Shown: piece by piece, positions 1-64,000 of the stretch | Numbering within the stretch: position 1 is the stretch's first letter | Layout: each line of letters begins with the position of its first letter | Assembly: GCA_003215655.1 (NCBI GenBank) | Contig: QCKB01000007.1 | Location: 1 to 64,000, forward strand | Length of the DNA stretch: 64,000 bases | DNA from: Prochlorococcus sp. AG-409-J16 | Lineage (GTDB): Bacteria; Cyanobacteriota; Cyanobacteriia; PCC-6307; Cyanobiaceae | Direction of reading: 5' to 3' | Made by a program: the position numbers and the translations under genes | The notes under the pieces: generated by a model | The model's database searches: none | The model's input: the letters and a program-made list of their open reading frames with translations, nothing else | Told to the model about the DNA's origin: nothing

Positions 1-85
1 CTGCCTTCTTCTCTGCTGCTGCCTTAGCTGCTGCTGCCTTAGCTGCTGCTGCTGCTGCCTTCTTCTCTGCCACTGATTTGTCCAA
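1..85 (-). other. Ala/Lys-rich partial reading frame at left edge
   Basis: On the minus strand, a frame opening at a TTG (position 85) or GTG (position 73) encodes a low-complexity run of Ala blocks separated by Lys and Glu-Lys-Lys, and continues past the left edge. Such Lys/Ala tails are typical of basic nucleic-acid-binding proteins, but only about 28 codons are visible and no domain can be named. The opposite strand is also open here (Ala/Leu/Phe-rich, ending near 156), so the coding strand is uncertain. GCT/GCA triplet repetition makes either frame look open by composition alone. Confidence 0.35.
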
Positions 86-287
86 GAGGTTTGACCTTAT
101 TCAAGCACCAATAACGTCACAAAAATCATCCAAGCCCATCCCTGAGATTGACTGACTGAATTGGATTATCAGCTAGTGACAGAAATTTAAACTTAATAAC
201 AAATTGAGACTGATCTTTTTTTTTACTAAAGCGATAAATAATTCACTGTTTTGAGCAAGTAAGCCAAAAACTGTCTGAATTTTTCAA

Positions 288-376
288 CGGAGAGGGAGGG
301 ATTCGAACCCTCGACAGAAGTTGCCTCCTGTAACTCCTTAGCAGGGAGCCGCTTTCAACCACTCAGCCACCTCTCC
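288..376 (-). tRNA. trnS-GCU: tRNA-Ser(GCU)
   Basis: Minus-strand cloverleaf of about 89 nt with a long variable arm, as expected of a class II tRNA. Acceptor GGAGAG pairs with CTCTCC, the D-arm contains GGCTGAGTGG, the anticodon loop is CTGCTAA with anticodon GCT, and the T-arm is GGGTTCGAATCCC. The discriminator is G and CCA is not encoded. It lies downstream of alr on the same strand. Confidence 0.95.
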
Positions 377-444
377 AGCAGCAAGACCACCTTATCAACT
401 GCTTTGACAGAGTGCCTTCGATTATTCCTACCAAAAGGAATCAC

Positions 445-1665
445 TTATATAACTATCCTTGGCAGTCGATGCTTAAAGCTGCAGAGAATCTCCCAAGGAA
501 TCAATCCACTGACTTCACTCCAATCCTTTGGACCTATGGATTGATCCCCGTCTTTGCCCAAAATAGTTACCACACTACCTATAGCTAAATCTTGACAATC
601 AGTTGCATCTACTACCATTTGATCCATTGTGATTGCACCAATCTGTGGAAGAAGCTGACCGTTAATCAGAACAAAAATAGATCCTGAAAGAGATCGAACA
701 ACTCCATCGGCATATCCAATCCCAACAACTGCTAATCGCGTTTTTCTTTTAGTGATAAATCGATGCCCATAACTAACACCCACCCCCTTTGGGACTTCCC
801 TGATTAAATTAACCCTTGCTTTCAAAGCAAGCGCAGGAGAAAAATCTATTTGTTCAATTAATTGCTTTATTGGGCTATAGCCATAAAGAGCCAAGCCCAC
901 ACGGACCATGTCGTAATGCAAAGCCTTGTCTCGTAATGTGCCTGCAGAGTTCGCAATATGTCTAAAAAATCCATCACCCTGAGCAGGTAAAACTCTAAGT
1001 ACTTGGTCAAAACGTTCTTTCTGCTGCTGAGTAACTTCTTTTTCCAATGCCCCATATAAATCCCCATCAGCTAGGGCCAAATGACTATAAACACCTTTTA
1101 ATTGGACATTTTTGACGCTATTGATTGTTTTGACCAATCCAGGGGCTTCTGAAAGATCGCAACCCAATCTCGTCATACCTGTATCAATTTTTAGCTGTAC
1201 AGAAAATTTCCTCCCACTATCAATGGCTAATTTTTCGCATAGGTTTACTTCATGAATGGTGCTCAAAGTAGGCATCAGCTGCCAATGAAGACAAGCCCTC
1301 AAATCTTCTACATCTACAAGGCTCCCTAATAAAAGTATTGGGACTTCAAACCCTGCCTTGCGTAATTCAATACCTTCTTGAAGGGTTGCTACCCCTAATT
1401 GACTGGCCCCTCCCCGAATGGAAGCACTTGCCACCACTAATGCCCCATGGCCATAACCATCCGCCTTCACAACCGCCATTAATTGGCAATCATTTGAAAG
1501 CAGGCTTTTAACAATCCGGGTATTTCTCTCAAGGCAATTTGGACTCACCTCAACCCATGCACGCTGACGAGGGTCAGCATCACCTTCTAATCCAAAAGGG
1601 TTCGCTAAAGGTTCCGAAATGGTTTTAGGTTCGACTTCCATTAGAGATGAGATATGCAAATGCAA
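445..1665 (-). CDS. alr: Alanine racemase
   Basis: PLP-dependent interconversion of L- and D-alanine, supplying D-Ala for peptidoglycan in the cytoplasm. The N-terminal TIM barrel carries the PLP lysine motif VVKADGYGHG (Lys near residue 67). The second catalytic residue is the Tyr of VSYGHRF near residue 300, followed by the C-terminal beta domain with GAITMDQMVVD. At about 400 residues it is slightly longer than usual because of an N-terminal extension. An internal ATG at 1641 (MEVEPK) is an equally good start. It is divergent from the HNH gene, so the two share a short promoter region of well under 100 bp. Confidence 0.95.
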   Translation of the reverse strand: MHLHISSLMEVEPKTISEPLANPFGLEGDADPRQRAWVEVSPNCLERNTRIVKSLLSNDCQLMAVVKADGYGHGALVVASASIRGGASQLGVATLQEGIELRKAGFEVPILLLGSLVDVEDLRACLHWQLMPTLSTIHEVNLCEKLAIDSGRKFSVQLKIDTGMTRLGCDLSEAPGLVKTINSVKNVQLKGVYSHLALADGDLYGALEKEVTQQQKERFDQVLRVLPAQGDGFFRHIANSAGTLRDKALHYDMVRVGLALYGYSPIKQLIEQIDFSPALALKARVNLIREVPKGVGVSYGHRFITKRKTRLAVVGIGYADGVVRSLSGSIFVLINGQLLPQIGAITMDQMVVDATDCQDLAIGSVVTILGKDGDQSIGPKDWSEVSGLIPWEILCSFKHRLPRIVI

Positions 1666-1721
1666 TAGGGATGCACAACTCTTGGTATGGAGTTAGCATG
1701 CCGCGTAATCTGTTGGCTAAC

Positions 1722-2225
1722 ATGGCCCAGGTTCTTGTTTTAAATGCGTCTTATGAGCCGTTAAACATCACTACCTGGCGAAGAGCAATGGTAATGATGT
1801 TAAAAGGTAAGGCAGAAAGCCTTGAACAAGATTCGAGTAGAAGAATTCGACCAGACATACTCCTGCCAACAGTCATTCGATTACGTCAATTTGTTCAAGT
1901 ACCTTTTCGAGAACTACCAAGAACTAGAAAGAATCTGTTCCATCGAGATGGCCATTCATGCCAATACTGTGGATACAAAGGAGATAGTCTTTCAATAGAT
2001 CATGTAATACCTAGAAGTAGAGGCGGGAATGACTCCTGGGAAAATGTCACTACAGCTTGTTTGCCGTGCAATGTTAAAAAAGGAAATCGAACTCCCCAGG
2101 AAGCAAATATGCCATTAAAGAAAAAGCCCAGAAGACCCCTCAGCAATCTGAATTTTGAAGCAAATCAAGAAATCAACTCAGGCAAACACAAAGAATGGAG
2201 TAAGTATGTAATTGGATGGGACTGA
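1722..2225 (+). CDS. HNH endonuclease family protein
   Basis: About 167 residues with the start taken at MAQVLVLNASYEPLN, since this beginning is typical of the widespread bacterial HNH family. An upstream in-frame ATG at 1698 is possible. The core is a zinc-ribbon HNH: CQYCG, then SIDHVIPRSRGG, then N..TACLPCN, so both CxxC pairs and the catalytic His are present. A metal-dependent DNA nuclease fold is therefore well supported, but the cellular role of this cyanobacterial group is not established. No intron, intein or mobile element is visible around it. It converges on prfA with only 14 nt between the stops. Confidence 0.9.
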   Translation: MAQVLVLNASYEPLNITTWRRAMVMMLKGKAESLEQDSSRRIRPDILLPTVIRLRQFVQVPFRELPRTRKNLFHRDGHSCQYCGYKGDSLSIDHVIPRSRGGNDSWENVTTACLPCNVKKGNRTPQEANMPLKKKPRRPLSNLNFEANQEINSGKHKEWSKYVIGWD

Positions 2226-2239
2226 AAATTCAGAAATCG

Positions 2240-3337
2240 CTAACTATCAATTTCATTAGTTAATTTCTCCATCTGAAGGCGCTGTTCATCAGCAATACAA
2301 GCACCTATTAATTCCTCTAAATCACCTTCAAGAACTGGATCAAGCGAAAAATTCTTACCTAGTCTATGGTCTGTAGCACGACTATCTTTGTAGTTATAAG
2401 TGCGAATCTTTTCACTGCGGTCTCCAGTGCCGACTTGAGCTCGCCGTTGCGAACTCTCCTTAGCATTAGCCTCAGCTATTTGGCGTTCTAGCAACTTAGC
2501 TCGCAAAATCTCCATAGCTCTTTCACGGTTCTGTAATTGAGAGCGTTGCTGCGTACAAAATACCCTTATCCCAGTTGGCTTATGCAACAAGTCAACAGCT
2601 GTCTCAACCTTGTTAACGTTCTGACCACCTGCTCCTCCAGAACGTGCTGTTGATATCACAAGCTCACCAGGATCAATTTGAACCTCTACGGCATCAGCCT
2701 CAGGCATCACCGCAACGGTGGCAGTAGATGTATGCACTCTTCCTTGAGACTCAGTTGCAGGAACCCTTTGAACACGATGAACACCTGCCTCAAATTTTAG
2801 TTGACTAAATACAGCATTACCTTTTAAGGAAATAATTAACTCCCTAAATCCGCCTAAATCCGCCTCACTAGAACTAACTGGTTGAACTTCCCAACCTAAT
2901 CTTTGACCATAACGCTCATACATTCGGGCCAAATCACCTGCCCAAATGCAAGCCTCATCTCCACCGGCACCAGCACGAATCTCTAACATGACACTTCGAT
3001 CATCCCTAGGATCTTTAGGTAGCAAAGCTAAGGTCAAGCGTTTCAATAAGTCTTCTTTCCTAATTTCTAATTGCTGCAATTCCTCCTGCACTAAAGATTC
3101 CATATCTTCGTCACCTCTACTACCACGAAGAAGCTGACGAGTCTTCTCAAGCTCTTCCTCTACACATTGGAGTGCTTCATAGTCGAGAACAAGGGGCTCA
3201 AGGTGAGCACGTTCTCTAGCAATATTCTGAAGTTTCTTTGGATCTGAAGCAACATCTGGGTCAGCTAATTGTCGTTCGAGATTATTGAAACTTGACTTTG
3301 CTGCTTCCAGCCTTGGTTTAAGAGTTGAGGAGTCCAT
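2240..3337 (-). CDS. prfA: Peptide chain release factor 1
   Basis: Recognises UAA and UAG in the ribosomal A site and triggers hydrolysis of peptidyl-tRNA. The 365 residues carry the catalytic GGQ in [10 protein letters not shown] and the RF1 codon-recognition tripeptide PAT in [10 protein letters not shown], which separates it from RF2. It is the last gene of the minus-strand ribosomal cluster, 59 nt after rpmE, an order common in marine cyanobacteria. Confidence 0.97.
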
Positions 3338-3396
3338 ATGAACTTCAACAGCAAATATTTTTTAAATTTGATTTAAGAAAAAATATCTCGAAATTT

Positions 3397-3681
3397 TCAA
3401 CCCTCGCTTTTAGGACTTTCCTTAGTTTTCTTTTGTTGTGCTTTTTTCGAATCTCCAGAGGCTGTCTCATCAGAACTTCCCATCCCATATTTACGCATGA
3501 AACGATCCACCCGACCTTCTGTATCAAGAATCTTTTGTGTTCCTGTAAAGAAAGGATGATTTCCACTCCAAACATCAACATGTATCTCAGGCTGAGTAGA
3601 GCCAGTAGTCATAACTACTTCTCCATTGCAAATCACCTTTGCTTCGGGATACCAAGTGGGGTGAATTTCAGGCTTAGGCAT
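3397..3681 (-). CDS. rpmE: 50S ribosomal protein L31
   Basis: Ribosomal large-subunit protein of 94 residues, beginning MPKPEIHPTWYPEAKV and containing the family motif HPFFTGTQ. Only one Cys (in VICNGE) is present, so the four-Cys zinc site of C-plus L31 is missing and this is a zinc-independent C-minus form. A Lys/Ser-rich tail of about 25 residues follows GRVDRFMRKYGM. It sits between rpsI and prfA. Confidence 0.95.
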   Translation of the reverse strand: MPKPEIHPTWYPEAKVICNGEVVMTTGSTQPEIHVDVWSGNHPFFTGTQKILDTEGRVDRFMRKYGMGSSDETASGDSKKAQQKKTKESPKSEG

Positions 3682-3723
3682 TGAAATGAAAAATGAAATT
3701 TTAAAAAAGAAAGCAGTTTGAAA

Positions 3724-4134
3724 CTAGCGTTTAGAGAATTGAGGAGCTTTTCTCGCTTTCTTCAATCCATATTTTCTACGTTCCTTTGCTCGGGGATCAC
3801 GACTGAGATGACCCTCTGTTTTCAAAGGCTTACGGTTATCAGCAGATAACTCACATAAGGCTCTTGCCGCTCCTTGCTTAATTGCATCGGCTTGGCCTGT
3901 CAAACCTCCACCATGAACATTGACCAAAACATCATATTCCCCTTTAAGTCCGAGAGTCTGTAGAGGAGCTTCAACCGCAGCTAAATACGACGGATTGAAA
4001 TTGAGATAATGATCACCTGGTCTCCCATTAATCGTGATAGTTCCTTTCCCTGGAACTAAACGTACACGGGCAACAGAAGTCTTTCTACGGCCTGTACCCC
4101 AATAGACAGCTGTAGTAGTGCTCGAGTTAGTCAT
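3724..4134 (-). CDS. rpsI: 30S ribosomal protein S9
   Basis: Small-subunit protein whose C-terminal basic tail reaches the P-site tRNA. Residues near 12-20 read [16 protein letters not shown], the S9 signature, and the protein ends in [12 protein letters not shown] with the conserved terminal Lys-Arg. Its ATG overlaps the rplM stop by 4 nt, implying translational coupling, as in the usual L13-S9 pair. Confidence 0.97.
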
Positions 4135-4583
4135 TTAGAAGAAAAAGCTGAATCTAGTTTCATTTCCTGAGGCTGTTGAGCTGAATGAGGGTGATCAACA
4201 CCTCTATAAACCTTTAATTTACGAAACAACTGTCTCCCCAAGGAATTATGGGGAAGCATTCCTTTAATTGCTTTCTCAATAATCCTTTCAGGCAAGCGAT
4301 CTTGTAAAGACTTAAAAGTTTCAACCTTCATTCCTCCAGGGCGACCTGAATGACGTCGATAAAGCTTTTGATCAGCTTTATTCCCAGTCACTCTAATCTT
4401 TTCGGCATTCACCACCACCACAAAATCACCTGTATCTAGATGAGGACTAAAGGTTGGCTTGTTCTTTCCACGAAGTATAGAGGCAACGACAGTAGCCAAT
4501 CTTCCTAGAGTTTGATTCTCTGCATCCACCAAATACCAATGGCGAGCAATAGAATCTATTGATGGGACAGTAGTCTTGTTCAT
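4131..4583 (-). CDS. rplM: 50S ribosomal protein L13
   Basis: Early-assembly large-subunit protein of 150 residues. Family motifs visible are [16 protein letters not shown] near the N-terminus and [17 protein letters not shown] in the middle. It is translationally coupled to rpsI by a 4-nt overlap and lies 139 nt after truA. Confidence 0.97.
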
Positions 4584-4722
4584 TTCGGCAGCATGCCGTT
4601 ACAGTTGTACCCTGTCGCAAGCAACAGAGCTGTGCAGTGAGCCGCAAGCCCATAAATCTAGGCCTGACTTTTTGCTCGAAGTAATACTCTACATGGTTAT
4701 AGAGCCTAAAAGATATAAGGAG

Positions 4723-5604
4723 CTAAAGGGGAATAGGGGGTGGATCGATTGGAGGATCACTTCTAGACAACTCATATTTCGGGAAAGAATCAAAGCTAGC
4801 TATTTGAGCAAAAATCGGATCTTCGTAACCGGCCCGCAAAAGGCATAGACCTTTTGCGGGTCCAGACTCCTTGACTTCCGTTCTCCTCTTCTCCTTCCAA
4901 CGCCTTTCAAAGGTTGAAAGACTGAACTTATGCTCACCGAGTGCCACTAATTGACCAATCAACAATCGAACCATTCCATATAAAAAACCAGTTGCTTGAA
5001 TTTCAATCCCCAGCAAGTCTCCATTCCTCTCAAGATGAATGTCTTGGACTGTAGTAAAAGCATTGGGTCTATTACTACCTGCTCGCTGAAAGGCTGAAAA
5101 ATCATGATGACCTAAAAGGCCTTCAAGCGCTTGCTTCATTAAAGCTTCATCAAGCCTATAGTTATATTTATGCCAAGTCCAAGGTTCTAAAAATAAGTTA
5201 GGTCTGCGAGCGTTGTAAATGGTATATCGATAACGCCTATAAGTAGCTGAATAGCAAGCATGCCAGTTGGCTGGTCTTGAGATCGCATCAAGCACCCGAA
5301 TTGATTGAGGGAGCCTGCCATTGAGTGCATTAGCCCATCTATAAACAGGTATTGGTCCGCAACAATCAAAGTGAGCCACTTGCCCAGCAGCATGAACACC
5401 AGCGTCTGTTCTTCCAGCAGCTACAACATTAATAGGTCTATATGGATCGAGTTCTGCTATGGCATCCTCTAATACACCCTGAACACTTAATCCCTGTAGC
5501 TGCCTTTGCCAACCACAAAAAGAAGCTCCTTCATATTGAAGATTAAGAGCTATACGTTGGAATTTTGAATTTTCTTCTCCTTTCGCCTTTTGTTGTTGTG
5601 GCAT
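4723..5604 (-). CDS. truA: tRNA pseudouridine synthase A
   Basis: Forms pseudouridine at positions 38-40 of the tRNA anticodon arm. The 293 residues include the catalytic Asp in [11 protein letters not shown] (near residue 67), the N-terminal [16 protein letters not shown], and the C-terminal [12 protein letters not shown] and [13 protein letters not shown] motifs. The C-terminus runs about 15 residues beyond the usual end with a Pro-rich tail. It sits in the ribosomal cluster between rplQ and rplM. A perfect 11-bp inverted repeat lies inside the 3' part. Confidence 0.96.
4833..4860 (-). repeat. Perfect 11-bp inverted repeat inside truA
   Basis: Arms CCCGCAAAAGG and CCTTTTGCGGG are separated by 6 nt, giving a stable RNA stem-loop. 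It falls in the conserved coding segment [12 protein letters not shown], so codons constrain it. No U-run follows on the transcript, so it is not a classic intrinsic terminator. Confidence 0.7.
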
Positions 5605-5642
5605 TTAGGGAGAAAGAAGCTATCGAGGCAATCTATCTTCAA

Positions 5643-5993
5643 CTAAACAAGCTCTATTATCGCCATCTCAGCATTATCACCCCGACGAGGGACAGTTCTT
5701 ATTATCCGGGTATAACCACCCTTACGATCCCCATAACGATCACTAGCTTTTTCAAAAAGGTTATGAACAAGCTGCTTATCATATATATATCCAATAGCAC
5801 GTCGCCTTGAAGCAAGACTACCTTCCTTTGCAAGGGTAATCATACGTTCGGCCTCATTTCGAAGAGCCTTTGCCCTTGCTTTAGTAGTAGTGACTCTCCC
5901 TTCTCTTATCAATTGAGTGGTCAAGCCACGAAGCATTGCTTTACGTTGATCGGCAGGCCTACCTAATTGTGGGGTTCGACATTGGTGACGCAT
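5643..5993 (-). CDS. rplQ: 50S ribosomal protein L17
   Basis: Large-subunit protein of 116 residues beginning [18 protein letters not shown], the family signature, and ending in the conserved [11 protein letters not shown]. It follows rpoA by 29 nt, the common bacterial rpoA-rplQ order. Confidence 0.97.
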
Positions 5994-6022
5994 ATTTCTT
6001 AAAAGGGTTATAAGGATGAAAT

Positions 6023-6961
6023 TTAGGCAGAAGTTCTACTTTGAGGGATAGAAATGCCTATTCTCTCAAGAGCTTCAATTACTTCATCAGCGGACTTGGA
6101 GCCAAAGTTCTTGATCTCCAAAAGGTCCTCGTAACTGAAACCCATCAAGTCTGAAACTGAGTTTACTTGGGCGCGTTTTAAGCAATTGTATGCCCGCACA
6201 GAAAGATTTAATTCTTCTAGAGGGATCTGCGCTTCAGCAGAAGGTTCTGGTTCCTGAGGAACCTCCTCCACCATTGTTACTGTCGCCAAAGGCTGAAACA
6301 GCTCTATCAGTTGATTTGCCGCTTCTGCTAATGCGTCATCAGGAGTGGTAGAGCCATCAGTGACAATCTCCATCCTTAACCTTTCTCTAGTTGATCCACC
6401 TTCAGCAACAGCTGTTTCATCAATAGTGAAATTCACCCTAAGAACGGGCATAAAAACTGCGTCTATCTGAAGCAAATCAATTGCATTAACTTCTTCATTG
6501 TGGCGATCAACTGGGCGATACCCAACTCCCCTCTCAACATGGAGTTCTAACTCAAGGCTATGGCCCTCATGCACAGTTGCAATTGGTCGATCGCCATCTA
6601 CAACCTGAACCTGAGATGAAAACTGAAGATCTTTAGCTTTAACTTCTGCAGGACCTGAAACAACAAGTCGCCCTATCTCAAGTTCTGGAGTTCGGCTATT
6701 AACAGATAATTGCTTGCAATTCAAAAGGATATCTAAAACATCCTCTCTAACACCAGGAATAGTTGCATATTCATGGTTCACCCCAGCTATACGCACTGCT
6801 GTTACCGCACTGCCTTCTAAGCCTCCCATTAGCACCCTTCTAAGGGAATTACCTAAGGTGGTAGCTTGTCCACGTTCAAGAGGTCCTATTAGGAACACTC
6901 CTGTCTGCGCACGGTCATTAGCGACTTGATGGTCGATCCGATCGATCTGGTATTGCAACAC
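6023..6961 (-). CDS. rpoA: RNA polymerase alpha subunit
   Basis: 312-residue alpha subunit. The N-terminal dimerisation and assembly domain (about 1-230) includes [16 protein letters not shown]. An acidic linker rich in Glu and Pro leads to the C-terminal domain, which contacts promoter DNA and activators and has [16 protein letters not shown] and [17 protein letters not shown]. It lies between rpsK and rplQ in the usual order. Confidence 0.98.
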
Positions 6962-7010
6962 GGGCTGAAACGGGAGAAGGGATTTGGAGCCTGGAAGATA
7001 AAGACGATAA

Positions 7011-7403
7011 TCAGACGCGACGGCGTTTAGGCCGACGACACCCGTTATGTGGTAATGGAGTTACATCTCTAATAAGGGTGATCTCAAGTCCTGCCACCTG
7101 TAAAGCACGTATGGCGGTTTCACGACCAGATCCTGGACCTCTGACAAGAACCTCTATTTGACGCATACCTTGATCTAGAGCACGCCTAGCTGCAGCTTCT
7201 GCTGCAGTTTGGGCTGCAAAAGGTGTGCCCTTCCGAGCACCTTTAAATCCACTTGCACCAGCTGAGGACCAAGAAATCACCTCACCTGCGGTATCAGTAA
7301 TTGAAACAATCGTGTTGTTGAATGTGCTCTGAATATGAACAACGCCATTTGGGACGTTGCGTTTGGTCTTTTTAGGACCAGTTTTCTTAGCGGGTGTGGC
7401 CAT
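7011..7403 (-). CDS. rpsK: 30S ribosomal protein S11
   Basis: Small-subunit platform protein of 130 residues. Motifs visible are [32 protein letters not shown] and the C-terminal [16 protein letters not shown], all diagnostic of S11. It is cotranscribed with rpsM upstream and rpoA downstream. Confidence 0.98.
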
Positions 7404-7467
7404 ATTGGTTGGGGCCTTTTAGATACGGTTTCGGATAGATGAAATTGTTGAGGCAAGAAGCTGTGAA

Positions 7468-7833
7468 TTATTTCTTCTTGCCTGCGACTGTCTTCCTAGC
7501 GCCTCGACGGGTTCGCGCATTTGTTCTCGTCCGCTGGCCTCTAACTGGCAAGCTCATTCGGTGTCTACGGCCGCGCAAGCAACCAATATCCTGAAGTCGC
7601 TTAAGGGCCATGCCCTCCTGACGGCGCAAGTCGCCTTCAAGGGTGAAAGACTCAGTAGCTGCTCGAAGCTTCTGAACATCTCCATCCTCTAGATCCTTTA
7701 CACGAACATCAGGATTAACTCCTGATTTATCCAGGATGGTCTTGGCCCTATTAAGACCAATCCCATAGATGTAAGTAAGGGCAACTTCAACCCGCTTTTC
7801 ACGGGGTATGTCGATGCCGGCAATCCTTGCCAC
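7468..7833 (-). CDS. rpsM: 30S ribosomal protein S13
   Basis: Small-subunit head protein contacting the P-site tRNA and the subunit bridge. It starts [26 protein letters not shown] and has the conserved [14 protein letters not shown] followed by a basic tail ending in KKK. 121 residues, normal length, between rpmJ and rpsK. Confidence 0.98.
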
Positions 7834-7941
7834 TGAGGAATTAATTATGAGAGGACAAATACCGCATTAAGCGGTTAAAGCTCAATCGATGAAAGGTTGA
7901 AAACCTTTTTGCATCTCTCAAGCTAATGACCAGGAATTAAA

Positions 7942-8055
7942 TTAACCCTGGCGCTGCTTGTGCTTAGGGACAGTGCAGATCACCATCACCCGGCCATGGC
8001 GTCGAATCACCCGGCACTTTTCGCACATTTTTTTGACTGAGGCACGCACCTTCAT
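7942..8055 (-). CDS. rpmJ: 50S ribosomal protein L36
   Basis: A 37-residue ribosomal protein beginning [19 protein letters not shown] and ending VPKHKQRQG. The zinc ligands of the Cys-plus form are present (CEKC, a later Cys and His). The ATG is at 8055 and the TAA at 7942-7944. It lies between adk and rpsM, the normal bacterial location. Confidence 0.97.
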
Positions 8056-8100
8056 GGGTGTGGCTCTCCAATTTCCCAAACTCCAACTCTACAACATCAT

Positions 8101-8649
8101 TCAACTAATAATTTGCTCAATACGTTCAGCGACCTCGTCAATAGTGCCATCAGCCTTAATAGCCCTCAAAAGTCCCTTATCCTGATAGTGATTTACGAGA
8201 GGAGCCGTCTTTTCTTTATAGACCTCTAAGCGATTACGAATGACAGGTTCATTGTCATCATCACGCCCCCTAGAAAGCAACCGCCTAACCAATAATTCAT
8301 CATCAATCTCCAACAAAATAACAGCTTGAATAGGCTGTTTAATCTTCTCAAGCAAAGGATTTAGTGCCTTTGCTTGTGCAAGATTTCTTGGGAATCCATC
8401 CAAAAGCCAGCCCTTACTCTGGTTGATCAGTTTTCTCTGGACAATTCCAAGAACTAATGAATCACTAACCAACTCCCCTCGATTCATTACAGCCGCGGCT
8501 TCCAGGCCAAATTCAGTACCTGCAGCCACTTCAGCCCTAAGCAAATCTCCAGTAGAGAGATGCATAAGATCTTTTGAATCACAAAGCCTGATTGCCTGAG
8601 TCCCTTTACCTGCACCAGGAGGGCCTAGGAACAAAAGACGATTATTCAT
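8101..8649 (-). CDS. adk: Adenylate kinase
   Basis: Catalyses AMP + ATP to 2 ADP in the cytoplasm. The Walker A loop GPPGAGKGTQ is near residues 9-18, the AMP-binding STGDLLRAEV near 32, and the DGFPRN motif near 84. At 182 residues it is the short form, with a small loop in place of the zinc-binding LID. It lies between secY and rpmJ, the standard spc-operon arrangement. Confidence 0.97.
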   Translation of the reverse strand: MNNRLLFLGPPGAGKGTQAIRLCDSKDLMHLSTGDLLRAEVAAGTEFGLEAAAVMNRGELVSDSLVLGIVQRKLINQSKGWLLDGFPRNLAQAKALNPLLEKIKQPIQAVILLEIDDELLVRRLLSRGRDDDNEPVIRNRLEVYKEKTAPLVNHYQDKGLLRAIKADGTIDEVAERIEQIIS

Positions 8650-8687
8650 TAGTCAGAAAAATAGGAATAGAAAAGTTCTTAGCCTGT

Positions 8688-10007
8688 TTACTGCCGAACA
8701 AGCCCTTCATATCTCTGAGAAATAACATAAGTCTGAACTTGCTTAGCAGTATCTATTGCAACACCAACAAGAATAAGCAATGAAGTTGCTCCTAATCCCT
8801 GAAAAGTCTGAACATTTGTAGCTCGTTCTACAGCTGCTGGGATAATTGCTACTGCCCCAAGAAATAGACCTCCTAATAAAGTCAAACGATTCTGGACACC
8901 TGATAAATAAGAAGCAGTAGCACTTCCAGGACGAACTCCTGGAATAGCAACTCCTGATCTCTTTAAATTAGTAGCAACATCAATAGGATTAATAGTTAAG
9001 GATGCATAAAAATAAGAGAATCCAACTATCAACGTAAAAAACACTAATGCATATGGCCATGGATTAGATGACCCAGGGTTTAAAGAACTGGCTGCTCTAA
9101 TCAATAACGGGTTATTAGTAAAATTAGCAATAGTAATTGGGAGGAAAATAAGAGCTGAAGCAAAAATGATTGGCATGACACCACCAGCATTGAGCTTTAG
9201 AGGCAAATAACTCTGTCTGTTTTGCAATAAGCTTGTTCCACCAATTTGTCTTTTTGCACTTATGATTGGTAAGCGCCTAGCACCTTCTTGAACAAAAATA
9301 ATACCTACTATTGTTAATAGAAATACTAAAAGGAGAACTACTATTCCTATTACATCATTTCTATCGCCAGTTTGTGCCTTCTCAATAGTTGAGGCCAAGG
9401 CCTTAGGTAAAGTTGCGACAATATTCAAAAATATCACTAAGGAAGCACCCTGACCTATACCTTTTTCAGTAATTATTTCACTAAGCCACATAACAATCAT
9501 TGACCCTGTAACTAATGCCAATGCTGTTTGCAATACAAATACTGATTCACTAAGGCCTGCTACAGCATATTGTCTAAGAATTAAGGCAAAAATAACACTT
9601 TGGATCATGCCCCAACCTAAAGCAACATACCGAGTTATTTGCGCAATCTTTCGCCTACCTGCTTCTCCTTCATTCTTCTGAAGATCTTCAAGTTGTGGAA
9701 GGGATGCTGTAAGCAACTGCAGAATAATTGATGCGTTTATAAATGGAAGAATTCCAAGTGCAAAGACTCCAAGTGTAGATATTCCGCCACCAGTAAAGAT
9801 GTCTAAAAATCCTATTAATTGGCCTCCTTGTTGAAGAAAACTTTGAAATGATTCCCTATCAATTCCAGGAATAGGTATATATATCCCAAGTCGAATAAGT
9901 AATAACAAACCAAGAGTGGTAAGAACCCTGCCTCTCAACTCAGGGTTAGTGGCTAACTGAGATACAACTTCAGCTGCACTAGGATTACGACCCCTACTAA
10001 CTAACAT
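8688..10007 (-). CDS. secY: Preprotein translocase subunit SecY
   Basis: Channel-forming subunit of the SecYEG translocon in plasma and thylakoid membranes. 439 residues with about ten hydrophobic segments. Signature stretches include LGIYIPIPGID near the N-terminus, GIGQGASLVIFLNI in the middle, and the cytoplasmic tip motif RPGSATASYL. Normal length, with a single copy in this window. Located between rplO and adk. Confidence 0.97.
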   Translation of the reverse strand: MLVSRGRNPSAAEVVSQLATNPELRGRVLTTLGLLLLIRLGIYIPIPGIDRESFQSFLQQGGQLIGFLDIFTGGGISTLGVFALGILPFINASIILQLLTASLPQLEDLQKNEGEAGRRKIAQITRYVALGWGMIQSVIFALILRQYAVAGLSESVFVLQTALALVTGSMIVMWLSEIITEKGIGQGASLVIFLNIVATLPKALASTIEKAQTGDRNDVIGIVVLLLVFLLTIVGIIFVQEGARRLPIISAKRQIGGTSLLQNRQSYLPLKLNAGGVMPIIFASALIFLPITIANFTNNPLLIRAASSLNPGSSNPWPYALVFFTLIVGFSYFYASLTINPIDVATNLKRSGVAIPGVRPGSATASYLSGVQNRLTLLGGLFLGAVAIIPAAVERATNVQTFQGLGATSLLILVGVAIDTAKQVQTYVISQRYEGLVRQ

Positions 10008-10108
10008 TTAAAAAGAGATTTGATGAAATTAAAGAGCAGAGACTCTCAAAAGTAAAGCTATAAGAAGACCAAAAACTTTAAAATTGAGAAGCTGACAAAG
10101 TCAAAACC

Positions 10109-10561
10109 TTAATCAAGAATCTCACAAGTGCCTCCAGCTTCTTCGATTTTAGTTCTTGCCTTAGCAGTAAAAGCAGCAGCTTGAATAGTGAGCTTAACCT
10201 TAAGGTCTCCTTTACCTAATACCTTTAAAGGATGCTTGGGACTTGTAACCAAACCTTTCTTCACCAATGAGTCCAAATTCACTTTGCTACCAGCCTTTAA
10301 ATCATTTAAGGCCGCAACATTTATAAGAGTAAAAGCCTTGGGATTAACAAGAGGAAAATGCTTGAGTTTTGGGACTCTTCTATAAAGAGGCATCTGACCG
10401 CCTTCAAAGCCTGGACGAGTAGGGCGACCGGAGCGAGATTTCTGGCCTCGCATCCCGAAACCACAGCTTGCTCCCTGGCCTGCTGCAATACCACGGCCTT
10501 TGCGTAATTTTTTACGCCTAGAGCCAGTATTTGCTTTTAATGATTCAAGTCGAAATGTCAT
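10109..10561 (-). CDS. rplO: 50S ribosomal protein L15
   Basis: 150-residue large-subunit protein. The Gly/Arg-rich N-terminus contains [16 protein letters not shown] and [12 protein letters not shown], and the globular C-terminus ends in the conserved [12 protein letters not shown]. It follows rpsE directly. No rpmD (L30) lies between them, as in other cyanobacteria. Confidence 0.97.
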
Positions 10562-10567
10562 AACTAA

Positions 10568-11230
10568 TCAGGAATAAATCTGTTCGAGGGAGATTCCCCG
10601 TTCCTTGGCAGTTTGTTTATGAGTCCGGAGACCCGCCAGGGCAACCATGGCAGCCCTGGCATTATTCAGTGGTGTTTTACTACCCAGCCTCTTTGCTAAA
10701 ACATTTTTAATTCCCGCGAGTTCCAAAACTGTGCGAATTGAACCTCCAGCAATTACTCCTGTTCCAGGAGCTGCAGGGCGTATTAACACATTAGCCGCTC
10801 CATCCCTTCCATTAGAAAGAGTTGGTATAGAACTATGGCGTGTTAGAGGGACCTTAACAAGATGCTTCTTTCCATCCGCAACTCCCTTACGAACCGCTCC
10901 TATCACATCTCCAGCTTTGCCTACACCAACACCAACTTGGCCACGTTCATTACCTACAACAACAATTGCCCTAAAACTCATCTTCTTGCCCCCTTTGACA
11001 GTTTTAGAAACCCTTCTGATCTGAACAACCCTCTCTTGCCATTCTGAATCTCTTTCCTGCCCACGACGGTCACCTCTTCGGTCACCTCTACGTCCTCCAC
11101 GCTCGCCTCGACCGCCGCGCCTTTGCTGCTGCTGCTGCTCCTGTTGTTGACCTTCTGCTGCCGCAGGCACATCCGCAGCCGAGGTTGTTGTCTCTTTAGT
11201 TGATTTCTTTGAAGAATTAGGTTCTGTCAT
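10568..11230 (-). CDS. rpsE: 30S ribosomal protein S5 with Gln/Arg-rich extension
   Basis: Small-subunit protein involved in decoding fidelity. The S5 core starts near residue 65 ([18 protein letters not shown]) and includes [18 protein letters not shown]. It ends with the conserved [12 protein letters not shown]. Before the core is a low-complexity extension of about 60 residues with Gln runs and Arg-Gly repeats, encoded by repeated CAG-type codons. This makes it 220 residues against about 167 in E. coli; such extensions are common in cyanobacterial S5. Confidence 0.97.
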
Positions 11231-11245
11231 TGTGATAGCAAGAAG

Positions 11246-11614
11246 TCAGAATTGAAGGCCAGCTTTACGGGCAGCATCGGCAAGGGCTTTGACCCTACCG
11301 TGATAAAGGTTTCCTCCACGGTCGAAGACCACTTGTTCGATTCCCTTTACGAGAGCACGCTTTGCTAATAATTCTCCGACGGCAGTAGATGCATCACAAC
11401 TACCTCCTCCAGCTTTAAGGCTGGGGCGAAGATCCTTATCAAGAGTAGAGGCAGAACAAAGTGTATTCTGAGCCTCATCATCAATGACTTGGGCATAAAT
11501 GTGATTATTAGAGCGGAAAACAGCCAGACGAGGTTTCTGAGCTGTACCACTTAAATATCTCCGTAAGCGCTTATGGCGCTTCTGGGTCTGTAGTTTTCTG
11601 GAGATAGTAGACAT
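11246..11614 (-). CDS. rplR: 50S ribosomal protein L18
   Basis: 5S rRNA-binding protein of 122 residues. Motifs include [31 protein letters not shown] and the C-terminal [19 protein letters not shown], all typical of L18. Standard position between rplF and rpsE. Confidence 0.97.
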
Positions 11615-11647
11615 AGTTAATTAATAGTAGAGAAGTTTGGCATGGCT

Positions 11648-12187
11648 TTATTTCTTGCCAGACTTACCGGCTTTACGAAGGATTCTCTCACCTTCATATT
11701 TAATACCCTTACCTTTGTAAGGTTCAGGTGGCCGAATTGCCCTTATTTTGGCAGCTTCATTTCCTACAAGTTCCTTATCAGCTCCAGAGACAGTGACATT
11801 AGTATTGTTTTCAACTGAAAAAGTTATCCCGTCAGGCGGAACAATTTCTACTGGATGACTGTACCCAGCACTAACTACAAGAGTTTTTCCTTTCACTTGA
11901 GCTCGAGAACCAACACCAATGATTTCTAACTTTCTTGAATATCCCTTACTAACCCCTTCAACCATATTGGCAACCAAAGTACGACAGAGCCCATGACGCT
12001 CTCTTGAAGTTCTCTTCTCACTTGTTGGAGAAACAACAATGGAATTCTCAACCTGATTGATACTTACTCCTTCAGGAAGAGTCCGACTTAATTCCCCCTT
12101 AGGGCCTTTAACAGTAACGGAAAGACCATTAAGTGTTACTGCCACCTTTTCAGGTAAAGGAATTGGATTTTTACCGATACGAGACAT
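11648..12187 (-). CDS. rplF: 50S ribosomal protein L6
   Basis: 179-residue protein near the GTPase centre. It begins [15 protein letters not shown] and has [10 protein letters not shown]. It ends with the signature [17 protein letters not shown], followed by a Lys-rich tail. Two similar beta-alpha halves are expected for the family. Located between rpsH and rplR. Confidence 0.97.
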
Positions 12188-12202
12188 AGCTTGGCTCCTT
12201 AA

Positions 12203-12604
12203 TTAATACACGTAGCAGAGAACTTCTCCGCCAACGCCCTGTTTACGGGCATCACGGTCGCTCATAACACCTTTAGAAGTCGAAATTATCGCAACTCCAA
12301 GCCCCCCTAGAACCTTAGGGATACCTCTTGTGTTCTTATAAATACGAAGCCCAGGCTTACTCACCCTCTGCATAGAACGAATAGTGGGTTGCCGGTGTTT
12401 CCCGCTGTACTTCAATTCGAGAATCAGGTTGGTTCGCACCCCCTCACCCTCTTCACTGATCTGAGCAATGAAACCTTCCTGTTGCAACACTTTGGCAATG
12501 CTGCGAGACATCCTGGATGCAGGAACTTTGGTTGTCTGATGACGTTTTTCACTCGCATTACGAATGCGAGTGAGCATGTCAGAAATTGGATCGTGATTAG
12601 CCAT
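12203..12604 (-). CDS. rpsH: 30S ribosomal protein S8
   Basis: 133-residue 16S rRNA-binding protein, known in E. coli also as the spc operon repressor. It starts [17 protein letters not shown], and its C-terminal part contains [10 protein letters not shown]-like [18 protein letters not shown], the family signature. No rpsN (S14) precedes it here, so S14 must be encoded elsewhere. Confidence 0.97.
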
Positions 12605-12624
12605 AGTGATCTTCAGAGGGCGAC

Positions 12625-13164
12625 TCAGTTATTTCGGAAAGGCATTCCCATCTCGCGGAGGAGAGCCCTGCCCTCTTCATCCGTGCGGGCAGTAGTAACA
12701 ATGGTTATATCCATTCCTCTAATGGCCTCGATTTTGTCGTAGGAGATTTCGGGAAAAATTATCTGTTCTCTAACTCCTAGGGTGTAATTCCCTCGCCCAT
12801 CAAAGCTTTTAGCACTAACACCTCTAAAGTCCCTAATTCGTGGAAGCGCAAGATTTATCAAACGCTCTAAAAAGGCATACATGCGATCACCTCGAAGAGT
12901 GACCACACAGCCAATTGGCATGCCCTGTCGAATTTTGAAACCCGCAATTGCCTTTTTAGCCCTTGTAACTACTACTTTCTGGCCAGTAATAGTGGCCAAT
13001 TCAGCAATTGATGCTTCTAGAGACTTTGCATTTGTTGCAGCTTCACCCAAGCCCCTATTAACAGTGACTTTAAGCACTTTGGGAACTTGATGAATATTGG
13101 AGAGACTTAGGTCTTTCAGCAACTTTGGCTGGATAGTCTCTCGATAGCGTTGTTTCAGTGACAT
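12625..13164 (-). CDS. rplE: 50S ribosomal protein L5
   Basis: 5S rRNA-binding protein of 179 residues. Visible motifs are [30 protein letters not shown] and the C-terminal [18 protein letters not shown]. The 100-nt gap before it is the longest within the L3-to-L15 run and contains a small hairpin. A GGAGG-like site lies before the ATG. Confidence 0.97.
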
Positions 13165-13181
13165 GGCTTAGGGAGGAATTG

Positions 13182-13201
13182 CTTCTGGGCGTTGTCAGAA
13201 G
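13182..13201 (-). promoter_or_regulatory. Hairpin in the rplX-rplE gap
   Basis: CTTCTG and CAGAAG flank an 8-nt loop on the transcript, ending 18 nt before the rplE ATG. In E. coli S8 represses its operon by binding near the L5 start, so the position is suggestive. The 6-bp stem alone does not show an S8 site. Confidence 0.3.
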
Positions 13202-13264
13202 ACTTAGTGATAGTGGTGGAGAAAGTTTTTACCGATAAAGAAAAGTAGGAGAGCAGATGAGGAT

Positions 13265-13621
13265 TTAATCAATCACTTCTCCTGTTTTCTTTAGACGTCG
13301 TCTTTTTATGCCATCTTTATCCACAACAAGCTCCACTCGACTTGCAACTTCCTTTTCTTTTGAATAAAGCATCACATTCGAAGCATGTAATGAGGCTTCT
13401 TCAGTAACGATGCGACCACCCTCTCCTTCTTGAGTAGGTTTTACATGGCGTGTACGAAGGTTGACACCTTCAACGACAACACGATTTTCAATCGGCAAAG
13501 TGCGAAGTACTTCTCCTGTTTTTCCTTTATCTTTACCGTTAATAACTTGAACAGTGTCCCCTTTACGTATTCGCATCTTTATTCGTTTAGAAGATTTAGT
13601 TTTGATAATTGCTGTTGCCAT
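13265..13621 (-). CDS. rplX: 50S ribosomal protein L24
   Basis: Assembly-initiating large-subunit protein of 118 residues. The KOW motif [18 protein letters not shown] lies near residues 21-38, and [21 protein letters not shown] follows the typical pattern. Its ATG is 1 nt past the rplN stop, indicating coupled translation. Confidence 0.97.
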
Positions 13622-13622
13622 G

Positions 13623-13988
13623 TCAGATCACCTCAGGAGCTAAAGAAACGATTTTGGTGAAGTTGCGTTCACGTAACTCACGTGCAACCGGACCAAAAAC
13701 CCTTGTCCCCCTAGGGTTTTTATCATCATTAATCAAAACTGCAGCGTTATCGTCAAAACGAATTGAATTCCCTGTCTCACGACGCATTGTTGCCTTAGTC
13801 CGCACTACAACTGCCTTAACAACATCAGATTTTTTAACTCCCATATTGGGCATTGCATCTTTAACAGCTGCGACAATGACATCTCCAACATGGGCATATC
13901 GCCTATTAGAACCCAATACACGGATGCATTGAATTCGCTTGGCTCCACTGTTGTCAGCGACAGTAAGAAAAGTTTCTTGTTGAATCAT
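13623..13988 (-). CDS. rplN: 50S ribosomal protein L14
   Basis: 121-residue protein with the signature [17 protein letters not shown] at the start, [14 protein letters not shown] in the middle and [19 protein letters not shown] at the end. Normal length. Its start overlaps the rpsQ stop by 4 nt. Confidence 0.98.
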
Positions 13989-14254
13989 TGGGATGCCTCC
14001 TTTGCAACCGCTTTGTTGTGACTCAAAACCTCAGACACCGTCCACCGCTTTGAAGCGCTAAGTGGGCGAGTTTCAGTTATTCGAACTCGATCACCTACCT
14101 TGCAAGTGTTATTTGCATCATGAGCTTTGTAACGAGTGGTTCGGCTAACAATCTTTTGATAGATGGAATGTGGGAAGCGATTCTCTACCGCAACAACCAC
14201 TGTCTTTTCCATCTTGTCACTAACAACTGTTCCAACCCTTTCCTTAAGTGCCAT
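13985..14254 (-). CDS. rpsQ: 30S ribosomal protein S17
   Basis: Small-subunit protein with start taken at [14 protein letters not shown], the family N-terminus. An upstream in-frame ATG at 14275 would overlap rpmC and add seven residues with no S17 match. The core has [18 protein letters not shown] and [18 protein letters not shown]. 89 residues, normal length. Its stop overlaps the rplN start by 4 nt. Confidence 0.96.
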
Positions 14255-14271
14255 TGTTTCTAAGTAGATAA

Positions 14272-14487
14272 TCAAGAGGTTGTTGATGAAGCGCGACTTC
14301 GCTCCTTCTGGACCGTTAAAAGCTGAGCAAGCTTTATGCGAGCCTCTTTGAAACGGTGGGTATTAGTCAGCTGCCTTGTGGCTTGCTGAAAGCGAAGATC
14401 AAAAAGCTCACGACGAATACCATTTATCTGTTCAATAATGTCATCGTCAGTAAGCTTTCTGAGCTCCGCGGTATCTGAATTGGTCAT
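14272..14487 (-). CDS. rpmC: 50S ribosomal protein L29
   Basis: 71-residue helical protein near the exit tunnel. [20 protein letters not shown] and [15 protein letters not shown] match the L29 helical hairpin. Located between rplP and rpsQ with only 3 nt after the rplP stop. Confidence 0.96.
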
Positions 14488-14490
14488 CTT

Positions 14491-14967
14491 TTAAGACTCC
14501 ACTTTTACAGATGATTTTTTAGAAGGTTCTGATGCACCAGAAACTTCTGCCTGATCACTCAAGGCAATGAACTTTGTTTTTACAGGCAGCTTGTACTGAG
14601 CGAGCCTCATAGCTTCCTTCGCAATCTCCTCAGTAATCTCTTCACCTCCCATTTCAAAAAGAATGCGGCCTGGTTTAACAACAGCAACCCAAAATTCTGG
14701 GTTGCCCTTACCAGAACCCATCCTTGTTTCAGCGGGCCTCATAGTTACAGGCTTATCAGGAAAGATCCGAATCCAAATTTGCCCTCCTCTTTTGACATAA
14801 CGTGTCATTGCTCTACGACTAGCCTCTATTTGTCGAGAGGTAATCCATCCACATTCTTGAGCCTGCAAAGCAAATTGACCAAAGGCAATCGTGTTGCCTC
14901 TAGTCGCAACACCACGCATCCGACCTCTTTGCTGCTTCCGAAATTTGACTCGTTTTGGACTTAACAT
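14491..14967 (-). CDS. rplP: 50S ribosomal protein L16
   Basis: 158-residue protein beside the A-site t[20 protein letters not shown] begins it, and [19 protein letters not shown] and [17 protein letters not shown] are diagnostic. A Ser/Lys-rich tail of about 20 residues follows the core. Confidence 0.97.
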
Positions 14968-14982
14968 GGTTTAGGTCTCCTA

Positions 14983-15711
14983 TCAGCTCTCATTAGAGCG
15001 ATCTTCAAACTGTTGGGGTCTACGGTTACCCCTGCGCCTTGGGCTTGCACCCACAGGCAGAGGTTGATCTTCTTTAGCTAGTACTTCACCTTTAAAGACC
15101 CAAACCTTAATACCCAAGACGCCATAAGTAGTGCTTGCGACTTTGGTTGCATAATCGATCTCAGCCCGAAGAGTATGTAGAGGTACACGGCCCTCGCGAG
15201 TCCATTCAGTCCGAGCGATTTCTGCACCATTAAGTCGTCCACCAACTTGAATTTTTAATCCCAAAACTCCCGCTCTCTGAGCACGCTGAACAGCCATACG
15301 GATAGTGCGTCTAAAGGCAACTCTCTTTTCCAACTGTTGAGCGATGTATTCAGCAAGCAAAAATGCATCCGCATCAACTCTATCAACCTCAACAACGTTT
15401 ATCCTGACCTGACGGTTGCGATCACCAATAGTCTTCTGAATACCTGTTCGAAGTTCTTCAATTCCACTACCCTGACGTCCCACAAGAACCCCAGGTCGAG
15501 CTGTTTTTAGCTCTACTTCTAGCTGATCTGCCTTGCGAGCTATCAATACATCACTAATTCCGGCTGCTCCATACTTCTTGTGGATGAATCTACGAATCTT
15601 GTCATCTTCTTGGAGGAGAAGTGGATAGGTCTTACTGGTTGCGTACCAACGAGAACGATGTTCCTGGGTAATTCCCAATCGGAGTCCTGTTGGATGGATT
15701 TTGTGTCCCAT
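14983..15711 (-). CDS. rpsC: 30S ribosomal protein S3
   Basis: 242-residue protein at the mRNA entry site. It begins [14 protein letters not shown] and has a KH domain with the GxxG-type loop in [13 protein letters not shown], near residues 76-88. The C-terminal half has [13 protein letters not shown]. Its ATG overlaps the rplV stop by 1 nt. Confidence 0.97.
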
Positions 15712-16097
15712 CAGTTCGTTAATTCAGAGGTTTTGGAATCATTTGGAGCCGTAACAGCAATGCTGATATGGCAGGTCTGCTTCTTAATCGCAAATGCGCG
15801 ACCTTGCGCACGAGGCCTATAGCGCTTCATTGATGGACCCATATCAGCACTAGCCTTAGAAATAACTAATGCAGCAGGATCTAATCCAAGGTTATGCTCT
15901 GCATTCGCTACCGCTGATCTAAGGACTTTAGTGATTGGGCCAGTAGATCTATAAGGCATGAACTCAAGCATGATCAAGGCTTCCCTATAGGTTCGCCCTC
16001 GTATTTGATCAAGTACCCGCCGCACTTTTGAGACGGATCCTCTAATAAAACGCCCATGAGCCTGAGCAACTGTTGTAGGTGAAGCTGACATTGTCAT
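15711..16097 (-). CDS. rplV: 50S ribosomal protein L22
   Basis: 128-residue protein lining the nascent-chain exit tunnel. [20 protein letters not shown] and the tunnel-hairpin region [20 protein letters not shown] identify it. Located between rpsS and rpsC with minimal spacing. Confidence 0.97.
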
Positions 16098-16101
16098 GAA
16101 A

Positions 16102-16377
16102 TCAACGACCTCCCTTTTTATCTTTTATATGGCCTTTATAAGTTCGAGTAGGAGCAAACTCTCCCAACTTATGACCAACCATCTGCTCAGTAATGAAAAC
16201 CGGCACATGACTTTTGCCGTTATGCACAGCAATTGTGTGGCCAATCATCATCGGCAAAATAGTAGAAGCCCTAGACCAAGTTTTTATTACTGACTTGTCA
16301 TCATCAGCATTTTGCTTTTCAACCTTACTAAGGAGGCTGTCAGCTATAAATGGTCCTTTTTTGAGTGATCTGCCCAT
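16102..16377 (-). CDS. rpsS: 30S ribosomal protein S19
   Basis: 91-residue small-subunit head protein. [16 protein letters not shown] and the C-terminal [17 protein letters not shown] are diagnostic. It lies 34 nt after rplB. Confidence 0.98.
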
Positions 16378-16411
16378 GACTAATTAAGAGAAATGTAAAG
16401 AGTGAATTTCA

Positions 16412-17275
16412 TTAAGAGTCTCTTCCTCCTCTACTTCGCTTGGAAGTACGACGACGCTTCCTAAGGACTAGCCGGTTACTAGGCTTATTTCGCTTGCGGG
16501 TCTTAAGACCTAAAGCAGGCTTACCCCAAGGGGTAACAGGACCTGCTCTACCAATTGGAGCACGACCCTCTCCTCCACCATGAGGATGATCACAAGGGTT
16601 CATCACACTCCCTCGAACCTGCGGACGCCGCCCAAGCCAACGACGCCGACCCGCTTTGCCAAGACTGGTATTACGTATTTCAGAGTTGCCAACTTCTCCA
16701 AGAGTTGCGTAACACTCCTTACGAACTAAACGAACTTCAGTCGAAGGAAGCTTGAGTGCTACATAGTCACCCTCTTTAGCCATTACCTGAGCACTAGCAC
16801 CTGCTGTCCTAGCTAGCTGTCCTCCTCTCCCTGCATAAAGCTCGACATTATGAACATTTGAACCCAAAGGGATTGAAGAAAGAGGCAATGCATTACCAAC
16901 CTCAATTGGCGAATCAGGTCCAGACAAAACCTCCTGACCTATAGCAATTCCTGCAGGAGCAAGAATGTATCTTTTCTCTCCGTCTTTATAGAAAAGCAAT
17001 GCTAAATGGGCATTCCTATGAGGGTCGTAATGAATCGCTGAAATCTTTGCAGGAATTCCATGCTTATTCCTCCGGAAATCAACAACTCTGTACCTCCGTT
17101 TATGGCCTCCACCTCTATGGCGGCATGTAATTAAACCCCTATTGTTTCTACCCTTACGGCGATGCTTAGCTACAACTAAAGACTTCTCAGGTTTACGACT
17201 AGTAACCTCACTAAAGTCAGTCACAACCCTTGTTCGGGTGCCAGGGGTATAAGGACGGAATGTACGAATTGCCAT
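16412..17275 (-). CDS. rplB: 50S ribosomal protein L2
   Basis: 287-residue protein required for subunit association and peptidyl transferase assembly. [20 protein letters not shown] near residue 42 and the C-terminal [18 protein letters not shown], with the essential His of [10 protein letters not shown], are present. Normal length. Located between rplW and rpsS. Confidence 0.98.
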
Positions 17276-17289
17276 AACTAATTAATTCC

Positions 17290-17598
17290 TCAAGATTCAG
17301 GGAAAAGCTGAATTGAATTGCCCTCGGCCAGTCTCACGACAGCTTTCTTGATTTGGGCACGCTTACCAGCAAATCGACCGACCCTACGACTTCGCCTAGG
17401 CGGATTCATAGTGCTGACTCCAACTACTCGAACATCGAAGAGATGTTCGACAGCTGCTTTGATATCTGGCTTAGAAGCACGATGGTCAACTTCAAACGTG
17501 TACTGATTAAGTTCCAAAGCAGAAGTGGCTTTTTCTGTAATTAATGGACGACGTATCACGTCCTCAAGCCGATTGGTAAAACGTTCAGTCATTTCCAT
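17290..17598 (-). CDS. rplW: 50S ribosomal protein L23
   Basis: 102-residue protein at the tunnel exit that docks trigger factor and [25 protein letters not shown] and [20 protein letters not shown] fit L23. Two close in-frame ATGs (17598 and 17592) are possible starts, and the upstream one overlaps the end of rplD by 14 nt. Confidence 0.96.
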
Positions 17599-18226
17599 AA
17601 ACCTCCTGAATCCTCACAAGGGCGTTTTGACCTAAAACCAAAGAATTAGCATTAAGTAGATCAAAAACATTTAGCTGATCTGCAGCAATCAGCTTGACCT
17701 TTTCAAGGTTGCGAACCGATAAACGCAAAGCCTCAGATGGTGAAGACAAAATCAGCAGAACCTTTTTGTCTGAAGAAATGCCTAATCTTTGCAATGCATC
17801 TGTTATCTCCTTTGTCTTTGGTGCTTTAAGACTTTTCCCAAAATCCTTTACAACAACCAAATCATCTACCCGAGACATTAATGCTGTTCGGAGTGCTAAT
17901 CGGCGCTCCTTTCGATTCATCCCATTGGTATATTTACGAGGCTTAGGGCCAAAGATAATTCCACCCCCTGGGCGCAAAGGAGTCCGTATTGAGCCCTGTC
18001 TGGCTCTGCCTGTCCCCTTCTGCTTATAAGGCTTACGCCCACCTCCACGAACCTCTGATCGTGTGAGAGTACTTGCTGTACCTTGGCGCAAATGAGCTTG
18101 CTGACGAATAACAGCTCTATGCATTAAATCAAGTGCACTGGTCTCTTTGGCGACCTTGAGATCAAGACTCGCCTCGTCGCCAGTCTCTTTACCCTGCCAA
18201 TCGCGAACAACACAACTAGTCATCAT
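17585..18226 (-). CDS. rplD: 50S ribosomal protein L4
   Basis: 213-residue tunnel protein, in E. coli also the S10-operon autorepressor. The extended loop has [19 protein letters not shown] and [13 protein letters not shown], diagnostic of L4. It overlaps rplC by 4 nt at its start and rplW by 14 nt at its end. Confidence 0.97.
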
Positions 18227-18879
18227 TTACTCCCTCCAACAGATTTATCACCTACCCGCTTGGCAGGACAAATATTTAAAAGGCCTCCTGGCTTCCCTGG
18301 AACAGAACCCTTAACAACTAACAAATTCCGATCACTATCCACTTTTAAAACGACTAGACCTCGAGTAGTGATCTTCTTACCTCCATATCGTCCAGCCATT
18401 CTTTTACCGGGATAGATACGACCAGGGGTAGTACCAGCACCAGTAGAGCCTGGTTCTCGATGGTTCTTAGAGCCATGACTCATAGGTCCACGACTAAATC
18501 CATGACGTTTTTGATAACCAGAGAAACCCCTACCCATCGAGTCTCCACTTACATCTACCTTTTGGCCAGCCTCAAAACTCCCAACGGTAATTGAGGCTCC
18601 AAGTTCTAAATCCCCAAGACTCTCTACTCGGTATTCACGAAGATGGCGGAGAAAATCCTGGCCAGATTTAGATAGGTGACCTTTTGAGGGCTTATTTATA
18701 AGCTTTTCACGCATTTCACCAAAACCTATTTGCACAGCGGTATAACCATCTGTGTCTGAATTCTTCAATTGAGTGATCCTGCAAGGGCCTGCCTCGATAA
18801 GAGTTACCGGAACAGCTCTTCCTTGATCATCAAAAAACTGGGACATGCCCAATTTTCTGCCAAGTATGCCGATTGACAT
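18223..18879 (-). CDS. rplC: 50S ribosomal protein L3
   Basis: 218-residue protein near the peptidyl transferase centre and the first gene of the cluster. [20 protein letters not shown] and the loop [19 protein letters not shown] identify it. No rpsJ precedes it, so the cyanobacterial order with S10 elsewhere applies. A leader with a hairpin and a possible promoter lies upstream. Confidence 0.97.
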
Positions 18880-18904
18880 GGAAGTAAAAAGCGCCAGCGG
18901 GAAT

Positions 18905-18922
18905 AACCTCTATAAAGAGGTT
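18905..18922 (-). promoter_or_regulatory. Leader hairpin upstream of rplC
   Basis: Perfect 7-bp inverted repeat: AACCTCT and AGAGGTT around ATAA, 25 nt before the rplC ATG. It would form in the 5' leader of the ribosomal transcript, where L4-type autoregulation acts in other bacteria. No family match can be claimed. Confidence 0.45.
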
Positions 18923-18950
18923 TTGGAAAGAGCTGATACTTGGAACGCTG

Positions 18951-18979
18951 TCTTTACCGAAAATCTTTTTAACCGTCAA
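18951..18979 (-). promoter_or_regulatory. Possible promoter of the ribosomal cluster
   Basis: Minus strand TTGACG (18974-18979), 17-nt spacer, then TAAAGA (18951-18956). The -35 matches five of six consensus bases and the -10 is weak. It is well placed, about 72 nt upstream of rplC. Confidence 0.4.
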
Positions 18980-19283
18980 TATAAAGACGAATAAAAATTT
19001 TCCAGATAGGGCTAGCGAGCTAATCAGCTGGGCTGGGACTTATCCGACCTTTTTGAATCGGTAAGTTTCCCGACAGATAGGGATTAGTTCCTTATCTGTT
19101 CTGGCCTTAAGATTCAACGCAATCGTCGAATCTGCCTCAAACTCTGGAGGCCCGGCTAGCGGACGGGCGCAGAAAATTGAAGCAAACTAAAACCCTACAC
19201 CACCATGAGCCATATTCGAAAGCATATTTTCAAAGAAACTGCCAGACTCAGAACTATCTTTAGTCCTATCTTTAATCCTAAAA
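18980..19283. other. Divergent intergenic region rplC / ndhN
   Basis: About 300 nt without a gene. It holds a near-perfect inverted repeat at 19074-19098 (CAGATAGGGA and TCCTTATCTG, 5-nt loop, one G-U pair in RNA) and shorter partial repeats such as CCGA/TCGG. I see no small reading frame with coding character. Confidence 0.5.
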
Positions 19284-19745
19284 ATGCCACTGTTGCTCTC
19301 TGGTAAGGAGTTTCAAAGGGATCTTGAAGCCCATGGTTGTATAGCAATTCGAGTACCTCTTGAAGGTGGCTCTGAAACAAGATTGCTTAGACGACTTAGA
19401 GCAGCAGGTTATAAAACTCAAATAACTACAGCTAGAGGCCTTGGAGATCCAGAAGTTTTTCTTCTTAGCATTCATGGAATCAGGCCTCCACATCTGGGCC
19501 ATCAAAACGTAGGGAAACAAGCTGCTATAGGTGAAGTTCAACAGGTCATTCCACAAATATCTGAGTTTCTAAAAGGAGATTCACCTGTAGCTCTATGGGT
19601 ACTTGAAGGACAAGTTTTATCTCCTTCCGAGCTACGTGCATTATGTGATATTTGCAATAAAGAAAAAAGGTTAAAAATAATAATAGAAATAGGCGGGGCT
19701 AGAAGCCTTCAATGGCAGTCTATGAGTGAGTTCATAGGAGGCTAA
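19284..19745 (+). CDS. ndhN: NAD(P)H-quinone oxidoreductase subunit N
   Basis: Subunit of the cyanobacterial and plastid NDH-1 complex in the thylakoid membrane, acting in cyclic electron flow and respiration. 153 residues beginning [19 protein letters not shown], with GPRPPH-like [17 protein letters not shown] in the middle and the conserved [13 protein letters not shown]. These match NdhN, an oxygenic-photosynthesis-specific subunit. Its last codons carry the AGGAGG used by ldpA. Confidence 0.93.
19736..19741 (+). promoter_or_regulatory. Shine-Dalgarno of ldpA
   Basis: A perfect AGGAGG lies in the last sense codons of ndhN. It is followed at 9 nt by ATC (19751), at 6 nt by CTT and at 3 nt by ATA, with no ATG, GTG or TTG in the ldpA frame. 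It argues that translation starts here and not at the GTG at 19895. Confidence 0.55.
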
Positions 19746-19750
19746 TACTT

Positions 19751-20797
19751 ATCTCACTGCAAGTAGAGCATCGTAACTATTACCTTGGAGAAAAAGCTTT
19801 AGCTAAAGGAACCTGGGTAAAGCTGATATGTGGAGCAAGTAATGAAGACCTCCCATTAATAACTGATTTATGTGCTCTTTATGGGGCTGCAGGAGTGCAC
19901 TGTATAGATGTAGCTGCAGACATCGCAGTAGTAAGAGCAGCAAGACAAGGACTTGACTGGGTCAAATCAAACTATGGAAACAGCCCTTGGCTAATGGTGA
20001 GTATTAGCGATGGAAAAGATCCTCATTTCCGCAAGGCTTGGTTTGACAGAAACAAATGTCCAACCGACTGTCCTCGCCCATGTGAAGCTATCTGCCCTGC
20101 TGATGCAATCCAAGAATTAACCGGTGTTAATTCAAATCGATGTTACGGGTGTGGCCGTTGCTTACCAACCTGTCCACTTGGTCTAATAAATGAGATAGAT
20201 CATCACCTTGGACTAAAAGAACTTGGGCCGCTAATAAAGAAATTAAGTCCTGACGCAGTAGAAATTCATACCGCCCCTGGCCGATTAGAAGCATTCAAAT
20301 CAATAGTCAAAGTTCTAACTACCAGTCAAATCCCTTTAAATCGAATTGCAGTTAGCTGCGGTTCAGAAGGTCATGGCCTTACGCATGAAGCACTTGCAAA
20401 GGAACTTTGGCAAAGATATTCATGCTTAAAGGAATATGGTCAAAGGCCTTTATGGCAACTAGATGGCCGCCCAATGAGTGGCGATATTGGTAAAGGGACA
20501 GCAAGAGTAGCTGTTGCACTTTGGAGGAAAACACTTCCTATAGCTCCCCCAGGCCCACTTCAATTAGCAGGAGGTACCAATGCTCAAACGATTACTCACC
20601 TAAACAACGAAAATGGCCCTGCAGGTATTGCTTTCGGCAGCATGGCAAGAAAGGCTGTGCAGCCTTGGCTAATAGAAGCCCAAGCTCGTCAAAAATCTCT
20701 AACAGAGTGGCCAGAAGGTTGGGAAAATGCAATGAGCCAAGCAAAACAACTCATCAAGCCTTGGTTAGCACGCAAAGAAATTTTAGGAAGAGGATAG
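19751..20797 (+). CDS. ldpA: Circadian input Fe-S protein LdpA
   Basis: LdpA is an iron-sulfur protein that senses redox state and modulates the period of the cyanobacterial clock. Two [4Fe-4S] motifs are clear: CPTDCPRPCEAICP and CYGCGRCLPTCPLG. The frame is open from a TGA at 19727, and the conserved N-terminal stretch GTWVKLICGAS precedes the first conventional start, a GTG at 19895. That GTG would delete about 48 residues of conserved sequence. I place the start at ATC 19751 because of the AGGAGG 9 nt upstream; ATA 19745 and CTG 19757 are alternatives. Function is confident, the start is not. Confidence 0.85.
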   Translation: MSLQVEHRNYYLGEKALAKGTWVKLICGASNEDLPLITDLCALYGAAGVHCIDVAADIAVVRAARQGLDWVKSNYGNSPWLMVSISDGKDPHFRKAWFDRNKCPTDCPRPCEAICPADAIQELTGVNSNRCYGCGRCLPTCPLGLINEIDHHLGLKELGPLIKKLSPDAVEIHTAPGRLEAFKSIVKVLTTSQIPLNRIAVSCGSEGHGLTHEALAKELWQRYSCLKEYGQRPLWQLDGRPMSGDIGKGTARVAVALWRKTLPIAPPGPLQLAGGTNAQTITHLNNENGPAGIAFGSMARKAVQPWLIEAQARQKSLTEWPEGWENAMSQAKQLIKPWLARKEILGRG

Positions 20798-20846
20798 AAC
20801 CTAGATGCATTCCACCTCAAAATATTGTAATTAGTGATTCAAGGCA

Positions 20847-22502
20847 ATGAAGCCACTTCATATCACTGACGACTTAAATCGACTACTGGAGCTATTACCT
20901 CCAACAGTCCAAAGAGCCTTAGCTCCAAAAGAAAAACAAGAACAATTAATTGAAGTAGTACTGGACTTAGGCCGAATCCCTGAGGCGCGTTATCCAGGGC
21001 GAGTAGATACTATTGGCAGCGACTGCTTATCAAGAGAGGAGCTTCAAGCAACTGTTGAAAGACTAGGGGAATTTGGATCAGATAATCGTGCAGGAATTGA
21101 AAGAACACTCCATCGAATTAGCGCTATAAGGAATCGTCAAGGTCTTGTCGTAGGGCTGACTTGTCGGGTAGGCAGAGCAGTCTTTGGCACAGTCGCAATG
21201 GTAAGAGACCTTCTTGATAGCGGCGAATCACTTTTATTAATGGGACGACCAGGCGTAGGGAAAACAACTGTCCTTAGAGAAATCGCAAGAGTCTTGGCAG
21301 ACGATCTACAGCGAAGAGTCGTAATTATTGACACCAGCAACGAAATTGCTGGTGATGGAGATATACCTCATCCATCAATCGGTGGAGCCAGAAGGATGCA
21401 AGTCGCTCAACCTGAACACCAACATCAAGTAATGATTGAAGCCGTGGAAAACCACATGCCTGAAGTAATAGTTATCGATGAAATAGGGACAGAATTAGAA
21501 GCCCACGCTGCTCGCACAATCGCAGAAAGAGGTGTGCAGCTCGTTGCCACTGCCCATGGCAACGCCCTATCCAACTTAATTAAGAATCCTACGCTTAGTG
21601 ATCTAGTCGGCGGAATCCAATCAGTAACCCTTGGGGATGAAGAAGCTCGAAGAAGACGTACTCAAAAAACTGTTTTAGAAAGAGCTGCCGAACCAACATT
21701 CCCTATTGCAGTAGAAATCAATAGTAGGAATCATTGGTCGATTCATACCAACGTTGCATCCACAGTCGATTTACTCTTGCGTGGATCACCTCCCAGGCCT
21801 CAAGAGCGGGAACTCACTATCGAGGGATCTGTCCAACTAATTAATTCCACTGCAATCAATTCACCACCTAGCAAGAACCCCCTAAAGAAGCAAGAATTAC
21901 CTCAGCAGGGAAAAAAATCTACCAAGGACTTGGTTAAAGAAAAAGAAGAAGAAGAAGAAGAAGCAACTCTTGGAAGCTCTCAAAACCAACTTGCTTGCAA
22001 AGAAAATCTCAAGGTCTTCTGTTGTGGAATTTCCCCACAGCTTTTTGGAGAAGCAGTTCGCAGTCAAAATCTTCCGGCCCAATTTGTTCATGAAATAAAT
22101 GAGGCGGAAGTTATCCTCAGCATTCGCCATGAAATGAATAAAAATCCTGCCATCAGAAAAAAAGCTCGTGAATCCCACTTACCGGTCCTAGTAATCAAAT
22201 CAAACTCACTTCATCAAGTGGAAAGGGCCCTAGAAAGGCTTATAGCAAAAAGAGGAGCATCACAAAACCATGCTCTTCTATCAAAATCAGAATTGATTAG
22301 CCAAGACAATGCACTTGCAGCACTTGAGGAATGCAGACTGGCTCTAGAGAAAATCGTTATGCCGCTTGGGAAACCAGTAGAACTTTTACCTCGCTCAGCA
22401 CGAGTTCTAAAAATGCAAACTGACCTTGTATCCCGTTATCAACTTCGTAGTGATGTGTTCGGACACACAGATCAACAGCGTCTTCGGATATATCCTCCCT
22501 AG
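20847..22502 (+). CDS. Ycf45-like AAA ATPase with R3H domain
   Basis: 551 residues, cyanobacterial and plastid Ycf45 family. The ATPase domain has Walker A GRPGVGKTTVLREIARV (about residue 130) and VVIIDTSNEIAGDGDIPH, with Walker B in EVIVIDEIGTE. A Glu/Lys-rich low-complexity linker (near 360) leads to a C-terminal region resembling R3H single-stranded nucleic-acid-binding domains (ending GHTDQQRLRIYP). The biochemical role is unknown. It starts 49 nt after ldpA on the same strand. Confidence 0.9.
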   Translation: MKPLHITDDLNRLLELLPPTVQRALAPKEKQEQLIEVVLDLGRIPEARYPGRVDTIGSDCLSREELQATVERLGEFGSDNRAGIERTLHRISAIRNRQGLVVGLTCRVGRAVFGTVAMVRDLLDSGESLLLMGRPGVGKTTVLREIARVLADDLQRRVVIIDTSNEIAGDGDIPHPSIGGARRMQVAQPEHQHQVMIEAVENHMPEVIVIDEIGTELEAHAARTIAERGVQLVATAHGNALSNLIKNPTLSDLVGGIQSVTLGDEEARRRRTQKTVLERAAEPTFPIAVEINSRNHWSIHTNVASTVDLLLRGSPPRPQERELTIEGSVQLINSTAINSPPSKNPLKKQELPQQGKKSTKDLVKEKEEEEEEATLGSSQNQLACKENLKVFCCGISPQLFGEAVRSQNLPAQFVHEINEAEVILSIRHEMNKNPAIRKKARESHLPVLVIKSNSLHQVERALERLIAKRGASQNHALLSKSELISQDNALAALEECRLALEKIVMPLGKPVELLPRSARVLKMQTDLVSRYQLRSDVFGHTDQQRLRIYPP

Positions 22503-22528
22503 AAATGGTCCAACTAGTTAAGTATGGA

Positions 22529-22557
22529 TTGACGAAGGTCACTCCACTATGTGTAAC
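22529..22557 (+). promoter_or_regulatory. Possible promoter of tRNA-Gln
   Basis: TTGACG (22529-22534), 17-nt spacer, TGTAAC (22552-22557), about 50 nt before the tRNA. The -35 is good and the -10 poor. Confidence 0.3.
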
Positions 22558-22607
22558 TATTTGGAAGCCAGTGGCACCAAATCAACCCTGGTTCCTATCT
22601 GGATTAA

Positions 22608-22679
22608 TGGGCCGTCGCCAAGTGGTAAGGCATCGGGTTTTGGTCCCGACATTCCTAGGTTCGAATCCTAGCGGCCCAG
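22608..22679 (+). tRNA. trnQ-UUG: tRNA-Gln(UUG)
   Basis: 72-nt cloverleaf. Acceptor TGGGCCG pairs with CGGCCCA, the anticodon loop is TTTTGGT with anticodon TTG, the T-arm is AGGTTCGAATCCT, and the discriminator is G. CCA is not encoded. The HAD-like gene begins about 20-35 nt downstream and may be read from the same transcript. Confidence 0.95.
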
Positions 22680-22713
22680 TTTCACTGAACTTTTAGTCAT
22701 CACTCGCCCACTA

Positions 22714-23472
22714 TTGGTAGTTGATTTCGATGGTGTCATCATTGATGGAATGGCCGAATACTGGTGGAGTTCACGCAAGGCCTGTATCGACCTGATACAA
22801 AAACACTCCGCTGCTGAAGCTTTACCCAAAGTCATGCCGGAATACTTCCGTTTTCTTAGACCATGGGTTAATCAAGGATGGGAAATGGTTTTACTTGCTG
22901 CTGAGTCAGTTCGCCATGACTGTCCATTAGGCCTAGAAGAAGCTAAGGCTTTTGCCACGAATTATTCTTTAAACTGCAATGAAGCTCTTAAATTCTGGGG
23001 CTGGAGCCAAGTAGAACTCCAAACAGCAATTGAAAATGTACGACATCAAGCAATAGCAACTAATCAAGACAGTTGGCTTGGCATGCACAGCCCCTTCCCT
23101 GAAGTCATAAGCCGACTAAAGAGACTCGATACAGAAGGAATCAACTTCATGGTTTTAACCACTAAGGGAGAGATCTTTACGGCTGCTCTACTGAAGTTTC
23201 TTGACCTTCGGCCAAACATACTGAACGGCCATGAAGCGGGCAGCAAAATTGAAATATTGATGAGCTTAACTACAGAGCACACAATCCTGGGATTCGTAGA
23301 AGATCGTCTTGCGACCCTCCAAAACGTTCTTGCAAGAACAGAATTAGCTGCAATACCTTGCTACTTGGCCAGCTGGGGCTATCTAAAGCCTGAAGACAAA
23401 TCCTCCCTCCCAAAAAAGATTCATCTCTTAGAAACAAAAAATCTTGACCTCCCCTTGGCGAGCTGGTCTTAG
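22714..23472 (+). CDS. HAD-like hydrolase family protein
   Basis: About 252 residues with the HAD nucleophile motif VVDFDGVIIDGM at the very start (DxD: nucleophile and acid Asp). A second motif, VLTTKG, lies near residue 148, and an acidic motif, GFVEDR, near 193. Substrate unknown. The TTG at 22714 is the only conventional start, but it leaves just two residues before DFDG. The frame is open upstream, and an ATC at 22699 would give the family-like beginning ITRPLLVVDFDG. Confidence 0.85.
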   Translation: MVVDFDGVIIDGMAEYWWSSRKACIDLIQKHSAAEALPKVMPEYFRFLRPWVNQGWEMVLLAAESVRHDCPLGLEEAKAFATNYSLNCNEALKFWGWSQVELQTAIENVRHQAIATNQDSWLGMHSPFPEVISRLKRLDTEGINFMVLTTKGEIFTAALLKFLDLRPNILNGHEAGSKIEILMSLTTEHTILGFVEDRLATLQNVLARTELAAIPCYLASWGYLKPEDKSSLPKKIHLLETKNLDLPLASWS

Positions 23473-23480
23473 TTCGCTAG

Positions 23481-23494
23481 CGTACGCCTGTACT
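23481..23494 (+). promoter_or_regulatory. Probable LexA (SOS) box upstream of recA
   Basis: CGTACGCCTGTACT matches the cyanobacterial LexA consensus RGTACNNNDGTWCB at all specified positions except the first. It lies 130 bp before the recA ATG and directly after the HAD-like stop, the expected place for SOS control. Confidence 0.6.
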
Positions 23495-23623
23495 ACTGCG
23501 AAAGGAGGCTTTGCGATAGTGCTGAGCAGTCCATCAAATTTATTTGAGCTACAGCAAAACAATCGCAATCCGTTCCAACACAGACACCTGACACACAGTC
23601 CGACCCTTTAAACCAACATCACC

Positions 23624-24763
23624 ATGCCGATTGACGCGAGACTATCAACTTCTTCTAAGCAAGATTCCCGTAACACCGAAGGAAACTCTGGAGAGAGAGA
23701 TCGTGCCCTTAGTTCAGTATTAGGGCAGATAGAAAGAAACTTTGGGAAAGGATCAATCATGCGTCTCGGAGACGCCTCAAGGATGCGGGTTGAAACAATA
23801 TCCACCGGAGCCCTAACTCTTGATCTTGCCCTTGGTGGCGGATACCCCAAAGGACGAGTTGTGGAAGTATATGGGCCCGAAAGCTCAGGCAAAACAACTC
23901 TTACCTTGCACGCAATCGCAGAAGTCCAGAAACGTGGTGGAGTCGCAGCATTCGTGGATGCCGAACATGCTCTCGATCCAGTTTACGCAGCCTCTCTTGG
24001 AGTAGACATCGAGAACCTACTGGTATCCCAACCAGACACAGGTGAAATGGCCCTCGAAATTGTTGATCAATTAGTGCGATCAGCCGCAGTTGACATCGTC
24101 GTAGTTGATTCAGTAGCAGCATTAACCCCTCGATCAGAAATCGAAGGTGAAATGGGAGATCTTGCAGTAGGCAGTCAAGCACGACTAATGAGTCAAGCCA
24201 TGAGAAAGATCACGGGCAACATTGGCAAATCAGGGTGCACAGTAATTTTCCTAAACCAACTACGCTTAAAAATCGGAGTCACCTACGGAAATCCAGAAAC
24301 CACAACAGGAGGCAATGCTCTTAAGTTCTATGCCTCTGTAAGGCTCGACATTCGTCGTATTCAGACTCTTAAACGCGGAACTGAAGAGTATGGAATCCGC
24401 GCGAAAGTCAAAGTAGCCAAGAATAAAGTAGCTCCACCATTCCGCATCGCCGAATTTGACATCCTTTTTGGACGCGGAATCAGCACGATGGGCTGTTTAT
24501 TAGACCTTGCAGAAGAAACTGGTGTGGTTACACGCAAGGGTGCTTGGTATAGCTACGAAGGGGACAATATCGGCCAAGGGCGTGATAACACCATTACCTG
24601 GTTAGAAGAAAATCCAGACAAACGTGAGAAAATTGAAGTCTTAGTACGACAAAAACTTACTGAAGGGTCAGAAGTGACCGCAAATTCAATGCGACCTCTT
24701 GCAGAAGCAGCACGAAACAAGAATGTCAAGCCAACAGCTAGCAAATTAGCCGAAGCAGCATAA
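23624..24763 (+). CDS. recA: Recombinase A
   Basis: ATP-dependent strand-exchange protein and LexA co-protease. 379 residues with Walker [11 protein letters not shown] near residue 86 and Walker [10 protein letters not shown]. Further motifs are SQAMRKITG with [14 protein letters not shown], and the conserved [20 protein letters not shown]. The N-terminus is extended by about 20 polar residues compared with E. coli. A probable LexA box lies upstream, and a long inverted repeat spans the stop codon. Confidence 0.98.
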
Positions 24764-24793
24764 AAAGCGAGGCCTATTCGGCTAAAGCTAGCT
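24736..24793 (+). terminator. Long stem spanning the recA stop codon
   Basis: Arms AGCTAGC + TTAGCCGAA (24736-24742, 24746-24754) pair perfectly with TTCGGCTAA + GCTAGCT (24777-24785, 24787-24793). This gives 16 bp with a small asymmetric internal loop, and the TAA stop lies in the apical loop. No U-run follows, so an mRNA 3'-stabilising or Rho-assisted end is as likely as an intrinsic terminator. Confidence 0.55.
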
Positions 24794-24901
24794 ATCAAGC
24801 GATTATTTAATTATACAATTTAACTGATAAAAAGGGTTATACTCAATACATCAATATCGATATTATCAAGCTAAATATTTACATTCTAACTAATAAATAT
24901 G

Positions 24902-25141
24902 TTATTTAATATCTGCTGGAATCCACCATCCAGCAGCGGGACCAACGAAACGAACCACAATCCATAGGAGGAGCAACATTCCAATTCCTATCCATCCACC
25001 ACGAATTGTGATGGCATAAAACTGCTCCTTTTGTTTTTGAGTAATAGGAAGCCAAGAAACAATCCTGGGGGATTGATCGCTTTTGCTATTTAACGATCGA
25101 GGTGGCAAACCTTTAGTAGCTCGACGACGGGCTTCTCCCAT
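24902..25141 (-). CDS. DUF2839-type small membrane protein
   Basis: 79 residues beginning MGEARRRATKGLPPR, a hallmark start of the cyanobacterial DUF2839 family. One transmembrane segment (about 50-70, GIGMLLLLWIVVRFV) is followed by PAAGWWIPA. Function unknown. It lies 37 nt downstream of the helicase-like gene on the same strand. Confidence 0.85.
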   Translation of the reverse strand: MGEARRRATKGLPPRSLNSKSDQSPRIVSWLPITQKQKEQFYAITIRGGWIGIGMLLLLWIVVRFVGPAAGWWIPADIK

Positions 25142-25178
25142 GACCTCACTAGATGAAGACTCTTAAATCTTATGAGAC

Positions 25179-26624
25179 TTAGTCAGGTAATAAACGATGT
25201 AATGGCGTCCAAGGTTCAAGAGCTCTAAGAATTTGTGGGCCCCAACTCCTTCCTCGCAATCTGCCATCCAATATTGCGACACGGCCCTTATTTAATCGTA
25301 ATGGGGCTACTGCAGAGGGAAATAAGCTAAGTGCTTCAGGCAAAAGGAAATCACGAAACCAGTCACGACCATGTCGCTTCATCAAGGCAACACGAGCTGC
25401 TACAAGAGGAGATTCAAGGCTGCCCAAAGGGAAAAGAGCAATTATGAGTTGCTCAGGCAAAGGTACCTGGGGATGATGACTCAACCACCAACTCCAACTA
25501 CAACAAACAACCCCATTGGAATCAAGATCTGTCGATTCATGCACCACCCGGGTCCCAAATTCACCCGCCAACTCACTTGTCAATTGGCGTCGAAGTTGGG
25601 AATCATCTAAGAGCAAAACTGTGATACCGGAGCGTCCTAAAATTAATCTTCTAGATTGCTCTAAAAGATGGCCTTTAAAGATTTCAGTATTTGGCATAGG
25701 TTGTCGAAATGGAGCGAATAAAGAAATCGGCTCCTGAGAGGAAGGTTGATTTAAACTTGCAATAACATTTAGTGATATGTTCGCCGAAGAAAGTTCATTT
25801 TGAAAAAATCGATTCTCTCCAGAACAAGTTATTAAAAGGAAAGGCTGATAGTTAAAAAGATCGAATAAGAGATTAAAAGGTTCTAAAGGATGAAAGGTTA
25901 AATTCCAATTAAGGCATTTATGATTCAACTCTGCTGAAGCAACCCAATCATAATTTTTCAGCTTTAAAAATGAAGTCCATGGTTCAAAAATAGGATTTAA
26001 AGGTTGAATCAAATCTTTTAACTCAAGTAATTCAGATTCTTCCACCTGAATCTTCTCACCAAGTCGTAATGACTTAGCAAAAAGTGACTGAGTCAAATTC
26101 TCATATATATCTAATAGATCACTTTGAGACTGAGGATGAGCCCTTAACAGTCTCTCCCAATCTTCGTGAGTAATAGATAGATTCATTGCTTCTCTAAAAC
26201 GTCGACTTAAGAGATCTGCTTCAGGAAAAATTAACTGCCTGGACTTAACAAAACCGCACCTAAAAGCCTCAATCAACTCATAGTGACTAAGTATCCAAAG
26301 TTGATCCTCTAATGGTGGTGACACTCCCTCCCAACAAGCCAAAGGGAATCCTTCATCACTCAAGCGAGGTATCTCAAAATTCAAAAGTCTTCGCCTCTGT
26401 TGATCAGAAACAACCAAGACAGCCTTATTTTTTCCTAAGCAAAGTGGGAATAAAAGGCCTAGCCACCACGAATTTTGACTAAAAGGATCCAACTGAATCA
26501 AAGTCTTGTCCTTCCGCCTAATACTGCGAGCAACCAATCTGCCCAAAGTAAGATGATTAGGCCAAGAGGATGGGTTCCTTTGAAGAATTTGCTTTAGCTT
26601 CTTGTGTGAATGAGCTTCCAGCAT
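25179..26624 (-). CDS. Helicase-like protein lacking catalytic motifs
   Basis: 481 residues. The C-terminal 60 residues (LPEALSLFPSAVAPLRLNKGRVAILDGRL...WGPQIL) follow the layout of the last motifs of DinG/XPD-type helicases (LPxALxRxxQGxGRLIR...GVVxxLDxR), but the arginine-rich motif VI is replaced by PSAVAPLRL. In the N-terminal half no GxGKT Walker A or DEAH box is visible; ILSHYELIEAF and LIFPEADLLSRRF stand where an inactive domain might be. I infer a degenerate superfamily II helicase relative, probably without ATPase activity. The gene is full-length and otherwise intact, so it is under selection for something else. Confidence 0.6.
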   Translation of the reverse strand: MLEAHSHKKLKQILQRNPSSWPNHLTLGRLVARSIRRKDKTLIQLDPFSQNSWWLGLLFPLCLGKNKAVLVVSDQQRRRLLNFEIPRLSDEGFPLACWEGVSPPLEDQLWILSHYELIEAFRCGFVKSRQLIFPEADLLSRRFREAMNLSITHEDWERLLRAHPQSQSDLLDIYENLTQSLFAKSLRLGEKIQVEESELLELKDLIQPLNPIFEPWTSFLKLKNYDWVASAELNHKCLNWNLTFHPLEPFNLLFDLFNYQPFLLITCSGENRFFQNELSSANISLNVIASLNQPSSQEPISLFAPFRQPMPNTEIFKGHLLEQSRRLILGRSGITVLLLDDSQLRRQLTSELAGEFGTRVVHESTDLDSNGVVCCSWSWWLSHHPQVPLPEQLIIALFPLGSLESPLVAARVALMKRHGRDWFRDFLLPEALSLFPSAVAPLRLNKGRVAILDGRLRGRSWGPQILRALEPWTPLHRLLPD

Positions 26625-26700
26625 TCAACGAGCATAGTGATTAACTAGAAAACTCTGCAGATCTTTATCAACATAGGCAGAGGATTTAAGAGCATTACGC

Positions 26701-27579
26701 ATGAAGCCAAACAATCAGTCTGACGCTTGTATAGGCATAGTTGGCCTAGGCCTTATAGGCGGCTCCCTAGGCCTAGACCTGCAAAAACTAGGATGTCATG
26801 TGAAAGGCCTAACCAATAAAGGGATAACTGCACAAAAAGCTAGAGACAGGAAATTAGCAACCGAAATTAGTACTGATAGCAGAATTCTTGTTGACTGCGA
26901 CCTAGTGATACTTGCTCTGCCATTAGATCAACTGATTCATCCAGAACAAAGCCTAATAGCCGCATTACCTGAATCAGCTGTTATTACAGATGTAGGTTCC
27001 GTCAAAGGTCCTGTTTTAAAAATATGGCGGGAGCTGCATCCCAGATTTGTGGGAAGTCATCCCATGGCTGGGAATGCCAAAGCAGGAGTGGAGGCAGGGC
27101 AAATCGGTTTATTCCAGAATCGACCATGGATTGCCACACCTGAAGAAAGAACTGACCCTTATGCTCTATCAATGGTTAAGGAGTTAGCTCTTTCTTTAAA
27201 TTGCGACTGGGTAACAGCCCATGCAGATCTACATGATGAAGCTGTGGCATTGATTTCTCATTTGCCAATAATTATCAGTGCAGCTTTACTTCGCACAGTT
27301 GGGAAAGAGCCTAATCAACAAATTAAGGAATTAGCTCAGAAGCTTGCTTCAAGCGGATTTGCAGATACGACACGAATAGGAGGAGGGAATCCTCAACTGG
27401 GAGCATCAATGGCCTCATCTAATAGCGCAGCAATTCTGCATGGTCTTTCCTCTTATCGTTATTCTTTAGAGCTACTTGAAAAAGCAATTCTCCAAGGGAA
27501 TTGGCCTGAGTTAAAAAAAGAACTAGAACTGACTAAAGCCTTAAGGCCTAATTTCTTAAATTCTCAAAACCAAACTTAA
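26701..27579 (+). CDS. tyrA: Prephenate/arogenate dehydrogenase
   Basis: NAD(P)-dependent oxidative decarboxylation in tyrosine synthesis; cyanobacterial enzymes generally prefer arogenate and NADP. 292 residues with the Rossmann motif IGIVGLGLIGGSLGLDL near the N-terminus, DVGSVKGPV, and the active-site stretch FVGSHPMAGNAKAGVEAG. HLPIIISAALL follows in the helical domain. It converges on the CrtD-like gene with a 4-nt overlap. Confidence 0.94.
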   Translation: MKPNNQSDACIGIVGLGLIGGSLGLDLQKLGCHVKGLTNKGITAQKARDRKLATEISTDSRILVDCDLVILALPLDQLIHPEQSLIAALPESAVITDVGSVKGPVLKIWRELHPRFVGSHPMAGNAKAGVEAGQIGLFQNRPWIATPEERTDPYALSMVKELALSLNCDWVTAHADLHDEAVALISHLPIIISAALLRTVGKEPNQQIKELAQKLASSGFADTTRIGGGNPQLGASMASSNSAAILHGLSSYRYSLELLEKAILQGNWPELKKELELTKALRPNFLNSQNQT

Positions 27580-29087
27580 AGAGCTAGCGACAAATCACAA
27601 CCTCGCTGTGCAATTAACTGACGAGATGCCATAAGAGCTGATTGGCTAACTCCTGCTGTACCTTCTCCAGGATGAATAGAATCTCCACACAGCCATAAGC
27701 CTTTCATAGGAGTTCTACTAGGCAAACCAAAAGGGCCAAAGTATGAAGGCTGCTGACCCAATCCTCCAACAATTCCATCTGGCCTACCAGTCCATCTCAA
27801 GAAACTACTTGGTGTAGCTAATTCCTGGTGCAACCAGGAATCCTCAGATAAATGAAAATAATCATCTAAATGGCTTCTTATGACTTTTAGGAAAGTTCCC
27901 TTTTTTTGACGATAAATATGCTCAGGCAAACAAGACCAATCAGCTGTTGGAGTGAACATACTTGCTATCACAGTAGCCTGACCAGAAGGAGCCCGGCCAT
28001 CAGAATCTCGACTAATAGAAATAAACAGGGATCCAGGATCATTTATTCCTAGTTGAAAGTGTCCAGGACAATTTCTTGGGAGTTCACGTCTGTTAAGTGC
28101 TCCATAAAAAACAATCGCTCCACTGGGTTGGGGTAGTTGCTTCAATCTTTCTAGATAGTCCTTAGGCATACCTGAGCCCATTGGGATGAGTTTTACCAAA
28201 CACTGTGGAGGCAAGCTGCAAATGACATCCTGTGAATACATAGTTAGTTCCCTTCCCCCTGTTAATTGCACCAAGACTTTCCAACTCTTAGTTAATTCAT
28301 CTAGTGCTAGCTGAGAGACACGATGCCTCAACAAAATCTTTCCACCGAACCTATTTATCGCTTCCAATAAAAGATTACTCAGTGCTTGCATCGAACCGTT
28401 CAGATGCCAAAGTCCTAAAGGAGATTGAGCCATATGAAGCACAGTGGCCCCATATAAAGCTGCTGTTCGGCTGGCAGGTTCTTGAGAGTAAAGCCTTAAC
28501 TGCAAATCCAAAAACCTTCTTAGTCGCAAATCCTTTTCACAACCACATAATTTCAATAGATCTAAAATTGAACTTGTGCTAAAAAAACCCGAGATCAAAT
28601 TTTCTGGTCTTATAGCCTTCAAAAGCTGATAAACGTCCCACATATTTTGCGAAGGCACAATTGGATCTCGAGCTGAAAACGACCAATTACTTTGATGAAT
28701 CGCCTGACAAAGTCTCCAAAAAGGTTCGCTTCCTGGAAACTGTCGTTGGCGTTCCTCTTTCCATTGCTGCGGATCATTCCATAAACAAATTGGGGCTATG
28801 CCATCAATTAAATCAACTACACAGGCAGGATCTAATAATTGAGCACTAGGTAGTGGAGTCAGTAGATGCCTAAATATCCGTTCATGGATCCCTCCAGGCT
28901 CAATACCTGCAATTTGCGTAGCACCAACATCAAAGACATATGGCCCCCTACGAAAAGTCCCAGCACACCCTCCAACTTGAGAATGAGCCTCTAACAAAGT
29001 AACTGGAATGCCTTCCTTGGCCAGAAGAGCTGCTGCGGTCAACCCAGAGATACCAGCTCCAACAACTATTACCCTATTTTCAGTCAT
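27576..29087 (-). CDS. crtD: CrtD-like carotenoid desaturase / FAD oxidoreductase
   Basis: 503 residues of the phytoene-desaturase superfamily. The N-terminal FAD motif is VIVVGAGISGLTAAALLAKEG, followed by VGGCAGTFRRG and FDVGATQIAG. A C-terminal FAD-binding motif, GLWLCGDSIHPGEGTAGVSQS, closes the protein. The early FDVGATQ..GIEPGGIHERIF pattern is typical of cyanobacterial CrtD (C-3',4' desaturase) as opposed to CrtH. Marine picocyanobacteria lack myxoxanthophyll, so the actual substrate is uncertain. Divergent from the fructosamine kinase-like gene by 33 nt. Confidence 0.75.
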   Translation of the reverse strand: MTENRVIVVGAGISGLTAAALLAKEGIPVTLLEAHSQVGGCAGTFRRGPYVFDVGATQIAGIEPGGIHERIFRHLLTPLPSAQLLDPACVVDLIDGIAPICLWNDPQQWKEERQRQFPGSEPFWRLCQAIHQSNWSFSARDPIVPSQNMWDVYQLLKAIRPENLISGFFSTSSILDLLKLCGCEKDLRLRRFLDLQLRLYSQEPASRTAALYGATVLHMAQSPLGLWHLNGSMQALSNLLLEAINRFGGKILLRHRVSQLALDELTKSWKVLVQLTGGRELTMYSQDVICSLPPQCLVKLIPMGSGMPKDYLERLKQLPQPSGAIVFYGALNRRELPRNCPGHFQLGINDPGSLFISISRDSDGRAPSGQATVIASMFTPTADWSCLPEHIYRQKKGTFLKVIRSHLDDYFHLSEDSWLHQELATPSSFLRWTGRPDGIVGGLGQQPSYFGPFGLPSRTPMKGLWLCGDSIHPGEGTAGVSQSALMASRQLIAQRGCDLSLAL

Positions 29088-29120
29088 ACAAAAATGTAGA
29101 CAGGTTCATAAGAGGTACCT

Positions 29121-30014
29121 ATGGATAGTTTGTTGAGAGAAGTTTTATCAGGAAAGGAGGGACCCCTTGCTGGAGAAACAATTACCAAAATTTCTAGCGT
29201 TGCTGGTGGTTGTATACATCAAGCTTGGCGGCTTGAACTCAAAAATGGAACAGATTTCTTTTGCAAAACAGCTTCATTAGAAGCTTTTCCAATGCTTGAG
29301 TTTGAGAAAGAAGGGCTCAAAGGTCTTAAGAAGTTTGCTGATCCCACTTGGCTAGAAGTCCCACATCCAATAGCTCTTGAAAAAACAAACAACACGGCTT
29401 TCTTGCTAATGCCTTGGCTGAATTTAAGTTCTGGGGATCAAGGCTCATTAGGGACTGGTCTTGCATTACTTCACAAAAAATCTTCTGAAAACAATTTGGG
29501 AAAATTTGGCTGGGGTAGCGATGGATTCATTGGCTCAGGCCCTCAACCGAAAGGTTGGGGAACTCAATGGGGAAATTTTTTCGTCAATCTCCGATTAATT
29601 CCTCAAATACAAATAGCTAATCAATGGGGTTTAGAAATAGAACCAATAAGACCACTGCTACAATTTCTAATCTCCTTTTTAGAATCCCATCATCCACTCC
29701 CTAGCTTGGTTCATGGAGACCTATGGAGCGGAAATTCAGCTATTAATTCTGATGGTCGAGGAATCCTATTTGATCCAGCAATTTGGTGGGCTGATCGTGA
29801 AGTAGATCTTGCTATGACAAGATTATTTGGTGGCTATTCAAGAGAATTTTATGAATCTTACTCAAAAATTTGGCCTTTAGGAGCTTTGGCAGAGAAAAGA
29901 ATTGAGGTATACAACCTTTATCACTTGCTAAATCATGCAAATTTATTTGGAGGATCGTACAAAAATCAATGTATTTCTACTATCAAACGACTTAATGACT
30001 TATTACTTTCCTGA
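29121..30014 (+). CDS. Fructosamine kinase family protein
   Basis: 297 residues of the fructosamine/ketosamine-3-kinase family, which phosphorylates sugar adducts on protein amines (deglycation). Visible are VAGGCIHQAWRLEL (nucleotide loop), KTAS (Lys), the catalytic loop LVHGDLWSGN and the Mg-binding LFDPAIWWADREVDLAM. All catalytic elements appear intact. Confidence 0.9.
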   Translation: MDSLLREVLSGKEGPLAGETITKISSVAGGCIHQAWRLELKNGTDFFCKTASLEAFPMLEFEKEGLKGLKKFADPTWLEVPHPIALEKTNNTAFLLMPWLNLSSGDQGSLGTGLALLHKKSSENNLGKFGWGSDGFIGSGPQPKGWGTQWGNFFVNLRLIPQIQIANQWGLEIEPIRPLLQFLISFLESHHPLPSLVHGDLWSGNSAINSDGRGILFDPAIWWADREVDLAMTRLFGGYSREFYESYSKIWPLGALAEKRIEVYNLYHLLNHANLFGGSYKNQCISTIKRLNDLLLS

Positions 30015-30036
30015 TTCTTAATTTAATTTGGTGATT

Positions 30037-30420
30037 TCAACCCAAATATTCCTTACGAAGATTCTGAACCCTTTCAAAAACTGCATTCCGTTTTTCGCTT
30101 GTAGTGAGATTCTGCCAACTCCATTGCCCTAAAACCACTACCCCAAGTAGCTCAAGCAAGCCAGGAACAATAGGCAACAAGTTAATGGTATCGATAACGC
30201 CTTTGATGATCACCTGAGCGACAATCACAACAGCGACAATTCCTACAGCCTTGCCGTACTTACCCATTTGACTCCAATCGACTTCGGTAAGCGACTGGTT
30301 CACCTTCCCCATTACTTCGCCATAACGATCAGAAAGATTGTTTCCATCAGCTTGGCCTGCAGAATTTCCCATGGGAGTCGTCTCTTTGGTGGAATTTGTG
30401 TCAGCATTAATGTCATTCAT
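30037..30420 (-). CDS. CAAD-domain thylakoid curvature protein (CurT-like)
   Basis: 127 residues: a disordered polar N-terminus of about 45 residues, an amphipathic helix, and two adjoining transmembrane helices (AVGIVAVVIVAQVIIKGVID and LLPIVPGLLELLGVVVLGQ). The C-terminal helix reads KRNAVFERVQNLRKEYLG. This is the CURT1/CAAD architecture, which bends thylakoid membranes in cyanobacteria and plants. Divergent from the JAMM gene with 53 nt between. Confidence 0.88.
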   Translation of the reverse strand: MNDINADTNSTKETTPMGNSAGQADGNNLSDRYGEVMGKVNQSLTEVDWSQMGKYGKAVGIVAVVIVAQVIIKGVIDTINLLPIVPGLLELLGVVVLGQWSWQNLTTSEKRNAVFERVQNLRKEYLG

Positions 30421-30473
30421 AAACCCAACGCTGAATGTAATTATGTGGTGAGATTATCGAATGGAAGTATTTC

Positions 30474-30974
30474 ATGCCAGGGTTACTTAACTTCGATGGC
30501 GATAGCCTCATAGTTCTCCGTCACAACCTTCTTGCAGTTTCTCCTGAAGAAGGTTGTGCATTATTACTTGGAGAACAAAAGGATTCTCAAGAATTTCAAG
30601 GGGAAAGCCTGTGGAATATTCGAATGGTCTGGCCTTGCTGCAATATTTGGGAACCTGAAATATTTGGCCTAAGAGAATTGCCTAAAGAGCAATCAAAAGA
30701 CCCTTTAGAAGATCTTTCTAGAAAAAAACGTTTTGCTATAGATCCGCTTGAACAAATTCATGCTCAACGTTGGGCTAGAAAAAAGAATATAAAAGTTTTA
30801 GGTACGGCCCATTCTCACCCTTTTGGGAATGCAGAACCTTCATTAATCGATCTAAAATGGTCTTTTTGTGAAAGCATCATGGTGATAATCACCGGATCAG
30901 GAGATGTTAGCGGTTGGTGGTTACCCAAAAATCAACCGAGTCAAAGATTAAAAATGGCAGCTTTGAAAAGTTAG
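30474..30974 (+). CDS. JAMM/MPN+ metalloprotease (M67 family)
   Basis: 166 residues. The zinc-protease signature is complete: Glu25/26 in PEEGCALLLG, and HSH with Asp at the H-x-H-x10-D spacing (His113, His115, Asp126 in AHSHPFGNAEPSLID). Bacterial JAMM proteins of this type remove C-terminal residues from ubiquitin-like sulfur carriers such as CysO or ThiS/MoaD relatives. The ThiF/MoeB-rhodanese gene starts 31 nt downstream on the same strand, matching that role. No sulfur-carrier gene is visible nearby. Confidence 0.9.
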   Translation: MPGLLNFDGDSLIVLRHNLLAVSPEEGCALLLGEQKDSQEFQGESLWNIRMVWPCCNIWEPEIFGLRELPKEQSKDPLEDLSRKKRFAIDPLEQIHAQRWARKKNIKVLGTAHSHPFGNAEPSLIDLKWSFCESIMVIITGSGDVSGWWLPKNQPSQRLKMAALKS

Positions 30975-31005
30975 TCCGCCGTTATCTAGACCTAAATTCG
31001 ATCCA

Positions 31006-32166
31006 ATGAAAAGCATCGAAAACGAAGATACTGAATTAAGTCCTGATGAGCTGAACCGTTTCGCAAGGCATCTCAGTCTTCCAGAGATAGGTTTAAACGG
31101 CCAAAAGCTTCTGAAAAATTCCTCAGTTATATGTGTAGGAAGTGGTGGGCTTGGTTCACCTCTCCTCTTGTATCTAGCAGCTGCTGGGGTTGGGAGAATA
31201 GGAATAGCAGACTTCGATTTGGTTGATGAATCAAATCTACAAAGACAAATTATTCATGGGGTTAACTGGTTAGGGAAACCAAAAACTGCTTCTGCACGTT
31301 CAAGAATCCTTGAAATCAATCCAAATTGCCAGGTAGATATTTTCAACGTAAAGATTACAAGGGAAAACGTTTTCGAGATAATTAAACCCTACGATATTAT
31401 TTGTGATTGCACAGACAATTTCCCAAGTAGATATCTTCTAAATGATGCTTCTGTACTTCTAGGAAAGCCAAACATTTATGGTTCAGTGCAAAGTTTTGAA
31501 GGGCATGCAACTGTTTTTAATCTTGAAAAAACAGCTCCAAACTTTCGCGATCTGATACCAACCCCACCTCCACCTGAACTAATCCCTACTTGCGAAATGG
31601 GAGGGATTATTGGAGTTCTACCTGGTTTAATCGGAATCATTCAAGCAACAGAAGCTATAAAAATAATCACCAAAATAGGAACACCACTAAGCGGCAGGCT
31701 TTTAATTTTTGACGCCCTATCTATGAGCTTCAAAGAACTAAGACTAGAACCAGATAAAGACAGAGAGGAAATTAAACAATTAATTGATTACGAAAAATTC
31801 TGTGCTGCCAAAGACACTAAGGACAAAACAAAAAAAGACTCATACGAAAAAAGCATTTCAGTGAGAGAATTAAAGAAGCTAATAGATACTAAAAAAGAGG
31901 AAATTTTACTCTTAGATGTAAGATTCCCTCATGAGACAAATATGAACTCTATTGCAGAATCTGAATTAATTCCACTTAATGAAATTGAGAGCGGTGAAAC
32001 TATCAAGCGCCTAAAAAAACTTGCATCAAAGAGAAGTCTTTTTATCATTTGCAGAAAAGGAAATCGATCTTTAAGAGCAATTAAAATTCTAAACAAACAT
32101 GGTATAGGTGGAACTAATGTCAATGGTGGTATGGAGGCATGGGAATCAGAAATTCTTCAAAAATAA
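31006..32166 (+). CDS. ThiF/MoeB-type E1 enzyme with rhodanese domain (MoeZ-like)
   Basis: 386 residues. The N-terminal adenylyltransferase domain has GSGGLGS (residues 45-51), DFDLVDESNLQRQ and DCTDNFPSRYLLND, with a Cys in PTCEMGGIIGVLPG. The C-terminal rhodanese domain (about 280-386) carries the persulfide Cys in IICRKGNRS. Such fusions adenylate and sulfurate the C-terminus of ubiquitin-like carriers for molybdopterin, thiamine or tRNA thiolation. I cannot tell which carrier it serves. Operon with the JAMM protease. Confidence 0.92.
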   Translation: MKSIENEDTELSPDELNRFARHLSLPEIGLNGQKLLKNSSVICVGSGGLGSPLLLYLAAAGVGRIGIADFDLVDESNLQRQIIHGVNWLGKPKTASARSRILEINPNCQVDIFNVKITRENVFEIIKPYDIICDCTDNFPSRYLLNDASVLLGKPNIYGSVQSFEGHATVFNLEKTAPNFRDLIPTPPPPELIPTCEMGGIIGVLPGLIGIIQATEAIKIITKIGTPLSGRLLIFDALSMSFKELRLEPDKDREEIKQLIDYEKFCAAKDTKDKTKKDSYEKSISVRELKKLIDTKKEEILLLDVRFPHETNMNSIAESELIPLNEIESGETIKRLKKLASKRSLFIICRKGNRSLRAIKILNKHGIGGTNVNGGMEAWESEILQK

Positions 32167-32185
32167 ATAAGTTTTAGCTTGGGAA

Positions 32186-33394
32186 TCAATAGTCCACACC
32201 TCTTTTTAGGTCGACTCCATGTTCTGCGTAATGCTTATGGCAAACCATCTCTGAATGCACACTAGCAAGATCGAAATAAGCAGGCTGGTTCTTACAACGT
32301 CCAGTAATTATGACTTCTGTCTCGGAGGGTTTTCTCAAAAGAGTCTGAACAATTGGCTCTACAGGTAATAACTCCAAATCAACGCTTGGGTTAAGCTCAT
32401 CAAGAATCACAGTTTTATAAAGACCACTGCTAATAGCAGCTCTAGCAATCTCCCAAGCTCGTTCAGCTTCTACATAATCAATTGGTTGCTGTTGCCCTCG
32501 CCAAACGATTGCATCACGTCCTGAGCGAAGATGATCGACCAAATGAGGGTAGCTTTCTCTTAAAGCCTCAATTGCTGCATCTTCCGTATAACCATTACCG
32601 CCTTTCAACCACTGCAAAATTAAAACTCTATGACTTTTATCTTGGCTAATTCCCCTACCAATAGCCTGCAAAGCCTTCCCTAATGCACTTGTAGATTTCC
32701 CTTTACCCTCGCCTGTATATATCTCTATACCACCATTGGTCCTGAAAGGGACCAAATTGCCTTGATGTTCCTCAGGTCTACGATGAGCCCGCATTTCAGA
32801 GTGCAAGTCAGCCACTTGAACCAATGCACGTGGAGCAGCCCTTCCGGTAACAATAATCTCCATACCTGAAGGTCGACCAATCAAGGTCTCAACCACATCC
32901 TCAATCGGTAACAAACCTAATTCCAATACTGGATTCAACTCATCAAGTACAACAACTGAATAGAGAGCACTAGCTATTGCTCCTTTTGCTATATCCCATC
33001 CACGTTTTGCCTCCTGAAAATCGAAGCGAATTGATTCTTCGGCAGAAAAGAAATCAGCCCTGCCAGTTCGAACTTGGTCTATTAAATGGGGGAACCCCTG
33101 CTGAAGGGCCTCAATGGCAGCATCTTCGTCATAAGACCGACCTGGACCCTTAAGAAAGCGTAAAAGCAGGACTCTTGTTCGCCGTTGCTCACAAATGCCT
33201 AGCCCAATAGTTCGCAAAACGACCCCAAGGGCAGCTTGACTTTTCCCTTTACCTTCTCCGTCGTAAACATGTAGCTGGCCTTCACTGCGTTCTTGACTAT
33301 CTGCAGCAGTAACAATGCCAACCCCTCGTCCCTGGCCTCTAGACGATGACTTCCTCATCTCAATCGCCTTACCTTCTTTCGACTTTGAAACCAT
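32186..33394 (-). CDS. cobO: Tandem double CobO-type corrinoid adenosyltransferase
   Basis: 402 residues made of two CobO/BtuR domains, each transferring adenosine from ATP to Co(I) corrinoids in B12 synthesis. Domain 1 (about 40-205) has P-loop GEGKGKS (46-52) and VVVLDELNP; domain 2 (about 222-400) has GEGKGKS (228-234) and TVILDELNP. Both keep the nucleotide loop, the DELNP motif and the TGR motif, so both look active. A single CobO is about 200 residues, so this is an internal duplication. An N-terminal basic segment precedes it. Confidence 0.9.
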   Translation of the reverse strand: MVSKSKEGKAIEMRKSSSRGQGRGVGIVTAADSQERSEGQLHVYDGEGKGKSQAALGVVLRTIGLGICEQRRTRVLLLRFLKGPGRSYDEDAAIEALQQGFPHLIDQVRTGRADFFSAEESIRFDFQEAKRGWDIAKGAIASALYSVVVLDELNPVLELGLLPIEDVVETLIGRPSGMEIIVTGRAAPRALVQVADLHSEMRAHRRPEEHQGNLVPFRTNGGIEIYTGEGKGKSTSALGKALQAIGRGISQDKSHRVLILQWLKGGNGYTEDAAIEALRESYPHLVDHLRSGRDAIVWRGQQQPIDYVEAERAWEIARAAISSGLYKTVILDELNPSVDLELLPVEPIVQTLLRKPSETEVIITGRCKNQPAYFDLASVHSEMVCHKHYAEHGVDLKRGVDY

Positions 33395-33441
33395 GCAGTT
33401 GTCCGTCTACGGTTGGAGCTTAACTAGATCAGCTAACTGAC

Positions 33442-34332
33442 ATGGCGTTAGCAAGTAATTCTGATACTGGGATCGTTAAAAACGTTGGAGGCCTTCCCGA
33501 AACAGAACAAAACAAACTCGAATTATTACGAGATTTTCTGAAAAGTATGGGGAAAGTATGCGTAGCCTATTCAGGTGGGGTTGATAGTGCGCTAGTCGCA
33601 ACAATTGCTCAAGAACAACTTGGATCTAAGGCTTTTGCTGTCACAGGCGTTTCGCCTGCCCTAGCACCAGATCTTCTCCAAGAAGCTCGAACACAAGCTG
33701 CTTGGATTGGTATTCAACATAAAGAATGTAAGACACAAGAACTTGAGAATCCTGAATACAATTTAAATCCAAAAAATCGTTGTTTCGCCTGCAAATCAGA
33801 GCTTCATAAACACTTAGCCGAAATCGCTTCAGAAGCAAATGGCGCAAAAGTAGTAGATGGATTAAACCTAGATGATTTAAGTGATCACAGACCTGGAATT
33901 AAAGCCGGTCAATTAGCAGGAGTAATTTCTCCTTTGGCTGAGCTAAAAATAGGAAAATTGGCCATTCGACAAATCTCCCGATCCCTAGGGCTTCCATGGT
34001 GGGACAAGCCAGCACAACCATGCCTTGCTTCACGCTTTCCATATGGCCAACAAATCAATGCCAGAAAACTACAACAAGTAGGGGAAGCAGAAGCCTTTTT
34101 GAAAACTCTTGGGATTAAAGAACTGAGAGTCAGAGCATATAACAAAAAAGCAATAATAGAAATCCCAAAAAATAAAATCAATGATTTCTTGGAAACCTTG
34201 AACTTAAAAGAACTCAAATCTTATTATTTATCACTTGGATTTGACTCAGTTAGTATAAATATGGATGGGCTTAAAAGTGGAAGCCTCAATAAAGATAAGG
34301 GTAACAGCCCAAGACTATTAAGTATAGATTAA
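33442..34332 (+). CDS. larE: LarE-type ATP-dependent sacrificial sulfur transferase
   Basis: 296 residues of the PP-loop ATPase family. The PP-loop AYSGGVDSAL is near residue 42. The LarE sulfur-donor cysteine lies in PAQPCLASRFPYG, and CFACK forms a further conserved pair. In Lactobacillus LarE donates sulfur to the nickel-pincer cofactor of lactate racemase. No larB, larC or larA is visible here, so the local role is inferred only from family. Confidence 0.88.
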   Translation: MALASNSDTGIVKNVGGLPETEQNKLELLRDFLKSMGKVCVAYSGGVDSALVATIAQEQLGSKAFAVTGVSPALAPDLLQEARTQAAWIGIQHKECKTQELENPEYNLNPKNRCFACKSELHKHLAEIASEANGAKVVDGLNLDDLSDHRPGIKAGQLAGVISPLAELKIGKLAIRQISRSLGLPWWDKPAQPCLASRFPYGQQINARKLQQVGEAEAFLKTLGIKELRVRAYNKKAIIEIPKNKINDFLETLNLKELKSYYLSLGFDSVSINMDGLKSGSLNKDKGNSPRLLSID

Positions 34333-34373
34333 ACAACACTAAAGCTACCTGAATAAGCTTAATATTTATTACA

Positions 34374-34862
34374 TTAGTTCTGCGCCAAATGATCTATAGG
34401 AATTCTTTTATCCGCACTAATAGACAATGGAGTTTCCCTACAAAAACTTGTTAACGAGTGCTTCTCAGATTCCAACTCATTCCGCAAAAACTCACACGCA
34501 TTTTCAGGCATTGTCTGATCTCCACATGTGAAGACATCAACTGCTGCGTAACCCTTCTCAGGCCATGTATGAATAGATATATGCGATTCAGCAAGCAATG
34601 CTAATCCTGTAACACCTTGAGGCTGAAAACGATGAGTTATTAGATTGAGCAAGGTTGCCCCTGCATGCTTGGCTGCTGAAGTAATAGTTGTGCGCAGAAA
34701 AGCTTCATCATTGAGCTTCGCGTTATTACAGTCGTAAAGCTCAAGAATGCAATGTTTGCCTACAACGCTAGGGGGATTCGAGCAATTCGCTGATGGCAAT
34801 TGTTGAGGGTCAATCTCATCCCATCCCGGGTTGGGATGGAGACAAGGAATTATCTGCTCCAT
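34374..34862 (-). CDS. speD: S-adenosylmethionine decarboxylase proenzyme
   Basis: Pyruvoyl-dependent enzyme producing decarboxylated SAM for spermidine. The self-cleavage site is the Glu-Ser of [14 protein letters not shown], followed by [12 protein letters not shown] with the catalytic Cys. Start taken at [11 protein letters not shown] (34862), just after the recF stop, giving about 162 residues. A longer frame to 34952 would overlap recF. Has a C-terminal tail beyond the short prokaryotic form. Confidence 0.93.
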
Positions 34863-34888
34863 AAAATCAAGAAAAATAGCTGCCCACC

Positions 34889-35986
34889 TTACCTGAAATC
34901 CGCTATTGCTCTCAATGATTTCTCTTCCAAAATCTGAGAGCGTTTTTGCCAAGTCTTCTCAAATGCATCCAAATGTGTTGCACTGACAACGCATTGGTGC
35001 TTCTCACCCACAGCTTCCAAGAGAATCAACTGCCTTGTCAGGTCAAGTTCAGCAAGAACATCATCTAAAAGCAAAATTGGTGGCTCTCCATAAATTGCTT
35101 CAACTAACTCAAGCTCTGCAAGCTTGAGAGCTAAAACCAAAGTCCTTTGCTGGCCAGCTGAACCAAATCTTCGTGCAAAAGTACCATTAATCAGAAAGCC
35201 GACCTCATCTCGATGAGGTCCTACAAGACAACTCCCAGTCCTCTCTTCATCTATACGTTGACTTAACAACTGTTTTTCAATAGCCAACCTCCAAGTTGCT
35301 TCAACCTCTTCCTCTTCTAATGTGCTCCCTGGGGCATAAGACAATTCCAAGTCTTCTTGGCCATTACTTAGTTTTGCCTGCCATCGAGCAGCCAGAGGCT
35401 GCAAGCGGTCTAAAGCTCTTCGTCGACGTCGATGGATTCTTGTACTAACAAGTGCCATCTGTGCATCAAAAGCATCCATTAAGGACTCTCTTTCTTCCAA
35501 AGATCTAGAAGCCCAATCTTTCCAGCAATGCCGCCTTTGTCTAAGCAATCGGCTATACCGAGAAATTAAATCGGAATAAACCGGTTCCAACTGCTGAACA
35601 ACCCTGTCAAGCCAACTTCTTCTTAAAGCTGGTTCTCCACGCACAAGATCAAGATCTAATGCGCTAAAGCCAACACAACGTAATGGTCCTATTAAATCAA
35701 GATGGCGGGATAGTGGCTTGTCATTGCGACGAACTTGCCTACCACCTCGTCGTCGCAGTACCAATTCCAAACTTTCATTTTCATTAGCTATCGCTCTAAC
35801 CAAGGCCCGATCTTCTTGCCAATGAATTAGGTCTTGGTCACGACTACACCGATGTGAGCGCAGACTACCCAAAAGCTCGACAGCTTCTAAGAAGTTAGAT
35901 TTGCCCATGCCATTTGATCCGATTATTAGCAATCGCTTTTCAGACAATTCCAGGCGCAGTTGCCTGTAATTGCGAAAGTTCTCCAA
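34889..35986 (-). CDS. recF: DNA replication and repair protein RecF
   Basis: ABC/SMC-like ATPase loading RecA at gaps. Walker [13 protein letters not shown] near residue 24, the signature region [18 protein letters not shown], and Walker [14 protein letters not shown] are present. About 365 residues. The only conventional start is a TTG (MENFRNY), which cuts the first beta strand. Seven codons upstream an ATT (36007) gives [14 protein letters not shown], placing the initiator exactly as far from the Phe as in E. coli RecF. No Shine-Dalgarno is clear for either. Confidence 0.94.
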
Positions 35987-36088
35987 TTCAAGCTGATTAA
36001 GACGAATCGTTTTTCTGAAGTCTTTGGATAAGGTAACTTGAATGTGTCAAGTAAACGGCCTTTCAAAAATGGCTCTTGGCATATGTAT

Positions 36089-36162
36089 GGGCATGTAGCT
36101 CAGTTGGATAGAGCATCAGATTCCGGTTCTGAGGGTCGGGGGTTCGAGTCCCTCCATGCTCG
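36089..36162 (+). tRNA. trnR-CCG: tRNA-Arg(CCG)
   Basis: 74-nt cloverleaf. Acceptor GGGCATG pairs with CATGCTC, the D-arm has TAGCTCAGTTGGATAGAGCA, the anticodon loop is TTCCGGT with anticodon CCG, and the T-arm is GGGGTTCGAGTCCC. The discriminator is G and CCA is not encoded. Lies between recF and a GNAT gene, both on the other strand. Confidence 0.95.
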
Positions 36163-36174
36163 CTTCAAAAAGTA

Positions 36175-36627
36175 CTAAAGACGAAAGCCCATTGCTCTTA
36201 TTCCACCAGGATCAAGTAAAAATCCCTGTTCTTGTAATGCCTTGATGGTATCAACTGGTGCTGAGACTGAGATACTACAGCCAGGGACATCTCTTCTTAA
36301 AATCGCTAATGCTGTATGTACGAGAACTGCAAGAAATTGCTGTTGATTTTGTCCAGGTATAGCTAACAAATTCCAAAGATTGACATTCAACCCATAATCA
36401 GTTGTTGCTCTCACAAAACCAACAAGATTGCCATTTGCCTCATCAAAAATGCTGAGATGGCAGAGGCTTCGTTCTAATGCCAAATGCAACTTCTTTGGTG
36501 AATGCTTAGCCTCCTTGCAATAAGCCAGCAATCGATTTAACGCATGAGGAGTTGGAGGTTTTTTACTCTCCAGTACGAATCCGGATGGCAAGCGCGGCAC
36601 TGTTGAACTCTGACGGAAAGTGAACAA
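36175..36627 (-). CDS. GNAT-like N-acetyltransferase
   Basis: 150 residues. NLVGFVRATTDYGLNVNLWNLLAIPGQNQQQ resembles the central strands and the acetyl-CoA loop region of GNAT enzymes, although the usual QxxGxG/A motif is replaced. SAPVDTIKALQEQGFLLD matches the C-terminal part. Substrate unknown. It ends 12 nt from the tRNA-Arg and lies 8 nt after ppc, so probably in the trpE-gshA-ppc transcript. Confidence 0.75.
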   Translation of the reverse strand: MFTFRQSSTVPRLPSGFVLESKKPPTPHALNRLLAYCKEAKHSPKKLHLALERSLCHLSIFDEANGNLVGFVRATTDYGLNVNLWNLLAIPGQNQQQFLAVLVHTALAILRRDVPGCSISVSAPVDTIKALQEQGFLLDPGGIRAMGFRL

Positions 36628-36635
36628 GGTCTAGC

Positions 36636-39600
36636 TCAACCCGTATTCCGCATACCTGCGGCAATTCCATTAATAGTTAGTAGTGCACCTCTAAGCAATT
36701 CACTTCTGCTATATGTACGACCTTCAACGCCTTTTTTTATTGATTCACTCATTGGAGGCTGTCTATTTTGATCACGCAGTCTTTTAAGAAGAGCAACTTG
36801 TAAAAAACCCAGAGGAACAATAGTGCGATTCCTCAAATCTACAGATAGTTGCAATGCAGGGTCAGCACCGAGCAATCTTGACTGGCCAGTGATGTTCATC
36901 ACCAACTCACGAGTCCTGACATACTCCGTGGCAATAGTTTCGAAAATCTTATTAAAAGCCTCTTTATTCGCCTGACTCCCAAGACTGGAAACATAGTGAT
37001 GAGCCAAGTCAAGGTCAACTTTTGACAAAGTCATCTCTACTTTAGAAATCAACATCCTGAAAAAAGGCCATCTCTGATGCAACATCCTTAAAAGATCAAG
37101 CTGTCCAGGGTCTGCCTCAAGTTCAGCAGCGAGAGCTGTCCCCACACCAAACCAACTGGGTAAAAGGAAACGACTTTGTGTCCAACCAAAAACCCATGGA
37201 ATAGCTCTAAGACTAGAAAGATCCTTTGCTCCACTTTTTCGTCGAGCAGGGCGACTTGAAATCTGCAACTTACTTATCTCTTCAATTGGGGTGACCTGTT
37301 GAAAAAAAGCAACCAAATCAGGGTTATCGTGAACCAATTCCCTGTAATGATCTCGTGAGCGAGCAGCAAGCCTTGTCATTAATTCATTCCAACTTGGTGT
37401 CGCATCGAGCTGATTAGTCACAAGGCTGTTCTGGAGAACCGCAGTCGTTACTGTTTCTAAGTTGTAAAGAGCTAATTCTGGAAGGCTGTACTTTGATGCA
37501 AGTACTTCACCCTGTTCAGTAATTTTTATGCGCCCTTGAAGAGTTCCACTAGGCTGCGCCAAAATTGCTTGATAAGCAGGTCCCCCACCCCTACCAACGG
37601 AGCCACCTCTGCCATGAAAAAGTCGCAAGGCAATACCTTGTCGACTTGCAAGATTTTGCAAAGCAATTTGAGCTTGATGAATTTCCCAATTACTAGATAA
37701 AAATCCAGAATCCTTATTGCTATCTGAATAACCCAACATCAACTCTTGAAGAGGAAGATTCTGCCCTCCAACCCTTGGCAGCAAATTGCGGTACAAAGGC
37801 ATCGTAAAAAGCTCTTCCATTACTGAGGGAGCTCGCTGAAGATCCTCAACAGTCTCAAATAATGGAACAACCAAAAGCTCAGAATTACCGTCAATTGAAT
37901 CAACCAAACCAGCTTCCTTAGACAGTAATAAAACCTCCAATAAGTCAGAAACTGTATGGCTCATAGAAATTACATAAGTACCACAAATACGACTGCTAAA
38001 CTCTTCCTGAAGTCGACGAAGCATTAAGAAAACAGCAATAGTTTCCTCAGTATTTTTTGACCATTTCACGGATGAAGGAATTAATGGTCTTCGTGTATCT
38101 AATTCAGATGTCAACCACGAAACTCGCTCTTGCTCTTCCATATCTCCGTACGACCTGGGAAGATTTAAATGCTTAGTTATTTCATCTAATGCATCGCTAT
38201 GGCGGGTACTCTCCTGACGTATATCAAGACTAGCCAAAGAGAAACCAAAAATATGAACCTGAGTAAGCAACTTATCTAGAGCTTCACAGCTCAAACCTGT
38301 ACTAACCAAACTATTTCTAACAAGTTCTAATTCACTTTTAAATTCCTCCACAGATCCGTAATGAAGAGATTGAACAACATTTGCTGTTATTGAATTAGTA
38401 GCAAAACCTTCGGGGGGAGTTTTCCAACCAGCTTCCGCAAGTTGCTGGTTGCGCTGCTGAGTCAGGCTTAATCTCTCAAGGGTATAACTCAGTTTCAAAC
38501 GATATGGTTCCAACCGATATCTAGCAGCTCGTTCCTCATATACCTCAGGAAAACGCAATCTATCCATTTCTAGAGATTCCAAAAGTGGAGCACTAACCTG
38601 GCTCCATTGCATTGAGATACTCAATTGATCTCGTAGATCTTTAACGGCCGTGATATATCTATCCAACATCAACTTGCGCTGATAACAAGCCGTTCTCCAA
38701 GTTATTTCAGGCGTTACAGAAGGATTACCATCTCTATCTGATCCAACCCAAGATCCAAATGTACAAAAGGCTGTTTTGGGAATATTTACATCTGGATAGC
38801 TTGATGCTAATGAAGAAGCTATTCGTCTTCGTAGCTGAGGCATAGCATCAAATAAAACCTGTTGAAAATAATGCAGTGCATAATCAACCTCATCTAAAAC
38901 TGAAGGCTTGAACTGATGCAGTTCATCTGTTCTCCACCACAAGCGAATTTCCTCCTCTAATTGCAATCTCAGGCTGTCTTTTTCAGCTGAAGAAACAAGT
39001 TGATCTGATTGCAATTGCTGCAGAAGGCTCGCGACTTTACGTTGCTTATGCCGTACGGTATGACGAACAATCTCAGTTGGATGAGCTGTGAAAACAAGCC
39101 GAATATCTAATTCCTGAAGCAATGATTCGAGTTGCGCAGGAGGGACATTAAGACTTCTCAATCGATCAAATAACTCTCTAAAAGTCGCCGGATCAGTCTG
39201 ACTTGCCAATGGCGGAGCAAAGGGATTAAAGGGTTCTTCTTGTTTATTTATATTGCTTCCACTAATACTCTCCAAATAACTATCTTCCTCAATACGCTGC
39301 TCAAGGATATTTACAAGTTGAAAATACAAAGAAAATGCTCTTGCTGCGGCAATAGCTTCAGAAAGATCCATTTCACGAATCAACAAAACGATTGACTCAC
39401 TAGTCCCTTTGACGTCAACAATATCTAGAGAAGTTGGATCACTTAATTGCTTCAACCTAAGCAGTCTTTCAGTCTGCTCGGGGGGGCATTCACTTCGAAG
39501 AACTGTCTTCCAAAGGTCTTCAACCAACTCAAGCCTTTGTTGCAGCAATCGTGAAGTGTCTTCAGCTCCAGCCTTCCCTCTGGATTGATCCAATCTCATA

Positions 39601-39659
39601 GCTTGAGCAGTGGGTCTAGGCATGGAGCCTTGAGCGAAATCAAACTTGGGCATGATCAA
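36636..39659 (-). CDS. ppc: Phosphoenolpyruvate carboxylase
   Basis: Anaplerotic carboxylation of PEP to oxaloacetate. 1007 residues, normal for cyanobacteria. Catalytic His region [19 protein letters not shown] near residue 190, [12 protein letters not shown], and the glycine loop [17 protein letters not shown] are all intact, and the C-terminus ends in the conserved RNTG. Its start abuts the gshA stop, so the two are cotranslated. Confidence 0.98.
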
Positions 39660-40802
39660 TCATCCCAAAAAGGCCTCAGAAACTTCTGAAGGAATTTCTT
39701 CTGAAGTCATTGAATGAATTCCTTCCTTCAATAAACTATTAACTGAAACGCCTAAGTCATAAGACTTAAGCCATTGCATAGCTTGATTACCTTCATCAAG
39801 GATCAAACGGAGTGGTGAAAGAGTGTCCAGTAAATCCATTTCCCTAGCTAAGGGAAGAACTTCGTCTAGCAATTCTTCAATCCAATCCCGAGCAGTGATT
39901 AGATGACCATCCCGCCAATGATGCAATTTTGCATCAAGACTTTGAAGGGCAGCTTCTTCATCATTTTTATCGCTAAGAGAAGCTAATTCCTTTGCTGAGA
40001 TTTGACTTACTTGCAAAGGGTCAAACTCCTTGGGACGTTGTAATAGAGAAAGTACCCTAAGTTCTAGCAAAGCAGTAACAGCTAGAAGAGACTGAGGGTC
40101 TGTAATAAGGTCACAAATGCGTAGCTCAATACGGTTTATATCGTATGGACGTCCAGGTCCATTAGGGCGAACAGAAGTCCATAGGTGACGCTCGTTTTTC
40201 ATAACTCCATCAGCAAGTTGCTGCTCTACCCATTTGACGTAATGAGAATGGTCTAAAAAAAGAGGTACACATTTTGGAGTTAGAGGAAATTGCCTCCATC
40301 TCTGTGAATGAAACCCAGTTGTAGTTCCGTCTAGAAAAGGAGAGCTAGCACTTAGGGCGAGAAATAAGGCTGCCTCACATCGCACAAGCCTCAACGCTGC
40401 AAAAAGCAATTCAATATCATCAAGGCCTAAATTGATATGAATACTTGCCGTTACAACTCTTGTCCCATAAGCGGTTTCAATAAATTCATGATAAGGATTT
40501 GATGGATCTGAACGTTCAAATCGTTCGCTTCCTCCTAGGCTAAGTGTGCTGCCAGGAAGGAGAGTTAGCTTTCGGGGGGCCAGCCAGTTTCGTAATCTTC
40601 TTCTTGGAGCAATTAGAGCTTCTCTTAAACAAGAGTAATTGTATTCAGGAATTGTAATGAACTCCAGGTTCCGGTGATCCGGTTCAATTACAAATTCAGG
40701 AAGATCCTTTTTTACAGCAACTGCAACACCAACATTTTCACCATTAGTGCTTCCTGTAAAAAGCTCCACCTCAAATCCCTTTAAAAGAAATCTTTTGCTC
40801 AT
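39660..40802 (-). CDS. gshA: Glutamate-cysteine ligase (cyanobacterial type)
   Basis: First step of glutathione synthesis. 380 residues matching the cyanobacterial GshA family: LLKGFEVELFTGS at the start, VVTASIHINLGLDD, and SVRPNGPGRPYDINRIELRI with the conserved Arg-rich active-site stretch. Its ATG overlaps the trpE stop by 4 nt, and its stop touches ppc, forming a tight trpE-gshA-ppc operon. Confidence 0.92.
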   Translation of the reverse strand: MSKRFLLKGFEVELFTGSTNGENVGVAVAVKKDLPEFVIEPDHRNLEFITIPEYNYSCLREALIAPRRRLRNWLAPRKLTLLPGSTLSLGGSERFERSDPSNPYHEFIETAYGTRVVTASIHINLGLDDIELLFAALRLVRCEAALFLALSASSPFLDGTTTGFHSQRWRQFPLTPKCVPLFLDHSHYVKWVEQQLADGVMKNERHLWTSVRPNGPGRPYDINRIELRICDLITDPQSLLAVTALLELRVLSLLQRPKEFDPLQVSQISAKELASLSDKNDEEAALQSLDAKLHHWRDGHLITARDWIEELLDEVLPLAREMDLLDTLSPLRLILDEGNQAMQWLKSYDLGVSVNSLLKEGIHSMTSEEIPSEVSEAFLG

Positions 40803-42319
40803 AGTTCAGGAGACTCGAGGCAGGCAAGGGCCGTAAGCATTCCTCTTGCCTTGTTAAGTGTTTCTTCATATTCATTTCTAGGGATTGAGTCAGCCACAAC
40901 TCCAGCCCCAGCTTGAACTTGAACCCTTAAACCACCATCCGGATGCGGTCTAACGACCATGCTCCTAATAGTAATTGCCGTATTTAATGCACCTGCCAGA
41001 TCCATTGATCCATAAACCCCAGCATAAGGCCCCCTTGACTGAGGCTCTAATTCATTAATAAGTTGCATGGCCCTAATTTTTGGAGCACCACTAACTGTTC
41101 CTGCGGGGAAAGAGGCCATCAACAAATCCCATACATCCTTTCCATCAGCGAGCAATCCCTCAACTTCACTAACAATGTGCATTACGTGTGAATATTTCTC
41201 GATAACCATTAACTCCTTCACTTCAACTGTTCCAGGCCTACATACTCGGCCAAGATCATTTCTTCCTAAGTCCACAAGCATGACATGCTCAGCCCGTTCC
41301 TTTGGATCTGCTAACAGTTCCTTTTCTAGCTTGTAATCGGCCTCCTCATCTCTTCCCCTAGGGCGAGTTCCAGCAATTGGCCTAAGACTCGCGCGAATAC
41401 CTTCGGAAGCAGGTTCAGCCTTAACCATCACCTCTGGGCTTGAACCAATTAATTGCCACTCTCCAAAATCAAAGAACGCCATATATGGAGATGGATTAAC
41501 CATTCGTAAACTTCTATACAGATCAAGAGGGTCATGATGAACCTGAGTTTCCAAGCGTTGACTAAGAACTAACTGAAAGACATCTCCTGCCGCTATATGT
41601 TCCCTTGCCTTTAGAACTGCATCCTCAAATGCCTGCTGAGTGCAATTACTAACTGGCCGTGATGAAATCTCTTGTTTTAACTGCCAGCGAAGAGGCTCAG
41701 TTGCTGGCAATGTAGTCATCATTTTCTCAGAAATATTGTGAATTTGTTTTAATGCATTTTCAAACGCAATTTCCTCTGATTCCTTACCGCTGATATCTCC
41801 ATAAGCCACTGCTGTGATCAAACGTTTGACCTGATCAATTATCAAGACACTATCCATAAACATCCATACCCCGTCAGGTGGGTCACTTTCTTGGAGTTTA
41901 TGAATAGGAACTGATGCCTCTATCCAATGAATCAATTCAAAACCCCATACACCAAAAAGTTGCCCTAATGCAGGCAGACCAGGTAGGGCCTTAGTTCGAT
42001 ATTGAGACAACCATTTTCTAAGGCCATCCAACGGGTTGCCAACAAACTCATCAACATGGCCATCTCGCCATTTACGAAGTAATCGGTCTCCACGCGCTGT
42101 AGCTGTCCACAAAGGATCACTAGCCACAACACTCCATCTGCCAAGCCTTTCTCCTCCTTCAATAGATTCCAGCAAAACCCCTTGAGTCTTACCTTGACCC
42201 ACCTTTAACCACGTGGTCAAAGGTGTCTCTAGGTCTGCTGGCCAACTTTGAGCGAGAGGAATAAAGTTTGCACCAGAATTTGCGGCCTCAAAAAATAAGG
42301 CTTTATCAGGAGTAAACAT
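40799..42319 (-). CDS. trpE: Anthranilate synthase component I
   Basis: Chorismate to anthranilate, first step of tryptophan synthesis. 506 residues with the chorismate-binding core: IAGTRPRGRDEEADYKLEKE, HVMLVDLGRNDLGRV and FPAGTVSGAPKIRAMQ. The N-terminal domain includes LLESIEGGERLGRWS, the usual Trp feedback-site LLES motif. It lies downstream of psaD. Confidence 0.95.
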   Translation of the reverse strand: MFTPDKALFFEAANSGANFIPLAQSWPADLETPLTTWLKVGQGKTQGVLLESIEGGERLGRWSVVASDPLWTATARGDRLLRKWRDGHVDEFVGNPLDGLRKWLSQYRTKALPGLPALGQLFGVWGFELIHWIEASVPIHKLQESDPPDGVWMFMDSVLIIDQVKRLITAVAYGDISGKESEEIAFENALKQIHNISEKMMTTLPATEPLRWQLKQEISSRPVSNCTQQAFEDAVLKAREHIAAGDVFQLVLSQRLETQVHHDPLDLYRSLRMVNPSPYMAFFDFGEWQLIGSSPEVMVKAEPASEGIRASLRPIAGTRPRGRDEEADYKLEKELLADPKERAEHVMLVDLGRNDLGRVCRPGTVEVKELMVIEKYSHVMHIVSEVEGLLADGKDVWDLLMASFPAGTVSGAPKIRAMQLINELEPQSRGPYAGVYGSMDLAGALNTAITIRSMVVRPHPDGGLRVQVQAGAGVVADSIPRNEYEETLNKARGMLTALACLESPEL

Positions 42320-42379
42320 TCTGTGATCCTCGCAGCCTGTACCGCGAAGTCAAAGATACCTGAGTAATTAAAGCGTTAT

Positions 42380-42808
42380 TCAGGTGTCGAATGTATTGCG
42401 ACCAGTAAACTTTAGGCTTGAAGGATCAGGATTTTGCCCTACTCGACGAGGGTTATGTCCGACCATTTTTCTACCTTCATTAACTTTCTCAGGGAAAACA
42501 CCATCCTTAGGATGGAGGAATTCTGTGTCTCCACCTGGGAAAATTCGATAAACCTTGTAATCATCAATTCTTGGTTTAAAGGAGCGCAATTGCGTTCCCA
42601 AAGCCAAACATTGTTCTTTGCGAGCAAAATACATGAGGTTTTGACCCTCATTCATAATTGCCGCCCCTCCTGTAGGAAGCTCAAAAGCCTGGGCCTTAGT
42701 ACTGGACCAGGTTATTGCGTACTTTTCCTCTGTTTCTGCGGAGTTTAATAGTCCACCGGTACTTCCGATGCACTGTGGAAAACTACCTGTAAGCGCCTGT
42801 TCAGCCAT
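42380..42808 (-). CDS. psaD: Photosystem I subunit II (PsaD)
   Basis: Stromal PSI subunit that docks ferredoxin. Start at [19 protein letters not shown] gives 142 residues, typical of cyanobacteria. A longer in-frame opening to 42889 adds residues with no PsaD character. [25 protein letters not shown] and [24 protein letters not shown] are diagnostic. Upstream there is about 120 nt of leader with a possible promoter (TTGACG near 42899). Confidence 0.97.
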
Positions 42809-42903
42809 AGGTACCCTCGAAAAGCGGCAATCCGTTACTAGTGAAAAGTAGCACTGTATTTTGTGCTCTATGACACTTAATGGTATCAACCTTCACACCC
42901 GTC

Positions 42904-42925
42904 AACATTGAGCAATGTTTTTTTT
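42904..42925 (+). terminator. Hairpin with T-run between histidine kinase and psaD
   Basis: AACATTG and CAATGTT with a 2-nt loop, followed on the plus strand by eight T. It looks like an intrinsic terminator for plus-strand, antisense transcription. It overlaps the possible -35 of psaD on the other strand, so it could also be an operator-like palindrome. Confidence 0.45.
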
Positions 42926-42930
42926 AGTGA

Positions 42931-44307
42931 TTAAGCCACATCAGCTATAGGGAAAAAGACAGTTAAACCACCATCTCGTCTAGTAAGCCGACCTCCTAAA
43001 CTTGCCAAAAGTCTTTGAGTAGCATTTTGGCTTAATTGAAGGCTTCCAGTAGCTGGATCCCAACTGAGTACGGGTCCCAATTCAGATCTACTATCAGATT
43101 TTGCAGACCGATTATCAACAGAGTTGGGGCTTTGAGAAAGAATCTGAAGCTTCAGACGCTGTCCTGCTGGCCTCAGTAACAGTGACAAAGTTCCTCCTGG
43201 ACTGAGCCCTCGGCTACTTCGTTCAATCAAACCACCCAACATCAGCTCTAAGCGTTCAGGATCACTAAGGACCTTAGGCAAGTCCGGAGTTATATCTAAC
43301 AAAAATCTTATATCTCTTCTCTCCAACTGAAGTCTCCACCCCGGATACAAAATTTGAAGCATTTCTCCTAAATCTGTTCGAGCAAGCATTGAATTCTCAA
43401 CCGGCTGACGCTGCAATTCAGCCGCATTAAAAATGAGCCCAAAACGGTCAATCTGCTCTGTACATTCTGCGTCTATTTGCTTGAGCCTTGCAAGAACAAC
43501 TTTTGGTAAACCCTTTTGTCTAAGAAGAGATCTAATTAAAGTCCTTATCGTTGCAAGAGGAGTCCTGATTTCATGAGTCAAAGCCTCTAATAAAGATATT
43601 TCCGAACTGGATTCATTATCTTTTTGTTCATTTAAAGAATTTGTCTGGACAGTTTGGAGGGTCAGGCTCGGAGCCATACCAGCAAGTCTTTCAGAAAGCC
43701 TTGGCCAAAAAATCTTTTCAACTTGAGAGTTACTTTCTAATTGTCCAAGATCTGCTAATGCCTGGCGAAGTTCTCTGGCCTGGAAGGGTTCTTCTTGATT
43801 CAGCCTTAAATCCAACATATGCAAAAGGTCACTAAGAGTGTCAGGGTCACTGCGCATTAACAAATTCCGTTTTCCCTGTTCTCCTTGTAAAGCCAATGCA
43901 ATCTGAACTTCAGGAGTAAGAATCAAAAGCAAAGGGTCATCCCCGTCATCTTCCCTTAATGGCAAACGGGTATAACAACCAGCCATCGAATCATTATTTG
44001 TGCCTTGAATAGGCCAAGCCCGACTAGGAGGCAAAAGCGAGCTTTGACGAGAATGAAGATTCTCTATCTCGTCTGGTGCCCAAACCCATCCCTTCAAATA
44101 TTTGAGGAGCCTTGGTTCATAAAGTGCAGGTAAAGGAGCAGCCAACCAAAGGCCTCGACTTGGCTCTATAGGCAACAAAATATCTTCCTGCAAAGTTTCC
44201 AAGGCAGCCCACCAAAGCCTCCTAACAATTGACTCATCAACCTTTCCAGGAGGGACACCTTGTGCCATTCGTTCTTGAATAGCGATATGAGTAACTAAAT
44301 CAGTCAC
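42931..44307 (-). CDS. Histidine kinase-like protein with divergent ATPase domain
   Basis: 458 residues, no transmembrane segment apparent. The dimerisation and phosphoacceptor motif is intact (LTHEIRTPLATIRTLIRSLL, His near residue 245). In the C-terminal half the N-box Asn pair is replaced (LGGLIERSSRG), and no clear DxGxG follows; QRLLASLGGRLTRRDGGLTVFF retains the last strands only. Kinase activity is therefore doubtful. The N-terminal half is a sensor-like domain I do not recognise. Its start overlaps rodA by 4 nt. Confidence 0.8.
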   Translation of the reverse strand: MTDLVTHIAIQERMAQGVPPGKVDESIVRRLWWAALETLQEDILLPIEPSRGLWLAAPLPALYEPRLLKYLKGWVWAPDEIENLHSRQSSLLPPSRAWPIQGTNNDSMAGCYTRLPLREDDGDDPLLLILTPEVQIALALQGEQGKRNLLMRSDPDTLSDLLHMLDLRLNQEEPFQARELRQALADLGQLESNSQVEKIFWPRLSERLAGMAPSLTLQTVQTNSLNEQKDNESSSEISLLEALTHEIRTPLATIRTLIRSLLRQKGLPKVVLARLKQIDAECTEQIDRFGLIFNAAELQRQPVENSMLARTDLGEMLQILYPGWRLQLERRDIRFLLDITPDLPKVLSDPERLELMLGGLIERSSRGLSPGGTLSLLLRPAGQRLKLQILSQSPNSVDNRSAKSDSRSELGPVLSWDPATGSLQLSQNATQRLLASLGGRLTRRDGGLTVFFPIADVA

Positions 44308-45578
44308 AAGTTTTTGATTGAGATCTTGCCTCGACGGGCAACCGATTCACAAAGACCAAGGGCGATGAAATTGACTAACAATGCTGAACGCCCATAACTC
44401 ATAAATGGCAGCGGAATTCCTGTAACTGGGCCAAGGCCAATTGTCATAAAGATGTTCACAACAACCTGGAACATCAACATCGTGCCAATACCAACTACAA
44501 CCAAAGACTCAAAATCTGTTCTCGCATTCCTAGCAATTATTAGTAAGCGAGCTATTAACAATGCGAATCCCATCACTAAAAGAATGGTCCCAAGGAAACC
44601 CATCTCTTCCCCTAAAGCACTGAAAATAAAATCAGTATGCTGCTCGGGAATAAAGCGCAATTTAGTTAATTGTCCCTGAAGTAATCCAGTTCCCCAAAAC
44701 CCGCCAGAACCGATTCCTACTGTGCTCTGTAACAAGTGATAGCCGCCTCCAAGAGGATCCTTAGCAGGGTCTAAGAACAAAACCAGTCGATCTCGTTGAT
44801 AATCCTTAAGCCCATGCACCCAAAGCCAAGGAGTAACTAAAGCAATACTTCCATGCAAGCCAATAGTGATCAATGAGGCAACTCTCTTCATTGGCAATGA
44901 TTTATATGCAACAAAACCCATAAGAGGTATCCAAATTCCTAAAACCAAAGGGACAAGGCCCGCAATAATTGCTGTAGCAAGTGCAGAAATAACTAAAAAG
45001 GCCCATTCAAATGGCATCCCTGACCAATAAAGCATTGTGATTAACAAAGCTCCAAAAACAAGAGATGTCCCTAAGTCAGGCTGAATAAAAACCAATATCC
45101 ATGGGAAAGAAATTACGGCAATTGGCCTACTCAAATCTTTTAATCGTTGAACAGGGTAAACATCAAGAACTGCTGCCAGGAGCAAAATCGCAACCAATTT
45201 TGCAAACTCAGAAGGTTGGACATTAATTCCTGCGATAGATAGCCATCGCTGAGCACCTAAAGCTGTGGTTCCAACTAAACGGACAGCTATCAAGCTAGCA
45301 ATGGTCAATCCATATAGAGGTAAAAGAAAAGGGCGCAATCTTTCAAGAGGAACCTGAGCTAAAAAAATAGCAATTAAAAGTCCACATATCCCTGTAATCC
45401 AATGGTTATACCAATCTGCATAATCAGCCTGACGTTGTGTGCTTGCTATCAAAAAGCCAGACAAAAAAACCATAATTATTGGGATACCCCAAAGCAAAAG
45501 ATCAAAATTCTTCCATGTTTTAAGCCGCCAAAGAGGTATGAGAACCTTTCTATTACGCCGCCAATTAAAGGCCCGCAT
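44304..45578 (-). CDS. rodA: Rod-shape SEDS protein RodA
   Basis: Peptidoglycan glycosyltransferase of the SEDS family, a polytopic inner-membrane protein working with a class B PBP. 424 residues, about ten hydrophobic segments. Family motifs: LGAQRWLSIAGINVQPSEFAK, FIQPDLGTSLVFG, and GIPLPFMSYGRSALLVNFIALG near the C-terminus. It starts 2 nt after mrp and overlaps the kinase gene by 4 nt. Confidence 0.94.
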   Translation of the reverse strand: MRAFNWRRNRKVLIPLWRLKTWKNFDLLLWGIPIIMVFLSGFLIASTQRQADYADWYNHWITGICGLLIAIFLAQVPLERLRPFLLPLYGLTIASLIAVRLVGTTALGAQRWLSIAGINVQPSEFAKLVAILLLAAVLDVYPVQRLKDLSRPIAVISFPWILVFIQPDLGTSLVFGALLITMLYWSGMPFEWAFLVISALATAIIAGLVPLVLGIWIPLMGFVAYKSLPMKRVASLITIGLHGSIALVTPWLWVHGLKDYQRDRLVLFLDPAKDPLGGGYHLLQSTVGIGSGGFWGTGLLQGQLTKLRFIPEQHTDFIFSALGEEMGFLGTILLVMGFALLIARLLIIARNARTDFESLVVVGIGTMLMFQVVVNIFMTIGLGPVTGIPLPFMSYGRSALLVNFIALGLCESVARRGKISIKNL

Positions 45579-45580
45579 AA

Positions 45581-46660
45581 TTAACTTTTTAAATTAAGTA
45601 ATTTAAGAACTCTGCTAGATAATTCATTAAAAGCAATTGCACTAATTGAATCAGGATTTTGGATCACTATTGGATGTCCTTGATTACCTCCTTCCTGAAC
45701 CGGCATCTCCAAAGGAATTTTGGCCAGTAATGGAACCGAAGTCTCTTTAGACAACTGCTCTCCGCCTCCTTCTCCAAAAAGAGCGTATCTTCTTTCTGAT
45801 TGGTCAGGAGGAACAAAGAAAGACATATTTTCTACAACCCCAAGAACGTTTACCCCAATCTGCTTGAACATTGCCAAGCCACGTCTCGCATCTTGCAATG
45901 AAACAGTCTGAGGAGTTGTAACGATGACAACCCCAGCCATTGGAACAGACTGCGCCAAGGACAATTGCGCATCACCAGTCCCAGGAGGAAGATCAACAAC
46001 AACTACATCCCTTTTACCCCAAGAAACCTGATAGAGAAACTGACGAATAATTCCATTAAGCATTGGTCCTCGCCAAATAACTGGCTGGTTGTCATCAATC
46101 AAAAGTCCCATTGAGACCATTGCCAATCCATGACTCTGAATAGGCTCGATTCTTTGTTCTGGGCCTGCTCCAGTGACTTCTGGGGTGCAATCTCCAACAC
46201 CCAACATTGTTGGAGTATTAGGCCCATAAATATCGGCATCTAAAAGGCCAACCTTGAGACCTTGTTTTGCAAAAGAACAGGCCATATTTACTGCCACAGT
46301 GCTCTTCCCAACCCCTCCTTTGCCACTACTAACTGCAATTATGTGATTAACTCCAGGAATAGGTTGTAACTGAGCCTGCTGTGCACCATGACCAGCCTGG
46401 CCTATCGGAGCTTGACTAGGCGAGGAGCCAATTTCAATCTGAACATCGCTTATATCATCAAAAGCTTTGCAAGAGTCTTGGATTTGCTGAGCAATTCGCT
46501 CGCGTTGAGCATTTGCATAATTGGGCAAATTCAAACGAACTAACGCCCTAGGTGGATTAACACGGATCTGATCAATCCATCCAAGCTCTAGTACTGATTT
46601 GCCGGTCCCAGAATCTTCAATGAGCCTCAAGGCTTGGGTAACTTGTTCCACATTCGTCAT
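45581..46660 (-). CDS. mrp: Mrp/ApbC-type P-loop Fe-S cluster carrier
   Basis: 359 residues. N-terminal MIP18/DUF59 domain (1-90), then a deviant Walker A ISSGKGGVGKSTVAVN near residue 110 and DADIYGPNTPTMLG. VVVDLPPGTGDAQLS follows. The usual C-terminal CxxC of ApbC is not obvious. First gene of the mrp-rodA-kinase operon. Acts in cytoplasmic Fe-S transfer by family inference. Confidence 0.93.
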   Translation of the reverse strand: MTNVEQVTQALRLIEDSGTGKSVLELGWIDQIRVNPPRALVRLNLPNYANAQRERIAQQIQDSCKAFDDISDVQIEIGSSPSQAPIGQAGHGAQQAQLQPIPGVNHIIAVSSGKGGVGKSTVAVNMACSFAKQGLKVGLLDADIYGPNTPTMLGVGDCTPEVTGAGPEQRIEPIQSHGLAMVSMGLLIDDNQPVIWRGPMLNGIIRQFLYQVSWGKRDVVVVDLPPGTGDAQLSLAQSVPMAGVVIVTTPQTVSLQDARRGLAMFKQIGVNVLGVVENMSFFVPPDQSERRYALFGEGGGEQLSKETSVPLLAKIPLEMPVQEGGNQGHPIVIQNPDSISAIAFNELSSRVLKLLNLKS

Positions 46661-46781
46661 AACAACCTTACAAATAGCAAGAGCCCCTGAGGCAAAATCT
46701 TATGACGTTCCAAGAATGAAACTTGTAATTTGACCCCGAAAACTGAAAAGGTGTAAAAAACTTTTCTCAGTACTCATAAAT

Positions 46782-47882
46782 ATGATCAGATCGTTTCTAC
46801 AAAGAGCAACTAGTAAATCAGTATCTAAGAAGAATGTTATAAACGAACCAAGAGACTATTCCCCTGCACCCTCAGATTCACGTGAAAGAGCACGCGAAAT
46901 GGTGCTTGGTTTACAAAATTCGATCTGTCAAGGATTAGAGGCTATTGATCAAGTTGGTCTCTTTAAAGAAGAGTCATGGGAAAGACCAGAAGGAGGGGGA
47001 GGCAGGTCAAGAGTGATGCGCGATGGAAGAATTTTTGAACAAGGAGGTGTCAATTTTTCCGAAGTCCACGGTAAAGAGCTTCCGCCTTCAATCCTTAATC
47101 AAAGGCCTGAAGCTAAAGGTCATCCTTGGTTCGCTACAGGGACCTCAATGGTTCTCCATCCCCGAAATCCATATATTCCTACTGTTCATCTGAATTATCG
47201 ATATTTCGAAGCCGGGCCTGTTTGGTGGTTTGGTGGTGGAGCAGATTTAACGCCTTACTATCCATATCTAGAAGATGCACGTCATTTCCACAGAATCCAT
47301 AAAAAAGCTTGTGATTCCATAAGTCCAGAATTTCATCAAGTTTTCAAACCGTGGTGTGATGAATACTTCTTCCTAAAGCATCGAGGAGAAACCCGTGGAA
47401 TCGGAGGGATCTTTTATGACTATCAGGATGGCTCAGGCAGTCTCTATAAAGGTCAAAATAAGAATGGAAAAGCTGCAATCATCTCTAATGAACTAGGAAT
47501 ACAACCAAAGTCCTGGGAGCAGCTATTTAATCTCGGAAAATCATGTGGAGAAGCTTTCTTACCTTCTTATCAACCAATTATTGAAAAAAGACACTCTCAC
47601 GATTATGGAGATAGAGAGCGGCAATTCCAGCTTTATCGACGTGGAAGATATGTTGAATTTAATCTGGTTTGGGATAGAGGAACAATTTTCGGACTACAAA
47701 CAAATGGTCGAACTGAATCAATCCTGATGTCATTACCACCATTAGCAAGATGGGAGTATGGGTACGTTGCTGATAAAAACTCTAGAGAAGAACTTTTAAC
47801 AACCCTTTTTACCAAACCTCAAAATTGGCTAGAAGATAAAGCCTTAGAAGAGCGCTGCTTGCCTCTTAAAGCAGTCGATTGA
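46782..47882 (+). CDS. hemF: Coproporphyrinogen III oxidase, oxygen-dependent
   Basis: Oxidative decarboxylation to protoporphyrinogen IX, for heme and chlorophyll. 366 residues with [25 protein letters not shown]-type start (residues 70-95), [22 protein letters not shown] and the C-terminal [17 protein letters not shown]. Normal length with a slightly extended N-terminus. Divergent from mrp with about 120 nt between. Confidence 0.97.
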
Positions 47883-47890
47883 AATTTCTC

Positions 47891-48655
47891 TCATTTATAT
47901 AAACCTACCCAGAAAGCATCTACAACCTTTTTAGCAATAGAGTTTATCGTCGTTTTTTGAGAAAGAGGGTCACGAAGACTTCTTTCTAAATTCCCCTCTA
48001 ATTTTCCTATTTCAAGAATACGAATCTGGCGCTTAGATGCACCAAGACCACCACGAAATAATTTTGGATATCTACCAAAACTCTTAGCAAGACTTTCATC
48101 AAGTGTATTTAGACTTTGACTAATTGGTGGTATTAAACCTGATCCATATCCATCTTTGCCATAAGCATCAAAATGAATTTCCAGTGCATATCCGCCCCGT
48201 TGAGCATGTTTATAACCAACTGACCAATTAGTTCTTGGGTCATTTTCATCTAATATCTTCCTAACTACGGGATCATAAGAACTAATATTAAGGCCTCTTT
48301 CTCTACCTAATTTCACAACAGCATCACGCACTTGAATGTTCCAAAAAAGCTCATCTCGCATCTTGGGACTCATTGGAACTGCACCTCTAAGACCCACAGC
48401 TTCGCCAGAAGTTCCTGCACCTTCCATATTTTGTGAGTCTGCATGTCCTGCAAGAACTAATATTGATATAGACGGTGAAACATTTTTTGTACCAGTCCAT
48501 TTAGCAGATGCTGAAACACGTTCACCTATTAAAGAGTCAATAGCAAGTTGTCCTGATTGTCCTGAGCGAACTGAACTAGAAAAGTAAACAAAAAAGATTA
48601 AAAAATAAAACAAGAAAGTAACTCTTGGAAGCTTAAATTCGAATTTTTTATTCAT
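47891..48655 (-). CDS. Secreted N-acetylmuramoyl-L-alanine amidase-like protein
   Basis: 254 residues with an N-terminal signal or anchor (about 10-30, TFLFYFLIFFVYFSSS). ISILVLAGHADSQN with a following Glu, and YALEIHFDAYG, resemble the zinc-binding His/Glu/His pattern of amidase_3 enzymes. The rest is divergent. Envelope hydrolase is a reasonable inference, not a proof. Its end lies 8 nt from hemF, convergent. Confidence 0.65.
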   Translation of the reverse strand: MNKKFEFKLPRVTFLFYFLIFFVYFSSSVRSGQSGQLAIDSLIGERVSASAKWTGTKNVSPSISILVLAGHADSQNMEGAGTSGEAVGLRGAVPMSPKMRDELFWNIQVRDAVVKLGRERGLNISSYDPVVRKILDENDPRTNWSVGYKHAQRGGYALEIHFDAYGKDGYGSGLIPPISQSLNTLDESLAKSFGRYPKLFRGGLGASKRQIRILEIGKLEGNLERSLRDPLSQKTTINSIAKKVVDAFWVGLYK

Positions 48656-48667
48656 AACTTTGATTAT

Positions 48668-49222
48668 CTAAATTGGCGATGAAAGGAGTGCACCATCACT
48701 TGCTAACTCCAATCGATTAGCAAGCTCTAACTCCATAGCAATCAATTCATCCCTATGAGCCCTTACTCGCAAAGTACTTCCTTGGCTCCCTTCAGAACTT
48801 GTTAGACGCAATTCAACAACTTCAATGCGATTAGCTTTCTTGTTATAGAAGAAACCTGCAATCGGACCAATACCAGCAAGCAATAAAGGCCACCATCCCA
48901 ACAATGGATATAGCTCCACTAACACCAACCCAAGACAACCAGCTCCTATTACTCCAAATATTGACAACAAAACCATGAGAATTGGACTAGAAGCAACGGT
49001 CCCTTGAAAACGGAGCACTTGTCTATCTGGATCGCTACCAACAGGCTTCCATCCACGATTTAGAAGCCATTCACTTAAACCATTAAGGACTTCAAGTGGT
49101 GGCTTAGGAGAATGGATATCGACAACAGTAGTTCGATCCTTACTCGCTGCTCGAAGGAAAAACACCAACCCAATGGCTAGCAATAAAGTCAACAACAGAA
49201 TAGAAGGCAAGACAGGTTGCAT
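48668..49222 (-). CDS. Cofactor assembly of complex C subunit B-like (CCB) protein
   Basis: 184 residues: an N-terminal transmembrane helix (SILLLTLLLAIGLVFFL), then SEWLLNRGWKPVGSD. A transmembrane hairpin follows (ILMVLLSIFGVIGAG..LVLVELYPLLGWWPLLLAG), and a C-terminal soluble domain. This layout fits the CCB2/CCB4-type factors that attach heme ci to cytochrome b6. Lies 12 nt upstream of the amidase-like gene, same strand. Confidence 0.75.
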   Translation of the reverse strand: MQPVLPSILLLTLLLAIGLVFFLRAASKDRTTVVDIHSPKPPLEVLNGLSEWLLNRGWKPVGSDPDRQVLRFQGTVASSPILMVLLSIFGVIGAGCLGLVLVELYPLLGWWPLLLAGIGPIAGFFYNKKANRIEVVELRLTSSEGSQGSTLRVRAHRDELIAMELELANRLELASDGALLSSPI

Positions 49223-49273
49223 GTAGAAAATTTGCCTCGAATAAACAGTGCTTTACTTGGGTCTTCATAGCAA

Positions 49274-49408
49274 ATGAAGCTATTTAAAGCGAAGACTTTC
49301 TCTTTAACCTTTTATAGTTCACCTAAGGGAAAGAAACATTCTCAAGAATCTAGTTTTTGCACTTTGAGATCCAGTCCTACAAATAAGAAGGAAAAATCTA
49401 AGAAATGA
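49274..49408 (+). CDS. Possible 44-residue Lys/Ser-rich small protein
   Basis: In an otherwise gene-free stretch of 334 nt (49223-49556), an ATG opens 44 codons (MKLFKAKTFSLTFYSSPKGK, then more Lys and Ser), ending TGA at 49406-49408. The composition is basic and no clear Shine-Dalgarno precedes it. It may be a chance frame. Confidence 0.25.
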   Translation: MKLFKAKTFSLTFYSSPKGKKHSQESSFCTLRSSPTNKKEKSKK

Positions 49409-49556
49409 TTAAAAATTATCTTGAAAAACAAACACAGTATGGCGCTCCCCAATAGAAATTGATTCAAAGTTTTGAACAATCTATATTGAAGCTGATCATT
49501 AATTGTTTGTTCCAACTTCAGCCAAGTTTGACTTACTAGTTACCTAAAACTTTCCT

Positions 49557-50201
49557 ATGAAAGAAATCTCCTCCAATCCAAAAAACTTTGCTGTTTTCGA
49601 TGGTGATCTCGACAGCGACTGGGAGGAGCGACTTAGTCAAGCATCTGCCCTTGGTGTGGATACAGAGGCTATGGGTCTAATCCATGGCAGAGACCGCCTT
49701 TGCCTAGTCCAAATTTGTGACCAATCTGACAATGTTGTCTGTATCAGGATCCAACAGGGACAAACTCATGCACCAAAATTAAAAGCTTTGATGGAGAATC
49801 CTTCAATTGAAAAAGTTTTTCACTTCGCCAGGTTTGACGTAGCAGCACTTGCTAGTGGTCTCAAAATTGAAGTTCAACCAATTTTCTGCACAAAACTAGC
49901 GAGCCGACTTGCACGCACCTATAGCCCCCGCCACGGACTGAAAGAACTGATGATAGACCTATTAGGAATTGAACTTGATAAAAGGTCCCAAAGTAGCGAC
50001 TGGGGAAAAGTAGAAGAACTTACGGACGTACAACTTGCCTATGCAGCAAATGATGCCAGATACCTTTTGCCTGCTCGTGAAATTCTAGAAAAAATGCTTC
50101 GGAGAGAAGAGAGATGGTCCTTAGCTAAACGCTGCTTCCAATGCATTCCTGTTTTCGCCGAACTTGACCAAAAACGATTTACTCAAATTTTTGAGCACTA
50201 A
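49557..50201 (+). CDS. rnd: RNase D-like 3'-5' exonuclease
   Basis: 214 residues containing only the DEDDy exonuclease domain. Exo I ALGVDTEAMGL (Asp35, Glu37), Exo II HFARFDVAAL and Exo III YAANDARYL are intact. The HRDC domains of E. coli RNase D are absent, which is usual in cyanobacteria. Likely processes 3' ends of tRNA or other RNAs. Confidence 0.88.
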   Translation: MKEISSNPKNFAVFDGDLDSDWEERLSQASALGVDTEAMGLIHGRDRLCLVQICDQSDNVVCIRIQQGQTHAPKLKALMENPSIEKVFHFARFDVAALASGLKIEVQPIFCTKLASRLARTYSPRHGLKELMIDLLGIELDKRSQSSDWGKVEELTDVQLAYAANDARYLLPAREILEKMLRREERWSLAKRCFQCIPVFAELDQKRFTQIFEH

Positions 50202-50216
50202 TAACCAGGGAATTTA

Positions 50217-50486
50217 TTAGTCTTCAACCATAAAATTCTCTTCTTCTGCTAATGCGACAAGCAATTCATCAAGCTGCTGAGCAGAAGGATCCTTATCTTT
50301 CTTAAGACTCATCCTTGCCTTATCTAAAAGTTCCTTTGCTATACCTTTGCGGGATTCCAAGTCTTTGACACCCTGCTGAGCTGCAGATAATTCAACCTTC
50401 CTACGAGCTGCAGCAAGACTGATACTTAGACATTTCGCCAAGTCAGCGCATATCCTCAAAAAATCCTTGTCTTCTATCACCGCCAT
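50217..50486 (-). CDS. Small helical hypothetical protein
   Basis: 89 residues, highly charged and mostly helical by appearance, beginning MAVIEDKDFLRICADLAKC. I do not recognise the family. Convergent with rnd (15 nt between stops) and downstream of the LpxB-related gene by about 70 nt. Confidence 0.75.
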   Translation of the reverse strand: MAVIEDKDFLRICADLAKCLSISLAAARRKVELSAAQQGVKDLESRKGIAKELLDKARMSLKKDKDPSAQQLDELLVALAEEENFMVED

Positions 50487-50555
50487 AAAAATTCCTACCT
50501 CAGGTCATTTAACAATCTCAAAGGATGTGATCAATAGAAAATCATGCAATAGTTC

Positions 50556-51764
50556 TTAAAGCATTTTCAAAACCTTAGCTGCCACAGCGCTACTGCCACC
50601 TGATAAACCCATTCTTCGCAAGCCCATCTTCCCCAAAAATTTGCAAACCTGACTGTTAACAAGAAGAAAGCTCAACTTTTCAGCCAATATTTCTTTAGAC
50701 CTACATGGAGTTACAGCTCCTCCCAAAAGACGACTTTGCCTAATAGCAAACCCTTTAGTGAATTGTGGTCCTTTCCCTGGCAATGAAAGTGCAGGAATAC
50801 CAAGTCCAACTAACTGTTCAGTAGCAGTACCAGCATTAGCGATACCAATTTCCACCCATGAGGCCCATCGAGAAAATTGTCCTACCCCAATGATTATGAA
50901 TGCCTCTCCTTTCTCCCAATAATGATCTACACAAAAGGGATTTTCAGAAAATGTACGTTGAGAATATCCACGCAAAAGTAATTCTGATTGCAATTCTTTG
51001 AGTGAAGGGTTTGACCCAATAGGAACCAAAATTGCTAGTGGATATTGAAAGTTTAATAATTCCAAGGAATCAAGAAGTCTTTTGAAGTTGGTTAAGGCTT
51101 CAGGGACGCGACTTCCACATAGCAATAACAAGCGTCGAAAGTTTTTTAAAGATGTTGGAATGGGCTCTGCTTTTAGACCGTCCATCATTGGATTCCCTAG
51201 GGCTAAAGCAATCACACCATGTCGCTTTAAGCCCCTTGCAGTTAAACGGTCTCTAACTGCCACAAACTCGCAACGAGAAGACCTCATTAAGTGCCATTCC
51301 CAAGGGTCCCATTCAGTTCCTTTTAAGGAATGGTAATAATCACTGAAGGCTTTCCCTGGTCCACTCCTCCATGTGTAATCACTCTTTGGCGTACCGATAA
51401 ATCCATAGCACCCTCCACTGCTCCAAGCAAAGAGCAACGGCAGGAAATCGCCCACAGCAAGTATTTTTCGCCCTGTTACAGCAGCATGACGAACAATTTT
51501 CCATTGATTAAAGCTCAAGCCAATTAAACCAGAAGCGATATCTGCACACAGTCCAACAAAACTTTGGTTACTAAAGCCACCACTTGGCAATCGGGCTAAT
51601 GGGCCAATCCGCCGCAGCCATCCTGAGGCAATTGCTTGATCAAAAGCTTTACCTTCTCCGACTAGTGGAATAACTTCAAAGCAAATATCTGGCTTTAGGG
51701 CATGCAAGGCTTCGAGAACTCGAAGAGCGATGAGGTCCTCACCATGCCCATTCGAAACCACCAA
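50556..51764 (-). CDS. Lipid-A-disaccharide synthase-related glycosyltransferase
   Basis: About 400 residues of the cyanobacterial LpxB-related family. The N-terminal LLVVSNGHGEDLIALRVLEAL is diagnostic, and GIANAGTATEQLVGLGIPALSLPGKGPQF is the donor-site region. Substrate unknown. The frame stays open through the tRNA-Cys antisense but that part is not coding. The first conventional start is TTG 51764 (or GTG 51761), which trims the first strand. An ATC at 51788 gives ISDWTSPLLVVSNGHG. Confidence 0.85.
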   Translation of the reverse strand: MVVSNGHGEDLIALRVLEALHALKPDICFEVIPLVGEGKAFDQAIASGWLRRIGPLARLPSGGFSNQSFVGLCADIASGLIGLSFNQWKIVRHAAVTGRKILAVGDFLPLLFAWSSGGCYGFIGTPKSDYTWRSGPGKAFSDYYHSLKGTEWDPWEWHLMRSSRCEFVAVRDRLTARGLKRHGVIALALGNPMMDGLKAEPIPTSLKNFRRLLLLCGSRVPEALTNFKRLLDSLELLNFQYPLAILVPIGSNPSLKELQSELLLRGYSQRTFSENPFCVDHYWEKGEAFIIIGVGQFSRWASWVEIGIANAGTATEQLVGLGIPALSLPGKGPQFTKGFAIRQSRLLGGAVTPCRSKEILAEKLSFLLVNSQVCKFLGKMGLRRMGLSGGSSAVAAKVLKML

Positions 51765-51821
51765 TAAAGGAGAGGTCCAGTCGCTGATACGATCCGCAGA
51801 AGGGAATAACGAATCCCTGAC

Positions 51822-51892
51822 GGCGGCATGGCCAAGTGGTAAGGCAGAGGATTGCAAATCCTTTATCCCCAGTTCGAATCTGGGTGCCGCCT
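51822..51892 (+). tRNA. trnC-GCA: tRNA-Cys(GCA)
   Basis: 71-nt cloverleaf. Acceptor GGCGGCA pairs with TGCCGCC, the anticodon loop is ATTGCAAAT-type with anticodon GCA, the T-arm is AGTTCGAATCT, and the discriminator is U as in other tRNA-Cys. It marks the left border of the accessory segment. Confidence 0.95.
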
Positions 51893-51990
51893 TCTTACCT
51901 TTCTTGAGACCGATTCCTGTAATCAGTTGCAAGAACTCAATTATTAGGTCTCTTTTTCTCATAAAACGGATCTTTTCAGCCCTAAGAACT

Positions 51991-52012
51991 GGTCGGTAAG
52001 TGGTCGGTAAGT
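51991..52012 (+). repeat. Tandem 11-bp direct repeat
   Basis: GGTCGGTAAGT occurs twice head to tail, about 100 bp after tRNA-Cys. The second copy is part of the hairpin that follows. Confidence 0.75.
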
Positions 52013-52042
52013 ACCCTGCTATCGACCATCAGCAGGCTTACC
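52006..52042 (+). terminator. Hairpin downstream of tRNA-Cys
   Basis: GGTAAG and CCTGCT (separated by TAC) pair with AGCAGG and CTTACC across a 10-nt loop, then TCCCTTTT follows. A terminator for tRNA-Cys read-through is plausible. Confidence 0.5.
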
Positions 52043-52095
52043 TCCCTTTTAGTGTGCCATTTACAAAACAACTAGCCACCTGAAGAGAATTACCT

Positions 52096-52332
52096 CTAAT
52101 TATTCTTTTCCCAAAGGGTATTATTTCTAGATAATAATGAATCAAGTTCAGACAACTTTATACTTGTATTACCATCTGAAAGTGCATTATTAGGATTGTC
52201 ATGAACCTCCATAAATATGCCATTTACTCCAACTGCAAGCGATGCCCTAAGTAAGGGTTCTACAAATTCCATATTAGATCCGGAACTTCCCCCAATACAA
52301 CCTTTTTGAAGGCAATGCCCTACATCAAAGAT
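52096..52332 (-). pseudogene. kdsA: 3' remnant of kdsA (KDO-8-phosphate synthase)
   Basis: An open minus-strand frame of 78 codons plus stop translates to a clear KdsA C-terminus: IFDVGHCLQKGCIGGSSGSN, then EFVEPLLRASLAVGVNGIF, then MEVHDNPNNALSDG. The catalytic segment upstream is gone: the frame closes within a few codons of 52332 and no KdsA-like sequence follows. Intact KdsA is about 280 residues, so roughly the last quarter survives. KdsA makes the 8-carbon KDO precursor of LPS. The loss fits reported KDO-poor LPS in marine picocyanobacteria, which is background and not shown here. Confidence 0.8.
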
Positions 52333-52549
52333 AGACAGATTCAGCAGCCAACCTTATGCCCCCCAAAACTTTGACCTCTTAAGAGTAGTGCTGGTTTTTT
52401 CTTTTTCACAAAGACTCTGTGCAAGAAGTGCTTCAATTGTTGTCTTTTACTAGGCAAAGCTAATAGGCGAGGGATCGTTGAAATATTGATTTAAACCAAC
52501 CTGCTTCTCATTGTTCCAAATCTCACTAAGCTATCCAGCTCTCACAGTG
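52333..52549. other. Decayed intergenic DNA
   Basis: No gene is visible. On the minus strand 52354-52443 reads KTTIEALLAQSLCEKEKTST and a few more residues between two stops, which looks like a coding remnant. I could not assign it to KdsA or any other family. Confidence 0.35.
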
Positions 52550-52756
52550 ATGGAGTATCTAGAACAGTCCTATACTTCCAAAATAAAAGAAGAAGGGTCA
52601 CTTTGGTCAATTGAACTAGATCATAAATACTTAGAACGACCTTATAAAAAGCTTATATCTTCTGAAAACGAAAGAAGAGATCAACTGTATTCAATAGAGA
52701 AAAATAAAAGGTTTTTTCTAAGCGAAATCTACTACAGAATAACTAAAACAACCTAG
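52550..52756 (+). CDS. Small hypothetical protein
   Basis: 68 residues from MEYLEQSYTSKIKEEG, charged with many Lys, Glu and Tyr, ending IYYRITKTT. An upstream in-frame ATG at 52511 would add 13 residues. No family recognised and no transmembrane segment. Isolated in AT-rich DNA, so it may be a lineage-specific gene or a chance frame. Confidence 0.45.
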   Translation: MEYLEQSYTSKIKEEGSLWSIELDHKYLERPYKKLISSENERRDQLYSIEKNKRFFLSEIYYRITKTT

Positions 52757-52865
52757 TTCAAAATTTTCATATTTCTAATAATGCAGATAATTAAATCTCT
52801 ATCAATTAGCATATTCGATCTAAGTCAAAATAGCTTACTAATATTGAGCAAATTGATGCTAAGTT

Positions 52866-53099
52866 TTAATGAAATATCAATCTATCAAGAAGAATAGCAA
52901 TAATTAATCCTCTAAAAAAAGAGATCCAAATCAAGCCATAATCACTAATTCCAAGCTTTCTCTTCTCTCTATCAATAGATCTCTTATGAATATCAATCAA
53001 ATTTTTAAAGCTCAAAGCAGGTTTTAATGGAAGGGATTCTCTCTTCAAAGGAATAGGAATACGGACATATTTTTTTTTGCCTGCGGATAGTGGACTCAT
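52866..53099 (-). CDS. Small membrane protein coupled to recombinase-like gene
   Basis: 77 residues: a basic N-terminal half (KKKYVRIPIPLKRESLPLKP) and one C-terminal transmembrane segment (YGLIWISFFRGLIIAILLDR). Function unknown. Its ATG overlaps the stop of the upstream recombinase-like gene by 4 nt, so the two are likely translated together. No known partner of serine recombinases looks like this. Confidence 0.65.
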   Translation of the reverse strand: MSPLSAGKKKYVRIPIPLKRESLPLKPALSFKNLIDIHKRSIDREKRKLGISDYGLIWISFFRGLIIAILLDRLIFH

Positions 53100-53743
53100 G
53101 CTGCTAAAGCTTCATTTTCCATGATAATCCTACGAATAGTAGAAAGTGCAAGACCTGTTTGAGCACGTATTGATCTATAAGAGCAACCTTCACGTCTTAA
53201 ACGCAAAACAAGATTTTCTTTAATTGGATTTGTTTTGGGCCTACCTCCAATATTTACACCATCTTTGTTCCTTTCTTGAAATCTTTCATATTTCCTTTCT
53301 TGAATAAGAGACCTTTCAGCTTCAAGAAGAGAGCTCAAAATCCCAATCAAAGCTAATCCCTCATCTTGCAATAACCTTGTATTTACAGCGCCATCAATAG
53401 TCCTTAGAGATATCCCCTTCTCATACAAGTTCTTAATGAGTCCCAAGATCTCTTCAACGGAACCGGCAAGACAAAAAACATTTAAAACTACTAATTCATC
53501 CCCACATCCCAACGCCTTCAAAGCAGCCTGAAACTGTGGCCTTTGTATCTGCAAAGTTCTAACGCTAATTGCCTCTTGAAAAATCTGAGAACAGCCACAA
53601 TTTTTCAAAGCCAAAAGCTGCTCATGCTCAGAGTGATCTTTTAACCCCGTAAGAGCATATCCAACCGACTTCGTTTTTGTCCTCCCAAGAAAAGGTTCTC
53701 GATTCCTCAAGAAAAGCGGAGGGACGCGCCTAAACTTCCTCAT
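53096..53743 (-). CDS. Catalytically dead serine-recombinase-like DNA-binding protein
   Basis: 215 residues with the layout of resolvase/invertase proteins. The N-terminal domain (about 25-150) reads VGYALTGLKDHSE where active enzymes read GYARVSxxxQ, so the catalytic Arg and Ser are Leu31 and Gly33. The later LDRLGRS motif is VFCLAGS, losing the Asp and both Arg; only the Arg in QRPQF is kept. The E-helix (EAERSLIQERKYERF), the GGRPK linker and a C-terminal helix-turn-helix (CSYRSIRAQTGLALSTIRRI) are intact. Recombination should be impossible, but DNA binding and dimerisation are plausible. Probably a regulator; a palindrome overlaps its own promoter. Confidence 0.8.
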   Translation of the reverse strand: MRKFRRVPPLFLRNREPFLGRTKTKSVGYALTGLKDHSEHEQLLALKNCGCSQIFQEAISVRTLQIQRPQFQAALKALGCGDELVVLNVFCLAGSVEEILGLIKNLYEKGISLRTIDGAVNTRLLQDEGLALIGILSSLLEAERSLIQERKYERFQERNKDGVNIGGRPKTNPIKENLVLRLRREGCSYRSIRAQTGLALSTIRRIIMENEALAA

Positions 53744-53760
53744 CCTATGTACTGAAAACT

Positions 53761-53779
53761 TATAGTTTTTATAACTATA
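53761..53779 (-). promoter_or_regulatory. Palindrome overlapping the -10 of the recombinase-like gene
   Basis: TATAGTT, 5-nt spacer, AACTATA: perfect 7-bp arms, 18 nt upstream of the gene's ATG and overlapping the predicted -10 (TATAGT). Position and symmetry suit a repressor site, possibly autoregulatory. Confidence 0.5.
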
Positions 53780-53801
53780 GAAGAATAAAACAAAAAATCA
53801 A
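53774..53801 (-). promoter_or_regulatory. Predicted promoter of the recombinase-like operon
   Basis: On the minus strand TTGATT (53796-53801), 16-nt spacer, then TATAGT (53774-53779), five of six consensus bases in the -10. Confidence 0.4.
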
Positions 53802-54139
53802 TTTTTTATTGAAAATAGAAGATATTAACTAATTAAATAAATACCTTTTAAATTTGTACTTAAAACTGTATTGAAAACATAAGAACGACGAAGTGTTCGT
53901 TTTCCTTTTAAAACGTTCGTTATTTTTAGAATAAAGAACATAAACCATTTATAAATAAGCGTTTTAAAGCTAGCCTAGTGTTTCAATATCCTACTTAAAA
54001 GAACGCTCGGGAAACACAAGGCACATGAATTCATAACCAAAACAAAGGCTTATCCTCAAAAAAATAAAAACTAAGGCTATTTCAGTAAAAAACTTGAAAA
54101 GTCAATCAGGGCAAAGTAAAAATATATCAGCTAGAAAAA
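53802..54139. other. AT-rich intergenic region with GAACG/CGTTC motifs
   Basis: About 340 nt without a gene, very AT-rich. GAACG or its complement recurs: GAACGACG near 53883, TGTTCGTTTT near 53893, CGTTCGTTAT near 53914 and GAACGCTCGG near 54000. The spacing is irregular, so these are possible regulatory sites and not an array. Confidence 0.4.
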
Positions 54140-54385
54140 ATGCTATTGAACAGAAGTCTTTTATTAGTGGCAATTGCTTTAATCACTTCACAGGCTATGG
54201 CATTGGGGCAAGAAATGCTTTGTCAAATAAAGTATGGTGAGAAAGATCTTGATAAAAAATACATGACATTTCCTTTTTTACTTCTTAAAACTCGCTGCCA
54301 TCAAATTGGTGTTGAATTCAATGAGCTTGGTGACTCGATGCCTGAAAAGCCTATTTACGCTTGCTGCAGAACTAAAGAGATATAG
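54140..54385 (+). CDS. Small secreted cysteine-containing protein
   Basis: 81 residues. A signal peptide (MLLNRSLLLVAIALITSQ, AMA-LG-type cleavage near residue 22) precedes a mature part with four Cys (residues 28, 53, 75, 76). Exported to the periplasm, probably disulfide-bonded. No family recognised. Stands alone in the accessory segment. Confidence 0.6.
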   Translation: MLLNRSLLLVAIALITSQAMALGQEMLCQIKYGEKDLDKKYMTFPFLLLKTRCHQIGVEFNELGDSMPEKPIYACCRTKEI

Positions 54386-54462
54386 GCAAATATTATATTT
54401 ATAGGCATATTTTTGACAAAAAAGAATTAAAATTATATACAAAAATAGTTCGTATTAGTTTG

Positions 54463-54639
54463 CTAATAGCCACTTTCTTCAACACACATTCCCATACATT
54501 TAATTCCATTTTCACTAGTCCTTAGACAATGTCTGCAAAGTACCTTTTTACCACCTAGATCTAAAGTGGATTTCTCTCGACTATTTAACTTTCCCGTAAC
54601 ATTATCTAAATTATCAAATGTCGGATTTGTTTTAGACAT
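54463..54639 (-). CDS. 58-residue protein with clustered cysteines
   Basis: ATG at 54639, TAG at 54463-54465. After a polar N-terminal half (MSKTNPTFDNLDNVTGKLNS) comes LCRHCLRTSENGIKCMGMC, four Cys in a C-x2-C...C-x3-C arrangement typical of small metal- or cluster-binding proteins. No family recognised. The regular coding pattern and the Cys spacing favour a real gene. Confidence 0.6.
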   Translation of the reverse strand: MSKTNPTFDNLDNVTGKLNSREKSTLDLGGKKVLCRHCLRTSENGIKCMGMCVEESGY

Positions 54640-54730
54640 TTACTCTAAAGAAGAAACCCCTCTAAAAATAGGATCAAAAAATATTAGTCACCCAATTGAT
54701 AGAACATATAAAAATGGCCATGAAGATCCC

Positions 54731-55408
54731 TCAAGAACCTGCAGACTTAGTAAGGCTTGAAGCATCTGGGGTTACCACTACTGGCATACTGCTTTTTGCA
54801 TTGCCAGTACGAATAGGAACTACCTTTACAGGTGGAATTGGAGTAGGGGTTGTTGCAGGTGGAGAATTTTCTGGGGTTTTATCTTCTGGTTGTGGCTCAT
54901 CTTCCTTTGAACAAGCTTCCAATGCTTCCCTAAGCAAAGAATCAAAAGTCGCCCCAGGAAGTCGGTGACGAGCAACTTCAAGAAAAGTACGTGGTAAGGA
55001 TTCTGCTGCTGCTCCCCTTAGCGCAGGGTTATTACGACGGTGTTCCTGCTCATCCTCAATGGCACGAAGGAAGCGCCTAGTCACATCTCGTTTTGTAGAT
55101 GCTTTGATAAAAGTATCTCTATCACTTGGACCATTCCCTGCATCTTGCTCCAAATCGGTAATACGTCTATCAAGGCTTTCTAGAACCTCTTCCGCTTCTT
55201 TAGAAATATGTGCCAGTTGTCCATCAGACAGGCTTGGCAAATCGGCCACGTAAACCTTTCCGTGGTCCCTTAAGGTTAAAAAAGTAGGTCTTGGCCCAAG
55301 TCGATTGGCACCATTGATCTCTGAACCTTGATTTAGAGGCCTTCTAGGGGGAACTGGACCAGCTGAACTGCGACGACGAGTTACTCGTTGAGGATTCTCA
55401 AACGGCAT
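54731..55408 (-). CDS. Conserved-looking hypothetical protein with Pro-rich tail
   Basis: 225 residues. Basic, Arg/Pro-rich N-terminus (NPQRVTRRRSSAGPVPPRRP), then a helical charged core (DLPSLSDGQLAHISKEAEEV; RRFLRAIEDEQEHRR), then a Pro/Thr tail of about 50 residues. No signal or membrane segment. I do not recognise the family. It lies 140 nt after purM, same strand. Confidence 0.8.
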   Translation of the reverse strand: MPFENPQRVTRRRSSAGPVPPRRPLNQGSEINGANRLGPRPTFLTLRDHGKVYVADLPSLSDGQLAHISKEAEEVLESLDRRITDLEQDAGNGPSDRDTFIKASTKRDVTRRFLRAIEDEQEHRRNNPALRGAAAESLPRTFLEVARHRLPGATFDSLLREALEACSKEDEPQPEDKTPENSPPATTPTPIPPVKVVPIRTGNAKSSMPVVVTPDASSLTKSAGS

Positions 55409-55548
55409 AGAACTAAGAAAAAATGTGACTACGCTGATGCCGAAATAATTAATTCGGCTGGCTAGCTTATGACTTTACAGGCCTCAACCTAAGGATTGTT
55501 TAAATAATCAAATCCTCGTACAAATCCGATGCATTGTAATCGACATTT

Positions 55549-56601
55549 TTAAACAGGTAGTCCTAAAACCTTGATTTTGCTTGGTTCTGTAGCTCCCTCA
55601 ATTATCGAGCCCATAGTCCATGCTTTGAAACTTTCCTCAGAGCAAATCTGAATAACATCATTAACCGCCTCTGGACTGACAACCAAACTAAAACCAACTC
55701 CAAGATTAAAGGTATTCCATAAATCACCCTCAGGAATTTGACCGGCTTCCTGCAACCACTTGAAGAGATCTGGGCGTTCCCAAGTTTTGCTATCCACTAA
55801 TGCTCTAACCCCATCTGGCAAGGACCTAGGAAGATTCTCAGGAATGCCACCACCCGTGATATGAGCCATCCCCTTAATAGGCAATTTGGCATTTAAAAGT
55901 GACTTCACCATTCCTCCATAAAGGCTTGTTGGACATAACAAGGCTTCAATCAAAAGCCTCTGTTCACTCCCAAAACGACTTTTCTCATTCACCTCAACCG
56001 CCCCAAGCACCTTGCGGACCAAACTGTATCCATTGCTATGAATCCCACTACTCTCGACCGCAATTATTTGATCACCTATAGCAATTTCTGAACCATTAAT
56101 CAAAGAATCTTCTTCTACCACTCCCACACAAAAACCTGCTAAATCATATTTGTCTTTTGAATAGAAGCCTGGCATTTCGGCAGTTTCCCCTCCTAACAAA
56201 GCACAATTACTACGACGACATCCTTCCGCGATGCCCTCAACAACTTCAACCAATACTTCTGGGCTTAAAGCCCCAGTCGCAATGTAATCAAGGAAAAATA
56301 ATGGCTCAGCGCCACTTGTAATTACATCGTTCAAACACATCGCTACAAGGTCAATTCCAACTCCGTAATGGGACTGATAGGCCTGAGCTAATTCAAGTTT
56401 TGTACCTACACCATCTGTTCCAGCAACTAATAAAGGCTTATGTAATCCCTCAGGAAGTCGCATAAAACCACCAAAACCTCCTAAATCACCTACTACCTCT
56501 TGACGAAAAGTACTTTCTACACTGGATTTAATCCTTTTGACAAAGTCCCTTCCTCCCTCAACGTCAACTCCTGCCGTCTTGTAATCCATTAATTCAGTCA
56601 C
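55549..56601 (-). CDS. purM: Phosphoribosylformylglycinamidine cyclo-ligase
   Basis: AIR synthase of purine biosynthesis. 350 residues; the family start is probably [13 protein letters not shown] (56589), with MTEL an alternative four residues upstream. [51 protein letters not shown] and [13 protein letters not shown] are all intact. Expressed alone or with the hypothetical gene downstream. Confidence 0.97.
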
Positions 56602-56874
56602 ACAATCCTGGGTTAATTTTCCCGTTCTATTAGCTAATGAGCCAACCCCCTGTTAAATCCATGTGATCATTCACGAATGTGTAGTAAATAAATCTTGGTA
56701 AAAAGGTCTAGGAATTCTCCAACATTATTTGCAAGAAAAGCCTTTTGGATGGTTTTGAAAACGAAGAGCTGCCTTTCAAAAGAGAACTACCTGAAAATCC
56801 AAGGGTCTCTAAAAAACAGATTCGAAATTTAAATCTGTATTTGGCAACTTCCAGAATTACATTCTTGATACACC
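56602..56874. other. Divergent intergenic region purM / panC-cmk
   Basis: 273 nt. An overlapping frame from 56745 runs into panC in another frame and has no coding character in its second half. I see no convincing gene or RNA here. Confidence 0.4.
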
Positions 56875-58446
56875 TTGAAAACGAGACTTGTGAACCTGAG
56901 TCCCCAACTTCTCAGGACAACAGCAGACCTGCTCGATTGGAGAAGCAAAGTGGCCTCTCCAGTCATTTTTGTTCCCACAATGGGTTCATTACACGATGGA
57001 CATAGCCAACTGATTAAAGCCGCAAGCAACATCAAAACAAATATCCCCGGAGAAGTACTGGTTAGCATTTTTGTAAACCCTCTGCAATTTGGCCCAAACG
57101 AAGACTTTGAAGATTACCCAAGAGACCTACAAAAAGACTATGACATAGCAAAACTATCTGGAGTCACAGCACTATGGGCTCCTTCAAAAGAAGAAGTATT
57201 CCCTAAAGGAAATTCTTATAAATGGAATTTGAAGGCGCCTCCCCACCTAACAAAACATCTTTGTGGTCCAAGAAGAAAAGGACACTTTGATGGTGTTGTT
57301 AGCGTTATGACCCGTCTTTTAACACTAATCTGTCCGGATTTCTTAGTCCTAGGAGAAAAAGACTGGCAACAGTTAATAATCCTTCGAGAACTTATCAAAG
57401 AGCTCAGGCTACCTATAAAAGTTCGTAGTGTTGCAACAGTCAGAGATGATCAGGGTCTCGCCTTAAGTTCTAGAAACCAATTCTTAAATCGATATCAACG
57501 CACGCAAGCACATGCAATATCTTATTTACTAGGGCTTGCTAGAGAAAAAGCTCATTTAGGTATAGAAATAGACCTTAACAAGCTGCATTTAGATCTAGAA
57601 AAAAAAGGTCTACAGGTTGAATATATAGAAACAGTAGATCCCTTTTCACTGCAACCAATTAAGCCTGGAAGGGAAATATGCCTACTTGCTACAGCAGTTC
57701 ACTGCGGCAAAACTCGCCTTATAGATCATACTTTCCTAATGAACCGCAAACCAATTATTGCTATCGATGGACCAGCTGGTGCAGGGAAAAGCACAGTGAC
57801 CCAAGCCCTGGCAAAAAAACTTGGTCTTATTTACCTAGACACTGGTGCTATGTATAGGGCTGTGACCTGGTTAATACAAAGCAGAGAGATCAACCCTGAA
57901 GACATTTCAGAGATATCAAAAGCACTTAAGAGCCTAGATCTGGTACTTGAGTGTTCTAATTCTGGCGAACAAAGCGTTCGAATAAATGGACAAGACGTGA
58001 CCAAAAAAATCCGTTCACCAAAGGTCACAGCAATGGTTTCAAAAATTGCAACCAATGAAGCTGTTCGACAAGCACTGACTACTCAACAACAGAAGATGGG
58101 TACTAATGGTGGTCTCGTAGCTGAAGGAAGAGATATAGGGACAGCTGTTTTTCCAGATGCAGACGTAAAAATTTTCTTAACTGCAACACCTCTAGAACGA
58201 GCAAATAGAAGGGCTTTAGATTTACGAAATCAAGGTTATAAAGTTCCCGACATAAAAGAAATTGAATGTCAAATTAAAGAGCGAGATTATATTGATAGTA
58301 CTAGATCTATTTCTCCTTTGGTCAAGGCTCAAGATGCAACTGAACTTATAACCGATGGCATGAGTATTGAAGAAGTAGTTGAAGCATTACTAGAACTTTT
58401 CCGCTTAAAGGTACCTGAGGAAGTTTGGCCTATTTACCAAGAGTAA
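56875..58446 (+). CDS. panC/cmk: Bifunctional pantothenate synthetase / cytidylate kinase
   Basis: Cyanobacterial fusion, 523 residues. Residues 1-285: pantoate-beta-alanine ligase with FVPTMGSLHDGHSQLIKAA (HxGH at 40-43), NPLQFGPNEDFEDYPR and LALSSRNQFL. Residues about 290-523: CMP kinase with P-loop IDGPAGAGKSTVTQ and YLDTGAMYRAVTWL, plus VAEGRDIGTAVFPDAD. A stop lies two codons before the TTG at 56875, so the start is that TTG or the GTG at 56890. It overlaps the phosphatase gene by 17 nt, convergent. Confidence 0.95.
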   Translation: MKTRLVNLSPQLLRTTADLLDWRSKVASPVIFVPTMGSLHDGHSQLIKAASNIKTNIPGEVLVSIFVNPLQFGPNEDFEDYPRDLQKDYDIAKLSGVTALWAPSKEEVFPKGNSYKWNLKAPPHLTKHLCGPRRKGHFDGVVSVMTRLLTLICPDFLVLGEKDWQQLIILRELIKELRLPIKVRSVATVRDDQGLALSSRNQFLNRYQRTQAHAISYLLGLAREKAHLGIEIDLNKLHLDLEKKGLQVEYIETVDPFSLQPIKPGREICLLATAVHCGKTRLIDHTFLMNRKPIIAIDGPAGAGKSTVTQALAKKLGLIYLDTGAMYRAVTWLIQSREINPEDISEISKALKSLDLVLECSNSGEQSVRINGQDVTKKIRSPKVTAMVSKIATNEAVRQALTTQQQKMGTNGGLVAEGRDIGTAVFPDADVKIFLTATPLERANRRALDLRNQGYKVPDIKEIECQIKERDYIDSTRSISPLVKAQDATELITDGMSIEEVVEALLELFRLKVPEEVWPIYQE

Positions 58447-58909
58447 GCTCCTCTAACAAGCCATCGCACGCATCTTCTAGTAAATCAAGAACCTCATTAA
58501 AACCGTTTTCCCCTCCATAGTATGGATCAGGAACTTCTCTTAAACTGGTGGTTTTTGAATAACTAAGAATAGGTTTGATTTTTTGAATACAATTGTGTTC
58601 TAATTCACAAGCCATTGCTTTGACAGTTGAAAAGTTTTCATCGTCCATAGTCAAAATTAAATCAAATTGCTTTAGATCCTCTATATTGATTTTCCTAGCA
58701 ATACTTGCAATATGAATTCCTCTATCCATAGCAGCCCTTAGCATTCTCGGATCGGCCTTACTCCCCTGATGCCAAGCACCAGTGCCTGCAGAGTCAACAC
58801 GATATTTTCCTACTAAACCCTTATTATGTAATCGATCAAGGAAAACCGCCTCAGCAGCAGGAGAGCGGCAAATATTGCCAAGACAAACAAATAAAATGCT
58901 TCTGGTCAT
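58430..58909 (-). CDS. Low-molecular-weight protein-tyrosine phosphatase
   Basis: 159 residues. The catalytic P-loop CLGNICRS (Cys9, Arg15) fits C-x5-R, and the general acid Asp is in VPDPYYGGENGF near residue 128. FDLILTMDDEN is also typical. In bacteria these act on tyrosine-phosphorylated kinases of capsule export or related targets; none is seen here. Its 3' end overlaps panC-cmk. Confidence 0.92.
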   Translation of the reverse strand: MTRSILFVCLGNICRSPAAEAVFLDRLHNKGLVGKYRVDSAGTGAWHQGSKADPRMLRAAMDRGIHIASIARKINIEDLKQFDLILTMDDENFSTVKAMACELEHNCIQKIKPILSYSKTTSLREVPDPYYGGENGFNEVLDLLEDACDGLLEELTLGK

Positions 58910-58986
58910 TCTAAAAGATGATTAGTAAGTAAACATACAATGAGATACAAGCATAAAGCTTCGATAAATAGATTATTTTCGAAATC

Positions 58987-59769
58987 CTAGAGATCAAAGA
59001 GAACAGTATGAATATATGACTCTGTCCATTCAGGCCCATAAAAACGTGTAAGCATATTTCTCGCAGGATCTTTCTCAGATCTATATTTCATATAATTCTT
59101 TTGCCCATCTAACAACAGTAATGCCCTTTCTTTTTCAATAGCCTCAGCTTCATTAACCAACTGAAGATACAAATTCAAATAATCAATAAAGGCAGGATAT
59201 ATGACCTGATCTATTATCTTATCTCCTTCATCTCCTAAAGGTATTCTAGTCCAGAGAAACCCCGGTGAAAAATACTTTTGGGCCTCTAATGGGATCTGGC
59301 CACCAGAAGGAAGCTTATCTTGCCATAATTTATGAATAGGCCTTAATTTATTCCAGACATTAACTGTATGTAATTTATCAGATTTCAAAACAGGCTGTAA
59401 ATCCAAAGCTATAAGATGACCCGATGCTAATGTTACAAAATCAGCACCAAAAAATGGAATGTCATATGAATTATAAGGGCTAATCACAAAATTCAATACT
59501 GATGCAAATGCACCTGCCTCCAAGCAAGCAGCGCGAGCCTGCCTAATTTTCTCTGTCTTGCAAGCCCAAGTATTAATTTGAGCTTTTTTCTGTATTGATT
59601 TTGTACTGATAGTTACTTCCCGGTAAATAAACTCATCTAATAGTGGATATGGTTGTGGGTCAAAGGGCAAAAAAGATCTAATTGCATAATCAAGGAAAGG
59701 CTGCCATCTCCAGTCGTTCATTATTACATCTTCAAAGCTATCCTTCCTATTAAAAGTCATAACAATCAA
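58987..59769 (-). CDS. pebB: Phycoerythrobilin:ferredoxin oxidoreductase
   Basis: Reduces 15,16-dihydrobiliverdin to phycoerythrobilin using ferredoxin. 260 residues of the FDBR family; the core has FFGADFVTLASGHLIALDLQP, LPSGGQIPLEAQKYFSP with FLWTRIPL, and RSEKDPARNMLTRFYGPEW at the C-terminus. The start in the sequence is MIVMTF; a later Met (MTFNRK or MNDWRW) is possible. Last gene of ho1-pebA-pebB, 15 nt after pebA. Confidence 0.93.
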   Translation of the reverse strand: MIVMTFNRKDSFEDVIMNDWRWQPFLDYAIRSFLPFDPQPYPLLDEFIYREVTISTKSIQKKAQINTWACKTEKIRQARAACLEAGAFASVLNFVISPYNSYDIPFFGADFVTLASGHLIALDLQPVLKSDKLHTVNVWNKLRPIHKLWQDKLPSGGQIPLEAQKYFSPGFLWTRIPLGDEGDKIIDQVIYPAFIDYLNLYLQLVNEAEAIEKERALLLLDGQKNYMKYRSEKDPARNMLTRFYGPEWTESYIHTVLFDL

Positions 59770-59784
59770 TTAATCTCCAGTATA

Positions 59785-60507
<723 letters not shown>

Positions 60508-60689
60508 CTATTCCAAACGCCCTTAACCCAAAAGGCTTAGAGAAGAACAATTGCAAATATATTCTATGGAAGTCAATTATTGTTTAAGGAGCTTGAAACC
60601 CCTTTAAAGAAATTATTATCAAACCTTTCACACAAAATAATAACTGTTATAAAAGCTACATGCATAATGCAAAAAATATCATCATCAAA

Positions 60690-61397
60690 TTACTCTGTAC
60701 TTCCTACTCTCTCACTACGCGTGAGGAAGCCAAAAAGAACTTTTCCAATTGCTGCGATTAAACTACCTTCCAATTCTTTGAACATATTCATGTTGCATTT
60801 AAAAGCATAATTAGCTTCCTCAACAATTCTGTCTGCCATATCTTGATCGATTGGCAAAGAGTCAAGCGTAGAACTATATTGTGCCTTAAATGCCTTTTCA
60901 TCCTCAATATAGTCAAACTCATAAAAACGTAAGCCATGATTGCCCTTTAATCTCATAGCCTTTTGAGCAATATTCTTAAGTATTTGACCACCAGAAAGAT
61001 CACCAATATATCGAGTGTAATGGTGTCCTACTAATAACTCAGGAGAATCTTTTGCAAGGTCATGAATCCTTTCTACATAATCCTTAGCAGCTGGCGTGGG
61101 TCTAACAATTTCACGCCAAGTATTTCCAAAATAAAAATGCAAATCCTGTTCTAAAGTTTCTCTCCGGTTAAGTTCTTGAAAAGCAATTGGCGAAATCACT
61201 GGGTGACCATTTTTTCTTAGCTTTCCAATTTCCTCTTCCATTGCAGAATAAACAAAATAAAGGTCTGCAACCAAATTTCGGTAACTAGATTTCTCAACAA
61301 CACCTTTGAGAAAACAACTCACAAAGCCAGTATTTTCAGCCATAGTGTGAGATTTCTTGGTGCCTTCTCTGAGTTGCCTCGCAAGGGCTACAGTCAT
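60690..61397 (-). CDS. ho1: Heme oxygenase (biliverdin-forming)
   Basis: Ferredoxin-dependent heme to biliverdin, first step of bilin synthesis. 235 residues beginning MTVALARQLREGTKKSHTMAEN, where His16 (SHTMAE) is the heme ligand. LVGHHYTRYIGDLSGGQ contains the distal-helix Gly pair (DLSGG). First gene of the ho1-pebA-pebB group, 182 nt before pebA, with room for a separate promoter. Confidence 0.96.
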   Translation of the reverse strand: MTVALARQLREGTKKSHTMAENTGFVSCFLKGVVEKSSYRNLVADLYFVYSAMEEEIGKLRKNGHPVISPIAFQELNRRETLEQDLHFYFGNTWREIVRPTPAAKDYVERIHDLAKDSPELLVGHHYTRYIGDLSGGQILKNIAQKAMRLKGNHGLRFYEFDYIEDEKAFKAQYSSTLDSLPIDQDMADRIVEEANYAFKCNMNMFKELEGSLIAAIGKVLFGFLTRSERVGSTE

Positions 61398-61482
61398 AAA
61401 AATGGTTTTAAAAGGGTTTTAAAGTTTGAGCTATTAAGCCTAGTTAAGTGCATTCCCATACTCAAAGGGATCCCTAAGGCTT

Positions 61483-61920
61483 TTATGAGTAAGAAGCTGC
61501 AGGGAAAAGGATAAACAAATCCCTGCAAATCTCATGCAACTTTGGTATTTGCGAAGGGTGGGGCAAATAAGAACCTGACAACTCCCAATTTCCCACAGTT
61601 GCTAAACGCCAGCGTTCACCTTCGTAGGTCATACCTCTCATCAGTACACCAATTAAAGAAGGTACACACTCTATTTCCTCACTACTAAGCCTCAACTGCA
61701 AAAGGAGACTACGACACTGCAGACGAGGACTCCAGCCTGGGAAATGAAAAGCAAGATCCAAAGTCTCTTTCTCAAACCATTTTCGGGTCTCAGGATCATC
61801 CCTCCAGGGAGTGAGGTTGGGAGATGCCGCAGGAAAGTGTTGCTTAACAAGAGTTACAGCAGATGCAAGAGCATGAGCACAAGCCACACTATTGACTTGG
61901 TGAGAAGCATTCACCGACAC
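61483..61920 (-). CDS. Conserved-looking hypothetical protein
   Basis: 145 residues, soluble, with many Trp and Leu (LAFHFPGWSPRLQCRSLLLQ; GERWRLATVGNWELSGSYL). No family recognised. Located 86 nt upstream of ho1 on the same strand. Confidence 0.75.
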   Translation of the reverse strand: MSVNASHQVNSVACAHALASAVTLVKQHFPAASPNLTPWRDDPETRKWFEKETLDLAFHFPGWSPRLQCRSLLLQLRLSSEEIECVPSLIGVLMRGMTYEGERWRLATVGNWELSGSYLPHPSQIPKLHEICRDLFILFPAASYS

Positions 61921-62068
61921 CTCCTCTAGGTTCTATTAATGAATGAACATGCCACGCTACTTAGGTTTGCGGCAAGTTAAAAATGATTCTTACTTGTATT
62001 TTATCCTTTACAGGAGATAATGCGACTAGGTTCTTAGATGAAATCTCTACCTAAATAAAGGCAGCTGG

Positions 62069-63379
62069 ATGAGATCAAGAAATAGTGCGAGCAAGCTAAA
62101 GCAAATTATTCTTTATGGGTCAGTAGGCTTAGTTGCAGCAAGTGTTCATGCATTAGTACTGATTTTCTTATCCAAAGTCATAGCTCTCTGGGCAAGTAAC
62201 ATAATCGCTTTCTTATTAGCATCATTAACTAGTTACTTAGGACATGCATTTTACACTTTTAAGGAAGAAACTAAAGGCAACACGTTTGCTAAAAGATGGT
62301 TAATTATACAATTCATTAGTAACATCAGCATTAGTGGTCTATTGCCGATATTACTAAGTCAATCTGAAAAGATAATATTAGTAACTCTTTTATTAGTATC
62401 TACCCCTACATTATTGAATTTTTTCATCTGGTCTCAAGCAGCAAAGTTTAGCGCTAAAAGACAGAAGGTTAAAATACAAAACCCTCTTTTTCATGCTGAT
62501 GATCTTGGGCTTACGTATGCAACAAATAAAGCAATAATTAACTTGGCGGAAAAAGGCTTAATAGATAGTGCAAGCATAATGATGAATGGAGAAGCCGTTG
62601 AACATGCAATACAAGAATGGCAATCAAAAGTAGACCTACCCTTAACTCTTCACTTAAATTTAACCGAAGGAAAATCACTAGGAAATAATAATAATGAAAT
62701 ACTAAGCAAAAATGGTATACTAAATGGGACTTTTATAAAGCTATTAATTCTTTCTTTTTTACCAAAAAAGATATCACTGCGTCGTGTCTATGAAGAGCAA
62801 ATACTTAACGAATTAATCTGTCAAGTTAATAGCTTTAAAGAAAGAACAGGTATAGAAAATGTCTCTTTAGATGGCCATCAGCATATACACCTTGTACCCA
62901 TAGTACTAGATTCAATTCTTTTGATATCTTCTAAGAAAAAAATAAATTGGGTTAGAACAACCTATGAATCAATACCTCAAGGTCTGTCATTAAATTCTTG
63001 GATAAATATCATAATAAAAGGTGGGTTTATAAAGTGGATAATCCTACAAATATTAAGCTTAATAGCAAAACATAAAATAAAGGGAAAAAACATAAAAACT
63101 AATTCAGGATTCTCGGGTATTCTTCTAACAGGAAGGATGAGCAAAGAGGCGATAATGGCATCAATTAATGAATTAAAGGTAATCAGGAAGGGCAGTAATG
63201 AAACACTGCCATTAGTGCTTACACATCCAGCAAAAAGGTTAACCCTAGAAGAAGCGAAGGGTTTATTTCGATTCCCTTATTCGATTAAATTTCTTCAATC
63301 GAAGTGGAGAGAAAAGGAATGGGAAATAGTAAAGGGTATAAAAACAAATATCAATCGTCTTCATGAATTGCACGAATAA
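62069..63379 (+). CDS. GtrA-like membrane domain fused to YdjC/ChbG-type deacetylase
   Basis: 436 residues, two domains. Residues about 10-125 hold four transmembrane segments and the GtrA signature (NIIAFLLASLTSYLGHAFYTFKE), a family linked to moving undecaprenyl-phosphate sugars. Residues 140-436 match YdjC carbohydrate deacetylases: HADDLGLTYATN (metal His142/Asp144 region), LTLHLNLTEG, SLDGHQHIHLVP and LVLTHPA near the end. The domains are normally separate genes. It faces a GT2 gene, and the 3' ends overlap by 29 nt. Confidence 0.85.
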   Translation: MRSRNSASKLKQIILYGSVGLVAASVHALVLIFLSKVIALWASNIIAFLLASLTSYLGHAFYTFKEETKGNTFAKRWLIIQFISNISISGLLPILLSQSEKIILVTLLLVSTPTLLNFFIWSQAAKFSAKRQKVKIQNPLFHADDLGLTYATNKAIINLAEKGLIDSASIMMNGEAVEHAIQEWQSKVDLPLTLHLNLTEGKSLGNNNNEILSKNGILNGTFIKLLILSFLPKKISLRRVYEEQILNELICQVNSFKERTGIENVSLDGHQHIHLVPIVLDSILLISSKKKINWVRTTYESIPQGLSLNSWINIIIKGGFIKWIILQILSLIAKHKIKGKNIKTNSGFSGILLTGRMSKEAIMASINELKVIRKGSNETLPLVLTHPAKRLTLEEAKGLFRFPYSIKFLQSKWREKEWEIVKGIKTNINRLHELHE

Positions 63380-64000
63380 AATAATGGGGCCTTGCCTTAA
63401 TATCTATATACATACGTCCAATGTAATCTCCTAATACTCCAATACCAATTAACTGAATTCCACCTAGAAACAATATAGCTACTATCAATGAAGCATAACC
63501 AGGCACATCAACACCATTTAATGCAGTTCGAAAAACAATTAAAGCAGCATAAAAAAGACTAATTGCTGATACTGTTACACCTAGAAAAGTCCAGATTCTA
63601 AGAGGCAAATTAGAAAAAGAAAATATCCCGTCCAAAGCATAACTCCATAACTTCAAAGGACTCCATGAGGTCCTTCCAGAAGATCTAGAGGCCCTTGAAT
63701 AGTTTAATTCGACGCTACGAAAGCCTGTCCAAGGAAGTAAGCCCTTTGAGAATCGGCTAAACTCCCTCATCTGAGTTAATGCTTCAACCACAGGAGCACT
63801 AAGCAAGCGAAAATCTCCAGCACCCTCTTTAAGTTGTATTGAATTGACCAATCTATTGAATACTTTATAAAACCAAGATGCTGTAGTTACTTTAAAAAGT
63901 GATTCTTGATCTCGGTCATCTCTAACTGCAGTAACTATCTCTGCTCCTTGCCGCCACGCGTCAACCATTTCTATTATTAAACCTGGAGGATGTTGCAAAT
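63351..64000 (-). CDS. GT2 family glycosyltransferase (GtrB/DPM-like), N-terminus off window
   Basis: Partial: the right edge cuts the gene in the region expected to follow the DxD motif (LQHPPGLIIEMVDAWRQG). Visible are the GT2 acceptor-side segment EGAGDFRLLSAPVVEAL and two C-terminal transmembrane helices (IWTFLGVTVSAISLFYAALI; LFLGGIQLIGIGVLGDYIG). This fits polyprenyl-phosphate glucosyl- or mannosyltransferases, working with GtrA-type flippases such as the neighbour. Confidence 0.85.
   Translation of the reverse strand, partial: LQHPPGLIIEMVDAWRQGAEIVTAVRDDRDQESLFKVTTASWFYKVFNRLVNSIQLKEGAGDFRLLSAPVVEALTQMREFSRFSKGLLPWTGFRSVELNYSRASRSSGRTSWSPLKLWSYALDGIFSFSNLPLRIWTFLGVTVSAISLFYAALIVFRTALNGVDVPGYASLIVAILFLGGIQLIGIGVLGDYIGRMYIDIKARPHYFIRAIHEDD

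What the first reader, a model, noticed from the sequence alone, without database searches (positions are those of the whole stretch)
53096..53743. Serine-recombinase fold stripped of its catalytic residues but keeping its DNA-binding parts
Seen: where active enzymes have GYARVS the protein has GYALTG, so the catalytic Ser and its Arg partner are Gly33 and Leu31. The downstream LDRLGRS motif is VFCLAGS, losing the Asp and both Arg. The E-helix, GGRPK linker and helix-turn-helix are intact and the frame has no lesions. Known: these residues are essential in the resolvase/invertase family. Inference: the gene was kept as a site-specific DNA-binding regulator, not as a decaying mobile-element gene.
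Basis: partly seen in the sequence, partly recalled or inferred. Interest (0 to 1): 0.72.

Follow-up and report, generated by a model that had tools for sequence, protein, structure and literature searches.

The report
Dead serine recombinase kept for DNA binding
A Prochlorococcus gene descended from a mobile-element DNA-cutting enzyme has lost its cutting residues but is under selection to keep binding DNA, and related genes lost their cutting residues the same way several times in marine cyanobacteria, which suggests an enzyme reused as a DNA-binding control protein.

Summary
The 215-aa protein at 53096-53743 (-) has the resolvase fold but lacks Ser10, Arg8, Asp67, Arg68 and Arg71 (gamma-delta numbering); the E-helix signature, GGRPK arm and HTH are kept. 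It is not an isolated oddity. Its relatives include intact, island-borne small serine recombinases and catalytically defective copies. Fourteen defective copies come from streamlined genera, most at the same tRNA-Cys locus; one is near-core in high-light Prochlorococcus (63/66 good genomes). The tree needs several losses. In defective copies the catalytic domain and E-helix drift (33% and 17% identity) while the HTH stays (66%); in high-light strains dN/dS is 0.07 for the HTH. For the window gene itself, neutral drift fails (joint 0/2000 simulations). The genes keep 12-bp half-sites (TGTTCYAAAAAC-like) in their promoters, and the palindrome at 53761-53779 is unique in this genome. A tandem version occurs only in genomes with defective copies (13/39 versus 0/261); in high-light strains it lies about 126 and 205 bp from the tRNA-Asn attachment core, not at a promoter. 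Best reading: a domesticated, autoregulated DNA-binding protein. Binding, repression and the attachment-site role are inferred. High-light copies mostly carry Thr at Ser10, so inactivity is less certain there.

The parts
53096..53743 (-). catalytically dead small serine recombinase, 215 aa
53114..53263 (-). GGRPK arm and helix-turn-helix (residues 161-210), the constrained part
   Evidence: near-invariant columns in dead and active proteins; median identity to active proteins 71% versus 41% for the catalytic domain
53748..53759 (+). half-site TGTACTGAAAAC, 4 bp before the start codon
53761..53779 (.). palindrome TATAGTTTTTATAACTATA
   Evidence: only place of TATAGTTN{0,8}AACTATA in the genome; the only place in G031 is just upstream of its ortholog
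53855..53878 (+). tandem half-sites TGTACTTAAAAC-TGTATTGAAAAC
   Evidence: only hit of the tandem pattern in the genome, control 0
52866..53099 (-). 77-aa ORF overlapping the recombinase stop codon by ATGA (probable coupled gene); homologs as separate genes in L050 and L093
   Evidence: no Pfam family
51822..51892 (+). tRNA-Cys, landmark of the locus; island hotspot in relatives
   Evidence: published integrase element at tRNA-Cys
54140..54385 (+). divergent 81-aa small Cys-containing protein (probable signal peptide), sharing the intergenic region
   Evidence: not strictly linked

Best explanation
The gene encodes a domesticated, catalytically dead descendant of the small serine recombinase carried by picocyanobacterial islands at tRNA genes. 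Its HTH and minor-groove arm are kept to bind 12-bp half-sites of the type TGTWYYNNAAAC. It most likely occupies the half-site cluster and palindrome in its own promoter (53748-53878) as an autoregulator, as Tn3 TnpR does at res, and acts on a few cognate sites left by or carried on related islands, without strand exchange. Shown by computation: loss of catalytic residues, selection on the HTH, conserved cognate sites, absence of a large regulon. Inferred: DNA binding, repression, identity of other targets.
For: Catalytic residues lost, fold kept. Conserved locus between the 50556-51962 ORF/tRNA-Cys and the 54731 gene/purM in about ten defective copies, with divergence tracking purM, rho 0.49. 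At least three changes of the Ser-dead label forced by supported branches. Identity dead-dead 33/17/66% for catalytic/E-helix/HTH versus 61/69/74% active-active. High-light clade: dN/dS 0.23/0.36/0.07 for the same parts, 63/66 good genomes, no stop in 80/80 close homologs. Window gene alone rejects drift. Half-site found independently upstream of active, defective and high-light genes; a model trained only on active genes is 7-13-fold enriched upstream of the other two; in 98 fetched loci clusters of two or more sites lie only at recombinase promoters. High-light promoter footprint up to 0.97 identity versus about 0.4 between sites. Palindrome unique to this promoter. Half-sites not enriched genome-wide. 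Tandem half-sites only in genomes with defective copies, 13/39 versus 0/261. No other Resolvase-family gene in this genome. TnpR autoregulation at res: PMC7157771.
Against: No binding or expression data. The window's genus holds one genome, so no dN/dS for this gene itself. With the active-trained model the window's own promoter scores only one weak site; its half-sites are a diverged form. No target beyond its own promoter was identified in this genome; other half-sites looked at lie mostly in genes. High-light copies mostly carry Thr10 (Ser in 4/80) with Lys71, so residual activity there is not excluded. The palindrome could belong to another regulator.
Confidence: 0.72

Rival explanations
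1. Attachment-site guardian or architectural factor: the protein's main job is to bind arrays next to tRNA attachment sites and modulate integration or excision of islands by tyrosine integrases; autoregulation is secondary.
For: In high-light Prochlorococcus the tandem half-sites lie in the convergent gap between the tRNA-Asn 3' end and a 119-aa ORF, about 121-130 and 189-217 bp from the CTCCCCGGGCG core in nine genomes, whether or not an island sits between that core and the tRNA. G292 has six half-sites about 220 bp from tRNA-Phe. The window gene and active relatives sit by tRNA-Cys, -Ser, -Phe and -Asn.
Against: In the window genome no such array was found beyond the promoter. Arrays could be remnants of res regions whose recombinase gene was lost; some high-light genomes (G174, and G292 at tRNA-Asn) lack them.
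Confidence: 0.3
2. Trans-repressor or dominant-negative immunity factor: it binds promoters/res sites of incoming active relatives and blocks their recombinase.
For: HTH 66-71% identical to that of active copies, with shared half-sites; defective and active copies coexist in G069 and G144.
Against: Half-sites of the window and some sister promoters have drifted from the active TGTTCC form; no active copy in this genome.
Confidence: 0.25
3. Host transcription factor with a regulon of many genes.
For: One half-site lies about 160 bp upstream of psbA in this genome.
Against: Half-site counts equal the reversed-pattern control in ten genomes; the conserved second high-light hit examined is inside a coding gene.
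Confidence: 0.08
4. Decaying remnant of a mobile element with an open frame by chance.
For: Related fragments and interrupted copies are common in the family.
Against: Simulations, HTH constraint, near-core status in high-light strains, footprints.
Confidence: 0.04
5. Still an enzyme with altered chemistry (Thr nucleophile in the high-light clade).
For: High-light copies keep R8, D67, R68 with Ser->Thr and Arg71->Lys; 4/80 have Ser.
Against: The window protein has Gly, Leu, Phe, Cys and Gly at five key positions; other high-light copies have Ile or Ala at Ser10.
Confidence: 0.06

Closest known systems
Small serine recombinase of the picocyanobacterial tRNA-Phe/tRNA-Cys integrase element (Flamholz et al., PMC10187409)
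   Same: probably the same protein family as our active relatives: small serine recombinase in islands at tRNA-Cys and tRNA-Phe of Prochlorococcus and Synechococcus
   Different: the paper names it only as a possible resolvase; no mention of inactive, conserved copies or of sites was found in the passages read; this genome has one Phage_integrase match, on another contig
Tn3/gamma-delta resolvase (TnpR)
   Same: fold, HTH, half-sites with outer TGT (own knowledge for gamma-delta) in the promoter, autoregulation by binding there (PMC7157771)
   Different: catalytic Ser and four other key residues lost; tandem as well as inverted half-sites
MrpR of Bacillus subtilis prophage SPbeta (PMC10516654)
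   Same: recombinase fold turned into a DNA-binding repressor after loss of catalytic residues
   Different: tyrosine-recombinase fold, prophage master repressor with a repeated operator; here a serine recombinase on the chromosome
Gin/Hin DNA invertases
   Same: closest solved sequences by score (4m6f, 3uj3)
   Different: active inversion; no evidence of an invertible segment here

Membership tests
Active resolvase/invertase (small serine recombinase) | Ser nucleophile (S10) | tested here: not met
   Gly33
Active resolvase/invertase (small serine recombinase) | active-site Arg8, Arg68, Arg71 and Asp67 | tested here: not met
   Leu31, Cys91, Gly94, Phe90; Arg45 kept
Active resolvase/invertase (small serine recombinase) | Resolvase fold, long E-helix and C-terminal HTH | tested here: met
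   Pfam E 8.5e-16, model pLDDT 86.8, Foldseek to Sin/Tn3/gamma-delta
Active resolvase/invertase (small serine recombinase) | strand exchange at a defined crossover site | not testable with these tools
   needs biochemistry
Picocyanobacterial island small serine recombinase family | homology including the diagnostic HTH | tested here: met
   54% identity to L093; HTH 71% median
Picocyanobacterial island small serine recombinase family | location in an island at a tRNA with an integrase nearby | tested here: inconclusive
   tRNA-Cys adjacent but the only Phage_integrase match is on another contig
Recombinase-derived repressor (MrpR-like in function) | catalytic residues lost, DNA-binding part under selection | tested here: met
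Recombinase-derived repressor (MrpR-like in function) | binds an operator and represses | not testable with these tools
   cognate sites found; binding untested
Pseudogene | lesions or relaxed selection | tested here: not met

The most novel reading that the evidence does not exclude
Catalytically dead serine recombinases evolved repeatedly in streamlined marine cyanobacteria into chromosomal site-guarding proteins that occupy tandem 12-bp arrays at a fixed distance from tRNA attachment sites and so control which islands enter or leave the genome, while autoregulating themselves.
Probability: 0.25. Interest if true: 0.88.

Novelty: new variant of a known kind. Interest (0 to 1): 0.68.

Why it matters
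Losing catalysis but keeping DNA binding is documented for a tyrosine recombinase (MrpR). No serine-recombinase counterpart was found in the papers searched here (most subscription journals are not held), and this one is near-core in high-light Prochlorococcus, a very abundant phototroph. It gives a testable link between a conserved DNA-binding protein and the control of island traffic at tRNA genes, and a natural series of losses for studying how an enzyme becomes a DNA-binding protein.

Tried and rejected
Large regulon: half-site counts equal the reversed control. Second conserved high-light hit: inside a coding gene next to a umuC-like ORF. G000 C3 cluster with the same half-sites: inside a sugar-phosphate mutase-like gene. 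Divergent 81-aa gene as obligate partner: also found in genomes without the recombinase. Inverted perfect pair TGTTCYAANAAS..TTRGAACA: no hits. Phage origin: no close viral relatives, best phage match 30% to DNA invertases. Named-genome scan with the window protein alone found nothing; with a small alignment it returned high-light Prochlorococcus, including MIT 9302 and MIT 9314. Large tyrosine recombinases first grouped with the family were a clustering artefact.

Full report
Observation. The 215-aa frame at 53096-53743 (-) is real and carries the resolvase fold. Aligned to gamma-delta resolvase it lacks S10, R8, D67, R68 and R71 (Gly, Leu, Phe, Cys, Gly), while Y6, R45, D59, E118, R119, E124, R125 and E128 remain. 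The GGRPK arm and HTH are intact.

Relatives. Searching 300 genomes of the family found homologs in 119. Of 82 near-complete copies scored, 40 keep all five checked catalytic residues, 34 lack the Ser and 8 lack another of them. Intact copies often lie near tRNA-Cys, -Ser, -Phe or -Asn, matching a published element with a tyrosine integrase and 'a small serine recombinase' at tRNA-Phe/tRNA-Cys (PMC10187409). Most of the defective copies outside the high-light clade lie in the same interval as the window gene, between the 50556-51962 ORF/tRNA-Cys and the 54731 gene/purM. Their divergence tracks purM (rho 0.49, pairs not independent). High-light Prochlorococcus carries a defective copy at another fixed place near lipA, gltB and psaL/psaAB-like genes (gene names by my reading of the sequences; named strains).

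Several losses, one constraint. The tree needs at least three changes of the Ser-dead label on well-supported branches (long branches make placement uncertain). Median identity is 33/17/66% (catalytic/E-helix/HTH) between defective proteins and 61/69/74% between active ones. In the high-light clade dN/dS is 0.23/0.36/0.07. 63 of 66 good high-light genomes hold the gene, nearly all with open frames, and none of 80 close homologs has an internal stop. For the window gene alone, neutral drift to the observed catalytic-domain divergence leaves no stop in 0.1-0.15% of simulations and never together with the observed HTH identity.

Cognate sites. A half-site TGTTCYAAAAAC was found independently upstream of active, defective and high-light genes. 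A model trained only on active genes is 7-13-fold enriched upstream of the others. In 98 fetched loci, clusters of two or more such sites occur only at recombinase promoters. The window promoter carries a diverged form: TGTACTGAAAAC (53748-53759), TGTACTTAAAAC and TGTATTGAAAAC in tandem (53855-53878). The palindrome at 53761-53779 is the only TATAGTTN{0,8}AACTATA in the genome; the only one in G031 is also just upstream of its ortholog. In the high-light clade two stretches of the promoter are conserved (0.73-0.92 and 0.83-0.97 pairwise identity) around a middle at about 0.4.

Targets away from the gene. Single half-sites are not enriched genome-wide, so a large regulon is unlikely. A tandem double half-site is rare: excluding one coding hit, it occurs in 13 of 39 genomes with a defective copy and 0 of 261 others, reversed control 3 hits in all (Fisher p 4e-13, but genomes are not independent, and the pattern was designed after seeing examples from this group). 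In high-light genomes most hits fall in the convergent gap between the tRNA-Asn 3' end and a 119-aa ORF. Doublets lie about 121-130 and 189-217 bp from the CTCCCCGGGCG attachment core in nine genomes, whether or not island DNA sits between that core and the tRNA. G292 has six half-sites near tRNA-Phe. These arrays are not at promoters, which suggests a role in island recombination or a remnant of one.

Interpretation. The best-supported reading is a domesticated, autoregulated DNA-binding protein that no longer recombines DNA. Resolvase autoregulation at res is classical (PMC7157771), and MrpR is a tyrosine-recombinase precedent (PMC10516654). No serine-recombinase precedent was found in the papers searched. 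Whether the key role is its own promoter, blocking active relatives, or controlling tRNA attachment sites is open.

Limits. No binding data; one genome in the window's genus; high-light copies have Thr at the Ser position in 75/80 and Ser in 4/80, all with Lys at Arg71, so 'dead' is firm for the window protein and probable for them. The whole genome could not be scanned with a weight matrix.

Noticed in passing
L244-L259 and L225-L235 (high-light Prochlorococcus): Tandem 12-bp arrays about 126 and 205 bp from the tRNA-Asn attachment core CTCCCCGGGCG; islands of about 0.2-2 kb between the repeated core and the tRNA in several genomes.
   Followed up: partly
L243:8063-8148 (G292): Six half-sites in two tandem triplets about 220 bp from tRNA-Phe, beside a small ORF related to ones found downstream of active recombinases.
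   Followed up: partly
window 52866-53099: 77-aa ORF overlapping the recombinase stop by ATGA; active relatives are also followed by different small ORFs, several overlapping by about 4 bp, as if cassettes were exchanged there.
   Followed up: partly
window 54140-54385: Small Cys-containing protein (four invariant Cys, no Pfam family) divergent from the recombinase in several loci but also present elsewhere without it.
   Followed up: partly
L262:3395-3425 (G000 contig C5): Half-site TGTTCTAAAAAG and a weaker one about 160 bp upstream of a psbA gene; may be chance.
   Followed up: no
window 51730-51999: ORF calls here (and the N-terminus of 50556-51962) run through tRNA-Cys and are artefacts.
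   Followed up: yes
L053, L060: The recombinase gene is inverted relative to its neighbours at the conserved locus; possibly old inversions.
   Followed up: no
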